Source of the DNA: a virus
Direction: 5' to 3' (one strand)
DNA length: 57,517 nt
Virus record (IMG/VR): IMGVR_UViG_3300034375_010865
Coordinates: 1-57,517 of that record
The position numbers and the translations under genes are program-made. A model generated the notes under the pieces. The model worked only from the letters and a program-made list of their open reading frames with translations, was not told the origin of the DNA and ran no database searches. Positions 1 to 57,517 of this stretch are shown in pieces. How positions within the stretch are numbered: the stretch's first letter is position 1; each line of letters opens with the position of its first letter.

Positions 1-93
1 ACAGCGCTGGTATTCCTGGATATCTTCTTGAGTCCAGCCCTGTTGTACGCCGTCTTTTTTTACCTGTGCATTACCTAGATAGGTTTCGTTCAC
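1..93 (-). CDS. 17: Terminase large subunit gp17, N-terminal fragment (runs off left edge)
   Basis: Only the first 31 codons are inside the window. They start at a GTG and read NETYLGNAQVKKDG then GWTQEDIQEYQRC, which resembles the N-terminus of marine T4-like gp17 (a YLGN motif, then a short helix before the ATPase domain). gp17 is the packaging motor ATPase/nuclease. The GTG overlaps the TGA of the preceding DUF2061 gene as GTGA, so translation is probably coupled. Its place directly after the small terminase gene fits T4 order 13-14-15-16-17. The ATPase and nuclease domains lie outside the window, so the call rests on a short stretch plus context. Confidence 0.8.
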   Translation of the reverse strand, partial: MNETYLGNAQVKKDGVQQGWTQEDIQEYQRC

Positions 94-323
94 TTAATAA
101 ATCTCTTTGCTACGAATTTGTGTAGTACATAGAACCATACGCCATTGATGATTGGTTCAATCAATGCAGTCAGCCCTGCGTCAAACCAACTAGCTCCCGT
201 GATCAGTCTAACCGTCGTAATGGCCACCAAGATATGACCAACCGTATAGATCACCGCTAGTAAGACTGAGTCTCCAACCAGCGATCTGATAATTTTAAAG
301 ATTCCGTTCGTTACTTCCGTCAT
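90..323 (-). CDS. DUF2061-like small membrane protein
   Basis: A 77-aa protein with two hydrophobic segments (about residues 15-38 and 45-68) separated by GASWFDAG, the usual two-helix layout of DUF2061 membrane proteins, whose function is unknown. I start it at the ATG at 323, which has AAGGTG 8 nt upstream; a TTG at 329 would add two residues. It overlaps the end of gene 16 by 29 nt and its TGA overlaps the GTG of gene 17, so it is translated between the two terminase subunits. In T4, genes 16 and 17 are adjacent, so this looks like an inserted accessory gene. A membrane role in infection or lysis is only a guess. Confidence 0.65.
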   Translation of the reverse strand: MTEVTNGIFKIIRSLVGDSVLLAVIYTVGHILVAITTVRLITGASWFDAGLTALIEPIINGVWFYVLHKFVAKRFIK

Positions 324-693
324 GTTCAATCACCTTTTCACTTTCACCACGCAGCATCTTTTGTAACTCTGCTGTGGATCCTACAAATACATTCTGTGTT
401 AAAGACTTGGTATCATCAGGCTGACCTTTAGCCTGAGTAACGTTGATGTCTTGGTTCTTCTTATGCATCGCCATCAATGCATGAGCGTTTTCTGCCTGTT
501 GTTTAATCATGCCAGTCAGGACTTCGATGGCGCGCGGGTGTTCTGATTCTTCCGCTACTCTCTGTGCCAACTGTAAACCCTCTTCACCAGAAAGAAGCAG
601 GGATCTAAGAGTCGAACGAATCAGATCTAGATCTTCATCATAACTAGAATGAACATTCTCAGGAATGTCTTTCTTTGGCACGATATCAGTCAT
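295..693 (-). CDS. 16: Terminase small subunit gp16
   Basis: A 132-aa protein. The central helical part (residues 35-85, HPRAIEVLTGMIKQQAEN and onward) and the C-terminal motif NVFVGSTAELQKML match T4 gp16 (HMEVFATLMGQMTTTN and ATVFMGSPTELMDEI). gp16 is the DNA-recognising ring of the packaging motor and stimulates gp17. It is shorter than T4 gp16 (164 aa), with a short N-terminal arm. Its ATG overlaps the TAA of gene 15 as TAATG, so it belongs to the 13-14-15-16 translational unit. The identification is firm from both motif and order. Confidence 0.88.
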   Translation of the reverse strand: MTDIVPKKDIPENVHSSYDEDLDLIRSTLRSLLLSGEEGLQLAQRVAEESEHPRAIEVLTGMIKQQAENAHALMAMHKKNQDINVTQAKGQPDDTKSLTQNVFVGSTAELQKMLRGESEKVIEHDGSNERNL

Positions 694-1493
694 TAGGTAC
701 TATCACCATTTCCAGGAATTAAATAAGTTGTGGTAAATCCATAATCGCTGTCCAGACTTACATTAAGAGGATCAGGAACAGTTGTAATTCTTTGCATTAG
801 GTTATCAGAATCCGTCAAGCTATTAGTATTACTAAAGCTACGGAAGTCAACAATAGACTTTCTAATAATAGAGTTATCAGAGATTGGACCAAAGAATGCA
901 GTCTTCATTTCAAAGTCTAAAGTATAGATAATAGTTCTTCTACTTTCTAATGCACCTTCATAATCATCGGTATACGAAATACCTATCAGAGAGATAGGAA
1001 TGTCTTCTGTGATATTCGGGTAATCACTAAACTGTTTCATTGTAACAGTATAAGCCGGATTAAAGAATGGCAGAATCTGTTCCACAATTTGAACAGCATC
1101 TTCATTAGTTTTTGCTAAAATATTTAGCTGAAAATTCATAATATATGGAACAGAAGTAAAAAACTTTGTCTTTTTAGTATTATCATCAGTAACAGTTTCA
1201 GTAAAGTTGCTGACTTTAGAAAGCTGTCTAACTGGATCGTAATACATCGAGGAGATCTCAAATGACATACGAGGGAGTTTAATTGCTACAAACCTGGCAT
1301 CAGTTTCCAGGTCTGCGTTTTCTCTAATTCTATCTAAGAATTTTTGTTTAGGAGCATACGCCAATGGAACTTTGATTTGACTAATCACAGCTCCAGCAGC
1401 ATCTTTTCTTAACAAATAGATGTTATTAAATATGGTACCAAATGTAGCCACACATTTTCTAATTTTTTCGTGGTAAAAATGCTGTCCAAACAT
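693..1493 (-). CDS. 15: Tail sheath stabilizer and completion protein gp15
   Basis: 266 aa, close to T4 gp15 (272 aa). Recognisable features are the N-terminal MFGQHFYHEKIRKC, the IKVPLAYAPKQKFLDRI strand-helix (T4: IRVPITYASKEHFMMKL) and VQIVEQILPFFNPAYTVTM around residues 140-160, almost the same as T4 FQIVEQILPYFQPHFNTTM. The protein caps the top of the contracted-sheath assembly and joins the tail to the neck. It sits between neck gene 14 and terminase gene 16, and its ATG overlaps the stop of gene 14 by one base. Confidence 0.93.
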   Translation of the reverse strand: MFGQHFYHEKIRKCVATFGTIFNNIYLLRKDAAGAVISQIKVPLAYAPKQKFLDRIRENADLETDARFVAIKLPRMSFEISSMYYDPVRQLSKVSNFTETVTDDNTKKTKFFTSVPYIMNFQLNILAKTNEDAVQIVEQILPFFNPAYTVTMKQFSDYPNITEDIPISLIGISYTDDYEGALESRRTIIYTLDFEMKTAFFGPISDNSIIRKSIVDFRSFSNTNSLTDSDNLMQRITTVPDPLNVSLDSDYGFTTTYLIPGNGDST

Positions 1494-2368
1494 TAGGTAG
1501 GATCTCCAAATGGGTTACCTTCACTGAAGTCTAAGAAATCGTCTCCGGCAGTTTCAAATACATCGTTTTGATTATTAATTTGAATTACATTATCCTCTGA
1601 TGTCGACAAAACGGTATGTGTGTTACTACTAGCATCAGTAATTGTTCCGGCCGTAAATAAGTGGAACTTACCGTCATCTGCTCCAACATGTACAAGCGTT
1701 AGTTTATCAGAACTATCATTCCAATTAGCAATTTCGCCTGTAATAGTGACACCATTTGCCAAACTTTGTGTAACAGAAGTACCTACTTCAAAAGCACCAC
1801 TAGAATAAGCAGAATCCGCTAACGTTAAGATATACTGATAAGCATAACTTCCTTCAATATCATCAATAGCTGCAATGTCTGTATCAAAGTCTTCATCATT
1901 GTATTCGAACAGCTCACATGTTAATCTGAAAACAGGAAGATTAGATAATTGGTAGAAAGGTCTTTCGTCTTCTACTCTAGTAATTTCAAAAATAGAATTC
2001 GACAGAGGAATAAAAATTAAATCACCTTCGTTTGGTCTTACCTGTGAAGATGAATGGCTGGCTGAAACTTCATCCCATCTTTTCTTAGCTACAATGAAGT
2101 TTGCTTGATCTCTTAGCTCTACACCAAATTTAGTGAATAGATCTCCATCACCACCATATCCATCAATGTTTTCCAAATACATTTCAATTTGATATGCATC
2201 TTCAAACTTGGAAACAACATCCTCACTAAACACTGTATCTTCAGCCACAATAGAACGAGGCATGTAGAACACGTCTTGTCCATACATCTTTAAAGATTCA
2301 ATGACTACATTTTCATATAAGTCTTGTTCAGACTTAACTTTTTGGCTGAAGTAAAGGTTAGTGGCCAT
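1493..2368 (-). CDS. 14: Neck protein gp14
   Basis: 291 aa. The N-terminal half matches T4 gp14: ESLKMYGQDVFYMPRSIV, then FSEDVVSKFEDAYQIEMYLENIDGY, FTKFGVELRDQ and GDLIFIPLSNSIFEITRVED followed by PFYQL. The C-terminal 110 residues diverge from T4 and contain a beta-rich insert. gp14 forms the pentameric neck layer between the gp13 ring and the tail completion proteins. It follows gene 13 with a 4-nt gap and overlaps gene 15 by one base. Confidence 0.93.
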   Translation of the reverse strand: MATNLYFSQKVKSEQDLYENVVIESLKMYGQDVFYMPRSIVAEDTVFSEDVVSKFEDAYQIEMYLENIDGYGGDGDLFTKFGVELRDQANFIVAKKRWDEVSASHSSSQVRPNEGDLIFIPLSNSIFEITRVEDERPFYQLSNLPVFRLTCELFEYNDEDFDTDIAAIDDIEGSYAYQYILTLADSAYSSGAFEVGTSVTQSLANGVTITGEIANWNDSSDKLTLVHVGADDGKFHLFTAGTITDASSNTHTVLSTSEDNVIQINNQNDVFETAGDDFLDFSEGNPFGDPT

Positions 2369-2372
2369 TATG

Positions 2373-3128
2373 CTATCCTAAGAAAAAGTCAACAGGAAGC
2401 TCATAAGTCGTTCGCATTTTTTCATCTAGTCTTAACAGCTCTTGAGTTGCATCGTCATAAATTTGTCTACCGTTTAACTGCACACCACCTGGAAGTTGCA
2501 TGCCATCAAACTTAATCAGGTTTGATCCCCATTGCTGTTTAATTAATTGTGTCAAGTATTCTTTCAAGAAAATATCGTTATAAACGTCTGTATGTGTTTC
2601 AGGATCTACGATCTTAAAGGTCTCAAAGACTAAATAGTCGCCTTCTACGATATTCTGTTCAGAAAACTTACCGTGGATATGTACTCTGTTCTGATGCCGA
2701 TTAAAATCAATTTGAGGATACCCAGTCAATTGCATATCAATCAATGAAAGATATTGTTTGACCTGTTCATAATAAGCTAAATTACCGATAAAAGTATTTA
2801 AATCATAGATTTCATTAAGCGACATCTGATACTTAATATCAAACATTCCAGCAGAAGATCCACCGGTGGATCTAATCTGAAATAGTTTTTTGATAAAAGT
2901 AATACTATCGTCTACATCAATATATCCGTTTGTAATATCCGTAGAAGTAACTTGATGCTTTAGAAAAGTCCGGACTACTGCATCAGAATGATATTCCTGA
3001 TACATTTGGAGTGCATCGTCCGTTCTATCCTCAAGCTGATCAATATCAACATTGATTTCAATCACCGGTGCACCAAGTCTTCTTAGACAATGATCTATTA
3101 GTTGATCTCGAGTACTAGGCTTCGCCAT
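2373..3128 (-). CDS. 13: Neck protein gp13
   Basis: 251 aa. The N-terminal STRDQLIDHCLRRLGAPVI and the helix DQLEDRTDDALQMYQEYH are typical of T4-like gp13, as are the central FDIKYQMSLNEIYDLN segment and the C-terminal DDATQELLRLDEKM. gp13 forms the dodecameric connector layer under the portal that closes the filled head and receives the tail. It is the first gene of the neck/terminase unit and has a late-promoter box (AATAAATA) 32 nt upstream. Assignment is from motif and the 13-14-15-16 order. Confidence 0.93.
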   Translation of the reverse strand: MAKPSTRDQLIDHCLRRLGAPVIEINVDIDQLEDRTDDALQMYQEYHSDAVVRTFLKHQVTSTDITNGYIDVDDSITFIKKLFQIRSTGGSSAGMFDIKYQMSLNEIYDLNTFIGNLAYYEQVKQYLSLIDMQLTGYPQIDFNRHQNRVHIHGKFSEQNIVEGDYLVFETFKIVDPETHTDVYNDIFLKEYLTQLIKQQWGSNLIKFDGMQLPGGVQLNGRQIYDDATQELLRLDEKMRTTYELPVDFFLG

Positions 3129-3159
3129 GGTTCTTCCTTACAAACAGATTTATATTATC

Positions 3160-3167
3160 TATTTATT
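3160..3167 (-). promoter_or_regulatory. Late promoter box AATAAATA upstream of gene 13
   Basis: The minus strand reads AATAAATA 32 nt upstream of the gp13 ATG. It fits the marine T4-like late consensus NATAAATA (T4: TATAAATA). It overlaps the last codons of the 155-aa gene, so it would start the neck/terminase transcript. Confidence 0.6.
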
Positions 3168-3633
3168 AGCCCGAAGAATCCTGTGAGGAATCCTGTGAGG
3201 AATCTTCTGGATAGGTGAATCCCATTTCATCAAACCATTCTCTAGGATAACCTTGATTTTTAAAAGCCAATAGCGCTTCTAGTTCAGTTGGCAGATCTGC
3301 AGAATCCAGGCCCGGGTCAGGCTCCGCGCTATTCCTAGAATTTCTGATAAAGTCTCTATTATTATTTTTCGGTTTCCCAGTAATAAAAGCAATACCATCA
3401 TCTAAAGATGCGGAATCTAACATTGTATCATAATTTACAATAATCCATTTGTCACCAGCGCTGTCGGTTAAGTCTGATTTAAGATTATAAGTTCCACCAT
3501 AGTATGATTTAATGGATTCCTTTGCAGTCATTCCATCTTTCTTTTTTACAGCATACCCAAATTCATTTAGTTTACTGTTATTTTGACTTTCTCTGACATA
3601 CTCTGTCAAAGAATTTGTAATTGTGAGAGACAT
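3166..3633 (-). CDS. Unknown virion-associated protein with DSSQ tail
   Basis: 155 aa, family not recognised. The N-terminal half is a small alpha/beta region (SLTEYVRESQNN, then a G-Y-turn segment). Residues 117-143 hold a helix ending in GYPREWFDEMGFTYP, a motif I associate with small structural proteins of marine T4-like phages. The last 12 residues are a tandem DSSQDSSQDSSG. It lies between the adhesin array and gene 13, 23 nt after the LamG-like fibre gene. It may be a fibre-tip or fibre-assembly protein, but that is only inferred from position. Confidence 0.6.
   Translation of the reverse strand: MSLTITNSLTEYVRESQNNSKLNEFGYAVKKKDGMTAKESIKSYYGGTYNLKSDLTDSAGDKWIIVNYDTMLDSASLDDGIAFITGKPKNNNRDFIRNSRNSAEPDPGLDSADLPTELEALLAFKNQGYPREWFDEMGFTYPEDSSQDSSQDSSG
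3176..3211 (-). repeat. 12-nt tandem repeat, three copies
   Basis: The unit gaatcctgtgag occurs at 3176-3187 and 3188-3199, with a degenerate third copy from 3200. It encodes the DSSQ repeats at the C-terminus of the 155-aa protein. Confidence 0.85.
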
Positions 3634-3656
3634 TTTTGCACTCCTATTTCATATCT

Positions 3657-5495
3657 CTACGAAGACGCTTGGATAATATCACCCGGTCGACTTCTAATAA
3701 TGACCTGTTCAAGATCAGTTCCTGGTCCGTATCCTCTGTAATCGTTTGGATCTGATGGACCAATTGTTGTTCCTCCACTAGAATCCAAATATGGAGAATT
3801 AGTAATAGTAGCTTGTACAGCGGTACCAATAAAGTTGCTTACCACCGTAAAGAACGTTAATCTTCCTGTTCCAACCACAGGATCACTATCTAGTTGACCT
3901 AAAGCCGTTAACTCGTTAGAGTCTCCAGATCTATTTCCTAGGAAGTCAGGTCTAGATGCAGCACTGTCTGCGCTATCATGAATTACATCATATGGATTTT
4001 GAGCGATAAGCAAACTATTTATAGAATTATTGTAAATAGTTTGATAAAGCTGCAATCTATTACCAACTTCTGGAGCTCCTACCTCACCAAACGGGCCGGG
4101 AGGTTGTTGATACAGAATTTGACTAGCATATGAAAGCCCACTATCCGTAAAAGACAGATCTAGAGTAGGTGAGCTATCAAATAAGTTACTAGTAATAGCT
4201 TTATTAGAACCAACAAATAAAAGCCCTTTTGCATCAGAATCTGCGCTATCATGCACAATTTGTCCATAGGGGTTAATATTAAATCCGGCAAGATCGACTG
4301 CAGGTACACTACTAAGATTCATAGTAACAGTTAGATCAGTAGCAGCACCACCATCTGACTCTCCAGCGATTCCTAATTTTCCACCTGCTACACTAATAGA
4401 TTGAACGCTTAGATCTCCTTGTGCAACTGCGATATTGTTCAGGTATGCAAGACCCCCGCCTCCTCCACCGCCTCCGGCAGAAGTAGAATTAGAATAACCT
4501 GCAGCTCCACCTGCTCCGATAGCCATAATGCTAAACGAGTCTACTCCTTCAGGAATAGTCCATACTGTGGCCGAATCACCAACAGATGATTGTGTAGTAG
4601 TAGTAGTAGTACTAGTATTTGGAGGTAAAACTGTGTTTTGATAAGCATTAGAAGATGGTAATTCACCTTGAATTCCGGCTTTATGTGCTAAGTAACCATA
4701 AAGTTTTTCTTCTTCGGTTGAAGATAATGTTCCTTGGATAATAACAATATCTAGATAGCTAACATCTGCTCTTCGTGTATTAAGAACCTGATACCCAAAT
4801 GTAAGTAATTGACCAGCAGGAACTGCAGGAGTTGCATCTCCTCCACTATAACTAGCTCTTCCTCCATCAAATGTTGTTACATGCCCGTTAGTAGTACTGG
4901 CTTTGAAATCGAATAACGCCGTATTGCTGTGTAATGTTCTGTAGTTAACATTTTGACCATCGACATTAGTCCAATTATTATAGTTCCCGTATGAAGCAAA
5001 GTCGTCGTCACCTTTCCAGTATATATAAGCTCCCGGATCAGAGCCACCCGACGCCCATACTCCACTTACAATTGGACCATAAATATCACTACCTGATCTG
5101 CCATTAAGTCTGCCTACTATAAAGACGCGCCAATCATTTGCTTGATGAAGACTTGCAGTACCTGTTTCTTGAAGATAACTTCCTGCAAAAGTTCTTACAT
5201 AATCATTACCAATTGTAAGATAAGTGCCATTAAAAGAAAGATTGTTTTGTCCTGAAACTTTATTAGTCCATTGCGTTTCACTTCCAGTATTTGCTGAACC
5301 GTTAGCACTAATATCACTGCCATCAAACCACCCAACAAGAGTTGCAGATGAAATATCACTGGGTTCCCAGAAATCATAAGAAACTGAGTTGACATTACCT
5401 CCACCTCCACTACCTCCGCCCAGAATAATAACCTGGCTGTAGCCTGCTGCCGCTAAGTCTGCGGAATCTGCTGAATCTGGAAACTTTAAAACCAA
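3657..5495 (-). CDS. Tail fibre/adhesin with LamG-like (concanavalin-type) domain and Gly-rich segment
   Basis: 612 aa. Residues about 45-270 form a beta-rich region starting VGWFDGSDI and ending in EEEKLYGYLAHKAGIQGELP, the end motif common to LamG/concanavalin-like carbohydrate-binding modules. Residues 300-375 carry a WTIPEGVDSF strand and a glycine-rich loop (AGGAAGYSNSTSAGGGGGGG). The C-terminal part has repeated DSAD motifs and several beta strands. The start is TTG: it follows AAGGAATAAGTAA, the same leader that precedes the ATG of two neighbouring fibre genes, and no in-frame ATG is close. Predicted role: host-surface (probably glycan) recognition at the tail. The ligand cannot be inferred. 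Confidence 0.7.
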   Translation of the reverse strand: MVLKFPDSADSADLAAAGYSQVIILGGGSGGGGNVNSVSYDFWEPSDISSATLVGWFDGSDISANGSANTGSETQWTNKVSGQNNLSFNGTYLTIGNDYVRTFAGSYLQETGTASLHQANDWRVFIVGRLNGRSGSDIYGPIVSGVWASGGSDPGAYIYWKGDDDFASYGNYNNWTNVDGQNVNYRTLHSNTALFDFKASTTNGHVTTFDGGRASYSGGDATPAVPAGQLLTFGYQVLNTRRADVSYLDIVIIQGTLSSTEEEKLYGYLAHKAGIQGELPSSNAYQNTVLPPNTSTTTTTTQSSVGDSATVWTIPEGVDSFSIMAIGAGGAAGYSNSTSAGGGGGGGGLAYLNNIAVAQGDLSVQSISVAGGKLGIAGESDGGAATDLTVTMNLSSVPAVDLAGFNINPYGQIVHDSADSDAKGLLFVGSNKAITSNLFDSSPTLDLSFTDSGLSYASQILYQQPPGPFGEVGAPEVGNRLQLYQTIYNNSINSLLIAQNPYDVIHDSADSAASRPDFLGNRSGDSNELTALGQLDSDPVVGTGRLTFFTVVSNFIGTAVQATITNSPYLDSSGGTTIGPSDPNDYRGYGPGTDLEQVIIRSRPGDIIQASS

Positions 5496-5520
5496 TTACT
5501 TATTCCTTAATTTAAACATT
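5496..5520. repeat. 25-nt intergenic repeat, copy 1
   Basis: Identical over 25 nt to 6800-6824. On the minus strand it contains AAGGAATAAGTAA, the ribosome-binding leader of the following fibre gene. It overlaps the last codons of the 126-aa gene. Confidence 0.9.
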
Positions 5521-5892
5521 AATTAATTCCCAGTTAACAATTTCTTCATTCCATCCATATCTTTCATTAGAATCAGATTCTGGCATAGGGACTGGAGGTT
5601 CCCAGCAACAACTGGAATCATTTAGTACCCATGACTCAAAAGATGGTTTGGGTGCAATAAAAGCATCTCTATCAGAATCATAGGTATATCCTATACCTGC
5701 ATAATTTTTTCTAAAAGGAACTCCTCCTAGTAAATGCTTTCCTTCGGCTGTATTATAAGAAGTTCTTTTACAGGTTTGACCAAGCCTATTACCATAGTAA
5801 ACTTCCCAGTCAACTCCATCTGTATTCTCGTCTTTACCAACGATAACTTGAGTTACTATGTTATCTGAATTTAAGAATGCGTAATGTGCCAT
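5512..5892 (-). CDS. Small conserved marine-myovirus structural protein
   Basis: 126 aa from the ATG at 5892. An upstream extension of 20 residues is possible, but the protein family starts MAH-A, here MAHYAFLNSDNIVTQVIVGK. Further marks are TSYNTAEGKHLLGG, RKNYAGIGYTYDSDRDAFI and FESWVLNDSSCCWEPPVP followed by a Trp-rich end. This is a familiar small protein in cyanophage and other marine T4-like fibre regions, usually called structural, with no defined function. It lies 1 nt after the preceding glycine-rich gene, so the pair is probably co-translated. It could be a fibre cap or assembly factor. Confidence 0.75.
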   Translation of the reverse strand: MAHYAFLNSDNIVTQVIVGKDENTDGVDWEVYYGNRLGQTCKRTSYNTAEGKHLLGGVPFRKNYAGIGYTYDSDRDAFIAPKPSFESWVLNDSSCCWEPPVPMPESDSNERYGWNEEIVNWELINV

Positions 5893-5893
5893 A

Positions 5894-6799
5894 TTAGCTA
5901 AACGATATCGAATCGGTCCCTGCTGTGAATACTGTAACTTTATCTGTTCCAATAGTACTAGTTATAGATGTTAATCCTGATCCTACAGTTATTGTATATG
6001 TATTGGGGTATCTTAAAATAACTACTCCTGACCCACCAGAACCCGGATATCCATTAGCAGCATCTAGTGCTGTACCACCGCCGCCACCTCCACCAGTATT
6101 TACCATTCCTGGTGTAGCAGGAACAACTTTTCCTCTATCGCCAAAAGCATAACAAGCGCCATCACCACCGCCGCCTCGACCACCTACTCCAACGTCAAGA
6201 TTATAAGTACTGGCTGCACCACCGCCAGCTCTAAATACTGACTTTCCGGTAATAGTAGAAGCAAGACCGTTACCACCATCACCACCTATACCATATCCAG
6301 CTCCTATTTTACCTTCTTCACCGGCTCCACCTCCGCCTCCTGGCCTGGAAGCTAATGAGCTCCATTGATTTGCACCATCTCCACCATCAAATCCCTGGCC
6401 AGCACGACCCGCTCCTCCTGCATGGGTGACAGCTTGGGCTGAACCCCCTCCAGATCCGCTGCCTCCAGCGATACCTGCAGTTTGGCCGTTAGTTCCTCTA
6501 CCGCCACCAGTAGAAATAATTGTATGAAACTTGCTATAACTACCATTACTGCCAGCGGATCCTACAGTAGTTGCCCTAGCTCCTCCTCCGCCAACTGTAA
6601 CTGTATAATTTGTACCTGTTGATAAAGTAAAAGCCGATTCTATGGAACTATTTCGTCCAGAATAGGTGTCTCCAGAATAAGAATTTCTATATCCTCCTGC
6701 ACCTGCTCCGGATCCCCATTCTGAATAGGCGGCGCTCGGAGGTCTACCTCCTCCGCCGCCACCAGCAATGACCAAATAAGAAACTGTTAAACTAGACAT
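5894..6799 (-). CDS. Glycine-rich tail fibre/adhesin protein
   Basis: 301 aa, mostly glycine-rich. It starts MSSLTVSYLVIAGGGGGG and has regularly spaced Gly-Gly-Gly-X blocks to residue 255, ending GGSGVVILRYPNTYTITV plus a short beta-rich tail. The layout (a VSYLVIAGGG opening strand, a YTVTVGGGGA repeat, a GVVILRYP closing strand) is typical of phage glycine-rich receptor-binding domains. Such domains can fold as bundles of polyglycine-II helices, as in the gp38 adhesin of phage S16. It is preceded by the shared leader AAGGAATAAGTAA. It belongs to a set of similar genes here (6837-7907, 8224-9543, 31658-32722, 33405-34841). Confidence 0.7.
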   Translation of the reverse strand: MSSLTVSYLVIAGGGGGGRPPSAAYSEWGSGAGAGGYRNSYSGDTYSGRNSSIESAFTLSTGTNYTVTVGGGGARATTVGSAGSNGSYSKFHTIISTGGGRGTNGQTAGIAGGSGSGGGSAQAVTHAGGAGRAGQGFDGGDGANQWSSLASRPGGGGGAGEEGKIGAGYGIGGDGGNGLASTITGKSVFRAGGGAASTYNLDVGVGGRGGGGDGACYAFGDRGKVVPATPGMVNTGGGGGGGTALDAANGYPGSGGSGVVILRYPNTYTITVGSGLTSITSTIGTDKVTVFTAGTDSISFS

Positions 6800-6824
6800 T
6801 TACTTATTCCTTAATTTAAACATT
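6800..6824. repeat. 25-nt intergenic repeat, copy 2
   Basis: Identical over 25 nt to 5496-5520. It places the same SD-bearing leader before the 301-aa glycine-rich gene. A shorter 14-nt match (ttacttattcctta) lies at 7911-7924 before the 356-aa glycine-rich gene. Confidence 0.9.
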
Positions 6825-6836
6825 TAATCGACGACG

Positions 6837-7907
6837 CTAGATAGCATATCGTATAACTACGATGCCAGAGCCACCAGCACCTCCGTTGTCCGCAGCTGCG
6901 TTTGATAATGTACCAGCACCACCGCCTCCAGTGTTGGCTGCACCATCACTTCCTGACCCAGTTCCAGCAGTATTTCTTCCATTTGTATCTCCGTCTCCCG
7001 CGCCACCGCCTTTACCACCAGTACCCATAGTTGCACCAGTGTAGTAGACACCAGCGCCGCCACCGCCATAATAATAGTCGTTCTGCTCAAAATCAGTTAT
7101 TAGAACACCGTCACCACCATTTCCAGCAGTGCCAGAGGCGGCATCAATACCATCGGCAGCAGCACCAGCACCACCGCCGGTAGAAATGGGGCCCCCCCAA
7201 TAGCTGCTACCACCATTATATCCAGCATAAACATTTCCTGTTATTCCCGCTGGAAAAGTCGGTGCAGTCCCAGAACCACCTGAAACGGTGATGCTGGCAT
7301 GTGCCCCAGCACCACCACCGTTTGCACCATCTCTACCTTCTTTTTGCAGTACTTCGTAGTAAGAACCACCCCCACCACCTCCGGTTGCAGTTATACCAAA
7401 AGCTGTGGTTGATCCGCCGTTGTTACCGAAAAGGTTGGCTCCACCATTTGTTCCACCAGCACCAACTGTAATGCTGTGAGTTCCGGTAGTAGTCAGAGTA
7501 ACGCCTGAACCACTATGAGTGGTGCTTGTGAGCATAACAGCCCCACCACCTCCACCACCAGAAATTCTCCCTCCGGCTTCACCACCACCACCGACTAGAA
7601 GAACGTCAAACGTCCCTGCTGTAGTTACGGTGAAAGTTCCGCTACTAGTAAACTCTCTAAACTGATATAGTTGACCATCAATAGTGGCTTGATAAGAGTT
7701 ATTACCGCCAGTACCTACGCCATAGGAGACAGGGACAGAGACAGAAGGCAATCCTCTATCAATAATAGTAGTAGTGTCACTCTGTCCACTTGGAGTAGGA
7801 TAAATGATTCTTACAGCACCACGCTGGCCGTGACCACCTTTACTACTAAAGGAAGCACTAGATGCGGCTGAACCGCCACCACCACCAAATTTACCTGCGT
7901 TAGACAT
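6837..7907 (-). CDS. Glycine-rich tail fibre/adhesin protein
   Basis: 356 aa. A short N-terminal segment (MSNAGKFGGGGGSAAS) precedes RGAVRIIYPTPSGQSD. This looks like the closing strand of another glycine-rich domain, as if the gene began inside a duplicated copy. A full glycine-rich domain follows from about residue 95 (TFDVLLVGGGGEAGG) to the end (GGSGIVVIRYAI). Glycine blocks are interleaved with Ala, Asn and Tyr. The protein ends directly at the closing strand with no C-terminal extension. It is probably a receptor-contacting or fibre-tip protein. Its leader contains AAGGAATAAGTAATTA before the ATG. Confidence 0.65.
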   Translation of the reverse strand: MSNAGKFGGGGGSAASSASFSSKGGHGQRGAVRIIYPTPSGQSDTTTIIDRGLPSVSVPVSYGVGTGGNNSYQATIDGQLYQFREFTSSGTFTVTTAGTFDVLLVGGGGEAGGRISGGGGGGAVMLTSTTHSGSGVTLTTTGTHSITVGAGGTNGGANLFGNNGGSTTAFGITATGGGGGGSYYEVLQKEGRDGANGGGAGAHASITVSGGSGTAPTFPAGITGNVYAGYNGGSSYWGGPISTGGGAGAAADGIDAASGTAGNGGDGVLITDFEQNDYYYGGGGAGVYYTGATMGTGGKGGGAGDGDTNGRNTAGTGSGSDGAANTGGGGAGTLSNAAADNGGAGGSGIVVIRYAI

Positions 7908-7921
7908 TAATTACTTATTCC

Positions 7922-8212
7922 TTATACCGAGTCTACTAAAACCCATTCTTGTACTGCTGAATCAAAATTATATTCTACGCCGTCTAAATCTCTTTGAATA
8001 GTAAAAATCATTCCGGATCTAATATGATTGATTTGTTCTGGCCATGCACCACTATCAATCATTGGAGTATTATCAATAAACTGTTGAAGACTAATACTGT
8101 CATTATAATACTTATCATATTCATCTACTACTAGTGTTGCATATTGAGCAATATTAGTATTAGGATTATCTTTTTGCTCTACTGCATAAGGATAGTATAT
8201 ACTTTTAACCAT
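7922..8212 (-). CDS. Small unknown protein in adhesin array
   Basis: 96 aa, not recognised. It has no signal peptide or transmembrane segment, is rich in Tyr and Asp, and contains IDNTPMIDSGAWPEQINHIR followed by MIFTIQRDLDG and a final AVQEWVLVDSV. The end resembles the 'W-L-D' end of small marine-phage structural proteins. It sits between two adhesin genes with short gaps (14 and 11 nt), so it probably works with them, perhaps as a fibre chaperone or connector. That is only a positional inference. Confidence 0.55.
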   Translation of the reverse strand: MVKSIYYPYAVEQKDNPNTNIAQYATLVVDEYDKYYNDSISLQQFIDNTPMIDSGAWPEQINHIRSGMIFTIQRDLDGVEYNFDSAVQEWVLVDSV

Positions 8213-8223
8213 TTATTCTGTTC

Positions 8224-9543
8224 CTATCTAATATACATCTCAAAGCGCATAGTTCTATTTACGCCATTATAAGTTGTACAACAACTGATCTGATCTCCAG
8301 CAGACATACTAACGGGAGTAGTATAGACATAACCTCCTACGCCAATACCACCCGCTACATCGTTTGTTCCCGGAGATGTTTCATTGTTCCAAGAGAATCC
8401 CCATCTAGCCCGGGACTGGCCAGTTCCTGTACCGTCATCGATGTTAAATCCATATCTTCTCCAACCTCCCTGCGAACTAAATGGTCCGCCGCTGTGTCCA
8501 TCCCAACTAGTTACAGCAGCATCTTGTAGAAGATAGGTATTGTCCGCTGTATTTGTAAAATGATTTAATAAGGTTGTTGCTTGTCCACTACTATAAAAGC
8601 TGTTTTCATGCCATGTCCATGCACCTAATCCAGTACCCAAAGTTCCCCCGGCTGTTACGTCTGGGAATCTTGCCATAATATCAGTCCCTTGGAAATAATT
8701 ATAGCTATTATATTTGGCATCGCCATCGTTCAGATTTATTGCTGTTGGATTAAGGGTATTGTTAGTTTCCCAGTAAGAGGACGTAAAATTAAATGTGGTG
8801 CCTCTGGTTGCCTTCATAGCCAACATCCAACCACCACCATAGTAACTACTATTCATTATACAATAAATCTGCGTAGGGCCAACAGTAGGAAGATCAATCC
8901 AATAAACTCCATCTGTCGAGCTAGGATAATTAGACAGGATTTGTAATGCACTGGTTGCGGCTTGACTTGAAGACAATCCTGTGGGGGGAGCAGGAGAAGA
9001 AGGAATAACATAAACCGGTTGTGCTCCGTTACTATCAAAGTATCCGTCAAATCCACCTTGTGCTGAATCTGAACCGCCAGGAGAACCTCCCCCTGCTGCA
9101 GCAGAAGCAGTACCAGCAGATCCTGGTGTTCCTTCGCCGAATAGGCCTACCCCACCGCCACCAAGTAACAGTTGATTAGTAGAAGCGCCACCGCCTCCTC
9201 CAGCTCCACCTGTTCCATCGGATCCAGCATCTCCACCTGCACCAGAGTATCCTGCAGCTCCACCACCTCCGGCTCCATTACCAAGAGCACCGCCACCAGT
9301 ACCACCATCTCCGCCAGAGTAAGAACCCCGAGAAGCACTATAGGTAGTATCTAAGGTTGTAACTGACCCACCTGTACCACCATCTCCAAGAGAAGTACCA
9401 CCTGCACCACCAGTAATAGTAATCATAGACGCCGCAGTAGTAGTAGTTTGTTCTACAGAAAGAGCTAGCGCAGCTGCAGCGGTGTAATTTTCATTAAATA
9501 CACCTCCATATGGAAAATTGTCGGAATCGAAGGGGTAGGCCAA
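8224..9543 (-). CDS. Adhesin with glycine-rich domain and fibrinogen/intelectin-like C-terminal domain
   Basis: 439 aa. Residues 40-160 are glycine-rich. Residues about 195-439 resemble a fibrinogen-like module: SALQILSNYPSSTDGVYWID, then a single Cys in TQIYCIMNSSYYGGGWML, followed by RWGFSWNNE and a late Cys pair (ISCCTTYNG). In animal ficolins and intelectins this fold binds sugars, and the GVYWIDLP ... YC-M ... GGGWML pattern is its usual opening. The start is TTG at 9543, with GGAGAAA upstream. Predicted role: tail-borne lectin for host surface glycans. A fibrinogen-type domain after a glycine-rich domain is unusual. Sugar specificity is unknown. Confidence 0.65.
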   Translation of the reverse strand: MAYPFDSDNFPYGGVFNENYTAAAALALSVEQTTTTAASMITITGGAGGTSLGDGGTGGSVTTLDTTYSASRGSYSGGDGGTGGGALGNGAGGGGAAGYSGAGGDAGSDGTGGAGGGGGASTNQLLLGGGGVGLFGEGTPGSAGTASAAAGGGSPGGSDSAQGGFDGYFDSNGAQPVYVIPSSPAPPTGLSSSQAATSALQILSNYPSSTDGVYWIDLPTVGPTQIYCIMNSSYYGGGWMLAMKATRGTTFNFTSSYWETNNTLNPTAINLNDGDAKYNSYNYFQGTDIMARFPDVTAGGTLGTGLGAWTWHENSFYSSGQATTLLNHFTNTADNTYLLQDAAVTSWDGHSGGPFSSQGGWRRYGFNIDDGTGTGQSRARWGFSWNNETSPGTNDVAGGIGVGGYVYTTPVSMSAGDQISCCTTYNGVNRTMRFEMYIR

Positions 9544-9546
9544 CTT

Positions 9547-10314
9547 TTATTTCTCCAAATTAATTTTTTTTTCTACAGTATGTTCACGATACCATGAAAA
9601 GTTACCAGCAACAGCATCTTCATCTTTATTTTCTTCTATCCATTCTTGAACAGTTGCGCCTCTGACTTGAATCTTTCCGTAGGCTTCAGTACGTTTAAAC
9701 GGAATTACTTGAATAATTGGTTCGCCTCTTTTAATGAAAAACTCAAACTCTGATCTATTATCTGGGTTTAAAATCCTAAATGGAAAATTAACGATATTAT
9801 GATAATTATCTGTGTCCACTACTCCGGTAAAACATTCAAAATATTTATTACCGCTATTGATAGGAGATACAAATAAACATGAGTATCCTTTTCTAGTATT
9901 AATTTTCCATGGGTTAATAAACTTCAATACTGGTCCCCTAAAAGGACCTGTTCCCATCTGTCTTTCATCATGTGTCGATAACAATTCATGAGTTTTTCCT
10001 GCCAAATTAATTTGACTTCTTGTTTCTTTAATAAAGCTTTTTCCATAATCACCAACCTTAATATACATATCTGCAGGTGCAGGAATAGTATAACCAATCT
10101 TCATAGCATCAAGAAAAGGAACACACTTTCTAACAGTATCCAAGTGTCTTTCTAAAGCCATTGGATGAACACCCTCAGAAGTCTGTTCCTTCATTTTTTT
10201 AATCCAATCAGGCAAAAACTTTCTAGCATTATCTGGTTTTGCAACATAAGTATAAGCAGGATCAATCGATACAAATTCAATCAGAGGTTTTTGTTGTTTA
10301 AACAAATTCAACAT
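9547..10314 (-). CDS. DUF6065-like conserved phage protein
   Basis: 255 aa with soluble, globular composition. Motifs PFRGPVLKFINPWKI, GYSCLFVSPIN, FTGVVDTDNYHNIVNFPF and IKRGEPIIQVIPFKR match a family I know from marine myoviruses and some bacteria (I believe DUF6065). Its function is not established. Unlike its neighbours it is not repetitive and not Asp-Ser rich, so it is probably an enzyme or an assembly factor rather than a fibre. It lies 3 nt before the fibrinogen-like adhesin gene and 29 nt after the 899-aa virion gene. Confidence 0.6.
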   Translation of the reverse strand: MLNLFKQQKPLIEFVSIDPAYTYVAKPDNARKFLPDWIKKMKEQTSEGVHPMALERHLDTVRKCVPFLDAMKIGYTIPAPADMYIKVGDYGKSFIKETRSQINLAGKTHELLSTHDERQMGTGPFRGPVLKFINPWKINTRKGYSCLFVSPINSGNKYFECFTGVVDTDNYHNIVNFPFRILNPDNRSEFEFFIKRGEPIIQVIPFKRTEAYGKIQVRGATVQEWIEENKDEDAVAGNFSWYREHTVEKKINLEK

Positions 10315-10343
10315 TATAATTCCTAATCATATATTCAGTTAAA

Positions 10344-13043
10344 TTATTTTTTAATCAAGATTGCGGCTTGTGTACAGTTCATTGGGAGAACCCAGTGAGC
10401 AACAGAATTCGACGGATTAACGGCATAGAATCCGTCATCATCCAGTTGAATAGAAACCTGGTCAAGATAGTTATACTTATGTGGTGAGTAAGGACCGAAA
10501 ATCTTCAACCCATATGTTCTGCCTAACATGGCAAAAGCAGATTGTTTCTTACTCGTTCCTCCTGGGTTACCAAACTCTCCATAAAAGTGATGATTAGTAG
10601 ACTGTGCATAAACATTTTGATTATTTACAAAAGTATACCCGGATCCGGCATCTTCGATATTCGCGGCCGGCGCTTCATGTTGATGGAGACCACCACCGTG
10701 AAGTCGCATTGTTCCAACAGAAATAATAGGCTCATATACAGAATATTGATTTAAATTTTCCGGTGTAGGATGGAATTCCTGCCAAGCTTCTCTATTAGCA
10801 TCTGCAGTGTCAATGCCATTTCCACTAGAAGAATCAATATATGCAGATACCATTGGAATACTTGCACCATATGTTGCCACGCGACCCGGAGCTCCAGGAT
10901 CTCCTGGAGTATGTTCAGACAGGGATCCAAGCACTGCCGCATCATCATCGCCGAATAATCCGTGTCTAGATCCAAAGAATAGTTCGTTAAGAGAGAAACA
11001 AGTATGTTTGTTTTGGTGTCCTACATATCCCAACCAACCCATATGCAATCTGGTGGCAGAAAGATATTCTCTACCTGAAGCCGGAGTGATATAACCATCG
11101 TATGTTTGAACCGATTCAGATCTATTGATAGTACCTCTGAGTGTAGATGATGTTCTAGTTGGATACTCAGTCAGGGCAAATTGCGCTCCATCGGCTCCGA
11201 GCCACATGCTTTCCCTACCGTGGACAGCTCCATGAGCTACAACATTAGATCCATTGGTTGCTGTGGTTAAATCCCAGTCTTGATAGGTTAGGGATCCGTA
11301 TTTTGCATTTTTATTTCCAGTTGCAGTTTCACCTACACCCAGGTTTTTATCTCTTTGATTAGATAATGAAGAGTTTTGAAGCAAACCAACCGTCTGAGCA
11401 TTTGTAAAGTCATCTCCCCAAACAGTATCATTTACATTAAAATATCTATTGACAAATCCCATTAGGATATTACCACCCGCCTCAGCAGTGACTGCATTTG
11501 CGCGGTTATTACCATTAGCAGTATCTTGATTAGTAGTTTTTTCAGCAGTTGAATTGTCATCGCGGTCTGTAAAATAATTGCCGCCATATCCAATGTTTGA
11601 ACCTGCCAATACATGATTCCTGGTTGGGCCCGTTCTTTGTTCACCGACTGCACCATTAGTATTAGCATTGACAGCATTTCCATCGACATAGGTTCCAAAA
11701 TATCTATGGCTATTATAGACATAGTTAGCCGGGGCCACGGCGGGTTGATATCTAACATTACCGCTAGTTTCGGTAGATGTTTTGGAGTTAGCTATGCCGA
11801 CGGTATTAGAGCTGTTATTGTTAAGACTAGTGTCATTATTTATGATAGGATCAACAGCATAAAAACTATTGGGAGTGGCCATTCCGTTATTCATTAACAA
11901 GCTGTGGAGATTAGTTCTAAATCCATTATGAATATACTCACCATCAGGAGCAGCTTCACCATATTCTTTCTTATACTCAGATGCAAATAGTGTAGTATTA
12001 TATTCAGATACTTTTTCAGGATCATCATCCTGGTGTTGAGTTGTATGCATAATAAGATATCTGGCATCGGCATTAGAGTCTACACCACGATATGTATCAG
12101 TACCATGAGCAGAGTCCACGTTAGCTGCGCTAGAGGCCTGATCACCAAACATCCATAGTGTAGAGTTTCCATCAATCAAAAACTTAAGTTCATTATACAT
12201 GTTTTTGACGGAAGTATCTTTATGACCAAACCCAGTCTGAGCATATCTATCATAGTAAATATCATACAACGTAGAGTTACCTCTAGTTCCATCTTTTCTG
12301 ATAATATTTCCTAGATTTCCAAGAGCGTTGTTAAATGAATTAGTATTATTATTATTGTACATGCGAGTAAAAACAGAAGTGGCAGTGTTACCAGAACCTG
12401 GATTATTTCCAAATCTACCAGCATTCCAGTACCAAGACTGCGCCTCGTAGGCCAATGAACCGTCCATTTTACCAAAACCATCAGCTTCAGCCATCGAACT
12501 ACCTGCAGCGATTGCAGAGTCCTTAGTCCATCCGCCCTGAGTTGTACTACCAGCCAACATGCTAGTCAACAATGAAGCCGGCCAGTCACCAAACATTTCA
12601 TATCTCAGAACCAGCGTTTTATTAGAACTTAAATATCTATTACTTCTAGCTTCATCATTATACTCATTATTTTCTAAATCTAGTGCTTCGTCTCTTTCAA
12701 ACAACTTAAGCTTTAAGTATTTGTAGTGGCCGGTAGTAGCATGGTCATAACATTTAGCTCTTAAGAAGCCAAAGGCAGCACTATCATCACCACCATGCAC
12801 AATATCTCCAGCGGAATCTGCACCATCAAATCTTTCCCAACCTAAATGATTACTGATTGGATTTGATGCAGTTTCATCAATTTCTGTAGAAATTGCTCGT
12901 TGAATAACATGCATTAGATCTTTTTTATCTTGCAAAGTTGCAGTACCTCTGACAATGCCGCTTGTTGCATCAGTGGTATCAACTTTAAAGTTAAGATACT
13001 TTGCATTATCACTAAGATTGAAAGTGGAAGATAAAACTGTCAT
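10344..13043 (-). CDS. Large unknown virion protein (899 aa)
   Basis: No family recognised. The N-terminus (residues 1-60) reads TFNLSDNAKYLNFKVDTTD then a helix DLMHVIQRAISTEIDE. Residues 125-180 form a second globular part (YKYLKLKLFERDEALDLENN, LVLRYEMFGDWPASLLTSML). The long middle (200-800) is rich in Asn, Gly, Ser and Tyr with repeated TSS and NTN runs, as in extended beta-structured fibres. It ends HWVLPMNCTQAAILIKK. Single-copy and not tandemly repeated. Position in the fibre array and composition suggest a structural appendage protein; a polysaccharide-modifying role is possible but unsupported. Confidence 0.6.
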   Translation of the reverse strand: MTVLSSTFNLSDNAKYLNFKVDTTDATSGIVRGTATLQDKKDLMHVIQRAISTEIDETASNPISNHLGWERFDGADSAGDIVHGGDDSAAFGFLRAKCYDHATTGHYKYLKLKLFERDEALDLENNEYNDEARSNRYLSSNKTLVLRYEMFGDWPASLLTSMLAGSTTQGGWTKDSAIAAGSSMAEADGFGKMDGSLAYEAQSWYWNAGRFGNNPGSGNTATSVFTRMYNNNNTNSFNNALGNLGNIIRKDGTRGNSTLYDIYYDRYAQTGFGHKDTSVKNMYNELKFLIDGNSTLWMFGDQASSAANVDSAHGTDTYRGVDSNADARYLIMHTTQHQDDDPEKVSEYNTTLFASEYKKEYGEAAPDGEYIHNGFRTNLHSLLMNNGMATPNSFYAVDPIINNDTSLNNNSSNTVGIANSKTSTETSGNVRYQPAVAPANYVYNSHRYFGTYVDGNAVNANTNGAVGEQRTGPTRNHVLAGSNIGYGGNYFTDRDDNSTAEKTTNQDTANGNNRANAVTAEAGGNILMGFVNRYFNVNDTVWGDDFTNAQTVGLLQNSSLSNQRDKNLGVGETATGNKNAKYGSLTYQDWDLTTATNGSNVVAHGAVHGRESMWLGADGAQFALTEYPTRTSSTLRGTINRSESVQTYDGYITPASGREYLSATRLHMGWLGYVGHQNKHTCFSLNELFFGSRHGLFGDDDAAVLGSLSEHTPGDPGAPGRVATYGASIPMVSAYIDSSSGNGIDTADANREAWQEFHPTPENLNQYSVYEPIISVGTMRLHGGGLHQHEAPAANIEDAGSGYTFVNNQNVYAQSTNHHFYGEFGNPGGTSKKQSAFAMLGRTYGLKIFGPYSPHKYNYLDQVSIQLDDDGFYAVNPSNSVAHWVLPMNCTQAAILIKK

Positions 13044-13057
13044 TATTTCTAACCTTT

Positions 13058-13651
13058 TTAATTTACGGTGTAGTTAACTTCTACTGTTAAATGGCTGTGC
13101 GTTGTACTACTATTAATAGCAACGATATCGAGTCTAACGTTATCGGTAGCACCAATCACTGTTTCTGTTAAAGATTGAGTTCCACCTAAAGACGTTTGAC
13201 CAGAGGATATTGTAAAACTCGAACCAATGTCCGTGGTTCCATTCTTAACAAGCTTGAACTCAATATCTGCATCTCCAGCTTCAGCCAGAGTTGCGTCGAT
13301 ACTTTTTAAAGTGATTGCTGATTGTGGGGTATAGGTAAGAGATCCCGTTCCGGCGGTAAAAGTAGAAAGCTGAACAATAGCAAATGCGTCTAATGGATTA
13401 AGGACTGGAATAAAAGACGCGCCATCCCAGACTTCCAATCGGCTTTCTGTTAAATCAAAGAAAAGCTCACCTGAGTCAGCACCAGCAGAAACACTAGGAG
13501 CGCCACCAGAGGAATCAATGGATGCTCTGAGTCTAGTTAAACCAGAACCAATACCAGTGATAATTCCCGATACGTTTAAATCAGAATCAAATGTAGCATC
13601 TTTTCCGACTTGTAGGCCATTTTTGACCTTAAAGTCCTTATCATTCGCCAA
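13058..13651 (-). CDS. Short tail fibre protein
   Basis: 197 aa. The N-terminus DKDFKVKNGLQVGKDATF is the common start of marine-phage fibre proteins, a short attachment segment followed by repeated beta strands. Then comes GELFFDLTESRLEVWDGASF, also typical. The C-terminal 100 residues are a beta-sandwich-like region (SLTYTPQSAITLKSIDAT to VEVNYTVN). The start is TTG at 13651, supported by GGGGAGAG 8 nt upstream and by the family start MANDKDF. A late-promoter box lies 39 nt upstream. It follows the 2022-aa fibre gene and may form part of the same fibre. Confidence 0.65.
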   Translation of the reverse strand: MANDKDFKVKNGLQVGKDATFDSDLNVSGIITGIGSGLTRLRASIDSSGGAPSVSAGADSGELFFDLTESRLEVWDGASFIPVLNPLDAFAIVQLSTFTAGTGSLTYTPQSAITLKSIDATLAEAGDADIEFKLVKNGTTDIGSSFTISSGQTSLGGTQSLTETVIGATDNVRLDIVAINSSTTHSHLTVEVNYTVN

Positions 13652-13689
13652 GGTTCACTCTCCCCAATAGGCTACCTAAATTATATTTT

Positions 13690-13697
13690 TATTTATA
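13690..13697 (-). promoter_or_regulatory. Late promoter box TATAAATA
   Basis: Exact T4-type late box on the minus strand in the 51-nt gap after the 2022-aa fibre gene, 39 nt before the TTG of the 197-aa fibre gene. Confidence 0.7.
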
Positions 13698-13702
13698 CAA
13701 AA

Positions 13703-16700
13703 TCAATCCGTTAACAACATTTTCATAACCTTGAATATAGTAGGATTAGTCGAAGCTGGTGTAGCTAACAATCGGACATCCCCACCATTAATATCAACGT
13801 CATATGTGGCCAGCGTGGATCCTGTGGCTACCTGGCCATATTCTGTGGCAACTGCAGTACTACCATCGTGTGTAATAAGTAGCTCGCTGATATATCTGTT
13901 ATTTCCATCTTTTGCGGTAACAACAACCTTAGCACCTGAATACGTAGTGGCAGAGAATGTTGCAATTGCAGTTTGGCTAATCGATGTAGTTCTATCAGAG
14001 TCACCGCCAATATTAACTTTAGAATCAATGTCAATGTTATTTGCAAAGACTCTAGGTATGATTGGTTCAACAAAAGTCGCAACATCAGTTACAAGTCTAA
14101 AGTCACCGGTTAGAGGATTAAAGTTAATACTGTCAACCGTATCACCCAAGGATGCCTGTGCACCTACCAATCCGATACTATCTACAAAGCCAGAAGCATC
14201 AACTGTAATAACAGGAATCTTGGTAGATGTACCATATGTACCTGGAGAAGTTGATGCGGTACGTCTTGTAATTCTATTAGCAGAAAGACTGTCATCAATG
14301 AATACGTCACCTGCTACGTCAAGTGTAGCTTGAGGAGATGTTTCTCTAATACCGATTCTTTTTGCACTTCCATCAATAAATAACTGATCACTATCAAAAA
14401 GATTAATTACAAAATCTTTACTTGTAGAAGCGTCATTTAGATTTCTATCATTAATAGTAATTTTTCTATCAATATAACCAAATTTTGCTCTGGAATTAAA
14501 AATCAAATAGGCACTATCATCTAGACCGCCACCATTTCCGCTAACTATTATACCTCCAGATGCAGCGTCAGTAACTTGCAAAGTTCCGTTTGCAGTAACT
14601 GCGCCAACTGTGATATTATTAGTAGTCGTATTACCTTTAGTCGTAACAAAATCTAATGTATAAGCAGCTTCAGCAGAATCGATTTGTTGTTCAACCAATG
14701 CAGAGTCATGTAAAGTAAGAGCTGCAATCTGTGCGTCAACATACGACTTACTTGTTAGTGCACTATCAATAGAAGGAGTTAGTGTCGAGACTATAGCTTC
14801 ATCACTAATTTTAAGATTCCCGTTAATATCAACACTACTACTACTTGTAGTAAGTCTATCACTATTAGCAAATCTTAATATTGTAGATCCGCCTGGATTA
14901 ACATACATTGATTGTTGATTGTTAGCGGCATTGAAAACTTGGAATGAGCCGGCCGTGCCCATTCTTATATTTTTCTGAGATATAAAATTAGAAGCAAAAG
15001 CAGCTGAATCATGATAAATTTCGAGGCCTTCGTCTCCACCCAATTTAATCTTTGAGCGATCCGGCATAATAAGATCATCAGAATCACTGAAAGTAATGTC
15101 GCCATTAGTTGTGATACCAGCAACAGTAATAGTATTGGTTGTACTATTACCTCTATCTGTTACAACCTGTAGAGTAGAAGCACTTACACTATTGTCTACA
15201 TAAAATTTACTAGCTAAAGCGCTATCGGTAGACGGTGTTAATGTAGAGACTAAAGCTTCACCAGTTACGTCAATAGTTTTACTAAATTCCCACTTATCGC
15301 CTGCAGTACGGTATGTAATTTTAGGATTATCAGAATAAGATCCTACTGTAATCCCAGCACCATCTGCTTGAGAACTACTTGTAGCAGAGTCGGCAATAAT
15401 AATATTTTTATCTCTGATAGTAAGATCTACAGAGTTAATCGTAGTAGTTGTACCGTTGACCTGAAGATCGCCAAGAATAACAACTGTACCTGTACTATCA
15501 TTTAACGGCGCAGGATCAAGAATAAGATCGCCAGAACTAGTACCTACAGTATTATCAAGAATCCTGACATTATCCACGTCAATCTGAGTAAGACCTGCAA
15601 GCGTAGTAGTAGATCCACCCAGAACGATTGATGTAGTACCAATGGTTGAGGAATCGAATTCTAACTTGGCATTAGTGATACCACCATCTTTTACTCTGAC
15701 TGCGCCAGAGCCATCAACAGCAGATAATTCAATAGTAGAACCATCAACAGTAACTTCAATCTCATTTGAATTAGCAGTGATACCATCACCACCGACAACT
15801 GTGAAGGCACCTGTTCCACTGTCGTAAGTTAATCCATCCCCGCCGCTAAACATAGAACGAACATTAGCAGAGTCAATATCAATTGTGCGACTAGTAGTAA
15901 TATCACCACCACCAGTTAAACCTTTACCTGCATTGATATTAACGTTAGCGTGATTAATATGTTCATTAGCAACAAAACCAGAGGTGTTATCGTGATTAAT
16001 CGCTTTACTATAGTAAGTGGCGAGTTCAGATGAGTCAATATCAATATCATCAGGATTAACTCTAATGCCAACACCCGCTCCTACAGCCAGCGTGCGACTC
16101 GCAGTTATATCACCGCCGCCTGCAAGACCATCTCCAGCATCAATATCTACAGTAGAATGATCGATATGCTCGTTTGCTACAAAATTACTAAGAGCATCGT
16201 GATCAATTTCGGCATCGTTTGTGGATACTATGCCATTAGCTGAGTCATATGTAATTCCCGTACCTTCAACGATAGCGGCTCTAGCTAAAGGTTGAATAAA
16301 GTCAGAGTCAACTCTAACATCAATTGCAGAATCTACTCTCGCTGTAGTATAGTAGAGATTGGACGCTTCATTGACATCATCTGTCGTAAGCTGTGGGATT
16401 CTGGCGGAATCAAAAATTCCTGATGTAATATCAGCAGCCGCCAAAACAGGAATTACCGATGAGTCAAGGACTCCAGAAATATTGTCAGCTGTTAAAGCAG
16501 GGATTCTATCAGAATCAAATACACCAGAAGTGATATCAGAAGCAGACAGCGGCGGGATTAAATCAGAGTCAAAACTACTATCGATTAAAGAGTTAATATA
16601 ACCAAGTGTAACTTTATCGTCAATTGCAGAATCTACACGAGCAGTAGTATAATAAAGATTAGATCCTTCATTGACGTCATCTGTACTCAATTGTGGAATT

Positions 16701-19700
16701 CTAGCAGAATCAAGTACACCAGAAGTAATATCATCAGCAGCTAGAGGTGGAATTCTTGCTGAGTCAAAAATTCCAGATGTAATATCTACGGTAGATAATG
16801 GTGGAATTAAGTCAGAGTCAAAGCTACTGTCAATTAAAGAGTTAATATAACCGAGTGTAACTTTATCGTCGATTGCGGAATCTACTCTTGATGTGGTATA
16901 ATAAAGATTAGATCCTTCATTGACGCCATCTGTACTCAATTGTGGAATTCTAGCGGAATCAAAGATTCCGGAGGTAATATCAGCAGCAGCTAGAGATGGA
17001 ATTCTAGCAGAATCAAAGATTCCAGATGTGATATCTACAGCAGCCAGAGGTGGAATTAAATCAGAATCAAAATCACCGCCGGTAAAATCATTAATATAGT
17101 TAAGAGTAACAGTGTCGTTAATCTGACCAACAACTGCAGCAGAGTCATGCGTATCAAACGTGTCAATAAATTCTTGATTTATTTTACTTTGTATATGATC
17201 AGAGTCAACTGCAGAGTCCAAAGAAATAGTAACAGCCTGATTAGAAGCATTACCAATGAAGATTCGGTTTTCATTCAGATTTGGTGTAGCTGCGGTTCTA
17301 CCTGCACCAACGATCTTGATAGACCCGGCCGATGAATGTACTCTCGATACCTGACCAATATTCTGAATAAGAGATGATTCACCTGTAGGCTTAACATTAG
17401 TAAATGCTCCAGGTGTAGTCGAGACATAAAGAGTATCACCAACAGAATACGTCCCACTTGGAATGTTAAGATTGCCTAAAGTACCAAAAGTATAGACAAT
17501 AACTTCGGCATTATTATTGGCATTTTCTTTAACAACACCAAATGCTGGCATGGCTGCCGCATTATCAGCATCTGCCCGGTCTACGGTTGGTATATTACCG
17601 CTAATACCATTAATGTAAACAACTTCACCCTTGTTAAGAGTCGATCCAGAAGCATTTTTTGCTATAAACTCAACTGCTCCTTCCAGATCACCAATAAATC
17701 TAGGTGCAGTAATATTTCCGGTTGCAGAAATAGAATCCGCACTAACTGTTCCGGAGAATGTATCTGCAAATATAGTAGCAGCGTTAAAATCTGCTAATAC
17801 AAAAGAAGGATCACTCCTATCAATAATATTTGATCTAGGAGAAGAGTCTAAGGCAGAGTCTTGGTATTGAGCAAAGACGTAGTACTTATCGTCTGTAGCG
17901 TCTCTAAATAGACCTGTATGCTGTCTACCGCCTAATGCAGCATCAAAATAATGACCAACAAAACCAATATCAACTTCATCAGAAGACTCATTGGAATCTG
18001 CAAGGTGGATTAGTGGATCTCGAATCGATAGAGTAGATGCGTTAACTGTTGTTGTCGTACCTTGAACAGTAAAATCACCTAGGATTTCCATGTTACCGCC
18101 AACATTCAGCGCTCCACCAATACCAACACCACCCGTGACGACTAATGCGCCAGTTGTAGTATCTGTAGAAGCAGTAGAATTATTGACAGTTAACGTAGAT
18201 CCATCGTATGTTAGGTTAGCATCGTCTTCTAACTCTCCGTCCGTGCCGGCAACTACAAGTCTATCATTAGTTAGATCTTCAACATTTGCACTTGCTAATG
18301 TAGTTTGGCCGTCTACATCTAAGGTACCGACAATCTGAGTGTTACCTGTCGATTGTTGAACTGTAAAGTTGCTTGCACCAACGTTTAATTCTGTACCGTT
18401 AAAGGTCAGATTAGCATCATCTTCAAGTTCACCCGATGCACCAGCAATGACAATTCTATTGTCTGTTAAATCAGTGACACTAGCACTCGCCAATGTAGCA
18501 GTGCCCGAAACATCCAATTTTGTAATATCGGCAGAGTCAATTGTAAGGTTAGAGGAGCTATCACCCAAAGTAATAGTTGTATCACCAAGGGTAATAGTAG
18601 CATCTTGTAACTTGTCGGTGGTAATACCACCTGCTAATTGATCATTACTAACACCACCGGTCTTAATCTCAACAAAACCAGATGTAACACTAAAATCATC
18701 AGAGTCAAAGCTGGCAACACCTTTATTAGTAACTGTTGCCAGTTCACCTGCGATTGTAATAGTTCTGCCGGAAGCAGCAGTAGTAATTCCTTCACCGCCT
18801 GCAAGCTCTAAAGAAGAGTCTGCAAGATTTACAGATCCTGTTGTTGGACCATCAGCTGCGGTGTTTAAAGTAGTACTAACGGTAATTCCTGAAACGCCTA
18901 CGCTATCAATAAAACCAGAAGAATCAACAGTAATAACAGGAATTTGTGTAGTTGATCCATAAGTCCCAGCTGTTACTCCAGCTGGAGAAGTTCTAGCAAG
19001 ATTAGTGAATGTAGCAGAGTCTGCGTTGTAATGTCCGATGGCAGTTCCGTCAATAAATCCGCCGTCAACATTAACATTTCCAGAAGTAAGGTTATTGACA
19101 GTAATAGTATCAATTGTACCGCCTTCTACCTTATCGCCAGAGATTTGATCACTAGCAAGAGTCAGTGTTCCAGCAGAAACATCTAAAGTCTTACCTATCC
19201 CGACCGTGATATCTGAACTATCAATAGTGACGTTGTTAATAGTCCCGCCGTCAATATCTACGGTTGTTACTGTACCACCATCTGAAACTGTAGCACCACT
19301 AAAGTCGACTGTTCCAGATGAAGTAATATTTGTAAATGTTGCAGAGTCACCAGTAATACCAAAAATTCTCAAATCAGAATCTAACTTTAAAGGAGATCCT
19401 GCTAATCCGTCTCCTTCAAAGTTAGCATCTGTTGTTATAGCTGATGTAATATTAGAAATAGCTGAGTCAAGATTATCTAATACATCTGCAAGAGTAGTAC
19501 CTGCTGCATTAGCTAATCCAGTTGGATCAATAGTAAAGGTTGAAGCATCAGCACTAACACTGTCAGCACTTACTACAAACCCAGCATTAAACTTTAAAAA
19601 TAAACGAGTACCATCGGTTAAAGAAGCAAGAACATAGCGATCAGAGTCCGGTGCACCGAGATTTGGTTCAGCATTGTCTAAACTAATAAACGCAGAGCGT

Positions 19701-19771
19701 CTAGAATCCAGTTTAGATACTGGTTTTGTCTTAATACGACCGCTAAGAAGTCTTGATTCGGATTTAGCCAT
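13703..19771 (-). CDS. Giant tail fibre protein (2022 aa)
   Basis: The largest gene here. N-terminus: MAKSESRLLSGRIKTKPVSK, then YVLASLTDGTRLFLKFNAGF. The middle has many beta-strand repeats of fibre type, including TTTVNASTLSIRDPLIHLAD, then an array of DITSGIFDSARIPPL and NLYYTTARVDSAID units (about residues 895-1145). The C-terminal domain (from about 1880) ends KVVVTAKDGNNRYISELLIT ... GGDVRLLATPASTNPT, seen at the end of many marine-phage fibres. I see no S74-type chaperone motif. Asp-Ser occurs about 57 times by my count. Function: long fibre for host recognition. It overlaps the 111-aa gene by 8 nt. Confidence 0.75.
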   Translation of the reverse strand: MAKSESRLLSGRIKTKPVSKLDSRRSAFISLDNAEPNLGAPDSDRYVLASLTDGTRLFLKFNAGFVVSADSVSADASTFTIDPTGLANAAGTTLADVLDNLDSAISNITSAITTDANFEGDGLAGSPLKLDSDLRIFGITGDSATFTNITSSGTVDFSGATVSDGGTVTTVDIDGGTINNVTIDSSDITVGIGKTLDVSAGTLTLASDQISGDKVEGGTIDTITVNNLTSGNVNVDGGFIDGTAIGHYNADSATFTNLARTSPAGVTAGTYGSTTQIPVITVDSSGFIDSVGVSGITVSTTLNTAADGPTTGSVNLADSSLELAGGEGITTAASGRTITIAGELATVTNKGVASFDSDDFSVTSGFVEIKTGGVSNDQLAGGITTDKLQDATITLGDTTITLGDSSSNLTIDSADITKLDVSGTATLASASVTDLTDNRIVIAGASGELEDDANLTFNGTELNVGASNFTVQQSTGNTQIVGTLDVDGQTTLASANVEDLTNDRLVVAGTDGELEDDANLTYDGSTLTVNNSTASTDTTTGALVVTGGVGIGGALNVGGNMEILGDFTVQGTTTTVNASTLSIRDPLIHLADSNESSDEVDIGFVGHYFDAALGGRQHTGLFRDATDDKYYVFAQYQDSALDSSPRSNIIDRSDPSFVLADFNAATIFADTFSGTVSADSISATGNITAPRFIGDLEGAVEFIAKNASGSTLNKGEVVYINGISGNIPTVDRADADNAAAMPAFGVVKENANNNAEVIVYTFGTLGNLNIPSGTYSVGDTLYVSTTPGAFTNVKPTGESSLIQNIGQVSRVHSSAGSIKIVGAGRTAATPNLNENRIFIGNASNQAVTISLDSAVDSDHIQSKINQEFIDTFDTHDSAAVVGQINDTVTLNYINDFTGGDFDSDLIPPLAAVDITSGIFDSARIPSLAAADITSGIFDSARIPQLSTDGVNEGSNLYYTTSRVDSAIDDKVTLGYINSLIDSSFDSDLIPPLSTVDITSGIFDSARIPPLAADDITSGVLDSARIPQLSTDDVNEGSNLYYTTARVDSAIDDKVTLGYINSLIDSSFDSDLIPPLSASDITSGVFDSDRIPALTADNISGVLDSSVIPVLAAADITSGIFDSARIPQLTTDDVNEASNLYYTTARVDSAIDVRVDSDFIQPLARAAIVEGTGITYDSANGIVSTNDAEIDHDALSNFVANEHIDHSTVDIDAGDGLAGGGDITASRTLAVGAGVGIRVNPDDIDIDSSELATYYSKAINHDNTSGFVANEHINHANVNINAGKGLTGGGDITTSRTIDIDSANVRSMFSGGDGLTYDSGTGAFTVVGGDGITANSNEIEVTVDGSTIELSAVDGSGAVRVKDGGITNAKLEFDSSTIGTTSIVLGGSTTTLAGLTQIDVDNVRILDNTVGTSSGDLILDPAPLNDSTGTVVILGDLQVNGTTTTINSVDLTIRDKNIIIADSATSSSQADGAGITVGSYSDNPKITYRTAGDKWEFSKTIDVTGEALVSTLTPSTDSALASKFYVDNSVSASTLQVVTDRGNSTTNTITVAGITTNGDITFSDSDDLIMPDRSKIKLGGDEGLEIYHDSAAFASNFISQKNIRMGTAGSFQVFNAANNQQSMYVNPGGSTILRFANSDRLTTSSSSVDINGNLKISDEAIVSTLTPSIDSALTSKSYVDAQIAALTLHDSALVEQQIDSAEAAYTLDFVTTKGNTTTNNITVGAVTANGTLQVTDAASGGIIVSGNGGGLDDSAYLIFNSRAKFGYIDRKITINDRNLNDASTSKDFVINLFDSDQLFIDGSAKRIGIRETSPQATLDVAGDVFIDDSLSANRITRRTASTSPGTYGTSTKIPVITVDASGFVDSIGLVGAQASLGDTVDSINFNPLTGDFRLVTDVATFVEPIIPRVFANNIDIDSKVNIGGDSDRTTSISQTAIATFSATTYSGAKVVVTAKDGNNRYISELLITHDGSTAVATEYGQVATGSTLATYDVDINGGDVRLLATPASTNPTIFKVMKMLLTD
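16340..17080. repeat. Three approx. 240-nt direct repeats inside the giant fibre gene
   Basis: Three near-identical modules, with boundaries near 16340, 16590 and 16840, each encode NLYYTTARVDSAID, then LGYINSLIDSSFDSDL and two or three IFDSARIP units. Nucleotide identity between the second and third modules is high by eye (long shared runs around 16590-16720 and 16840-16970), which suggests recent duplication or gene conversion. Confidence 0.8.
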
Positions 19772-20099
19772 TGAGCGATTCCAATATACCCATTACTAGT
19801 TTGAGTTTATTATCTTTATTAGATTGCATTTTAAGTATAGCATCTGAAGTAATTACCAGTTTACCTACAGAACCATTTGCAGTATCTCTAGAAGGAACAT
19901 CAAACTGAGAAAGCAGCTCAATACCACTAGCACTTGCAGAGTCGTGATAGTTAAAAGTTACGGTGGCATCTGAATCCGATGCATTGGTAATTTGTGTCGA
20001 AAGCACAATCCCAGTATAATTACTAGGAGCAGTATAAACTGTTTGATTAGTAGTATCAATCGACTTTGTTATTGTTTTAAATACATTTAATTCTGCCAT
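19764..20099 (-). CDS. Small conserved virion protein of the fibre region
   Basis: 111 aa: MAELNVFKTITKSIDTTNQT, then YTGIVLSTQITNASDSDATV, FDVPSRDTANGSVGKLVITS and a C-terminal LKLVMGILESLNG. It is all beta, with a jelly-roll-like spacing of strands. I recognise this as a small protein that recurs near fibres in marine T4-like phages, resembling single-domain fibre heads or collars. No enzymatic motif is seen. It is flanked by two big fibre genes (2-nt gap and 8-nt overlap), which suggests tight co-production with them. Confidence 0.65.
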   Translation of the reverse strand: MAELNVFKTITKSIDTTNQTVYTAPSNYTGIVLSTQITNASDSDATVTFNYHDSASASGIELLSQFDVPSRDTANGSVGKLVITSDAILKMQSNKDNKLKLVMGILESLNG

Positions 20100-20101
20100 G
20101 T

Positions 20102-22543
20102 TTAATCCTCAAGGGCAAGAGAGAATGGAGTTACACGAGCAAACAGGCTTCGATCAAACGCCTGTCCCTCAATAGTTCCGGTTGATCTTTGGATAAGGAA
20201 GTCCTCACCGACTCTGAAATCACCTTTCTGATCCGTACTAGTGACAAAACAAAGACCCGCTCTATTAGAATCTTGTACGACTTCATCTGCCTGAGCAGGA
20301 ACGCCTCCGCGATATGGGAAAGCGGTACGAACATCCGTTCCAGTTCCGATCCATTCAAACGTATGACCGGAAGAGGATAGTGCACTTCTCTGGTGGAACG
20401 TAGCTGAATCACCATCGGAAAATGCAATGGTAGGATTTTCTAAAAGCTTAACTGTACCAAGTCTAGTATCAGAGTCATATGAAGAAGAGTCAATCGTGAA
20501 ATACTTAGGATCAGAAGAAAATTTAATGGCGTCGGAAATATTCGGCCGCTGTGTTAAATTCTTCAAAGAAATGATATTATCTAAAATGTCTTGATCGCTG
20601 TCAACCGCTGCTTCATACAGCTTAGGAGAAACGCCAGTTGCTTTTAATCCAATATTACCAAAAGAACTGTTGGAGTTGGTAATAGATGCAAATCCACCAT
20701 TTTCAGCTAAAAATCCTACATCACAGTATACGGTAAACACTGATACTAACTGACAGTAACCTCTGTTTTTCAGATAGATTCCCTTACCACCTTGGTTGAT
20801 CTGTGTAAAGGAGTCAACAACCATAGATCTGATTCCGCCAGCGTGGTTGCCGTCGTTTCTAATGCCATCGCCACCTTGTGCAGGTAATGTAGCATCAGAC
20901 GAATCTGGATACACATAAGTACCATCATCGTTTCTAGATAAATCTGGGCCAGTGATAGATGTACAGTTTCTGATGTAAGGGGAGTTTACGATAATATTTG
21001 ATGCAGAGTCTCCAGCCGGATCCCAGGCAAATACCGCAGCCGGCTGTAAATGATCTCTAAAAGTAAAATCAGAAACGTATGCGTTGTTGTTAACATAGAA
21101 TACGTCTCTAGTTTTATTCTTTGGGCGAATACTAGTATTCTTAAGATTGTCTCCAATAAGAGAAACGTTTTTAGGAATCTCTACGGGATTATTGACAATA
21201 TATTCACCTGTTTTTACATAGATAGTTGACGCAATCTCTGGCGCATCAAGAACATCTTGATATCTGTCGCCGATACCAAATAATAATGGGAATTCACTAT
21301 CAACTAAATCAATTACATCATTGATAATACCAGTCTTATTATCAGTGATATTATCAAAAGACGTCAAAAGTGCAGGCGCATCCAAACCATTACTATCAAA
21401 AGTAGTTCTAGTATCCAAATCAGGAGTAGTTCTAGAAGCCGGTAAAGACGTTGTACCGTTTCTGATTACATTACCGATCATTGTAGCAGAGGCTGCTAGT
21501 TCAGTAATTTTCATATTTCTAGGAGTTGAGCCAGTTGTATTCTGAGTAACTGTATAATTACCACCAGGACCTGATAAAGTTACGGCAGATCCTGTTAAAA
21601 TATCTTCTAAGATAGTTGCAAGTCTATCGTATGCTGCTGCAGTTTCAGTTTTTTGATATGCAGGAATTTGGGCGCCATTATGGAAGAAGAAGTTTGCGTT
21701 ATCATATGCACCGGCGTTACCAAGATATACTGCATCATAGGTTATTGCTTCTACAGCATACTCAATATCTCTTTTACATTTAGCACTATCATACTGAATA
21801 TTATAGTTTGCTTTTACAAACTCATTAACTTCTTCAGCCATGAATGTTTTGTTATTCAGTAGTCGCTGTTTAGATCTAGACGCATCGGTTTCAGTATCAG
21901 CCGAGTCATAATATGTTGCAACATTAATAGGTAACGGATATGCGTTTGAATCTAGGATAGTTGCATTATCTTTACCACTATCGATAATGTCTTTAAGCTC
22001 GGCCCAGTATACATTAGATCTAGTAAGAGAGGTTCCTGTGATAGCAGGAAGATCATTGATAAGATCTCTTGTCTTATCTAAGCTAAATAAAACTTCAGTA
22101 ATTCCTTTGGTATAAGATCCAGCTCTACCTTGGAAAACCTGATTAAACGTAGTTCCTAAAGCAATATCGTACTTAGATCCGTCAATGTAAAGACCCAGAT
22201 CTCTTCTAGTCTTATTTTCTAGTACAGATCCCTCAGCCCCGTCGGAATCAAGACCTGCAGTTCCTCTTCTTTTAGCTGCTTCTTCTAATGCTTTTTCGAT
22301 TGTCAAGTAGGCTTTGTCTAAGCTAGTACCAGCGTTACTATCGCTGCCGCTTTTAGAAACGTAGAAAACGTTTTCGGCTACTGCAGAAGCACCGACTTCC
22401 ACAATAGAAAGTTCACCATCTTTATCTCTTTTGAAAAACAAAGTACCATCATGGGTGTTGATGGCTACCTCGCCAAGATCTAGCTGCGCAGTAGTGGGTT
22501 TATTACCAGCAACAGCGCTGCGGCGTAACTTAATAGTTGACAT
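20102..22543 (-). CDS. Tail fibre/spike with adaptor N-terminus and right-handed beta-helix
   Basis: 813 aa. Residues 1-45 (IKLRRSAVAGNKPTTAQLDL, then GEVAINTHDGTLFF) are the adaptor seen at the start of many phage fibres and related to the Mtd N-terminal domain. Residues 60-90 (FYVSKSGSDSNAGTSLDKAY) begin a pectate-lyase-like region. From about 440 to 700 there are turns of a right-handed parallel beta-helix (IPKNVSLIGDNLKNTSI, GIRSMVVDSFTQINQGGKGI, GFLAENGGFASITNSNSSFG). Such helices bind or cut polysaccharides, but I cannot identify catalytic residues. The C-terminus ends VRTAFPYRGGVPAQADEVVQ and a short beta domain. A late-promoter box and a 5'-terminal hairpin precede it. Confidence 0.7.
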   Translation of the reverse strand: MSTIKLRRSAVAGNKPTTAQLDLGEVAINTHDGTLFFKRDKDGELSIVEVGASAVAENVFYVSKSGSDSNAGTSLDKAYLTIEKALEEAAKRRGTAGLDSDGAEGSVLENKTRRDLGLYIDGSKYDIALGTTFNQVFQGRAGSYTKGITEVLFSLDKTRDLINDLPAITGTSLTRSNVYWAELKDIIDSGKDNATILDSNAYPLPINVATYYDSADTETDASRSKQRLLNNKTFMAEEVNEFVKANYNIQYDSAKCKRDIEYAVEAITYDAVYLGNAGAYDNANFFFHNGAQIPAYQKTETAAAYDRLATILEDILTGSAVTLSGPGGNYTVTQNTTGSTPRNMKITELAASATMIGNVIRNGTTSLPASRTTPDLDTRTTFDSNGLDAPALLTSFDNITDNKTGIINDVIDLVDSEFPLLFGIGDRYQDVLDAPEIASTIYVKTGEYIVNNPVEIPKNVSLIGDNLKNTSIRPKNKTRDVFYVNNNAYVSDFTFRDHLQPAAVFAWDPAGDSASNIIVNSPYIRNCTSITGPDLSRNDDGTYVYPDSSDATLPAQGGDGIRNDGNHAGGIRSMVVDSFTQINQGGKGIYLKNRGYCQLVSVFTVYCDVGFLAENGGFASITNSNSSFGNIGLKATGVSPKLYEAAVDSDQDILDNIISLKNLTQRPNISDAIKFSSDPKYFTIDSSSYDSDTRLGTVKLLENPTIAFSDGDSATFHQRSALSSSGHTFEWIGTGTDVRTAFPYRGGVPAQADEVVQDSNRAGLCFVTSTDQKGDFRVGEDFLIQRSTGTIEGQAFDRSLFARVTPFSLALED

Positions 22544-22564
22544 TACGTCTCCAAACCTACATTT

Positions 22565-22578
22565 GACTTATATAAGTC
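22565..22578. repeat. Perfect 14-nt palindrome in a 5' leader
   Basis: gacttatataagtc is fully self-complementary. It lies 22 nt upstream of the ATG of the 813-aa fibre gene, inside the predicted leader of that transcript. It could be a protein-binding site or a small hairpin. Confidence 0.7.
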
Positions 22579-22596
22579 TAAAACTTTATATATTAG

Positions 22597-22627
22597 AGTG
22601 GCGACAACTATATAGCCTTACGCCACT
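22597..22627 (-). promoter_or_regulatory. Stem-loop at the predicted 5' end of a late transcript
   Basis: A 7-bp stem AGTGGCG/CGCCACT with a 17-nt loop. The late box at 22634-22641 would start RNA near 22628, so the hairpin would form the very 5' end of the fibre mRNA. There is no U-run after it on the minus strand, so it is not a simple terminator. Confidence 0.55.
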
Positions 22628-22633
22628 TTCAAC

Positions 22634-22641
22634 TATTTATA
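22634..22641 (-). promoter_or_regulatory. Late promoter box TATAAATA
   Basis: Exact late box on the minus strand, directly after the stop of the 340-aa fibre gene and 91 nt upstream of the 813-aa gene ATG. Confidence 0.7.
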
Positions 22642-23664
22642 CTAGTAGGTTCCGCCGTCAACCGTATCGATGGTAACTAAACCACCTACAACATCAAAGT
22701 TATCACTGTCAAATTGTGCCACACCTACCTGAGCTATTGTAGCTGTTGGAACTTCAAAATCAATAGTTCCGTCTACATCTTGATAGGTTACCGAAATATT
22801 AGTTTCTGTATTTCCAGAAACCATTGCACCAACAACATCTTCAATGGCTTCTGCTTTAAGGCTAGCAATGCCACTATTAAAGACAAAATCATCACTATCT
22901 AAGAAACTCTTAAGAGCACTATCAGTAAAAGTAATGTCAGTAATATCAGCATTACTGATAATAGCAGAGTCTACATTAATCGCCCTACTAAAGTTCCATC
23001 GGTCATTAGTACCGTCATAGGTAATACTAGGAGATGTTGCACCGAATACTGAATTAGCATCTGCAGAGAAAACAATAATACCAGCGCCATCAAACTCTAA
23101 TGGAGCTGTACCGCCACTATCACCTACAATAATAGCTAGATCATTGATAGTAACTTCAGTTGAGTTAACTGTTGTTGTGGTACCGTCAACCCTCAGGTTA
23201 CCTTTAATAATTACGGTACCAGAGTCAGCTGACGGATATGGGTTAATAATTAATGTTTCGTTGCTTGAATTAGTTCTAATCTCATTAGCTTCAAATTCAA
23301 GCTGACCTACTGTAACAATGCCTGTAGATGGATTTAGGGAAAGATTTCCAGAGCTTGTGCTGATCTCTCCACTATCAACCGTAATGTTATCAACTTTTAA
23401 TTGATTGATTTTATTACTAGCATCTGTAATGATAGCAGAAGATGCTGTAAGAGTACCTGGAGTATGATCTAAATAATTGGTAAAGTATTCACCACCAATG
23501 ATTGCAGTTCTATTAGAACCACCATTGGGAACACCTACGAATAATCGCTGGCCTTCATTAGTAGAAGTACCAGTACCAAACGCATACGCAAGTTCACCGC
23601 GGGCTAGATTACCATCAGCTGGTTTACCGTCGCTATCCGAACGTTTAATAAGAATGACGGCCAT
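22642..23664 (-). CDS. Tail fibre protein
   Basis: 340 aa. The N-terminal adaptor is MAVILIKRSDSDGKPADGNL, then ARGELAYAFGTG and QRLFVGVPNGGSNRTAIIGG, the 'R-S...P....L..GEL' segment that attaches many marine-phage fibres. Residues 100-250 repeat beta strands (NITVDSGEISTSSGNLSLNP, TVNSTEVTINDLAIIVGDSG) like those in the 2022-aa fibre. The C-terminus ends DTVDGGTY, close to the TINGGEY end of the next small gene. The two genes abut with no gap. Probably a short fibre or a fibre segment. Confidence 0.65.
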   Translation of the reverse strand: MAVILIKRSDSDGKPADGNLARGELAYAFGTGTSTNEGQRLFVGVPNGGSNRTAIIGGEYFTNYLDHTPGTLTASSAIITDASNKINQLKVDNITVDSGEISTSSGNLSLNPSTGIVTVGQLEFEANEIRTNSSNETLIINPYPSADSGTVIIKGNLRVDGTTTTVNSTEVTINDLAIIVGDSGGTAPLEFDGAGIIVFSADANSVFGATSPSITYDGTNDRWNFSRAINVDSAIISNADITDITFTDSALKSFLDSDDFVFNSGIASLKAEAIEDVVGAMVSGNTETNISVTYQDVDGTIDFEVPTATIAQVGVAQFDSDNFDVVGGLVTIDTVDGGTY

Positions 23665-23982
23665 TTAGTATTCGCCCCCGTTAATCGTTTGTACTTGATT
23701 CGGCCTGTCAGTTCTTCCTAATGTTGTAGTAGTCTCGAATCTGTTTGTGTTTTTATTGAAAACCAAAAGGCTTCCATCTTGTACATTTGTCGTTATGCTG
23801 TTCAAAAGATTACCAGCGCTGTCAGCAACGTCACCTAAATCTCTAAGCAGATTACCTCTGGCGTCTGAAAGAGCTATCGGCTTTTTAACAACAATTTTTT
23901 CAACAATAGTTCCATTTTTATATGTAACTTTTATTTTCTTCGCGTCAGCATTCCTTCTGAGTTCACTTACATAGGTAGCCAT
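23665..23982 (-). CDS. Small fibre-region protein
   Basis: 105 aa. Basic N-terminal half (ATYVSELRRNADAKKIKVTY then NGTIVEKIVVKK), then RGNLLRDLGDVADSAGNLLN and a C-terminal VQTINGGEY. The end resembles the end of the 340-aa fibre it precedes in reading order, suggesting a shared interaction motif at the C-terminus. No family recognised. The stop codon of this gene touches the ATG of the 340-aa gene, so translation is likely coupled. Confidence 0.55.
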   Translation of the reverse strand: MATYVSELRRNADAKKIKVTYKNGTIVEKIVVKKPIALSDARGNLLRDLGDVADSAGNLLNSITTNVQDGSLLVFNKNTNRFETTTTLGRTDRPNQVQTINGGEY

Positions 23983-23993
23983 TTATAATCATC

Positions 23994-24344
23994 CTATTTA
24001 GTGACGGAAGGAGTGACATTAATTTTTCCTTCTAAAATTCGTTCAACAATAACATCATCATCACCGCTTAATAATTCAATATCATATACATATCTACCAG
24101 GCTTCATCGTATCTGTAGTAGTATTTGTTAGAGTAATCAAAGCAATTCCGTCAGAGGCCGGAGCACTTACTGTAGTAGTCCAATCAAAGATTTGATCGCT
24201 GTCAGTCGTATCATAATTCTTTTTAATCTTACCACGCAACGTATGACCAGTTAAGTTTTTTGCTGCACCATTTTCTTCTTTTAAATGCAGCTCAACCGTA
24301 ATGTCTGTACCCTGATCAATTGTCAAATCTCTATTCTGAGCCAT
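23994..24344 (-). CDS. Small all-beta structural protein (BppU-N-like)
   Basis: 116 aa: MAQNRDLTIDQGTDITVELH, then AKNLTGHTLRGKIKKNYD, a middle strand pair, and GRYVYDIELLSGDDDVIVER followed by LEGKINVTPSVTK. The layout, with strands around T-D-G-L-x-G-K-I and a final EG-I-V-P, resembles the immunoglobulin-like N-terminal domain of baseplate proteins (BppU_N type) and small proteins found near marine-phage fibres. Probably a structural connector. A late box lies 26 nt upstream. Confidence 0.6.
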   Translation of the reverse strand: MAQNRDLTIDQGTDITVELHLKEENGAAKNLTGHTLRGKIKKNYDTTDSDQIFDWTTTVSAPASDGIALITLTNTTTDTMKPGRYVYDIELLSGDDDVIVERILEGKINVTPSVTK

Positions 24345-24369
24345 GATTTCCTCTAAAACTAGTTTGTTA

Positions 24370-24377
24370 TATTTATA
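24370..24377 (-). promoter_or_regulatory. Late promoter box TATAAATA
   Basis: Exact late box on the minus strand, 26 nt upstream of the 116-aa gene, within the 42-nt gap after the 67-aa gene. Confidence 0.7.
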
Positions 24378-24386
24378 ATCAATGGA

Positions 24387-24590
24387 TTATTTAGATTTGA
24401 TCAGGTCTTGGATCAATGTCTTTAATTCTCTAACTTCACTTTTTAATTCATCAAACTCTTGTTTTTCTCTCTCTATCTTTTCTTTTCTTGCTTTTGCTCT
24501 TTCCAGAGCAGTCTTATTCATGTTAACAATTGCACCACTTTCATTGCGGTAGAGGTCCTTATGTCCCTCTACCTTTATCAAATTCTTCAT
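24387..24590 (-). CDS. Small coiled-coil protein conserved in marine T4-like phages
   Basis: 67 aa. The N-terminal KVEGHKDLYRNESGAIVNMN is a short beta segment I recall from cyanophage homologues. The rest (residues 26-66) is a highly charged amphipathic helix with heptad spacing of Leu/Ile (EFDELKSEVRELKTLIQDLI), a clear coiled coil. Function unknown; it could be an assembly adaptor. It starts 1 nt after the stop of the DUF4815 gene. Confidence 0.7.
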   Translation of the reverse strand: MKNLIKVEGHKDLYRNESGAIVNMNKTALERAKARKEKIEREKQEFDELKSEVRELKTLIQDLIKSK

Positions 24591-24591
24591 A

Positions 24592-27500
24592 TTAAGTACC
24601 TAATGCAATCGCTCTGATATCTCTGAGACGTGGAACCTTAGAAGAGTTACCAGATCTAAAGACCACCTTAATCTTAAAGGTATCGAACGGAGTCAGAGTT
24701 CCACTTTGACCACCGATCAAATACTCGTATTCTCTGAAGACCGCAGTATCATCATCAGAAGGATTATTACTTTCTTCTTCAATTAACACATAATTCAGCT
24801 CATTAATATCTGTATCATCACCTGCAGATACCAACTTATAGTACACATCAATGAAAGTATTTGATGGTCTGTTAGCACCAATCAGAATCTTCAGTCCTAC
24901 AGCCGGTTCTTCTAAGTTAATATTCTTAGAGACATACTTGGCAATAGACGTACCATCAACAGGATCTGTCTCTGCAACATAGTTGATAGGAACATTTGTC
25001 AGTGTAGTATCTACTCCAGCAGAGTCGACTTGGTTATCAATGATATTATTGAATAAGCCAAGTTCAGCAGTCTGCATATCAATCACTGGAGAAAGATATT
25101 TGTTAGTAGTCGTAAAAGTTGCTGTAATGTTAGCAGATCTAGTCGATGCTCCTAACTCAGCGATTTCAATCTTTCTACCGGCAATTACACCTGGAGCTGT
25201 CAGAATAATAGGTTCATTACCATTGAACGGATGATTCGTAGCAGACGAGCTATAAGCTACGTTACTAGCATCACCTGCAGTACTTAACGAAACACCATTT
25301 CTAAAGTTTCCTGTCATTGATAGACTGACTTCAGGACGGATGAATGTTTCAATATTAGGAATAACTCTATCAAACATAATATTTTGAGTAACAGTGATAT
25401 CATTGCTACCAGCTACCGTAGAAGCCGTAGCAGAAGAGTCTGCAGTAATAGTAAATCCATAACCATCTACATTTACCACAGTTCTATCACCCAGAATTGA
25501 GCTACCAGCAATACCACCAATATCATCGGAAGAATCAATACCTCCGATACTGATAACGTCACCTTTTACCAATCCGTGATTAGGATTTTTAAAGAACACT
25601 GTTGAAGATCCAGAGTCTACAAAAATTGGATTGTTTTCTAAGAGATCATCTTCCAGATCATCGTTTCTCAGATATGCAGTACCAGTCACACTAGTATCAA
25701 AGGATGCAGCAAAAAGCTGGAACATCATGTCACGTTCTTGATCCGGAGTCCAAGTTCTAGAGTTCTGCGACATGAACAAGGACCCGAGAACTGGTTGACG
25801 ACGGATACGTCTTTCAGTCGTGCCGATCTCAAAGTCTCCTGCCTTGGCTACATAAGCATTATAGTCATCAGACGAAGACAGCAGAACAAAGGCATATTCA
25901 GTTTCTGCCTGCAAGTATACAGGTTCCTCAAACACGAAACTTGTAGGAGCGGCAACAATATCCGACAAACTTTCCAGATTCGATGGAATTGTAACATCAT
26001 CTCTGTTTACAGATGTTTCTGCAATAAAGTCTTCAGATGGAACACCAGCAATCATTGGACGAATCTGCATTCTAACTGGAATATCTGTAGCAGGACGTGT
26101 TCTGAAGAATACGTTAATCTTACTAACAAATCCACCCGTCTCCATAGGAAGCTGGAACGATTGTGCCAATGGATCACGTCTTCTAGATCTTCTACGACGT
26201 CTTCTTGGACGTGGACGTGGAATGAATCTAGTGCTAATCTCTCTGGTAACAACTCTACCGTTACCGCTATAACTACTGCTAGCATGTGACAGGGCAGCAT
26301 CCTCATCATCAACGCTAATATCAATCAGCTTAAACTCTCTGTCACCGGTACGGAAGGTATTTGCCGGGATAAAGAACGAGCCAGTAATCTCACCCTTATC
26401 ATCTGTTGTTAGAGTAGTTGCACTATTGGGGTGAGCAGTAGAATTTCTATTGACTGCACCTTGAAGTAGTCTACGAGAATCTCTTCTTACAGCAGTTTCA
26501 CTTCTAACAAAATTTGTAACTGAAGTACCATCAAAGAAAGCAAAATGTCTACTGTTTGGTCTCAGACCTCTAGCCTTGAAGAAGACCAGTCTAGGACGAA
26601 TGAAATCTGAAAGTTCAGTTCTTTCTCTTGTAGTAGTAATGGTTGTGCCATTCTGAGCAGTTCTTCTTGTAGTAGTTACGTTCCACTGCAAGTTGGTATT
26701 TGGCAGAGGTCTGATTCTTCTTTGATTTCTTCTGTTGCTAAGAACCAGTCTTCTCATAGCAGCAGCAACTCTTCTGCGAAGTCTTGGTGTTACTCTACGG
26801 CCCCGAGTTAAACGAGCCCGCAAAGCAGCTGCACCGAAGACGTTTCGTTGTTGAACCTGTGCAGTTATAATTCTACCCGCACGTACCTCATTGACTTCAG
26901 TAAAGAAGTCTACCGAAGGAGTAAGTTCGATACTACCTACATGAGTAATAATGTTGTATGGGTTGACGTTTTCTGTCTCAGACGCTACCAATTGAGTAAT
27001 TACTGCAGAATCTTGGTAGTTCAACATTACCAGTTCACCCGCAACTTTAATATTAGTAGATGCAGCAGAATCGGCAAAAAGGTTTACATTTTTAGTTGTA
27101 AATAATGGTTGAATTAAATCTTGTTCTTCATCAAATGATGCAAAGAATTCACCTGTCTCGGTATCGATAAAATCAATATTTTTAAAGTTGTCTGCAAAGA
27201 AACCATTTTTAAATCTATTGTTTCCATTTGCATCCAGAACTTCAATGTTTGCAGTTTGTGTTTCTAACAAGCTGAGTGTCGTCGTTTCTTCGATGCGGTC
27301 GATTCTATCTTCCAGATTGGCAATATCGGCCATAGTATAGCGTCTATTACCTACAGGTTCAAAAGTAACATCGTCTTCATTATCAGTATATGGTTCTAAA
27401 TCGATGGCATAGATCTGCATTGCATCGTTTGGAACTGTAGGTGGAACTGGATTAAACGCCGAGGTACCCTCAATATACTTAATCTCATTATCAACGTTAA

Positions 27501-29724
27501 CAACAACAATATCTCTTCTAGGCTGATAGTAATCAACATCTAATTGAATAGTGTCGGTATTAATAGGCAGTTCATTGACAATTGCCGTACCAGCAGAGTA
27601 TTCTGCGTCATTGTCGCCTTTTCTTGGTCTAAAATCAAGAACATTACGTAGCTCAATGGTTTCGCCCAACTTATTAGTATACTTAGGAATGTCTTCTAAG
27701 TCCAGGTCGCTATAGGAAGCAGCAGCAAAAAATGCACCTGCACCATGAGCAAAATACTTATATCTCACAAAGATGTTATCAGTAGGAGTTCCAACGCCTG
27801 TGTTTAGAATCATTCTACCTTGTTGATAGAAGTTATCTCTTTGTCCATTATCAAGAGTAAACAATCCAGCAACATCTGTACCATCAGAATCCACGGTACT
27901 CACTCTCGATACAGAATAGATATCTGCTTTTGTGAGAGGCACAAACTTGACACCATTGCCGTCTGAGTCAATGGCTGCAGTAACTGTCGTTTCAGTTAAG
28001 GTTTTAGCACGGAAGTTACCAGTATTATTAGATCCACTAGGCGAAGTTTTGTTGACTAAAGCTAAAACTTCAATGTTCTGATTGATATATGCAGAGCCAA
28101 AATCCAGTGTGGCAGAGTTTGTTCCCGAACCAGAGATACCATTGGTTGGAGTGATAATACTACCATCAGAATCAAATGCTGCAATCCACTGACCTGTGCT
28201 AGTAAATGTTTCACCTGGGTTTGCAGATACATCCAGAGTAGCCTGTCCGTTTGTTCCGTCTGTGGTTGCAGTAAACCTTCTCTGTACGGTCAGGGAGATA
28301 TCACTGATTGCTTTAGGCCGGATCTTGGAAAGCGGAAAGAAAAGATTATTCTCGTCGGCTTCTTTAAGAACAGCTACACTATTTTCAAGGATTAAATTAC
28401 CATAGTTGGTAGAATCAACACCGATACTCTGAGTATCAGTGAACTTATTACTTCCGGTCATCGAAATATCAAACAGGTAGTACTTGTAGTCTGCGCCGTT
28501 TTCTTCTACCTGGCGAACTCTGGCTGTACCCAGAACAGATCCTCTGATTGAAGAGTCGCTGTATAAGTTAACCGGCTCTAATACATTAATATTAGGGAAT
28601 GCTTTGGCTGTTGTACCATCAATGTTTACATAATTGCCAAAGAAAGCAGATACGACATCATTCTCTACCGTTTCAAAGTCTCTGGCTTTATTGACTGTGA
28701 TAGGAAGAGTTGTATCTTGATTGAATCTGTATCCTTGAACGTATGCGACACCAGGACCTACTTCCGCAACAATCGTGGTTGTTGATCCTGCCGAGTCTGC
28801 AGTATAATCCAAATCAAGGCTTTCTACGATATAATTACCGGACTCTTCAAACGTACGAAGAGCAGTTTCCTCACCGATGATATTATAAGTGCTTCTATCA
28901 ATCTCTTTCAGAAACTCACCGTTTACCAAGCGATTTAAGTAGACAAAGTTATCATCTGCTTGAAGATCATCAGCAGTTACCAGAGTTAATTGAATTCTGT
29001 ATCTGTCAGCGCCTGGTGCAGTTTCGTTCGGAAGAACGTTTTGGTTATCATATAGTGCACTATTATCAGAGGCTGTAACAATATCTTCAGTGACTTTAAA
29101 ACCCACATCAACCGTAGGAGTGGCTGAGTACTTCGATACGAGGATCGTTTGTTGATTGCATTGTACAAAGTGCCCTAAGGCAAAAAAGCTACCGGTGGAC
29201 ACTGAGAGCGCCGTACCTGCGCCTACGGCAGGGTTCTCAATAGTGTTAGTCTGTTGTACCTGTACCGCATCGTTACTAGCATTTCTGATAGTGGCATTGG
29301 GAGTAAACCTGACAGGAGCAGATGTTGGAACTTGTGTTCCACTATCAATATAGGTTATATAAAATGTTGCAGGCTCAGAAGCACTGACATAAGATTCAAT
29401 TCTAATAATTCTTGCTTTGATGCCAGTAGTATCTTCAGTTAAAATATCTCCTACAGAGAAGTCTCCGACATTTGACGGAGTACCTTTTAACTTTACAAAC
29501 TCAATAGTATCAAGAGATAATCCACCTGGAATTACAAGTGATCCATCCTTAAAGATATGGCTGCCAAATCTCTTAAGTTCTTCTTGAATAATCGTTTGAA
29601 GCTGTGTAAGTTCACGAGCTTGCAGAGCTTTACCACTATTGAATAAGACGCGATGATAATTATCGGAGTCTTTAAAATCATCCTTATAAGTGGTTGCAAA
29701 CGTATTACTAGTAAATTCGGCCAT
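24592..29724 (-). CDS. DUF4815 large virion structural protein (1710 aa)
   Basis: The N-terminal 100 residues contain YHRVLFNSGKALQARELTQL, then QTIIQEELKRFGSHIFKDGS, the signature of DUF4815 structural proteins of marine T4-like phages. Further conserved blocks are RPRLVFFKARGLRPNSRHFA (near residue 1050) and DPLAQSFQLP (near 1186). Unusual are two arginine-rich stretches: around residues 965-1000 and 1167-1185 (RPRPRRRRRRSRRR). The C-terminal third is beta-rich. It is the gene after wedge gene 8, the place of T4 genes 9/10, so it probably forms a baseplate-periphery or tail-spike part. Exact role unknown. Confidence 0.8.
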   Translation of the reverse strand: MAEFTSNTFATTYKDDFKDSDNYHRVLFNSGKALQARELTQLQTIIQEELKRFGSHIFKDGSLVIPGGLSLDTIEFVKLKGTPSNVGDFSVGDILTEDTTGIKARIIRIESYVSASEPATFYITYIDSGTQVPTSAPVRFTPNATIRNASNDAVQVQQTNTIENPAVGAGTALSVSTGSFFALGHFVQCNQQTILVSKYSATPTVDVGFKVTEDIVTASDNSALYDNQNVLPNETAPGADRYRIQLTLVTADDLQADDNFVYLNRLVNGEFLKEIDRSTYNIIGEETALRTFEESGNYIVESLDLDYTADSAGSTTTIVAEVGPGVAYVQGYRFNQDTTLPITVNKARDFETVENDVVSAFFGNYVNIDGTTAKAFPNINVLEPVNLYSDSSIRGSVLGTARVRQVEENGADYKYYLFDISMTGSNKFTDTQSIGVDSTNYGNLILENSVAVLKEADENNLFFPLSKIRPKAISDISLTVQRRFTATTDGTNGQATLDVSANPGETFTSTGQWIAAFDSDGSIITPTNGISGSGTNSATLDFGSAYINQNIEVLALVNKTSPSGSNNTGNFRAKTLTETTVTAAIDSDGNGVKFVPLTKADIYSVSRVSTVDSDGTDVAGLFTLDNGQRDNFYQQGRMILNTGVGTPTDNIFVRYKYFAHGAGAFFAAASYSDLDLEDIPKYTNKLGETIELRNVLDFRPRKGDNDAEYSAGTAIVNELPINTDTIQLDVDYYQPRRDIVVVNVDNEIKYIEGTSAFNPVPPTVPNDAMQIYAIDLEPYTDNEDDVTFEPVGNRRYTMADIANLEDRIDRIEETTTLSLLETQTANIEVLDANGNNRFKNGFFADNFKNIDFIDTETGEFFASFDEEQDLIQPLFTTKNVNLFADSAASTNIKVAGELVMLNYQDSAVITQLVASETENVNPYNIITHVGSIELTPSVDFFTEVNEVRAGRIITAQVQQRNVFGAAALRARLTRGRRVTPRLRRRVAAAMRRLVLSNRRNQRRIRPLPNTNLQWNVTTTRRTAQNGTTITTTRERTELSDFIRPRLVFFKARGLRPNSRHFAFFDGTSVTNFVRSETAVRRDSRRLLQGAVNRNSTAHPNSATTLTTDDKGEITGSFFIPANTFRTGDREFKLIDISVDDEDAALSHASSSYSGNGRVVTREISTRFIPRPRPRRRRRRSRRRDPLAQSFQLPMETGGFVSKINVFFRTRPATDIPVRMQIRPMIAGVPSEDFIAETSVNRDDVTIPSNLESLSDIVAAPTSFVFEEPVYLQAETEYAFVLLSSSDDYNAYVAKAGDFEIGTTERRIRRQPVLGSLFMSQNSRTWTPDQERDMMFQLFAASFDTSVTGTAYLRNDDLEDDLLENNPIFVDSGSSTVFFKNPNHGLVKGDVISIGGIDSSDDIGGIAGSSILGDRTVVNVDGYGFTITADSSATASTVAGSNDITVTQNIMFDRVIPNIETFIRPEVSLSMTGNFRNGVSLSTAGDASNVAYSSSATNHPFNGNEPIILTAPGVIAGRKIEIAELGASTRSANITATFTTTNKYLSPVIDMQTAELGLFNNIIDNQVDSAGVDTTLTNVPINYVAETDPVDGTSIAKYVSKNINLEEPAVGLKILIGANRPSNTFIDVYYKLVSAGDDTDINELNYVLIEEESNNPSDDDTAVFREYEYLIGGQSGTLTPFDTFKIKVVFRSGNSSKVPRLRDIRAIALGT

Positions 29725-29733
29725 GTTTATACC

Positions 29734-31080
29734 TTAAAGTTGGAATATTACTTTGACATCTTCAGTTTGAGCAGCGTCTCTAGTTACCGGACTCTTGTTT
29801 TCAATATAGATGATCTCACCGCTAAATGGATTTGCTTCACCATCAGAATCCAATGCATTTAATGTACCAAAGACTCCAGCATTATCAGAGTCGGTTACTA
29901 CCTCGCCGGAAGTAAACGGCTTGAATCCAGTACTAGCATTTTGATGGAAGAAAATAGTATTAGTAGAAGCATCAAACTTGTCAACAAATGCTGCCGCGTT
30001 AGAAATATTACCTCTAATCAAATCATCGGCACCAAACGTTCCTGTTACGCTATTAAGTCCAAACTTTCTAAGTACTAATCCAGTACCAGCAACAAAGTCA
30101 GAGTCGTTGTGTTTCTTAGGATTCTTAAGAATTCCAATCTGCCTAAAGTCTTGGCTGACTAAGAAGTCTCCTCCCTCTTCACCTGCAGGCTGAGAGTTCA
30201 TCATTAAGAATCTGGCGTTAATGTCATCTCTAGGGTCAGCACCGATGCCATTCATGGAGACAACCGGTTCAATCGTAGCAGCGCCGTTATTGGAATCCGT
30301 AATGCTTACAGATGCATAATCATATCCAGCTCCAAGAGCAAGATTACCGTCTGTAGAATCCGCAATAATTGCTTTTACGATACTACCGCCAGATACAGTC
30401 AATGTTACTGCACCGCCAGATCCATTTCCAACTACTGTACCAGTAACACTAGACGGATAATCAGTACCACCACTAACAATTCTGTATCCTACGATAGATC
30501 CTTTTACAGCAGCATTCTGGACGTTAAGTTGTTCTGTTTCAATTAAGTTTCCAGCTGTGGTGATTTTTGTTACAGGAAGAAAATTTGCAGAAAGAAACTT
30601 ATTGGTGTTTATGGCTGTCAGAGTAAACAGATACTTCCAAACATATCCATCAGAAGTTCTGGAAGGAATATTTCCTGTTCCAACAGTATCAGGATTGATA
30701 GTAGAGATTACTGGGTTACCAGAAGTGTCTTTACCTTGTTCCAGACAGATATAAACTCTTTGGGATTCCGTATAGACGTAATATGCTCCGAGAGAAGTCA
30801 AAGTTACAGCATCACTGAAAGCGTTGTAAATCGTACCAGAGGACCAGTTATATCTGGTTGCTACAAAGCTACCATCAGAAATTTTCTTAATTGACTGCAT
30901 ACTCGAGCGGAATTTTCTTTCCTCTTCCAGAGTATTAACAGTTGTAGGTACGGTTTCAGTAGTGTTCCACTGATCAGACTTACCAATCGCTAAGTAGTAA
31001 TTGCCTCCTGAGTCATCTAGATTATCAATAATCCTATCAATGACGGTCTTTTTAAATGAGTTTGTAGCAATGGCTGTCAT
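29734..31080 (-). CDS. 8: Baseplate wedge protein gp8
   Basis: 448 aa against 334 in T4. The N-terminus has NYYLAIGKSDQW (T4: TIFITFGRSEPW), then TSDGYVWKYLFTL (T4: GDGYVWEYLFEI), DFRQIGILKNPKK (T4: FRQISIITNPLE) and the C-terminus GEIIYIENKSPVTRDAAQTE (T4: GEMIYMENRPPIIMAMDQTE). A beta-rich insert lies around residues 200-300. gp8 is a dimer in each baseplate wedge. Unlike T4, gene 8 is separated from the gene 7 homologue by five fibre-like genes. Confidence 0.85.
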   Translation of the reverse strand: MTAIATNSFKKTVIDRIIDNLDDSGGNYYLAIGKSDQWNTTETVPTTVNTLEEERKFRSSMQSIKKISDGSFVATRYNWSSGTIYNAFSDAVTLTSLGAYYVYTESQRVYICLEQGKDTSGNPVISTINPDTVGTGNIPSRTSDGYVWKYLFTLTAINTNKFLSANFLPVTKITTAGNLIETEQLNVQNAAVKGSIVGYRIVSGGTDYPSSVTGTVVGNGSGGAVTLTVSGGSIVKAIIADSTDGNLALGAGYDYASVSITDSNNGAATIEPVVSMNGIGADPRDDINARFLMMNSQPAGEEGGDFLVSQDFRQIGILKNPKKHNDSDFVAGTGLVLRKFGLNSVTGTFGADDLIRGNISNAAAFVDKFDASTNTIFFHQNASTGFKPFTSGEVVTDSDNAGVFGTLNALDSDGEANPFSGEIIYIENKSPVTRDAAQTEDVKVIFQL

Positions 31081-31092
31081 TTACTTAATCCA

Positions 31093-31533
31093 TTAAGTTA
31101 AAAACGTGATTCTTGAGTCTGAGTCTCTGTCCAGATGCCACTCGGTACCGTCCCATACCAGGTCGAAAGACATCTTGTTATTTATAGTCAATCCAGTAGA
31201 TCCGATAGGAAAAGCTAACCCACCGGTACCTGCTGTAATAGAGAGACTAACATCAGAATCAGACTTATTGATAATTCTTTTGATCTCACCATTGGAAGAT
31301 CCATTGGCAAGAGTAAAGCTACTATTGATAGTAGGAGTACTTGCTAAGTTAAAGATATAAAGAGTACTGGAATCCATGGAGGTAGAACTATCAGTAATAG
31401 ACTGAATACTACCTCCTGGCATGAAGGTATACAGCTCAGTGAAGTTGGCGTTAATCTTTACACCAGCATCTCTTAGGGTATCACCGGTACCGTCGTTAGC
31501 TGTCGTACCTGTAGAAATAATTTGTCGAACCAT
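31093..31533 (-). CDS. gp10-N-like small baseplate/fibre protein
   Basis: 146 aa. The N-terminus (TTANDGTGDTLRDAGVKIN then NFTELY) matches the start of T4 gp10 (NVVDDGTGDYLRKGGIKINE), the part of gp10 that joins the baseplate wedge. The rest is a beta domain (SSTLYIFNLASTPTIN, ending in MSFDLVWDGTEWHLDRDSDS), again similar to gp10's second domain (DLELVYCAPGRWEYV). It lacks the rest of gp10 (602 aa), so it is a minimal wedge adaptor. It lies just before gene 8 in reading order, with a GATAAATA box 32 nt upstream. Confidence 0.65.
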   Translation of the reverse strand: MVRQIISTGTTANDGTGDTLRDAGVKINANFTELYTFMPGGSIQSITDSSTSMDSSTLYIFNLASTPTINSSFTLANGSSNGEIKRIINKSDSDVSLSITAGTGGLAFPIGSTGLTINNKMSFDLVWDGTEWHLDRDSDSRITFLT

Positions 31534-31564
31534 ATTTCCTACTCTATATTGAATTCTTTGATTT

Positions 31565-31572
31565 TATTTATC
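31565..31572 (-). promoter_or_regulatory. Late promoter box GATAAATA
   Basis: Minus-strand NATAAATA box, 32 nt upstream of the gp10-N-like gene. It sits in a 124-nt gap that otherwise shows nothing clear. Confidence 0.5.
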
Positions 31573-31657
31573 ATACTTATCATGTCGTATTAACTTTAAG
31601 GCGGATTATATTAAACCACAAAGACATCTCTATAACCGTCTTTTGTTAAACAATAAA

Positions 31658-32722
31658 TTAGCTCCGCCGGGCAGCCAATATAGTAATTGCAGCCAGACCG
31701 CCATTCCCAGTGTCCGGGGTAGTTGAGGTACTTGCACCATCACCTCGGCCATCTATATAATTTGGCTGGTCTGTACCACCCGGCTCAGCAAAAGCCGCAG
31801 CGCCATGCGACGCACTGCCTTTACCCCTCTCACCATTTTCTTGAAATGTATCAGTAGCATCGCCATGTGTATATCCTTGGCCACCCAATGAATAGTTATT
31901 GGTTTGTCTTTTTCCGCCGATGTAACCGCCACCGCCACCGCCGGTCATGGTGCTGCCAACTCCCTGGACAATACCTCCCCAACCACCTTGTCCTCGGCCA
32001 GCGCCATTTCCGCCATATAAACTAGCATCATTGTCGCCGCCTCCAGGAGCACGCTTTGTAGTGTGGCCTGAAGAGCTATTATTGTACCAACTGCTACCTC
32101 CAGCGCCTCCAGCGGCAATCAATAATGAAGTTGCTTGAGATTTAGTAAGTGTATCAAATAGACCGGTCATTCCGCCACCGCCCCCAGCCCAGCCGAGAGT
32201 GCTTGCTGCAAAACTAGTATTCTGACCACCATTGCCAAATGCCGTGCCATGTGTACCATTTACATAAGCAGAACCGTTGTACCCGGCAGCACCGCCGCCT
32301 CCTCCATAGCCGCCTCCGCCATAACTGTTCGAATAGTATGACACGGTACCGCCATTACCAAGCATAAGTGTATATTGACCTGGTTGTAATAAAAAAGTTG
32401 CATGTCTATATTCACCAGCGCCGCCGCCTTGGTTTTCACCTGAGTTGAGGGAATTACCGTTGCCGCCAGCGCCGCCCCACAGTTGTACTTTTACTTGAAC
32501 TGGTTTTTCAGTAACAGTTATAATATTATCTGCATTATTATGGCCTTGGCCTAGCACTGGCGAGAGCTGAGAAGTATAAGTTGGATTTGGCGATTCATAA
32601 CCTTCCCGAGTATAAATTTGATTAGTGCTATAAACTACACCATCAATATCAATAGTGCCAAAATTGGCACCACCGCCGATAACAGCTGGCATAGCTAAAG
32701 CAAAAGTACCAGGAAAAGCCAT
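31658..32722 (-). CDS. Glycine-rich adhesin
   Basis: 354 aa. Residues 1-75: MAFPGTFALAMPAVIGGGAN, then IDIDGVVYSTNQIYTREGY, a beta part. From residue 76 (VQVKVQLWGGAGGNGNS) to the end is a glycine-rich domain with AGEYRHATFLLQPGQYTLML, GGGYGGGGGAAGYNG, LLIAAGGAGGSSWYNN and closing NGGLAAITILAARRS. This pattern resembles the glycine-rich domain of ALK/LTK receptors and of phage adhesins, where strands alternate with polyglycine-II helices. It overlaps the next-upstream gene (211 aa) by one base. Probably a host-binding tip. Confidence 0.68.
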   Translation of the reverse strand: MAFPGTFALAMPAVIGGGANFGTIDIDGVVYSTNQIYTREGYESPNPTYTSQLSPVLGQGHNNADNIITVTEKPVQVKVQLWGGAGGNGNSLNSGENQGGGAGEYRHATFLLQPGQYTLMLGNGGTVSYYSNSYGGGGYGGGGGAAGYNGSAYVNGTHGTAFGNGGQNTSFAASTLGWAGGGGGMTGLFDTLTKSQATSLLIAAGGAGGSSWYNNSSSGHTTKRAPGGGDNDASLYGGNGAGRGQGGWGGIVQGVGSTMTGGGGGGYIGGKRQTNNYSLGGQGYTHGDATDTFQENGERGKGSASHGAAAFAEPGGTDQPNYIDGRGDGASTSTTPDTGNGGLAAITILAARRS

Positions 32723-33357
32723 TAGACCGAACCTACCAAACCTGCACTAAGAATAAGGACGTTGGCAGAATCAAATACCATACCAGAAATAACCGTATGC
32801 TTATTTGGTCCGCCCCATGTAATGGTAGCCGAGTCACTATAGTGTACAGTAATACCAGTACCACCAGCAAAAGTGATAGAACGATCTGAGTCGTCATCAC
32901 CATTGAATGCCATGATGGTAAAGCCCATCCCATCAAGAGCCCCGCCGGATGTACCGTCGAGTGTCAATGTATTAGTTGCATCAACAGGAGATGAATCTCG
33001 ATTCCATTTAGCCACATTGCCGGTTGAAAGATCATAGGTTACTGCATTGCTGTTTGCAAGAGAAACCAGGCCGGCTTTAGCAATACCAGAAGCAGTAAAA
33101 TCATTCGAAACAGTCAAATCATTCGAAACAGTCAAATCATTGGCAATCGTAATGTCATTAGCAAGTTTAGCACCAGTTACAGCATCATCCGCGATTTTAT
33201 TCGTCGTAACAGCCAGATTTTGAATAGCTGCGGTATCAACAGCGTTATCTGACAAGATATCAGAATCTACCGAGTTATCAACTAGAGCAGCTGCATCAAC
33301 TGTGCCTGGCTCTAATCTAACTCTTGTTTTAATTAAATTTGTATTAAACCTTGCCAT
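32722..33357 (-). CDS. Short fibre protein
   Basis: 211 aa. It opens MARFNTNLIKTRVRLEPGTV and continues with repeats of the type ALVDNSVDSDILSDNAVDTA and TGAKLANDITIANDLTVSND, a trimeric beta-fibre shaft pattern known from many phage fibres. An 18-nt tandem repeat encodes the NDLTVS units. The C-terminal half (from residue 100) is a beta domain ending VFDSANVLILSAGLVGSV. Probably the shaft partner of the adjacent glycine-rich adhesins. Late box 31 nt upstream. Confidence 0.65.
   Translation of the reverse strand: MARFNTNLIKTRVRLEPGTVDAAALVDNSVDSDILSDNAVDTAAIQNLAVTTNKIADDAVTGAKLANDITIANDLTVSNDLTVSNDFTASGIAKAGLVSLANSNAVTYDLSTGNVAKWNRDSSPVDATNTLTLDGTSGGALDGMGFTIMAFNGDDDSDRSITFAGGTGITVHYSDSATITWGGPNKHTVISGMVFDSANVLILSAGLVGSV
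33103..33138 (-). repeat. 18-nt tandem repeat, two copies
   Basis: attcgaaacagtcaaatc at 33103-33120 and 33121-33138, encoding two consecutive NDLTVS-type shaft repeats of the 211-aa fibre protein; a related degenerate unit follows. Confidence 0.9.
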
Positions 33358-33387
33358 TTATATTTCCTCTATTGGCGCAATTTTTAA

Positions 33388-33395
33388 TATTTATA
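33388..33395 (-). promoter_or_regulatory. Late promoter box TATAAATA
   Basis: Exact late box on the minus strand, 31 nt upstream of the 211-aa fibre gene and just after the end of the 478-aa adhesin gene. Confidence 0.7.
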
Positions 33396-33404
33396 AGCAA
33401 CTTA

Positions 33405-34841
33405 CTATTGTTCGTACCTAATTACTACAGCACCAGGAAATCCATTGCTAGTAGAACCGCTGCCAGTATTGCTACTAGGTCTATAACTAGGAGAGCCAGC
33501 CGGCGCGGTGCTGCTCCCCGCATTTGAAGCTAGCGTAGAAAAACCGTTAACATAATTTAGAGTAGTTTTTCCAAAACTAGATCCGCCACCGCCGCCATAT
33601 CCAAACTCCGTGCCTACAAATTGAACAGCGCCACCGCCGCCGCCATAATAGCCACTTCCGCCACCGCCACCGCCGGCAACGGTTATGCCACTACCTGTCC
33701 CAGCGCCACCTCCGCCTCGACCCCCAGCTCCAGAATTGCCCGTTGAATTAGCGTTACCACCAGTACTGGTTCCCCCGGCGTTTTGAGTTCCACCGGTAGC
33801 ACCTACATTTCCAGTAGACCCGTCTGCTAAAGCTGAACCGCCGGTATTTCCACCACCTACTCCTCCTTCTGGATCAACGTTAGAAGAAAAGTCATGGCCT
33901 CCCCCGCCACCGCCAGCTCCAGCCGCTAAAAGAATGTTACTCTGCGAAAGGCTGGTTTCAAAAAAGAAAGTGCCACCACCTCCTCCGCCGCCAGCAAGCT
34001 GTTGATCAGGTGAAGAAAAATTTCGTCCCGAGCCTCCAGCCGCAAAAGAAGAACCGTTGCCTCCATCAGATCCAGCTCCGCCAGCGCCTCCACCGCCCCA
34101 GCCGCCGTCTCCTGATATGGAATTATCAACATTATTATCAGGCTGATGAGCCTCAACGCCGCCATTGCCTACTCGAAGATAATACGTCTTAGTATCATCT
34201 AAAGTTATATCAGCATGGACCCACCCGGCGCCGCCTCCATGAGCATCGCCACCTCCTCCACCGCCTCCCCACATGTAAACTGAAATAGTAGGATTGCCTT
34301 GGGAAGTAATAGTGAGATTTGTACCAACGTTTCTTTGATTTCGTATAAACGGTTGGCCGTTAGCAATATCGGTATTATTTAAAGTTGACCTATATCCGCC
34401 AGCTCTAAATATAGTACCACTTGACATTGTTACTTCGAAATTATTATAAGTGACTGCACTGGTACCAAAATCTCCAGTGTTACTATATGAAGTTCCATTA
34501 ATAATAATTTTATTTTCATTTACGTCTGAAATTGTTATAGTAATAGTTCTGTCTGCAAATCCATATGTATTGGTAGCTCGTACGTCAACAACATAGGTAT
34601 TATTAGATCCAGTATCAGTTGGATTTTCAAAATCAGGAGCAGTTATAAATTCTAAAACACCATTACTGATTTGAAATTTACTTTGATCATCGCCACCAAC
34701 AATAGAAAATGATGGGTTATTAGTAGCGGATAGCGTAGCTACAGTAGTAGTGTTTTCTTGAATAGTAATTGATTCGTTTGTAGCCCAAACAGGAGTAAAG
34801 TCCTGTGAATTCATTACTACTCCTGGATTAAAAATTGGCAT
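33405..34841 (-). CDS. Adhesin with cadherin-like domain and glycine-rich domain
   Basis: 478 aa. Residues about 15-112 look like one cadherin-type repeat: TPVWATNESITIQENTT, FSIVGGDDQSKFQISNG, VLEFITAPDFENPTD, NTYVVDVRATNTYGFADRTI and ITISDVNE. The DFE and DVNE acidic motifs are calcium ligands in cadherin repeats. Residues 113-185 form a beta linker. From 186 (NPTISVYMWGGGGGGGDAHG) to the end is a glycine-rich adhesin domain closing GFPGAVVIRYEQ. Predicted role: calcium-stiffened stalk carrying a glycine-rich binding tip. Cadherin-like repeats are uncommon in T4-like baseplate regions. Confidence 0.7.
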   Translation of the reverse strand: MPIFNPGVVMNSQDFTPVWATNESITIQENTTTVATLSATNNPSFSIVGGDDQSKFQISNGVLEFITAPDFENPTDTGSNNTYVVDVRATNTYGFADRTITITISDVNENKIIINGTSYSNTGDFGTSAVTYNNFEVTMSSGTIFRAGGYRSTLNNTDIANGQPFIRNQRNVGTNLTITSQGNPTISVYMWGGGGGGGDAHGGGAGWVHADITLDDTKTYYLRVGNGGVEAHQPDNNVDNSISGDGGWGGGGAGGAGSDGGNGSSFAAGGSGRNFSSPDQQLAGGGGGGGTFFFETSLSQSNILLAAGAGGGGGGHDFSSNVDPEGGVGGGNTGGSALADGSTGNVGATGGTQNAGGTSTGGNANSTGNSGAGGRGGGGAGTGSGITVAGGGGGGSGYYGGGGGAVQFVGTEFGYGGGGGSSFGKTTLNYVNGFSTLASNAGSSTAPAGSPSYRPSSNTGSGSTSNGFPGAVVIRYEQ

Positions 34842-34855
34842 GATAAACTCCTATC

Positions 34856-36370
34856 TTATGTAAATGCCTGAATGCCACCTACAATAATTTTCGCACTATC
34901 ATTTTCTACAGGGTCAATCACAAATCCATTCCATACGACAAATCTGTTTGCTGTACCTACCGGCTCAACTTCAATACCGCCCGGCCAATAATCCCTTAAC
35001 ACATAATTACCATCACTCGCTAAAGTAACATCTGTTACTACACCATCTTCTCTTAATACAATGGTAAACGGTGTCATATTTCTAACTTTATCAGCCTTAG
35101 CCAAGGTTAATGTAGAACCATCTGCAAGATTCCAAATGTGATTATTAGACTTGGATATATCAAAAGTTGTACCTGTAGTAACATTACCTGCAGCAACACC
35201 ACTGTCCATAGAGATGTTATTATTAAACGTACTAGTACCACTTACTGTTAGATCTGTCCCAACCGATAAAGTTGTTCCTGCACTAACTGATGTTCCTGCT
35301 GTAAGACTAGTATCAGATACAAGTGCATTAGCTTGAATAAGCCCACCGGAAGTGATATCACGAGTTACTCCAATACTATCTAATGACACAGTTGTCATAG
35401 TTGTTGTTAAAGTTACATCTAAAGTGCCACTAATATCTGCATTGGTGCCTACATTTAAATCACCTCCAATATTAAGATTTTCAGCAATTCCTGTTCCGCC
35501 ATCTACTATCAATGCACCAGTTGCAGTATTTGTTGAAGTAGTTGTATCATTAATGTTAACAACTCCAGTAAAATCGCCGTTGCCGCTTACTGAAGAGTTT
35601 CCTGCTATATTTAAATTTCCGCTGCCTGTAATATTTCCACTAAAGTTTCCACCAACAGTAGTAATACCTGTAGACTTGAATGTCGCTGCAGTTACGCCAC
35701 CGGTAGCAATTTTTAATGCGTCATCCGAATCTGTAAATAATCCCGTATTTTCGTCAGTTTCAACTTTTGGATCAGGAGCTGTAGCAGAAGTTCCTTTAAT
35801 CAAAGTTTCTAATTCACTAGCAAATACTTGTGCTTCGGAAATGTTCAAATCGATCGTATTAGAATCTAAAGCATAATACAATAATTGATATGTGTTTATA
35901 TTCTGCGTTGTAACTGGAAAGGTTCCAGCAGAATCTGGGATATAGTAATATCTATTTGGAGACAAGTTATTAAAATTTTGGCCATCAGACTCTAGTTCAA
36001 AAACTCCGGTTTGAGCCAAATCAAATGTAAGCGGTTTAGTAGATACAATAATGTGTGATGCTACATTATCTGAATCTTCGAATGCACCTGTCCAGAGGCC
36101 GAGTGTACTATTATAAAATACAGCTTTACCTACACTTAATGATGCATTTAAAAAAGTGCCGGCTCTTCCTGGAGAGTCTAAAAGCGATTTATCGACCGAA
36201 AATCTAGAAGACTTGTTTGCATTAATATTAACAAGATTTAAATTTGAATCTAAATTTTCAAAATTCGTGTTAATTTTAAGTGCAGCGGCCCTTAGCGTAT
36301 CACCTGTATTATCATTTGGCAAAGTGCCACGATTCAATATATTATCTGAGTCTAAGTAAATTAAAGGCAT
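34856..36370 (-). CDS. Baseplate-anchored fibre with gp10-N-like start
   Basis: 504 aa. The N-terminus (TLPNDNTGDTLRAAALKINT then NFENLDSN) repeats the gp10-type adaptor of the 146-aa protein. Then a beta domain (YYYIPDSAGTFPVTTQNINT), the linker DENTGLFTDSDDALKIATGG, and shaft repeats (NFSGNITGSGNLNIAGNSSV; TATGALIVDGGTGIAENLNI). The C-terminal domain (from about residue 410) contains NHIWNLADGSTLTLAKADKV and GNYVLRDYWPGGIEVE. It is likely a fibre docked on the baseplate through the gp10-like segment. Late box 33 nt upstream. Confidence 0.65.
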   Translation of the reverse strand: MPLIYLDSDNILNRGTLPNDNTGDTLRAAALKINTNFENLDSNLNLVNINANKSSRFSVDKSLLDSPGRAGTFLNASLSVGKAVFYNSTLGLWTGAFEDSDNVASHIIVSTKPLTFDLAQTGVFELESDGQNFNNLSPNRYYYIPDSAGTFPVTTQNINTYQLLYYALDSNTIDLNISEAQVFASELETLIKGTSATAPDPKVETDENTGLFTDSDDALKIATGGVTAATFKSTGITTVGGNFSGNITGSGNLNIAGNSSVSGNGDFTGVVNINDTTTSTNTATGALIVDGGTGIAENLNIGGDLNVGTNADISGTLDVTLTTTMTTVSLDSIGVTRDITSGGLIQANALVSDTSLTAGTSVSAGTTLSVGTDLTVSGTSTFNNNISMDSGVAAGNVTTGTTFDISKSNNHIWNLADGSTLTLAKADKVRNMTPFTIVLREDGVVTDVTLASDGNYVLRDYWPGGIEVEPVGTANRFVVWNGFVIDPVENDSAKIIVGGIQAFT

Positions 36371-36402
36371 GTTCTAGAAACCTTTTGTGAGCAGTTTACA
36401 TT

Positions 36403-36410
36403 TATTTATA
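36403..36410 (-). promoter_or_regulatory. Late promoter box TATAAATA
   Basis: Exact late box on the minus strand in the gap after the gp7-like gene, 33 nt upstream of the 504-aa fibre gene. It would let the inserted adhesin block be transcribed apart from gene 7. Confidence 0.7.
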
Positions 36411-36415
36411 ATGTC

Positions 36416-37489
36416 TTACGGTGTATCAGCACCGGAATCTGGATAATAATCAAATTCAGACTCATCCATTGTTTCAATAATATTGGAGAAGTCAATAGTC
36501 TTAAAGACGTCAAGTCTATCAAGTGTAAAGATAGTACCAGCAGAGTCATCATCCAGTGTATGTGTACCATCAGAGTTACTGAGGTTAAACTTAATACTAG
36601 TTACATCATCAGTAGAGCTGAATAGACGAGAATTTGTTTCCAACGGACCAACTAAAGTACTGTATTGATTATATGGAGAGTCGTCTAGAATGGATTCACT
36701 AGTATTGTAGTAGCTGTATTCTCCAGGTGCATACATACGTGTACTGATTGCAGAATCAACAATTGTAACATTAGCTTTAGACGAAACTGTTCCAATTTCA
36801 ACTGCCAAAATATTGGCCAGAATAATAGGAGCAGAGTCATCAATGGAAAGTGGCATTGAGGCGGCCAGAGATGTATTAGTAGTCAGGCCTTCAATTACCA
36901 ATTCAGAAAAGAGTTCCCACCCTGCAGGGTGAATATATGTTTTATAAAGATTTTTCCAAGTTGCAATTGGAATAGCAGATGTGACGAGAACAGAATAAAT
37001 CTGATAGTAATAGGAATCTTGTAAAAACTTAACAGACTCAGCACCAATCTGAGACTCACCTACAATAAAAGTCTGGTCTTTAGGATAAGACAGCTGTACG
37101 TTTTCGCCATATAAAAACTTAAGAAAGCCTTCAGCTGAAACTTGAGTTCCTCGAGTTTTATAGAAAAATGGTAGGAGCTTAATAAAAAATCTAGATGTGG
37201 ATTCTGGAAAAGCATCGGGTCCAATACCAGATGACAATTCATCAAAGATAAACTCCAAGAATCTTTCTGGAGTAAGTTCTCTGTCTTTTAAATATGCAAT
37301 GTCTTCCAACTCACCGATAGGATTTCTACCGTCAGAATCTGTATAGTCTTGAAGCCAGTCGTAGTATTTTTTAAGAAGTGTTACAAACGTAGGGTATTGC
37401 TCTTGGAAATGACTAGGTAATACCGTATCGACATCCGGCTGATTAAAAATCAGATCATTTCGGTTAAGATCAACTAAAGTATGAGGCAT
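36416..37489 (-). CDS. 7: gp7-like baseplate wedge protein (C-terminal core only)
   Basis: 357 aa against 1032 in T4. Residues 25-220 match the C-terminal core of T4 gp7: the helix SHFQEQYPTFVTLLKKYYDW, then FFIKLLPFFYKTRGTQVSAE with GFLKFLYGENVQL (T4: FFESRSYDFYSTKGIEASYK and FLFKVLYNEEVEI), and IATWKNLYKTYIHPAGWELF (T4: WKSDVIRFVHPVGFGFIA). The large N-terminal beta-propeller and other domains of T4 gp7 are missing. The core binds gp6 and gp53 in the wedge. It overlaps gene 6 by one base. The C-terminal 130 residues are Asp-Ser rich. Confidence 0.75.
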   Translation of the reverse strand: MPHTLVDLNRNDLIFNQPDVDTVLPSHFQEQYPTFVTLLKKYYDWLQDYTDSDGRNPIGELEDIAYLKDRELTPERFLEFIFDELSSGIGPDAFPESTSRFFIKLLPFFYKTRGTQVSAEGFLKFLYGENVQLSYPKDQTFIVGESQIGAESVKFLQDSYYYQIYSVLVTSAIPIATWKNLYKTYIHPAGWELFSELVIEGLTTNTSLAASMPLSIDDSAPIILANILAVEIGTVSSKANVTIVDSAISTRMYAPGEYSYYNTSESILDDSPYNQYSTLVGPLETNSRLFSSTDDVTSIKFNLSNSDGTHTLDDDSAGTIFTLDRLDVFKTIDFSNIIETMDESEFDYYPDSGADTP

Positions 37490-39363
37490 TAGTTAGTTGT
37501 ACCTACGACAGAATTAGCAAGGTTGACATCAGGAGTTGCAGTGACTAAGTTTGATCCAATAGTCACGACGTTATTTCTTAATGGTTTTACAACGGATCCA
37601 TTCTTAGGTACCGCTTTAAGAAGAAGATACGTATTACCACTGGCAATACTCGTTGGTTTAAATCCTACCAGATTTACTTTACCTGTGGAAGGAATATATT
37701 CACCTACATTATCCTGTGCAATATTTCCAGCTTGTGTTAGAATTCTCAGTTTAGTAGAATCTAGTTTATTAGAAATATTACACAAAGTTCCGTTAAATGT
37801 AAAGAAGTCACTAGTAATAACCGCATTTGTGCCATTGGGTTCAGCGAGTTCATTAGTATAAGAAATTTCATAGTCGGCTGACACAATCTGACTTGTATTA
37901 GTATTCACAATAGGAGTAAATCTAGACTCTAATTGAATAGTTACATCAGAAGATAAGATAGCAGGATCAGCATCATCAATAACTGTGGTTAATTTAGATT
38001 TTCTAAACACGTCATTGAATTTACCCAGATTATTAGTAAAGAACTCTGAAATTCTACTTTTAACTACATTTTCCAAGCTTTGAGGAGTTCTGTTTGTCAA
38101 AGATTCATCGTATCTAATATCAGTGGTAACATTAACATATGTAAATGTTGGATCTACAAACTCCATTCCGACAGAGATAACCGATAGATTATCAGTAATG
38201 TCATCTCGAATAGTATTTTGAATCAAAGTCTTCTGTGTAGTTTCAACATCATCTTCAAAGATCAATGATACCATTACTTTACCGTATTTGGCAGGAACGT
38301 TATCCTCACCGCCCCAGGCGTTTACTGATTTAATACCAGGAACTCTGGACTGAATGATTGTTCTGTAATCACTTGATGTTACCAGTCTAGAACCAGTCAG
38401 CAGATTCAAAGGTGCATTATTTCTGATAGACTCGATTGATTCTTTCTCAGCACCAAAAGCAGCTCTAGATACGGTTGTAACAATCAATGGATAAGACTGT
38501 GCGTTTACTTCAATCTGGTTTGTAGGAGTAAATACGTTGGCTGTGTTTGCAGCCACACCACTGGCCGCCAGGTATTGTGCTCTGATGATATTTCCTGGTA
38601 CAGGTGCTGTACCCGTAGACTGACCATCACTAAAACTAATCTCATAAAAACCATTGTATGTTTCTACAGGTAAGAATAGTTTTGTATCATCATTATACTC
38701 TTTAATGTCGCTGCTTCTCTCGTAGATCTCAAACTCGGTGGAACTGATAGAGTCAAAAACTGTAACAACGAGTGTCGACAAGTCCAGGTTTTTATCTGGA
38801 ATTACATAGACTTGTCTTTCTTGAGCATCGGCGCATCTGAAGTTTCTGGTCTTGAGTACACCTTCAGAGATGCTAATATCTTTATCACCTGACTTTACCT
38901 CAAAGGTATAGATTCCTGTACCTGTTCTATCATAACCGATGTACTCATCTAACGTATAGAAGGTATAGGACACGCCATCAACTACAGATGTAAATGAGGA
39001 AAACTGTGGAAGTGTAATTGTTGAAGGCTTGGGAGAAACACTAGCCAGATTTACCGAAAGATTAACCGTTGCCTTTGCACCTGTCTTAGAACGTGGAATA
39101 TAGCCCAAGTTCAACGCGTGATTAATCATACTGGATCTTGTCTGAGCTGTCGACAAGAAAGACTCATTCAAACCAAAGTTTGCCAACAAAGCATTTTTAT
39201 GTGAGTTATAGGCAAGCAGATCCATTAATACGGAAAGTCCGGATCCGTCAAAGTCAAAGTCAGCAAACTCAGTTTGACCAGCCAGATAATTCTTCATACT
39301 AGTTTTTAGATTATTAAAATCCAGTGTGCTAGTATGGATAGTTTGCTTTGTTGTAGATGGCAT
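37489..39363 (-). CDS. 6: Baseplate wedge protein gp6
   Basis: 624 aa (T4: 660). Residues 10-90 have LDFNNLKTSMKNYLAGQTEF, DFDGSGLSVLMDLLAYNSHK and NESFLSTAQTRSSMINHALN, the typical gp6/gpJ-family start. The middle holds KESIESIRNNAPLNLLTGSR and VTSSDYRTIIQSRVPGIKSV, the conserved baseplate_J block. The end is a separate beta domain. gp6 dimers form the continuous inner ring joining the six wedges. It lies 2 nt after gene 25 and overlaps gene 7. Confidence 0.93.
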   Translation of the reverse strand: MPSTTKQTIHTSTLDFNNLKTSMKNYLAGQTEFADFDFDGSGLSVLMDLLAYNSHKNALLANFGLNESFLSTAQTRSSMINHALNLGYIPRSKTGAKATVNLSVNLASVSPKPSTITLPQFSSFTSVVDGVSYTFYTLDEYIGYDRTGTGIYTFEVKSGDKDISISEGVLKTRNFRCADAQERQVYVIPDKNLDLSTLVVTVFDSISSTEFEIYERSSDIKEYNDDTKLFLPVETYNGFYEISFSDGQSTGTAPVPGNIIRAQYLAASGVAANTANVFTPTNQIEVNAQSYPLIVTTVSRAAFGAEKESIESIRNNAPLNLLTGSRLVTSSDYRTIIQSRVPGIKSVNAWGGEDNVPAKYGKVMVSLIFEDDVETTQKTLIQNTIRDDITDNLSVISVGMEFVDPTFTYVNVTTDIRYDESLTNRTPQSLENVVKSRISEFFTNNLGKFNDVFRKSKLTTVIDDADPAILSSDVTIQLESRFTPIVNTNTSQIVSADYEISYTNELAEPNGTNAVITSDFFTFNGTLCNISNKLDSTKLRILTQAGNIAQDNVGEYIPSTGKVNLVGFKPTSIASGNTYLLLKAVPKNGSVVKPLRNNVVTIGSNLVTATPDVNLANSVVGTTN

Positions 39364-39365
39364 CG

Positions 39366-39815
39366 TTATTTAATCCTCGTAAGAGAGGTCGTGAGTACAA
39401 CAACCTCTTCTGTAGAAATTATTCTAAATTGTACCGTTATCTTTAAATCATTTGCATCTATATTATTATTAACCTGAACGTCTAATACTTCGGCTCTGGG
39501 CTCATAGTTTTGAATCGCAAGCTTAACATCTTTTTGAATCTCCTTTGTATATGAAGGATCATTCAATTCAAAAAGATATGAGTTTAGATTGGCACCAAAG
39601 AAAAAGTCGAACGGTTTCTCACCATAGTTAGTTAACAGAATAGTACGAATGGACTGTTTGACGGCCGCAGCATCAGTTTTCTTGAAAATATCTCCTGACG
39701 GTTTAGTATCTAACGTTAGATCTATATCAGAATAATTTTCAGGTTTGCTAGCAACAATAGTGGAAGTACTATTGATGTTCTTATCTTCGATTGCAAAACT
39801 ACGTCTGACTGCCAT
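39366..39815 (-). CDS. 25: Baseplate wedge protein gp25
   Basis: 149 aa (T4: 132). The gpW/gp25 fold motif is clear: DAAAVKQSIRTILLTNYGEK, then PFDFFFGANLNSYLFEL and EIQKDVKLAIQNYEPRAEVL. The Glu in NYEPR is the conserved 'EPR' at the gp6/gp53 contact. gp25 is a sheath initiator and wedge core protein despite an old lysozyme label. First of the 25-6-7 unit, with a late box 27 nt upstream. Confidence 0.93.
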   Translation of the reverse strand: MAVRRSFAIEDKNINSTSTIVASKPENYSDIDLTLDTKPSGDIFKKTDAAAVKQSIRTILLTNYGEKPFDFFFGANLNSYLFELNDPSYTKEIQKDVKLAIQNYEPRAEVLDVQVNNNIDANDLKITVQFRIISTEEVVVLTTSLTRIK

Positions 39816-39841
39816 TGTACTTTTTTACCTTATTTAAAATT

Positions 39842-39849
39842 TATTTATA
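39842..39849 (-). promoter_or_regulatory. Late promoter box TATAAATA upstream of gene 25
   Basis: Exact late box on the minus strand, overlapping the last codons of the 282-aa gene, 27 nt upstream of gene 25. Confidence 0.7.
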
Positions 39850-40693
39850 CGCTACATTCAGCTATAGCGTTATCAATCAGTAGTTTAAAGTTAAATTCGG
39901 TTGAAACTTTACGAGCAAATGATCCAGTAAAGTTCTCAGCAATCTCAGGCATGGTTACTACGATTTGAGCCGTAAAGTCTACACTCGGATCCACTGTATC
40001 ATAGCTCATAATAAGCTTATTAAACAAGTGATTGTCTTTCCAGTAAGCGGCTAACTCAAATGTTTTCTCAGGAGCATTATTACCTGCCTGATCAATAACC
40101 TCAAAGACGCAGGCTCTGCCTTTTGAAGCCAGCTCTTTGATTCCACCGGATGTTAAGGTCTCGGTTGTTTCTGGCAGATACAAACCTTCGGTCACTGAGA
40201 TGGAATAGTCAGTACCGAATCGATCTCTTAGATTCATAAAGCCGGTCATCATCAGACCAAACATATAGTAATGACGGGCCAATCTTTTTCTGTCATCTAG
40301 ATTGGGAAAATCATTTAACGTAGCTTGAGCAAGAGATTGCGTAGCTACAAACCTACCAAGAGGAATCCCTCTCCCGAGTTTCGTACCTGAACCAATATCA
40401 GTCTTATTCATCGGGTTGAACTGTTTCTCAGGTAAAACCCTGGAGATTTGTAAGCTCTCTTTGTATTTGCTCTTAGGCGCAGAACCCTGGCCAAACTGTC
40501 TTGTGCCAAATTTAGCTTTGGGTTCAGAGTTGATGATTCTCTTGATATCACCCGGCTGTGTGGTTTTAAAGTTAGAATTAAGAACTCCCAATGAAATACA
40601 GAACGAGACGAACAAATCATCTTGCCTGTTATTGGGCTCTCTTAATTTAGAACGAGCCTCTCTGGCTGTAATACTGTCTCTACGAATAATCAT
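39845..40693 (-). CDS. Unknown hub/baseplate-region protein (282 aa)
   Basis: Not recognised. A basic N-terminus (DSITAREARSKLREPNNRQD) is followed by FVSFCISLGVLNSNFKTTQP, then a Lys-rich segment. Residues 145-175 form a helix-strand unit (HYYMFGLMMTGFMNLRDRFG, then ISVTEGLYLPE) that faintly recalls M15-type peptidases, but I see no convincing zinc-binding His/Asp set. The C-terminal half is beta-rich. It sits between the spike gene and gene 25 with tight spacing (its ATG touches the spike stop), which suggests a tail role, perhaps another cell-wall or hub accessory protein. Confidence 0.55.
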   Translation of the reverse strand: MIIRRDSITAREARSKLREPNNRQDDLFVSFCISLGVLNSNFKTTQPGDIKRIINSEPKAKFGTRQFGQGSAPKSKYKESLQISRVLPEKQFNPMNKTDIGSGTKLGRGIPLGRFVATQSLAQATLNDFPNLDDRKRLARHYYMFGLMMTGFMNLRDRFGTDYSISVTEGLYLPETTETLTSGGIKELASKGRACVFEVIDQAGNNAPEKTFELAAYWKDNHLFNKLIMSYDTVDPSVDFTAQIVVTMPEIAENFTGSFARKVSTEFNFKLLIDNAIAECSV

Positions 40694-42447
40694 TATGGCA
40701 CCAGATCATATGCGCTAGCAGTTGAAGTTGTCGATTTGTTTTCACCGAGTATTTCCAGTTCTCTCAGATCGATATTTTGTAAAATCTTATTATCTGGATC
40801 AACGTCTACATTCAGAATGCCTTTGTCGGATCTTTCTAGAGTATCCTTGACCATTGCAGACGTGGCAGAAGTCAGGGACTGTGGCGTTCCTACAGTACCT
40901 GTGGGAGACGTTCCTCCAGTTCCTCCAGCTCCAGGATACGAGGCAGCTGACACAGCTTGTTGTGCGTTAACTGCTGTTTCTGATTTTACTGCTTCTGCTG
41001 AAATTCCAGTAAAGAAGTCACCGTCAAAAGCTCTGCCTTTGTAAGTGTCACCAGTATACATCATATTGACACCACCAATCTGTCCCTCAGGTGCAATAAT
41101 AGCCAAGTCCTCTGCGGTTGCATTCAGTTCAGGAGCTGCGATATCGATTCTGGTTTTAGATGATAGGTGTGTGGACTCTGACGTAGCGTATTCTGCTTTA
41201 CCATCTGTTAATACCGCCAAATCTCCCTTAGTAATAATATTGGCGCTTTCCAGTGAGATTCTACTGGAGTTTTTAGTAATAGACTCAGATAAGTTTCCAA
41301 CGATGGTACTGATCTTATCAGCCTCAACGGTCTCATGTTTACCTTGGCCAATTGTTTCAATGTACTTACCATCTACTTCCAGAATAAAGTTTTTGTCAAC
41401 TCTCAGTTTGTAATCACCGGTAACGTGCATTTTCAAGTCACCTTCATATGTGATATCACCATTACCTCTGACATAGACAGTAAAGTCATCACCAACAACC
41501 TGAACCATCTTATCATGCGCATTCAAGACGACTAATCCATCTGCATGGAATTCCATACCGGATCCTACTGTATGGACGACAGATACTCGTTCCTCGCCTG
41601 GAGTATCATCCAGTTCGATTCTATGGCCGCTGGAGGTCTCTGTAACTTTATTGTATGGATACTGTGGGTTTGCTTCGGTTGGGAACAATGAACCGCCTTT
41701 AACGGATCCACCACCCATTTTCAACTTTGGTTCCCATTCACCTCTAGCTGCTTTGTTTGTGGTTGCCTGATTGAAGTATTCTTTTCTAGGGTAGTTCTTG
41801 AAAGGATCTTTGAATCCTGTTGTATCAGGAGTTACTAACTGATCGTTTCTTTGTGACGTGGTACCTTCAGTTCTATTATCCGTGGTGGAGTTTACATCGT
41901 CCTCACCCTCTTCTGCCAACTCAGCTCTTCTAACAGCCTCAGCCAAATCAGCACGATCTCCATCATTGACCAAAGCCAAGATATCATCGGAAACTTCAGA
42001 CTCTTTGGTAATCATAATTCTAATCAGTTGTTCTTGATCGGAAGATGATAAATCACTGATTCTATCGCTTAAGGTAAACCCGGCTGCTTTTACATAGCCT
42101 GGGTAACTGGCATTAGTACCGTATGGATCGTTATCGGCTCCAGGAGGTGCATACTTGCTGAGCATTTCTGAAATGGTATAGTTACCATATTCTTTTAGAA
42201 CTAATTGCTTTTGAGCATTAAAACCAGCCTGCATCGATGGAAAGATATAGTTGCCATCATAGTCAACACCCAAAGCACCTTGTTCAATCGCAGCCTTAGC
42301 AGTTCCCGTCAGGTTGCCAGGGTTATTGTTACGGAATGCTCTGTCACCGGTAAACGTCTTGGTTGTACCGTCAGAAAGAACTACTGTTGTACTTCTGTTT
42401 TTACCACTGGATGAAACGATACTGGTATATGCAAGATTTCCTGCCAT
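40693..42447 (-). CDS. gp5-like central spike with N-terminal RNNNPGN lysin domain
   Basis: 584 aa. Residues 37-145 contain FRNNNPGNLTGTAK and YTISEMLSKYAPPGADNDPY, a lysin-type domain (RNNNPGN family) that I take to act on peptidoglycan. After a charged linker (150-215), residues 255-290 contain SSGHRIELDDTPGEERVSVV, the usual gp5-spike entry. Residues about 300-450 are a triple beta-helix with octad repeats (YEGDLKMHVTGDYKLRVDKN), as in the C-terminal needle of T4 gp5. The C-terminal 130 residues are Ser/Thr/Gly-rich. Role: membrane-piercing needle plus local wall digestion. In T4 the lysozyme lies before the helix too, but belongs to another family. Confidence 0.78.
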   Translation of the reverse strand: MAGNLAYTSIVSSSGKNRSTTVVLSDGTTKTFTGDRAFRNNNPGNLTGTAKAAIEQGALGVDYDGNYIFPSMQAGFNAQKQLVLKEYGNYTISEMLSKYAPPGADNDPYGTNASYPGYVKAAGFTLSDRISDLSSSDQEQLIRIMITKESEVSDDILALVNDGDRADLAEAVRRAELAEEGEDDVNSTTDNRTEGTTSQRNDQLVTPDTTGFKDPFKNYPRKEYFNQATTNKAARGEWEPKLKMGGGSVKGGSLFPTEANPQYPYNKVTETSSGHRIELDDTPGEERVSVVHTVGSGMEFHADGLVVLNAHDKMVQVVGDDFTVYVRGNGDITYEGDLKMHVTGDYKLRVDKNFILEVDGKYIETIGQGKHETVEADKISTIVGNLSESITKNSSRISLESANIITKGDLAVLTDGKAEYATSESTHLSSKTRIDIAAPELNATAEDLAIIAPEGQIGGVNMMYTGDTYKGRAFDGDFFTGISAEAVKSETAVNAQQAVSAASYPGAGGTGGTSPTGTVGTPQSLTSATSAMVKDTLERSDKGILNVDVDPDNKILQNIDLRELEILGENKSTTSTASAYDLVP

Positions 42448-42448
42448 G

Positions 42449-43729
42449 TTATTGTCTCTCTAAAATCTCATCAATTGATAAGGCACCTGAGGATCTGGTT
42501 TCCTCAACGGTTTGAATGTTTTCTTTACCGAAGCTTTTTCTAACATATCTAACCACGTCGAAGTTAGGGTCGGATCTTCTATCAGGATCTATATCATTGT
42601 GACCAAAGGCTTGTCCACCAGGATGTACCGTATAGAAAGCTCTCATGAAAGCCTTAAAAGTATTCCATTGCTCAGGTCTAAACGTAGTCGAACTCCTTTG
42701 TGTGCCTCTTCTGGCAGATGAACCCACCAGACCACCGACAAAGGCAATACCGATTGAAAACGGATTATGTCCTTTCAAGACATGTGCACCTTGTACGGAT
42801 ATTGGTCGGGCAACCTGTAAATCGCCGTTTCTTAAAATCAATAGATGATATCCAACATCCTTAAAGCCTCTGTCGGTTACATGCCATTTATAAATGTCAT
42901 CGTAATCAACTGGTTGGTTTTCATAGGTATCTGTATGATGCACCACGACCTCAGTGATCTCTCTAGTACAAGATCTGATATAAGCTTCCATTTCTTCATA
43001 TGTTTTGAGAATAGTTTTACTAGGTACATTTTTCATGTCGATAGTTTCTACCGTGGAAAGTCCAAACAGATCCGACTTGGAGTCTAGAACAATATTATCT
43101 TCTAACTTTTCAGTATCTGTCAGATCTCCAAGAATCGTTCCGGTGTTAACTTTCTTTGAAGCTATGTTAGCCTCTAGTCTTTTCTCTGCTTCATCAATAC
43201 TAGAAGTAGCATCATTTAACAATCCTTTTAGTGTAGATCTGTCGGAAGTGCCGTCAAAAACTTTTTCTGAAAAATCAGTGATATTATCCCTGAACACTTT
43301 ATTGGTAAAATTCTTATCTGGATCTTGGTTAACAGCTCTAGTTACTGCAGCCTTGGCGCCATCGGTTGTCACTGCTGTAACGATTCTATTCAGGTTAGCT
43401 GAAGATCTAGGAGTTTTATAGAAAGTATTTGCATCTGAGTTGAGTGGGGATTTTACAAAACTACCAAAGTTAGTAACATTAGATCCTACTGTACCAATAC
43501 TAAATCTTCTAACAAGGTCTCCTTGACTATTATATCGTTCGTCTGCCACAAACTCAACGTCAATACCTTCTTTGTTTTTTCCTCGAATAGCATCAAGCGA
43601 TGAGTTTCTAAGTCTATCAAACTGAGATTTAGCAAACCCTACAGCAGAGTTTACTTTATTAACAAAGCTACTAATACCTCGTGCAACCGATATTGCCGTT
43701 GTTGCTAACTGTAAAGCAGTAAGAATCAT
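42449..43729 (-). CDS. Tail-associated N-acetylmuramoyl-L-alanine amidase
   Basis: 426 aa. Residues 1-25 form an amphipathic or hydrophobic helix and 26-250 are an uncharacterised helical region. Residues 258-400 match the amidase_2/T7-lysozyme fold: EVVVHHTDT (T7: FVHCSAT), KWHVTDRGFKDVGYHLLILR (T7: QWHKEQGWLDVGYHFIIKRD), GHNPFSIGIAFVGGL (T7: YNHNSIGVCLVGG) and FGHNDIDPDRRSDPNFD. Predicted zinc ligands are H264, H377 and D387; D replaces the T7 cysteine, as in AmpD. Its place in the hub operon, not beside lysis genes, argues for a virion-borne wall hydrolase used during entry. Starts at ATGA over the preceding stop. Confidence 0.82.
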   Translation of the reverse strand: MILTALQLATTAISVARGISSFVNKVNSAVGFAKSQFDRLRNSSLDAIRGKNKEGIDVEFVADERYNSQGDLVRRFSIGTVGSNVTNFGSFVKSPLNSDANTFYKTPRSSANLNRIVTAVTTDGAKAAVTRAVNQDPDKNFTNKVFRDNITDFSEKVFDGTSDRSTLKGLLNDATSSIDEAEKRLEANIASKKVNTGTILGDLTDTEKLEDNIVLDSKSDLFGLSTVETIDMKNVPSKTILKTYEEMEAYIRSCTREITEVVVHHTDTYENQPVDYDDIYKWHVTDRGFKDVGYHLLILRNGDLQVARPISVQGAHVLKGHNPFSIGIAFVGGLVGSSARRGTQRSSTTFRPEQWNTFKAFMRAFYTVHPGGQAFGHNDIDPDRRSDPNFDVVRYVRKSFGKENIQTVEETRSSGALSIDEILERQ

Positions 43730-44025
43730 TGACCAAACCTCTCTAAAGCATCATATGAATAAGACTTTTTAATCTTGGCAAGATCTTGTGAATCCGATTT
43801 GCGCAGATACTCTTTGGTAAAAATATCAATGGCCTCCTCAATAGACTTTGCCTTGGCCAGCTTTCCAGAGTTTAATTCAGGCTTGGTCTTCAGTTCGTGA
43901 AGAACATATAGAATCTGTGTGTTGATCTTATAAGGATCTAATTTGTTTGCAGAACAATACTCAAAAAACTGCTGTAGTCTCTCACCTGACCAACCAACGA
44001 TTCCAAACTTTTGTGTTTGTGCCAT
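43726..44025 (-). CDS. C-terminal half of a split tail lysozyme
   Basis: 99 aa. It reads QKFGIVGWSGERLQQFFEYC, then INTQILYVLHELKTKPE and AKAKSIEEAIDIFTKEYLR. This is the second half of the Phage_lysozyme2 / tail-lysozyme family, whose usual pattern is 'G-x-x-Q-W-x-G-x-R ... L ... Q ... EL ... S-x-E-E-A ... F ... YLRP'. The catalytic-Glu half is at the end of the previous ORF. The start codon overlaps that stop (TAATG) and has GGAGGGA 9 nt upstream, so it has a real ribosome-binding site rather than a simple sequencing frameshift. The two peptides probably assemble in the hub. Confidence 0.68.
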   Translation of the reverse strand: MAQTQKFGIVGWSGERLQQFFEYCSANKLDPYKINTQILYVLHELKTKPELNSGKLAKAKSIEEAIDIFTKEYLRKSDSQDLAKIKKSYSYDALERFGQ

Positions 44026-44573
44026 TACGAAAGTCCCTCCACGTCAGATTCTAAAAATGTTTGTAAATCCGGATTTAAGTTTAGATTAGACTCAATTGCC
44101 AGTGAACCAACTACGGCAGCTGCTACGGTATCATTGAATCCATTGTCAACAAATCCGTTGAAAGTCTTCTCGGCGTTACTTGCACCTCTAAGCTCTTGAC
44201 CAAACTCCACGTCGCCGTGTACGGCGCCAGGTAAAGTCTGTAAAGGATTAATGTTTTCCTGAGGAAGTTCCATCTTGGGAAGCGTTCCCATGATTAAAGG
44301 ATTCTGAGAAGTCTCACCATCCATAAATACACCAAAAACCCAAGCTCCCTGCTCGATGCCGGTTGGAGATCTGCCAACACCAGATATACCTCCCTCGGTG
44401 GCTGATACCATAATGGTTGCCCATGGAAGATCATCTGTTGGAATATCTGTTAAGAAAGGTGAATGAATACCAAAGGCTCTGACCCTAACTCTCCCAAGTT
44501 TAAGAGGGTCATTCATATTATCTTCGACGATTCCAATGAACCATCTAATGTTATCTCCGTAAAAGACGCTCAT
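44025..44573 (-). CDS. 5: gp5 OB-fold hub protein with N-terminal half of tail lysozyme
   Basis: 182 aa. Residues 5-105 are the gp5 OB-fold that plugs into the gp27-type hub: RWFIGIVEDNMNDPLKLGRV, LPWATIMVSATEGGISGVGR and GAWVFGVFMDGETSQNPLIM followed by GTLPK. Residues 135-180 (KTFNGFVDNGFNDTVAAAVV, then GSLAIESNLNLNPDL) match the opening of a Phage_lysozyme2-type domain, with ES in the expected catalytic place. The reading frame stops right there, before the GIVGW part, which is in the next ORF. A fused T4 gp5 carries OB, lysozyme and needle in one chain (575 aa). Here these parts are spread over several genes. Confidence 0.78.
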   Translation of the reverse strand: MSVFYGDNIRWFIGIVEDNMNDPLKLGRVRVRAFGIHSPFLTDIPTDDLPWATIMVSATEGGISGVGRSPTGIEQGAWVFGVFMDGETSQNPLIMGTLPKMELPQENINPLQTLPGAVHGDVEFGQELRGASNAEKTFNGFVDNGFNDTVAAAVVGSLAIESNLNLNPDLQTFLESDVEGLS

Positions 44574-45901
44574 TAGATTACATTGATCCTTTCATTACTT
44601 AAACTTTTCTTATTATCATATTTAGTAACATTCATAGTGACATGATATTGGTCGGATTTAAATGTGTGTCTTATACCAAATACTAGATATTGGCCGGTCA
44701 ATTTCTTGTCAGCAAGAGTATTCAAATTGACCCCAGCTTCATTCATTGGTGTGATATTCTTAGGAACATAAACATTAATCTTCTTACCTAGCACTCTACC
44801 AGCGGTCATAAAGTAAAATCCAGGAATTGTCATATCAAACTGAGATTTGGTAAGTAGCGCTTTTAAGGAACGAGATTCTGCTTTTTTCATATGATTGTCA
44901 ATTACTATTTCTTCATTTAAACTATTAATGTTATTGAATATGTTTGTAGTGGTAATCTGTGAGTTTAAAGAAGAAACACCTTCATGATACTGTTTGGAAT
45001 TGGCTGTGAAATTATCATCATAGTTTAGTGTTCCGTTTGGTGTAGGCATTTTAGGAACACTTTCAGTAAATCTATATCTGAGCTCAGTGGGAATATCTTT
45101 ATTAGTATCCAACCACAGATATTGTGATCCAAATACATCATTCCTCATGAGATTAATAATATCTTCATTGTTTGACATTGACATTGTGACGATTTGTTTT
45201 GCTGCATCAAACATATCACCTCTGGTATCGGCACTGACATTTAGGTATTTAAACTCTACATTTGAAAGAGCCATAGTACTTAACATTGTTTCCAAAGATT
45301 CCAGTCTTAAGGAATCTTCATATAGTGTTGAATACAGATAAAATGGAGATCCATTTGAAGTCGACATTCTTCTTGTTAAAGTTCGTGCAGCTTCCAATGG
45401 ACTCTGTGTATATGGCATCAAATAACGAATAGCATCTTGTGAAGAGGTCTCAGTAATTAACTCTTTTGATAACTGATCCGTAATAATATTAGAAACAATA
45501 CTCTCTAGTTTACCTTCATACGACTTACTAATCCTGGTCATTTCTGAAGTAACGGCGTGCTCTTCAGTGAAATTCAGCATAATGACTGCTGAAGCATCAT
45601 TACCTTTGGAGTATCTGTCAACGCCGGTGATAATAAAGCTTTTCTTGAGAAATTCGGTTTTATCAACATTATATAATGTAAATGAAATGATTTCCTGCCC
45701 CAAGAAATTAATATGATTGAATATATTACTTGAGTCGGCAATAAGAATACTGCCGGTGATAAAAGGCGAGGCTAGATTTTCATAGAAAACCGTTTCAATC
45801 ATTCGATTGCCAACGTTAATCTCTCGGAACCGGCCTGAATTACAACTAATAATTACTTTTTGAACTCCACCGTGATCGTATGGAGATGTAAAGTCTACCA
45901 T
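44573..45901 (-). CDS. 27: gp27-like baseplate hub protein
   Basis: 442 aa (T4 gp27: 391). Features are those of the marine gp27/gpD-type hub: VIISCNSGRFREINVGNRMI, LASPFITGSILIADSS (the tube-like domain), RYLMPYTQSPLEAARTLTRR and a final GQYLVFGIRHTFKSDQYHVT. gp27 forms the trimeric hub that holds gp5 and caps the tail tube tip. It lies directly before the gp5 OB-fold gene (TAATG overlap). The assignment combines motif and order; the sequence is far from T4. Confidence 0.75.
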   Translation of the reverse strand: MVDFTSPYDHGGVQKVIISCNSGRFREINVGNRMIETVFYENLASPFITGSILIADSSNIFNHINFLGQEIISFTLYNVDKTEFLKKSFIITGVDRYSKGNDASAVIMLNFTEEHAVTSEMTRISKSYEGKLESIVSNIITDQLSKELITETSSQDAIRYLMPYTQSPLEAARTLTRRMSTSNGSPFYLYSTLYEDSLRLESLETMLSTMALSNVEFKYLNVSADTRGDMFDAAKQIVTMSMSNNEDIINLMRNDVFGSQYLWLDTNKDIPTELRYRFTESVPKMPTPNGTLNYDDNFTANSKQYHEGVSSLNSQITTTNIFNNINSLNEEIVIDNHMKKAESRSLKALLTKSQFDMTIPGFYFMTAGRVLGKKINVYVPKNITPMNEAGVNLNTLADKKLTGQYLVFGIRHTFKSDQYHVTMNVTKYDNKKSLSNERINVI

Positions 45902-45902
45902 A

Positions 45903-47084
45903 TTACGAGCTCGCAGTTGTGGATGTATACGATCCTAAACCTTGCTGACCACTACTAACAGCGACCACTGGTTCTTCAGCTTCAGTATCTAAGATAATAG
46001 AGTTGAACGCATCGATAACGTCTTCAATAACACTTGGCTTGATGACTTTTAACTGAAGCTTTCTATCATTCTCTTCTTTGACTCTTTCCAAGAATGTAAC
46101 TGGAGTCAGAATAGAAGGAGCCACAGTGTTAAAGTTTTCTGTGATATAATCATCGAACTCAGTTGTATAAAAGTCTTGAGCGGCTTTTTCAGTCGTGAAT
46201 GTGTCTGTAGCATCAAAAGTACTGACGCCGTCTGTGATGGATCCTGCTGACTCATACGCGGTTATATTGTGATAAAGCTGATATTCTGCAGCGCTGGTAT
46301 TATAGTAGTACAAACCAATAATAGTATTTGCAATTCTATCGCCATCAGTATCAATAAGTCTATACAGCTTTACCTCACGAACTTCTTCATTCAATCCCTT
46401 TGCTGCATTGGCCAAAGATTGGGTGTCATAGATATCATCTAGATTATACGCTGTTGTAGATGTATTGTACAACAAAAACTTTGTCTGAGTACTAACTACA
46501 TCTGCAAACAACGAGTTGACATTGAAATACTCACCAGCTGCGTTCTCAAAGTGGTGTGTGGCATTATATTCTTTTGTTGTACTAGTTTTGATAATTTGAT
46601 TATTATCAGCATCAAGCAGTACTTCGCCTGCAATAAAATCCGCAGCACTAGTTTTATCGTAAATTAGCTGGTTAAGATCTAATCTTTTTTCTTGTACTAA
46701 ACCGGTAGCACCTGAGGTCAATCCTCTAAAGGTTGTGCCTTTTTTAAAGACATTACTCAGATTACTACTTGTGACAATAACGTCATGCGAGTAATCGTAT
46801 TTTGCTTTTTCTTCGACTTCTCTACTACTTAACGGCCAGCCATGAAGTCTAATGTCGTCATTTAGAAGATAGAATGTCCAGTAATAATCTGTAGTTCCAT
46901 ATAAGTCATGCGAAACCTGATCCGGTCTATCTCCGTCTTGAATATTATAATAGGTATAAGAAGCAATATCGTCTTTTACTTGATCTAAGATATCAATATA
47001 GACGTTTAAATTTGTAAACTGTACAGGTCTTACCTTGTTCCCAAAGTAATAATCGATCTGAGGAAAGTTCTTAAAATAAGACAT
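45903..47084 (-). CDS. 53: Baseplate wedge protein gp53
   Basis: 393 aa, twice T4 gp53 (196). Residues 2-90 match: FPQIDYYFGNKVRPV, YYNIQDGDRPDQVSHDLYGT and TDYYWTFYLLNDDIRLHGWP, then LSSREVEEKAK (T4: TYYIKGSPRPEELANAIYGN, YWVLLMCNDNYDPYYGW). A ~200-residue insert follows (beta and Tyr rich), then the conserved C-terminal helix FLERVKEENDRKLQLKVIKP. gp53 clamps neighbouring wedges in the inner baseplate. It lies between 48 and the gp27-like gene, with a one-base overlap at 47084. Confidence 0.88.
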   Translation of the reverse strand: MSYFKNFPQIDYYFGNKVRPVQFTNLNVYIDILDQVKDDIASYTYYNIQDGDRPDQVSHDLYGTTDYYWTFYLLNDDIRLHGWPLSSREVEEKAKYDYSHDVIVTSSNLSNVFKKGTTFRGLTSGATGLVQEKRLDLNQLIYDKTSAADFIAGEVLLDADNNQIIKTSTTKEYNATHHFENAAGEYFNVNSLFADVVSTQTKFLLYNTSTTAYNLDDIYDTQSLANAAKGLNEEVREVKLYRLIDTDGDRIANTIIGLYYYNTSAAEYQLYHNITAYESAGSITDGVSTFDATDTFTTEKAAQDFYTTEFDDYITENFNTVAPSILTPVTFLERVKEENDRKLQLKVIKPSVIEDVIDAFNSIILDTEAEEPVVAVSSGQQGLGSYTSTTASS

Positions 47085-48007
47085 TAGAATCCCTTCTCAA
47101 TATCATCTCTAACAAGGTTGTGTTCTTCCTGATACGACATTGAAATAGAAGTCTGAGTAAACTTTCCATCGTGATGGAATGATGTGGTTTCTCCATTATA
47201 TGTCGTATTGAATGATGTCAGATAGCACGGTAAGATTTTGGGAGCAACCTCTGTATTTCCATAAAATAATTCAATTTCGAAAATTGTAGGAAATTTAAAT
47301 GCACTAATAATATCTCCACCTAAAGTAGCCGGATACATGTGGTATCTAAAAAACTTTACGATCTTTTCAATTTCAGAAGCTTCGGCCGATGACGTCGGAA
47401 GCATATTAAAATTAAAGTTAAAACCTCTAAGATTTACATTTCTGAACATTGAGTAAGTATGAGTCCTCGGAACTTGAGCGGTGCCGATCATTGCACCAAA
47501 TTTAGTTCCAGTTACAGTTCCTAATGCTTTAGCGAATGTTCCAGCAGCCAATTCACCGGCATCCGCACGACCAGCTCCAAACTCTTCAGAAACAGATCCG
47601 CTGACGGCCCGTAAAAGTGTTTGTATTTTTTGACCTATACCACCGTTAACTTGTGTAAACGCTTGTGCGCCTCCTTTAACTGCAAAATTGGCAGCATTTA
47701 GTTCGGCATTTTCATACTGCATCTCATCAGCAAAATTAAGTCCAGGAGGTAAAGCCAATTCTACTGTTGCGAGTCTACGTACTTTTGGAGTAATTTTTTT
47801 AATTTCTTGTGAAATATCTTCAATATCACCAAAAACATCTGGCCCCGTCGAGGCCGGTGAAGGCGGAGTATCAATTGTTCTTTCAAGTGCAGTAAATGTT
47901 ATTTTTCCTGGATATTTTTCAGACGCCAATCCATTATTATCTTCATATGGATAGCGGTATATATTGCGCTTATTTCTGGAAGATGACCTTATTGTAGCTT
48001 GAGGCAT
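47084..48007 (-). CDS. 48: Baseplate tail-tube cap gp48
   Basis: 307 aa. A basic N-terminus is followed by a low-complexity region (residues 50-150). From residue 185, RTHTYSMFRNVNLRGFNFNF, NMLPTSSAEASEIEKIVKFF and TIFEIELFYGNTEVAPKILP with CYLTSFNTTYNG and TSISMSYQE match the tube-like fold of gp48/gp54/gp19. gp48 sits on the hub and starts the tail tube with gp54, whose gene lies in the divergent operon. First gene of the minus-strand block, with a late box 36 nt upstream. Confidence 0.85.
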   Translation of the reverse strand: MPQATIRSSSRNKRNIYRYPYEDNNGLASEKYPGKITFTALERTIDTPPSPASTGPDVFGDIEDISQEIKKITPKVRRLATVELALPPGLNFADEMQYENAELNAANFAVKGGAQAFTQVNGGIGQKIQTLLRAVSGSVSEEFGAGRADAGELAAGTFAKALGTVTGTKFGAMIGTAQVPRTHTYSMFRNVNLRGFNFNFNMLPTSSAEASEIEKIVKFFRYHMYPATLGGDIISAFKFPTIFEIELFYGNTEVAPKILPCYLTSFNTTYNGETTSFHHDGKFTQTSISMSYQEEHNLVRDDIEKGF

Positions 48008-48019
48008 GTACTGTTCCTG

Positions 48020-48027
48020 AATAAATA
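48020..48027 (+). promoter_or_regulatory. Late promoter box AATAAATA (plus strand)
   Basis: NATAAATA box 22 nt upstream of the gene 4 ATG. With initiation a few bases after the box, the leader would be only about 15 nt and holds no clear SD. Confidence 0.5.
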
Positions 48028-48042
48028 CATATTGGTTTAAAT

Positions 48043-48050
48043 TATTTATA
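48043..48050 (-). promoter_or_regulatory. Late promoter box TATAAATA upstream of gene 48
   Basis: Exact late box on the minus strand, 36 nt upstream of gp48 and overlapping the first base of gene 4. It forms a divergent pair with the plus-strand box at 48020-48027. Confidence 0.65.
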
Positions 48051-48496
48051 TGGCTTTCATGAAAACTTACAAAGGTAGATACAAGATAAAAAAACCAGAG
48101 AAGTATTCAGGAGATCATACTCAGGTTATTTATCGATCATATTGGGAAAAGTTTGCATTTATGTGGTGCGAGAATCAGAGTCAAATCAAATCATGGTGCT
48201 CTGAAGAAACTGTTATCCCGTACATCAGTGCGGTTGACAACAAAGCACATAGATACTTTGTGGACTTGAAGATCAAGACTTCGGATAATAGAACTATCCT
48301 GGTTGAGATCAAACCAAAGAAACAAACCAAGCCTCCGGCTGGTAAAAGAAAAACAAAACGGTATATTACCGAGTCATTAGAGTATGTTCGTAATCAATGC
48401 AAGTGGAAAGCAGCCCAAGAATACTGTCTGGACCGAGGCTGGGAGTTTCAAATCTGGACAGAGGATACATTAAGACAAATGGGAATGAAGGTATAA
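48050..48496 (+). CDS. 4: Head completion nuclease gp4
   Basis: 148 aa (T4: 150). The start KTYKGRYKIKKPEKYSGDHT, then IYRSYWEKFAFMWCENQSQI, RYFVDLKIKTSDNRTILVEI with KPKKQ, is the gp4 signature. It carries a TnsA-like PD-(D/E)xK nuclease set: E33, D72, E86-x-K88. In T4 gp4 (genes 4/50/65) is needed to complete filled heads before tail joining. I keep the ATG at 48050; an internal ATG at 48059 is possible, and neither has a clear SD. Promoter: AATAAATA at 48020. It ends directly before the next ATG. Confidence 0.9.
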   Translation: MAFMKTYKGRYKIKKPEKYSGDHTQVIYRSYWEKFAFMWCENQSQIKSWCSEETVIPYISAVDNKAHRYFVDLKIKTSDNRTILVEIKPKKQTKPPAGKRKTKRYITESLEYVRNQCKWKAAQEYCLDRGWEFQIWTEDTLRQMGMKV

Positions 48497-49084
48497 ATGG
48501 CAAGCTTATTCGATAAGTTAGAACTGGAAGCGTTTCGTGCCGGTATTACACCACGATCACGCCAATCCATGGCATGGTTTCGTAGAAAAGCATCCCAATT
48601 AAAACCAAGTCGATCAGGACTTCTCAAAGATCCGTCACTGACTTTGGCTAATAGACCTGCTATTGGCGGCATGTTTATGTATTTCTATGATCCAAAGACT
48701 AAAGACACATTGCCTTATTACGACAGGTTTCCATTAACTATTATGGTAGGACCTGCTCCAAAAGGATTCTATGGTTTAAACCTGCACTATTTGCCATTAG
48801 ATATTAGAGCAAGATTCTTAGATTCGCTGCTTGACACTATAAATAATAAACGATATGATGAGACTACAAGATTTAGAGTATCATACGACATGTTGAACAG
48901 AGCATCTAAGCTTAGAGCGTTTAAACCTTGTTTCAAGAGATATTTGACTTCTAATATTAGATCCAGACTTGCCCGTGTTGATGCTCCTGAGTGGGAGATT
49001 GCAACATTCTTACCGACTGCTGACTTTGAGAAAGCTTCGAGCAGAACAGTGTACAGAGATTCTAGAAGAAAGATGGTAGCTTAA
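48497..49084 (+). CDS. Conserved T4-like virion protein, possibly gp2 (DNA end protector)
   Basis: 195 aa. It contains AGITPRSRQSMAWFRRKASQ, GGMFMYFYDPKTKDTLPYYD, RFPLTIMVGPAPKGFYGLNL with HYLPLDIRARFLD, and KPCFKRYLTSNIRSRLARVD. I know this as a conserved protein beside gene 4 in marine T4-like phages. In T4 gene 2, the DNA end-protecting tail-pin protein, lies next to gene 4, so gp2 is the best positional guess, but I cannot align it to T4 gp2. It is strongly basic, which fits DNA contact. It overlaps gene 54 by one base (TAATG). Confidence 0.6.
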   Translation: MASLFDKLELEAFRAGITPRSRQSMAWFRRKASQLKPSRSGLLKDPSLTLANRPAIGGMFMYFYDPKTKDTLPYYDRFPLTIMVGPAPKGFYGLNLHYLPLDIRARFLDSLLDTINNKRYDETTRFRVSYDMLNRASKLRAFKPCFKRYLTSNIRSRLARVDAPEWEIATFLPTADFEKASSRTVYRDSRRKMVA

Positions 49085-49887
49085 TGGCGAGTATTGAAAC
49101 ATTAAAATCAAACATTGCTAGAGGTTTTGCCAAAGCAAACCGGTTTGAAGTACAACTGCCACCTTTAAACAGCATTCCTAAAATTACAACTAGTAGTATC
49201 ATTGACTTTATTACAGGTGAACAAAACATTTCGTTCGATCTGGGTGGAGTAATCGACACCGTTGCAGATGTAGTTCCTGAGTTTTTGATTGATGCTGCAC
49301 TACAAAGAGTTGGCATTGAGAGAACTGCAGTTCCTCCTCAAGACCTTGGTACTATACCAGGCCTTTCGTTTGGACCTAGGATTGATCTGGATGAGTCTAG
49401 AAGAACTTCTTTGTTCTGTACGTCCGTCAACATGCCCGGTAGACAGATGACAACAACAGACAGAAGTATCGGCATGGTTACACAGGCGATGCCATACGGA
49501 TTTGTCAATGATGAAGTACAAATGGTCTTTAGACTTGATCAAGACTATACTGCATACAGATATTTTTGGGAATGGCAAACCAGAATTCTAAATCCCAATA
49601 ACTTTGAGATGGGATATAAAAAAGAATACGCCAGAGACGTGACAATCTCCCAGCTCAGTCAAGAAGATGATAGCACAGTCTATAAGGTAAAACTGAGGGA
49701 TGCTTTCCCCAGAACCGTTAATGCCATTCAGCTGGCAGACGCAAATAGTAACGTTATCACTGAATTGACCGTAGATATAGCATACACCTATTGGGAACCG
49801 GAAAACGTCAATCAGATTATTGGCGGCAAAAACACACCACAGATTCTTAGAACCTTGGGTGAAAGAGTAGTTGAAGCATTTAATTAA
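49084..49887 (+). CDS. 54: Baseplate tail-tube initiator gp54-like
   Basis: 267 aa (T4 gp54: 320). It has the tube-protein fold pattern: KANRFEVQLPPLNSI at the start, a loop region, LFCTSVNMPGRQMTTTDRSI, VNDEVQMVFRLDQDYTAYRY with FWEWQTRILNP, and LRDAFPRTVNAIQL ... ELTVDIAYTYWEPE. This is shared by gp54, gp48 and tube protein gp19. A tube protein gene would normally sit with sheath gene 18, and here the context is hub and tape-measure genes, so gp54 is preferred. It would polymerise on gp48 to start the tube. Confidence 0.68.
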   Translation: MASIETLKSNIARGFAKANRFEVQLPPLNSIPKITTSSIIDFITGEQNISFDLGGVIDTVADVVPEFLIDAALQRVGIERTAVPPQDLGTIPGLSFGPRIDLDESRRTSLFCTSVNMPGRQMTTTDRSIGMVTQAMPYGFVNDEVQMVFRLDQDYTAYRYFWEWQTRILNPNNFEMGYKKEYARDVTISQLSQEDDSTVYKVKLRDAFPRTVNAIQLADANSNVITELTVDIAYTYWEPENVNQIIGGKNTPQILRTLGERVVEAFN

Positions 49888-49906
49888 TATTATTTTGGAG
49901 TAAATT

Positions 49907-50641
49907 ATGTTACCAAAACTTAATGATACCATGCAATATACCATGGTAATTCCTTCACAGATGAAAGAAGTCAAATTCAGACCGTATCTTGTGAAGGAAG
50001 AAAAGACAATGATGTTGGCACTTGAGTCAAATGACGCCAGACTTGTCTTAGATACTATTGCATCTACGGTGGAAAGTTGTCTGATTGACTATGAAGGTAG
50101 TGTCAGAAAGCTGACGACCTTTGATATTGAATATATGTTCTTACAGATTCGTTCTAAGTCTGTCGGTGAATCTGTTGAGTTAAACGTTTCATGTCAGGAA
50201 TGTCAACATACTCAGCAGCACACCCTGGAGTTTGATAAGATCAAACCTCCTGTTGTAAACAAAAAGCTAAAGACCCTAATCGAGATCACTGATACGATTA
50301 AGATTCAGATGAAATATCCGTCATATGTGGATCTGATGAACAGTACCTCAGGTGAAGTCTCAGGATCTGAGAATGAAAAAGCGCTTTCGACTATATTCAG
50401 TGCAATCATCTCCTGTATCGACTATATCATGGTAAACGATGAGGAAAAGATCTCGGCTGAAGATTACACATATGATCAACTGGTGGAATTCATTGAACAG
50501 TTTACGTCCGCTCAGTTCAACAAACTAAAAGAGTTTATTGTTTCAGTTCCAAACCTAGAACATGCAGTTAAATGGAAATGCGGAAGCTGCGGTCATAATA
50601 ATGAAGTCGTAATGAGAGGAACTACTGATTTTTTTCAATAA
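49907..50641 (+). CDS. 26: gp26 family protein: baseplate hub / tail assembly chaperone
   Basis: 244 aa (T4: 208). It matches the T4 gp26 family: MLPKLNDTMQYTMVIPSQMK, EVKFRPYLVKEEKTMMLALE, then a helical core and VESCLIDYEGSVRKLTTFDI. Two CxxC pairs (C96/C99 in SCQECQH and C225/C228 in KCGSCGH) look like a split zinc ribbon. The last codons read GAT TTT TTT CAA TAA, giving a T TTT TTT slippery site six bases before the stop codon (see 50629-50635). It sits two genes upstream of the tape measure, as tail assembly chaperones do. SD: TTGGAG before the ATG. Confidence 0.87.
   Translation: MLPKLNDTMQYTMVIPSQMKEVKFRPYLVKEEKTMMLALESNDARLVLDTIASTVESCLIDYEGSVRKLTTFDIEYMFLQIRSKSVGESVELNVSCQECQHTQQHTLEFDKIKPPVVNKKLKTLIEITDTIKIQMKYPSYVDLMNSTSGEVSGSENEKALSTIFSAIISCIDYIMVNDEEKISAEDYTYDQLVEFIEQFTSAQFNKLKEFIVSVPNLEHAVKWKCGSCGHNNEVVMRGTTDFFQ
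50614..50635 (+). promoter_or_regulatory. Candidate programmed -1 frameshift site in gene 26
   Basis: GAGAGGA (50614-50620) is an SD-like stimulator, followed after 8 nt by T TTT TTT at 50629-50635 in the gp26 frame. A -1 slip leads into an open frame (codons from TCA at 635) that runs into the 51-like ORF through SISLSHND. The product would be about 306 aa. Confidence 0.65.
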
Positions 50642-50658
50642 GTCTCTCCCATAATGAT

Positions 50659-50826
50659 ATGATTAATTATTTTAAAACCAATTTCCACCTGATGCAACAT
50701 CATAAATACTCTTTAGGCGAAATTGAAAATATGGTACCTTGGGAAAGAGACATCTATATCATGTTGTTAAACGACCATCTAGAACAAGAATTAGATAGAC
50801 AAAAGCAACAACAACAAAGAAGATAG
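50659..50826 (+). CDS. 51: gp51-like ORF, probable C-terminal part of a gp26 frameshift fusion
   Basis: 55 codons from the ATG at 50659: INYFKTNFHLMQHHKYSLGE, then NMVPWERDIYIMLLNDHLEQ and a Gln-rich basic end. It resembles the small 'gp51' hub-assembly ORFs annotated after gene 26 in marine T4-like phages. No SD precedes the ATG (cccataatgat), unlike genes 26 and 29. The frame is open upstream back into the T7 run, in the -1 frame relative to gene 26. Best reading: expressed mainly as a gp26-51 fusion, like lambda gpG-T. Independent start at low level is possible. Confidence 0.7.
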   Translation: MINYFKTNFHLMQHHKYSLGEIENMVPWERDIYIMLLNDHLEQELDRQKQQQQRR

Positions 50827-50829
50827 CGA

Positions 50830-52797
50830 ATGACCACCTTAGAAGACGTCATTGTCCAGTTACAAACCAACTCAGATAATACAGTTGCAGCTACTGAAGC
50901 TTCGACTGAAAGTATCGTTGGTTCTTTTCAATCTAACTTTACCACGCTTATCGACACGATCAGGGGTGATAGTTTAGATAAACTGGAAGCTACACGAGAA
51001 GCCAATAGAGCTGCACGCCAAGGTGCACCTGGAGCAGGTGGACTGTTGGCCGGTGCTGGTGCTGGGGCAGGCGGACTTCTGGGTGGACTCGGAGGTCTTT
51101 TAGGAGGTTTGGGCGGTATTGGTGCAGGCGCTGGCGGTTTAGGTGCCGGTTTAGGTGTACTACTCGGTGGTGCTGGAATCGGTGGTGGAGCTTTACTTGC
51201 TGGAGGTGGTATTGGTTTAGCCGGTTTAGCAGCTCTTTTATTGTCTATTAATAATTTAGATGGTAAAAAAGTTCGTGCCAATGTCAATGAGATCCTTGCT
51301 ATTAAGGATGACGTTGATGGTGTAGGAGATGTTGCAGCTGTAGGAATTACACTTGGTGCTTTAGGTGCAGGATTAATTGCATTCTCCGCAGGTTCTGCAC
51401 TAGCTTCTGTTTCTTCTGGAATGGCCGAAGGTGTAGAACTATTCACTAAAAGCAATTGGGCTGAAACAGTAAAACAAAATGTATTGACTCTACTTTCTAT
51501 TGGCGATGAGTTTCGTTTAGGTGAATTACAAGTGTTAGCTGAAAGCGGTCCGCTCGCTTTAGCTCTAGGAGGCCTTGGAATAGGCCTCGCCGCGTTTGCT
51601 GTAGGTGAAGGACTAGCAGCTAGTTCCCAAGCTATTTCACATTCAGTTGAAATGTTTACTGGACAAAATTGGGCAGAGTCTGTCAAGAATAATGTATTGA
51701 CACTTTTATCGATCGGCGACTCTTTTAAAGGCGGTGAAGTTCAGGCTGCATTTGAAAGCGGAGCATTAGCAGTAGCATTAGGAGCTTTGGGAGCTGGATT
51801 AGTTGCTTTTTCCGTAGGTGAAGGAGCGGCTGCAGCTGCTGGGGCAATGTCGGGTGCTTTAGAATTATTCACTGGACAAAACTGGGCAGAGTCTGTAAAA
51901 CAAAATGTACTGACGCTTCTCTCTATTGATGATGCTTTAGGTGGCACACTCAATATGTTGGGTGAAACAGCGCTTTTCACCGGAGCAATGACAGCAATTT
52001 CTGCTGGCTTAGTAGCTTTTGCGGTCGGTCAGGGTGCCAATCAAATGACTCAAACCTTGGATTTATTTGGTGAAAATGGATTTGCTCAAACAATTAAAGA
52101 TAATGTAGTCACGCTTCTTTCAATTAACGAATTAGCAGATGAAGGTCAAGCTCTTGAGTTCTTGGAAGCAATGACATCGATGAGCGCAGGACTTGCTTTA
52201 TTTTCTGGGGCTCGGTTGTTTGAAGGTCTGGTCACTGCTGGTAAAAACATTTTAAACTTTTTTAGTGGCGGTGATAAAAGTGCTATTGGTCAAGTAATGA
52301 AGCTGGCTGAGTCATCAGATGATATTGAAAAGGCATCTGATGGATTACAATCGATGTCTGATGCTTTAACTAGGTTTGCTGCTATTGATTTCAATGTAAA
52401 AGATGCTGACTTTACAGGACTAACTAGAAACATTCAAAAAGCAGTACCGCTGATTCAAAGTCTAGCAACTGGTGAATCTAAGCTTTTGGGAAAAGACATT
52501 CCATCTATTTTTGACCCAAGTTTGCGTTTAGATGAAATGGTTGTTGAAATTGGTAAGATTCGTGCAATATTAGGTGCTTCTGTAGAAATTAGTACTGTGG
52601 CTCCAAACCAAGTTTCTATTCCTGCAGATCAATTGAATGCTACTCAGAATCGGACTATTCAAGCACAAGCAGCCAATGTATTTAACAATGTTATAACTGA
52701 TGCATCTGTTAATACTCAATCTACAAATACTATTGTTAATGGTTCTAGTCAAACAGCAAGCGTGTATGACGAGAGAATGAGAATAATGTCTGGTTGA
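50830..52797 (+). CDS. 29: Tape measure protein (gp29-like)
   Basis: 655 aa (T4 gp29: 590). N-terminus MTTLEDVIVQLQTNSDNTVA, then a Gly/Ala/Leu-rich hydrophobic stretch (residues 66-140). Residues about 145-470 are five repeats of about 70 aa: FTGQNWAESVKNNVLTLLSI followed by ALGALGAGLVAFSVGEG. The C-terminal 180 residues are helical, ending in an Asn/Thr-rich tail. Hydrophobic, helical, repeated and directly after the chaperone-like 26/51 genes: this fits a tape measure that sets tail length. SD-like AAGAAG before the ATG. No sequence match to T4 gp29 is visible. Confidence 0.72.
   Translation: MTTLEDVIVQLQTNSDNTVAATEASTESIVGSFQSNFTTLIDTIRGDSLDKLEATREANRAARQGAPGAGGLLAGAGAGAGGLLGGLGGLLGGLGGIGAGAGGLGAGLGVLLGGAGIGGGALLAGGGIGLAGLAALLLSINNLDGKKVRANVNEILAIKDDVDGVGDVAAVGITLGALGAGLIAFSAGSALASVSSGMAEGVELFTKSNWAETVKQNVLTLLSIGDEFRLGELQVLAESGPLALALGGLGIGLAAFAVGEGLAASSQAISHSVEMFTGQNWAESVKNNVLTLLSIGDSFKGGEVQAAFESGALAVALGALGAGLVAFSVGEGAAAAAGAMSGALELFTGQNWAESVKQNVLTLLSIDDALGGTLNMLGETALFTGAMTAISAGLVAFAVGQGANQMTQTLDLFGENGFAQTIKDNVVTLLSINELADEGQALEFLEAMTSMSAGLALFSGARLFEGLVTAGKNILNFFSGGDKSAIGQVMKLAESSDDIEKASDGLQSMSDALTRFAAIDFNVKDADFTGLTRNIQKAVPLIQSLATGESKLLGKDIPSIFDPSLRLDEMVVEIGKIRAILGASVEISTVAPNQVSIPADQLNATQNRTIQAQAANVFNNVITDASVNTQSTNTIVNGSSQTASVYDERMRIMSG
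51433..52239 (+). repeat. Tandem ~70-aa repeats in the tape measure gene
   Basis: Four clear units start at residues 202, 273, 344 and 410 (period 71, 71, 66), each 'x-E-L-F-x-x-x-N-W-A-E-x-V-K-x-N-V-L-T-L-L-S-I'. A degenerate fifth precedes them at about 140-201. DNA copies have diverged, so the duplication is old relative to the fibre repeats. Confidence 0.85.
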
Positions 52798-52810
52798 GGC
52801 GGATACTAAA

Positions 52811-52838
52811 AAACCCCCTAACCGAAGCTAGGGGGTTT
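52811..52838. terminator. Bidirectional rho-independent terminator
   Basis: Stem AAACCCCCTA / TAGGGGGTTT with loop ACCGAAGC, flanked by an A-run on the left and T's on the right. It lies between the convergent tape measure gene and gene 32, so it ends both transcripts. Confidence 0.85.
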
Positions 52839-52844
52839 GTGAAA

Positions 52845-53753
52845 TTAGTCTTCGTTAGCCAGCTTAGAGAAGTACGACATGGTGTCGTCATCGTCGTCAG
52901 AACCGCTTGTGTCTTGTTGTGGCGCCGCTGAGACGGCTTCAACAGTCTTCATTGGCGCTGACTCAGCTGTCATAGACAGGTCCTCACGTTGCTGAGTAGT
53001 CATTGACATATCATTACCCAGAACGGTATCCAGACGAGCCTTCAGTTCCTCATAGGACTTGAAGGTAGCTGGATCAGTAAACTCACCGAGAGGATGAGCC
53101 TGTGCGTAGATACGCTCCATCTCTTCGTCATCTGCCAGTGCACCAGGCGCGGCAAACTCAGAACGATCGTAGTTACGCCAACCACCAACGTTACGAATCT
53201 TCAGTTTGAAGTCAGCACCTTCCCAAAGATCAAATGGGTTTACTGGGTCTTCATCCTCAAACTCAGGCTGCATTGCAGACATAAGCTTCTCAAAGATTTT
53301 CTGACCGTACTGATACAGGAACACCTTGCCTTCATTGGCAGGGTTACCTGAGTCAGATACAATGTAAATGTTGGAGACATAATGGAGACGACGCTTTTGA
53401 TCACGTGCAATCTCTTTATCAGATTCTACACCGGAATTCCAGAGACGTGAATTAAGTTCACCTACTGGATCCTTTTGACCGATAGTGGTGAGAGACTTCT
53501 CAATGTACCACATACCGGTAGTTTTACCCTGGAAGCCATGGTCCCAGTAACGGACCCATGGAAGTTCCTCACCTTCGGGTGCAGGGAGGAAACGGATTAC
53601 AGCGTAACCATTACCTGACTTATCGACTGTTGGTTTCCAGATACGTTCATCTGGGCCTACACGCTGTTCGGAAGACTCATTGAGTTTTGCCGCTGCGTTG
53701 ACCAGTTTGTCAATGGAAGAGGTACGGGAGTTTTTAAGTGCTGCGAGTGTCAT
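52845..53753 (-). CDS. 32: Single-stranded DNA-binding protein gp32
   Basis: 302 aa (T4: 301). N-terminal LAST-like basic start, then GNGYAVIRFLPAPEGEELPW, TGMWYIEKSLTTIGQKDPVG, LHYVSNIYIVSDSGNPANEG and KVFLYQYGQKIFEKLMSAM typical of gp32. The acidic C-terminus (DTSGSDDDDDTMSYFSKLA) is the usual protein-recruiting tail. T4 uses H64, C77, C87 and C90 to bind zinc. Here the whole protein has no cysteine, so the zinc site is lost (H72 may be the remaining His), as in other marine T4-like gp32. It coats ssDNA in replication, recombination and repair. Own sigma70-like promoter at 53793-53821. Confidence 0.95.
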   Translation of the reverse strand: MTLAALKNSRTSSIDKLVNAAAKLNESSEQRVGPDERIWKPTVDKSGNGYAVIRFLPAPEGEELPWVRYWDHGFQGKTTGMWYIEKSLTTIGQKDPVGELNSRLWNSGVESDKEIARDQKRRLHYVSNIYIVSDSGNPANEGKVFLYQYGQKIFEKLMSAMQPEFEDEDPVNPFDLWEGADFKLKIRNVGGWRNYDRSEFAAPGALADDEEMERIYAQAHPLGEFTDPATFKSYEELKARLDTVLGNDMSMTTQQREDLSMTAESAPMKTVEAVSAAPQQDTSGSDDDDDTMSYFSKLANED

Positions 53754-53792
53754 ATTTGTATATCCTTGTATGTACTGAAATATAAGAAGTGT

Positions 53793-53821
53793 ATTGTACT
53801 ATATTTTTGTGTGTTTGTAAA
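53793..53821 (-). promoter_or_regulatory. sigma70-like promoter of gene 32
   Basis: Minus strand: TTTACA (53816-53821), 17-nt spacer, TACAAT (53793-53798), about 40 nt upstream of the gp32 ATG. A short inverted repeat CCTA-N5-TAGG (53823-53835) lies just upstream. The -35 context GGGTTTACAAA is shared with the promoter at 56511-56539. Early or middle expression by host RNA polymerase is likely. Confidence 0.65.
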
Positions 53822-53881
53822 CCCTATTTTTTAGGAAAGGTAATCGATCCTTCCTCGACCTCCATGGGTTTAAGTGGAGGA

Positions 53882-54202
53882 CTATTCTTCGGACGTGCTG
53901 TCCAAATCTCCGGTGCTGCTATCTGGGCAGACACACTCTCCGATTCCTGGGATGGCATCTGTTGATAATGGTTCTTCTGTGGGTTCCACTTCCACGGCAT
54001 CAGCTGGTTCCTCTTCAATAGGCGTAATCTCTTCCATTGGTACTTCTGGTACCGGTTCAATAACTTCTTCGGTATCTTGTTTGAATGCATCTAAGAAGTT
54101 GTCCTTATAGATATAGCTACATGCACCAATGCCTAGAATAACTAAGACAAATGGAACATACATTCCAATTAAACGTAACATAAAATTCCTCAATTTTTTC
54201 AT
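53882..54202 (-). CDS. Small acidic membrane protein
   Basis: 106 aa. A basic start (MKKLRNFMLRL) is followed by one hydrophobic segment (about residues 11-33, VPFVLVILGIGACSYIY). The IGAC could serve as a weak lipobox. The rest is very acidic and Pro-rich (EPVPEVPMEEITPIEEEPAD) with a CVC near the end. It resembles small outer- or inner-membrane anchored proteins such as spanin subunits or superinfection factors, but no family is recognised. It overlaps the end of gene 33 by four bases (ATGA). Confidence 0.6.
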   Translation of the reverse strand: MKKLRNFMLRLIGMYVPFVLVILGIGACSYIYKDNFLDAFKQDTEEVIEPVPEVPMEEITPIEEEPADAVEVEPTEEPLSTDAIPGIGECVCPDSSTGDLDSTSEE

Positions 54203-54429
54203 AGTGGTAACTTATTAATCCTTTCTAGGAAATTAAGATCACGGGCCTCAGCCTCGATCTTATCCTTAATAGAGGTATTGATCAAATTAGGTATACGATC
54301 TGCTTCAATCTCGTGTTGATCCATCAAGTCAATAACTGCATCCATATAGGGTACATCCTTCATATAGATATACTCTTCGACCATATCACAGAAACGCTTT
54401 CGGCTTAGGATCTTGTATTCAATATCCAT
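54199..54429 (-). CDS. 33: Late-transcription co-activator gp33
   Basis: 76 aa from the ATG at 54429, chosen because GAGAAG lies 5 nt upstream and the upstream extension (25 residues) overlaps the previous gene. RFCDMVEEYIYMKDVPYMDA, then HEIEADRIPNLINTSIKDKI and EAEARDLNFLE align with T4 gp33 (KMVEEFGMSYLEATTAFLEE ... PSGIIEKIQSEAIDENLL). gp33 binds the RNA polymerase flap and links it to the sliding clamp for late promoters such as those found upstream of the structural genes here. The C-terminal clamp-binding motif of T4 gp33 is not evident. Confidence 0.78.
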   Translation of the reverse strand: MDIEYKILSRKRFCDMVEEYIYMKDVPYMDAVIDLMDQHEIEADRIPNLINTSIKDKIEAEARDLNFLERINKLPL

Positions 54430-54601
54430 TATTCTTCTCGTTAAGAAACTCTGCATATGCTTCGTTACCACGAAGGATTTCATTAATATCATGGTTGTGT
54501 GCATATTCCATATCGAAAGCAGCCAAATTATCCAAAGCTTTTTTCTTACGAAACTTAGTGTCGAAGTGTTTCTTACGTAGTTTGTTTTTAAGTGTAGCCA
54601 T
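54419..54601 (-). CDS. Small basic protein upstream of gp33
   Basis: 60 aa. The N-terminal third is very basic (ATLKNKLRKKHFDTKFRKKK), the rest acidic (NHDINEILRGNEAYAEFLNE). No family recognised. It has a strong SD (AGGAGG) placed inside the last codons of the gene before it, so translation is coupled. It overlaps the start of gene 33 by 11 nt. A regulatory or nucleic-acid-binding role is possible from composition. Confidence 0.6.
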   Translation of the reverse strand: MATLKNKLRKKHFDTKFRKKKALDNLAAFDMEYAHNHDINEILRGNEAYAEFLNEKNNGY

Positions 54602-54603
54602 AT

Positions 54604-54993
54604 TTATATTCCTCCTGCTGGTGTATAATAGTCGTATATTTCCTGAGTATACCGAGTTGTTTCATTAAAGTCATCAATAGATTCATTGATCACTGAACAC
54701 GGAATACTTTTCATTCCATCATATTGTTCTATTAGTATTGCTAATTTCCATCCTTCAATGTCTTCTATCGTAATATTATAACCTTCTTCTTCTGCTTTTT
54801 CAAGCATAAAGGTATCAAAAATCACATTAAATCTCTTTATGGCTTCTTTATTAATTTTACCACATCCCAGAACTTCAGCAGCAGCTAAACTGGCGATGTC
54901 TTTATATTCCATAATCATATTTTCTTTAGTGATCACCTGACTCATAGCAATACTAGGAACCAAAGCAAACAGTATTGCTATGAGTGTTTTCAT
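54604..54993 (-). CDS. Secreted small protein with signal peptide
   Basis: 129 aa. A clear signal peptide (MKTLIAILFALVPSIAMSQV, cleavage predicted after AMS) and a soluble, acidic mature part with two cysteines (one at C44, one in MKSIPCSVINES), which could form a disulfide in the periplasm. Family not recognised. It is cotranscribed with the lysin candidate and the aldolase (1 nt after the aldolase stop, SD GGGAGAG). Exported phage proteins in such positions often take part in lysis or superinfection exclusion; this is a guess. Confidence 0.62.
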   Translation of the reverse strand: MKTLIAILFALVPSIAMSQVITKENMIMEYKDIASLAAAEVLGCGKINKEAIKRFNVIFDTFMLEKAEEEGYNITIEDIEGWKLAILIEQYDGMKSIPCSVINESIDDFNETTRYTQEIYDYYTPAGGI

Positions 54994-54994
54994 T

Positions 54995-55804
54995 TTAACT
55001 CTCCCTAAACACTTTGTGTATATCTCTCAATAGATTTTTACCTTCGTCACGCTTACGCTGGAACACATTGCGTCCTACAATCATACCGTATCCACCATTC
55101 TTGGCAATTGCTTCTGCTTCCATTAGGATTGCTTCAGTACCACGCCTAGAGCCACCAGAGAAGACCACAGGAATACCACATGCCGCTTTAACAATACGGT
55201 CTACACGGATGCATAAGTCTGCAATGTTATCATACTCAGGAAGCTTGACCTTGATCACGTCTGGTTCCAACTGTGCAGCAATGTATGCTGCATGCATTAT
55301 AGTCTCAAACGAGATAGGATTGAATTCACCTCCACGTGGATATGACCAAAGAATAGTCTTAGCGGTCGGTGATGCATGTGTCTTAATCTTACCAAAGTAA
55401 TTGATCATTTCGTCTTGATCAAGCGATCCAGGATAAATTGTGTATCCAATGCCACCCATTCCTTGAGCTGCAGCTGTAGTTGCATAGACTGCTTGAGTCG
55501 GATCAAGCCAGTCATTCAGATTGTTACCATGATTTAGTTTCATAATGATATCCGGTGCTAAATGCGGATACCAAAACTTTAATAGGTTAGCAGTACGCTG
55601 TGGTAACGCCGTAGCACCAACCAAACCTTTTTCCAACAACTCAGCGATATAGTCAACCTGATAATCTACATCCAACATCTCAGGATGATCGGTGGCATAA
55701 AACGCAGAATGTGGTCCGTGTTCTACTCCTTGATCAATAGGAAGGATGATAGTGTAGTTACCTTTTTTACCGAAATCTGGTTCACATAAACGCTTGTGTT
55801 TCAT
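54995..55804 (-). CDS. fbaB: Class I fructose-bisphosphate aldolase (FbaB/DhnA type)
   Basis: 269 aa (E. coli FbaB 350; archaeal enzymes about 260-280). Motifs: LPIDQGVEHGPHSAF (residues 21-35, E. coli VLPVDQGFEHGPARSF), PDVIKVKLPE with the probable Schiff-base lysine K185, VVFSGGSRRG and MIVGRNVFQRKRDEGKNLLR (E. coli LISGRKAFQRPMAEGVELLN) for phosphate binding. It should interconvert fructose-1,6-bisphosphate with DHAP and G3P. All key motifs are intact, so it is likely active. As an auxiliary metabolic gene it may redirect host carbon flow during infection. Strong SD (GAGGGAAGAG). It overlaps the 53-aa gene by 23 nt. Confidence 0.88.
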   Translation of the reverse strand: MKHKRLCEPDFGKKGNYTIILPIDQGVEHGPHSAFYATDHPEMLDVDYQVDYIAELLEKGLVGATALPQRTANLLKFWYPHLAPDIIMKLNHGNNLNDWLDPTQAVYATTAAAQGMGGIGYTIYPGSLDQDEMINYFGKIKTHASPTAKTILWSYPRGGEFNPISFETIMHAAYIAAQLEPDVIKVKLPEYDNIADLCIRVDRIVKAACGIPVVFSGGSRRGTEAILMEAEAIAKNGGYGMIVGRNVFQRKRDEGKNLLRDIHKVFRES

Positions 55805-55943
55805 TCTCTTCCCTCAATTTTTTAATACGATACTTACAATCCTGCTGTAGACTCTCCAGCTCCTCAATATTTTCATGACGTAGGATAATCTCCATCGCCC
55901 GAATATAATCGGTTGTTTGTTTGATTTCGTGATCAGTCAACAT
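55782..55943 (-). CDS. Small coiled-coil protein (53 aa)
   Basis: 53 codons between the lysin and the aldolase. It reads LTDHEIKQTTDYIRAMEIIL, then ENIEELESLQQDCKYRIKKL, an amphipathic helical hairpin. SD GGGAGAAA 8 nt before the ATG. The ORF overlaps the lysin end by 11 nt and the aldolase start by 23 nt, as expected of a real gene in a dense phage operon. Function unknown. Confidence 0.6.
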   Translation of the reverse strand: MLTDHEIKQTTDYIRAMEIILRHENIEELESLQQDCKYRIKKLREENETQAFM

Positions 55944-56478
55944 TATAGCATTTCTCCCATACCATATAACCTAGAGTAACATCATCGTCAGAAAAGCCCT
56001 TCATGCCTTCTAGGATCGACATATACTTGGCGACACCAATAATACGATTGTCATCTACATCAATGACAAACTTGTCTTCATGAAGATCAGTGCTTCCAGC
56101 GACAAAGTCGATATAACGTTGAGTATCGTTTTCTACAGGTGGAGCCCACTTGTGGATAGCCTCACTGAGAGTGAGTCCAGTGTAAAGGCGGTCCAGAAGG
56201 TCAAACATAGCTGCATATCCCCATTCAGGAGCAGCGAACGACTCAAAGGCTGGGTCATTAGAAGTCTCGCCATAATAGGTTACTCCAGTCTTACGGATAT
56301 TGCCTGGATTATTGTTACGTGTAGGACGATTAGTAGATACATGGGTATAGTCATAGGTGCCAAAGTCAACCTCTGTACAATCAAGCTCATGTGCTTCCGT
56401 TTTGGGAGCAATAATGATAGCGTATATGGAAACAGTGACGATAGTAAAAACAAAAAGGGTCAATACCAAGCGGATCAT
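55933..56478 (-). CDS. Membrane-anchored RNNNPGN-type lysin (endolysin candidate)
   Basis: 181 aa. Residues 4-25 are a hydrophobic N-terminal segment (LVLTLFVFTIVTVSIYAIII), a signal anchor. Residues 52-160 contain TRNNNPGNIRKTGVTYYG, PAFESFAAPEWGYAAMFDLL and GLTLSEAIHKWAPPVENDTQ, the same domain as at the start of the tail spike (40693-42447). Predicted peptidoglycan-degrading enzyme working from the periplasmic face, like signal-anchor endolysins. First gene of its operon, behind a TTTACA-17-TATATA promoter. Alternatively it degrades the wall for superinfection exclusion or entry. Confidence 0.68.
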   Translation of the reverse strand: MIRLVLTLFVFTIVTVSIYAIIIAPKTEAHELDCTEVDFGTYDYTHVSTNRPTRNNNPGNIRKTGVTYYGETSNDPAFESFAAPEWGYAAMFDLLDRLYTGLTLSEAIHKWAPPVENDTQRYIDFVAGSTDLHEDKFVIDVDDNRIIGVAKYMSILEGMKGFSDDDVTLGYMVWEKCYNVD

Positions 56479-56510
56479 GTCAATAACCTATAAAATCAAT
56501 CAATACTACT

Positions 56511-56539
56511 TATATAACACAAAAAGGGGGCTTTGTAAA
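56511..56539 (-). promoter_or_regulatory. sigma70-like promoter of the lysin-aldolase-gp33 operon
   Basis: Minus strand: TTTACA (56534-56539), 17-nt spacer, TATATA (56511-56516), about 33 nt upstream of the lysin ATG. The -35 lies in the loop of the terminator hairpin. Shares GGGTTTACAAA with the gene 32 promoter. Confidence 0.6.
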
Positions 56540-56545
56540 CCCCCT
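56521..56545 (-). terminator. Rho-independent terminator after the WYL_2-like gene
   Basis: Minus strand: AGGGGG, loop TTTACAAAG, CCCCCT, then TTTTTG. It ends the transcript of the 94-aa and DUF932 genes. Confidence 0.8.
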
Positions 56546-56558
56546 AATTTAACTTTTT

Positions 56559-56843
56559 TTATCCCGAAACCCAGCTAATAAGTTTACTGGGTTTAATAGT
56601 ACGCCAACCTTGATTGGTAACACTATAGACTCGGATATAGTCTTTATCCATAATAGTGTCAAAGCTCTCCAAAAGATCATCATACTCTGTTAGACCAACA
56701 CCTGGATGTTCTTCTGGAATATAGTCAGGATCAAGGGTTACCTTACGGTTGGTCTGGGTACCGTCCGCCTTTTCAAAGCGGACGTCAACAATACCCTTTT
56801 GGACTTTCTCAAGAAAGTTTTTCATCATATTTGCATCAGCCAT
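56559..56843 (-). CDS. WYL_2 / DUF2693-like small protein
   Basis: 94 aa. VQKGIVDVRFEKADGTQTNR, then KVTLDPDYIPEEHP and IRVYSVTNQGWRTIKPSKLI fit the small Sm-like SH3-barrel family (WYL_2, DUF2693) common in T4-like phages: a strand pair, an 'IP' segment and a final 'V-x-x-x-W-R-x-x-x' strand. Function unknown; nucleic-acid or ligand binding is likely by fold. It lies 9 nt after the DUF932 gene and is followed by a terminator. Confidence 0.7.
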   Translation of the reverse strand: MADANMMKNFLEKVQKGIVDVRFEKADGTQTNRKVTLDPDYIPEEHPGVGLTEYDDLLESFDTIMDKDYIRVYSVTNQGWRTIKPSKLISWVSG

Positions 56844-56852
56844 TATTATCTC

Positions 56853-57517
56853 CTATGCTGCGACTGCAAGTTCAAGTGCCTTTTTCTTGACATTGGCGTT
56901 AGTGCCGTACCAAGAGGACTGAAGACGGTTATCGTTGTTGCGACCGAGAGTGTGGTCGGTCATGTAGGTGACAGTGTTGAACAGCTGCCAAAAAGTACCT
57001 TCACCAAGCTCTGCACCAGCCTGGGTGTGCATGACTTCCTGAGCTTCACGAGCCTTGTAGGAAGCTTTCTCACCAGCAGAAGGGAATACCTGGTTGAAGT
57101 AGTCGACCATCTGCTCAGAGGTGTAAGTCTTCTGGCAGAGGTACTCAGCCGCTTCCTTATAGGTTTCCAGCTTCTGGTGAGCCATGCCGAGGGTTTCCAT
57201 AGCAGTAGCTGCATCGAATGGAGTCTGGTGACCCATACGGACGTAGTTGTCTACTTGCTGGTCGATAGAGAGGGTGAGAGTGTTGTTGCACACCACACGG
57301 ATTGGAGTAAACCGTACGTCGATTGACTTACCGTATTGGTGTGGGTTGGAGAAGAGGAGGTAGGATTCTACAGTGTCTTCGCCTTGTGGAGTCTTGATGG
57401 TGAAACCATCGTTGATCTTAGCCAATGCCCAGACCATCTTACCACCTTTGAGGGAGCCAGCGGTGTGCATCTGCATGTCACCGGCATCCACAAACTGACG
57501 GAAGAAGTCAAAGGCTT
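56853..57517 (-). CDS. DUF932 phage/plasmid-like protein (partial, runs off right edge)
   Basis: At least 221 codons; the frame stays open to the edge (AFDFFRQFV before the internal GTG at 57491), so the N-terminus is missing. SLKGGKMVWALAKINDGFTI, then FTPIRVVCNNTLTLSI and a helical C-terminal half (YKEAAEYLCQKTYTSEQMVD; FWQLFNTVTYMTDHTLG) match DUF932 (TIGR03299-like), widespread in phages and plasmids and of unknown molecular role. Codon use looks more GC-rich than the fibre genes, as expected of an expressed non-structural gene. Confidence 0.85.
   Translation of the reverse strand, partial: AFDFFRQFVDAGDMQMHTAGSLKGGKMVWALAKINDGFTIKTPQGEDTVESYLLFSNPHQYGKSIDVRFTPIRVVCNNTLTLSIDQQVDNYVRMGHQTPFDAATAMETLGMAHQKLETYKEAAEYLCQKTYTSEQMVDYFNQVFPSAGEKASYKAREAQEVMHTQAGAELGEGTFWQLFNTVTYMTDHTLGRNNDNRLQSSWYGTNANVKKKALELAVAA

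Follow-up and report, generated by a model that had tools for sequence, protein, structure and literature searches.

In the virus record IMGVR_UViG_3300034375_010865, a programmed -1 ribosomal frameshift at the heptamer T TTT TTT very probably yields a short and a long version of a single tail assembly chaperone. The probability of this reading, which is drawn from sequence comparison, is estimated at roughly 0.95. The window is the whole stretch of DNA analysed, 57,517 nt in length. The features relevant to the frameshift are as follows.

49084 to 49887, + strand: tail tube protein (gp19-like; PF06841 E 7e-07, phrog_45 E 4e-39)
49907 to 50641, + strand: gp26 ORF, the predicted short form (TAC-N), 244 aa, ending in ...GTTDFFQ* (PF12322, phrog_150, AlphaFold)
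50614 to 50620, + strand: Shine-Dalgarno (SD)-like GAGAGGA, 8 nt upstream of the heptamer (anti-SD pairing peak, 51 clusters)
50626 to 50628, + strand: -1-frame TGA that bounds the shift on the upstream side
50629 to 50635, + strand: slippery heptamer T TTT TTT (T TTT TTN in 50/51 clusters)
50635 to 50826, + strand: -1 frame extension (TAC-C), 63 aa, SISLSHNDMINYF...QQQRR* (homologues in 51/51 clusters)
50639 to 50641, + strand: TAA, the 0-frame stop of gp26, one codon past the heptamer
50659 to 50826, + strand: 51-like ORF in the form expected from a gene caller (its ATG lacks an SD)
50830 to 52797, + strand: long Ala/Gly/Leu-rich ORF of 655 aa, tape measure candidate (position and length)

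In the proposed mechanism, most ribosomes would terminate at 50641 and release the short form TAC-N of 244 aa. A minority would move back by one base at the heptamer, both of whose codons can re-pair with Phe tRNA, and the SD-like sequence 8 nt upstream would assist the slippage. The slipped ribosomes would continue to 50826 and produce the long form TAC-NC of 306 aa. By analogy with gpG/gpGT of lambda, coating of the tape measure protein would fall to the short form and recruitment of tail tube subunits to the long form, and neither would remain in the virion. The occurrence and efficiency of the shift in vivo, the part played by the SD-like element, the chaperone function and the assignment of the 655-aa ORF as tape measure are inferences.

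The end of the gp26 gene reads GAT TTT TTT CAA TAA, which places T TTT TTT at 50629-50635 in the gp26 frame. The -1 frame is open from the heptamer into the 51-like ORF, with 65 codons after the TGA and the stop at 50824-50826. Conceptual translation of gp26 and the -1 extension gives a fusion of 306 aa. The preliminary description had given the same slip site, the same open frame and the same length, and all three were reproduced. Because of the TGA at 50626-50628 and the TAA at 50639-50641, the shift is possible only between 50629 and 50641. The junction of the predicted fusion reads GTTDFF-SISLSHNDMINYFK, and the predicted tryptic peptide across it in the window is GTTDFFSISLSHNDMINYFK. There are six runs of seven or more Ts in the 57.5-kb window (GC 40%); thus the run by itself could be due to chance, but its conservation is not. 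The T run is kept in the near-identical IMG/VR contigs L001 and L002, the ones among L001-L003 that reach the site, and also in L004/L005, which are 71% identical. A homopolymer error is therefore excluded.

A scan of IMG/VR and further scans yielded 122 distinct frameshift-type loci, which fall into 51 clusters of single-copy homologues at <70% identity. Already in the first scan, the heptamer was present at the gp26 end of every locus reaching that point, with one variant (L079). Scans with gp26 of Vibrio QD01, T4 or Rhizobium as the query returned few loci. The comparison of gene 26 3' ends, which the preliminary description had proposed as a check, showed T TTT TTN in register in 50 of the 51 clusters and an open -1 frame in all 51. 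The last base of the heptamer in these 50 clusters is T in 24, C in 20, A in 4 and G in 2. The lone exception is L079, with G TTT TTT. The extension is 56-68 aa long and homologous in 51/51 clusters, one of them cut by the contig end, and its consensus is SLSHDxLxNYYxTNFxLMQHHKYSLxExExMxPWERExYxxLL. The codon usage around the slip site is biased. The codon preceding Phe-Phe ends in T in 50/51 clusters, where pooled usage predicts 61% (log10 P about -10.8). For the first Phe, TTT is used in 51/51, against a predicted 70% (log10 P about -8.0). Both tests are based on pooled codon usage and treat the clusters as independent. Outside the 51 clusters, L090 (Vibrio phage D524, 3540-3600), a homologue of the single-copy type, has A CTT TTC and no heptamer. 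Its sequence is TCA CTT TTC AAG TAATGG, and the TAATG overlap may indicate reinitiation in place of frameshifting.

The same site was observed in the cyanophages P-SSM2 and S-PM2, Pelagibacter HTVC008M, Caulobacter Cr30, Delftia phiW-14, Sinorhizobium phiM12, Pseudomonas pf16, Vibrio QD01, Aeromonas AS-zj and Rhizobium IC12. All the deposited frameshift-type records that were examined show gp26 and gp51 as separate genes or lack gp51, and a joined CDS is present in none of them. The long chaperone is consequently missing from those annotations.

The gp26 ORF shows a full-length match to the Pfam family T4_baseplate (PF12322; E 1.2e-55, 189.1 bits against the curated cut-off of 24.5) and a match to phrog_150 (E 4.4e-56). 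For the 51-like ORF, the PHROG matches are phrog_634 (E 3e-25) and, at E 3.5e-5, the C-terminal end of phrog_150, which suggests that some members of phrog_150 are fusions. T4 gp51 is such a fusion, matched by phrog_150 from end to end, and the extension in the window aligns with the C-terminus of T4 gp51.

Phages with two copies serve as an internal control. There are two PF12322 genes each in T4, RB43 and Erwinia IT22, and one each in seven frameshift-type records. Neighbouring genes 26 and 51 are also found in the Aeromonas 31, Proteus, Krischvirus and Acinetobacter records. T4 gp26 ends in KEFFELL, with the same Phe-Phe as the short form, but the codons are TTC TTT and there is no heptamer; likewise, Erwinia IT22 encodes Phe-Phe as TTC TTT without a heptamer. 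The T4 case indicates that Phe-Phe can be retained, and the heptamer dispensed with, in phages that do not need the frameshift. T4 gp51 corresponds to the long form and carries the homologous extension in frame. The unrooted tree cleanly splits the gp51 proteins from the frameshift proteins, with a separate branch for each. RB43 gp26 has a long branch and its placement is unsure.

GAGAGGA lies 8 nt before the heptamer, as the preliminary description stated, and its suggested role as a stimulator is supported by codon-level tests. Across the 51 clusters, the anti-SD pairing shows a peak about 7 nt before the heptamer, with a mean of -5.9 kcal/mol versus -1.2 kcal/mol elsewhere in the genes. The signal exceeds that of synonymous recoding (z -6.2) and that of other [KERQ]-Gly codon pairs of the same genes (p 7e-5). 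The [KERQ]-Gly residues are also present in several gp26 proteins of two-copy phages, so the signal is partly driven by the protein sequence. It is the codon choice that speaks for an SD. Selection acting on codons to maintain an internal Shine-Dalgarno-like element is possibly new.

The folding energy is low just past the heptamer in many lineages, with a mean z of -1.48 at +5 nt versus about -0.3 elsewhere in the gene, and z is below -2 in 41% versus about 10% elsewhere. This downstream hairpin signal is absent from the clade of the window (z +1.4), so that only the SD-like element would act as stimulator there. Because the stem is lineage-specific, the idea that a downstream hairpin stimulates frameshifting universally was rejected. 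A GCCTCT...AGAGGC hairpin starts about 6 nt past the heptamer in seven loci (L142, L155, L166, L175, L182, L188 and L198). A compensatory change from GCCTC:GAGGC to GCCTG:CAGGC (L198 and L184) occurs in one clade, which is too little for a stronger claim.

Three other explanations for the locus were weighed and rejected. One of them treats the 51-like ORF as an independent gene, with translation starting at the ATG at 50659 through coupling or reinitiation after the gp26 stop. This is very improbable. An in-frame ATG does lie 18 nt past the gp26 stop in the window, and gp51 has been deposited as a separate CDS, for example in P-SSM2. However, the ATG at 50659 has no SD of its own, in agreement with the preliminary description, and is probably not a real start. 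As for the neighbouring genes, which were said to have SDs, gp26 has one (GGAG), but the ORF at 50830 has only a poor one (AAGAAG), weaker than claimed. No ATG is found within the first 12 codons of the extension in 41/51 clusters, and a start preceded by an SD within its first 20 codons is found in only 1/51. The SLSHD stretch is conserved as protein although it lies upstream of the first start. A separate gene also leaves the fixed heptamer unexplained, and it does not fit T4 gp51, which is an in-frame fusion.

Slippage of RNA polymerase on the T run, generating mRNAs of altered length and from them the long form, is less probable still. The window has a run of seven Ts, but T TTT TTC in 20/51 clusters and an A or G end in six clusters leave six Ts. 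Polymerase slippage generally takes longer runs than six Ts. Extension of the run is consistently 5' (50/51) and not 3', a pattern expected of tandem tRNA slippage, and polymerase slippage gives the SD-like element no role. The least probable explanation, to the point of being negligible, is that the Ts merely encode a conserved Phe-Phe in an AT-rich genome and that the open -1 frame is a product of chance or a sequencing artefact. Phe-Phe is indeed conserved in gp26, and the low GC content and the other long T runs of the window agree with such an origin. Against it, T4 and Erwinia IT22 retain the same residues as TTC TTT, both codon tests at the slip site deviate strongly from pooled usage (log10 P -10.8 and -8.0), all clusters conserve the -1 product as a protein sequence, and independent contigs agree. 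Ribosomal frameshifting at the heptamer is the preferred reading.

The AlphaFold model of gp26 is confident, with a pLDDT of 90.7. Its highest-probability match in PDB is the tail assembly chaperone of HK97 (2ob9), but the match is weak (probability 0.75, E 0.52, TMt 0.40). The likeness of the predicted fold to the HK97 chaperone is not significant and can be taken as suggestive. Profile and phmmer searches revealed no sequence relatives among solved structures. The predicted fold (49907-50638) seems to be built from two halves that resemble each other, and a strand pair bearing a CxxC-type knuckle closes each half. The knuckles are CQECQH and CGSCGH, and they are missing from some relatives.

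The 655-aa ORF showed no Pfam match and no meaningful PHROG match. A long ORF follows the extension in most relatives, and the one in the window is a candidate tape measure protein from its place and size. It is unusually Ala/Gly-rich and contains repeated segments of the type NWAESVKQNVLTLLSIGD. The fold match of gp26 and its place between the tail tube gene and the long ORF fit the gpG/gpGT scheme. The idea that gp26 and gp51 form a frameshift-linked pair of tail assembly chaperones, put forward in the preliminary description, has received strong comparative support and weak support from the fold. Behind the annotations "baseplate hub" and "baseplate hub assembly catalyst" there is probably a tail assembly chaperone.

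Two other genes of the window were noted, both on the - strand.

54995 to 55804, - strand: DeoC/LacD-family aldolase (PF01791 E 4.9e-23), possibly an auxiliary metabolic gene of the fructose-bisphosphate aldolase type
56853 to 57515, - strand: DUF932 protein (PF06067 E 1.2e-37), truncated at the end of the contig

A wider proposal is that the TAC frameshifting of T4-like phages is tuned by a conserved, codon-selected internal SD-like element and by a hairpin starting about 5-8 nt past the heptamer in several lineages other than that of the window, while the T4 branch has the pair of genes 26 (short) and 51 (long) instead. We consider the chances for and against this proposal to be even. The use of one frameshifted gene or two separate genes among T4-like phages constitutes a natural test of how the ratio of short to long form is set. 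If the proposal is true, two regulatory solutions to one dosage problem could be compared inside one phage group.

Frameshifting is reportedly conserved in several groups of T4-like phages, and T4 is said to use genes 26 and 51, according to the abstract of the study on these chaperones. The preliminary description did not recall such a frameshift being described for T4-like phages, and on this point it was wrong. The paper on Pseudomonas phage Adele (PMC12846349), in a citing passage, credits the poly-T -1 signals in the TAC-N genes of some T4-like phages to Vladimirov et al. 2022 (Virology 566:9-15). The PRFect paper (PMC10885494), also in a citing passage, refers to the same study for T4-like phages in which the short and the long form have a gene each. 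These secondary citations indicate that the locus belongs to a known kind, and the claim of novelty fails. An earlier review (PMC5009743) describes the G-T frameshift as widespread except in T4.

Several known systems resemble the locus. E. coli dnaX has an SD-like sequence upstream of its slippery heptamer, A AAA AAG, and a stable downstream hairpin. The window shares the upstream SD-like sequence with dnaX, but no hairpin was found in its clade. The heptamer of lambda is G GGA AAG, while that of the window is T TTT TTT and has a conserved SD-like element upstream. The chaperones of lambda (gpG/gpGT) and other long-tailed phages (Xu, Hendrix, Duda 2004) are alike in consisting of a short protein and a -1 extension, encoded between the tail tube gene and a long ORF in the tape measure position. 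The chaperones of T4-like phages in Vladimirov, Gautam, Davidson 2022 share the gp26/gp51 family as TAC-N/TAC-NC and the poly-T -1 signal in TAC-N; within the passages of PMC10885494 and PMC12846349 through which that study is known here, no essential difference was found. In the Pseudomonas phage Adele (Vandenendeviridae), the passages of PMC12846349 describe TAC-N as having a conserved poly-T -1 site at its end, with an open -1 frame, but the motif is GTTTTT and the phage belongs to another family. T4 genes 26 and 51 belong to the same protein family, gp26 resembling the short form and gp51 the long form. T4 differs in having two divergently oriented genes and no frameshift, with the extension placed in frame in gp51.
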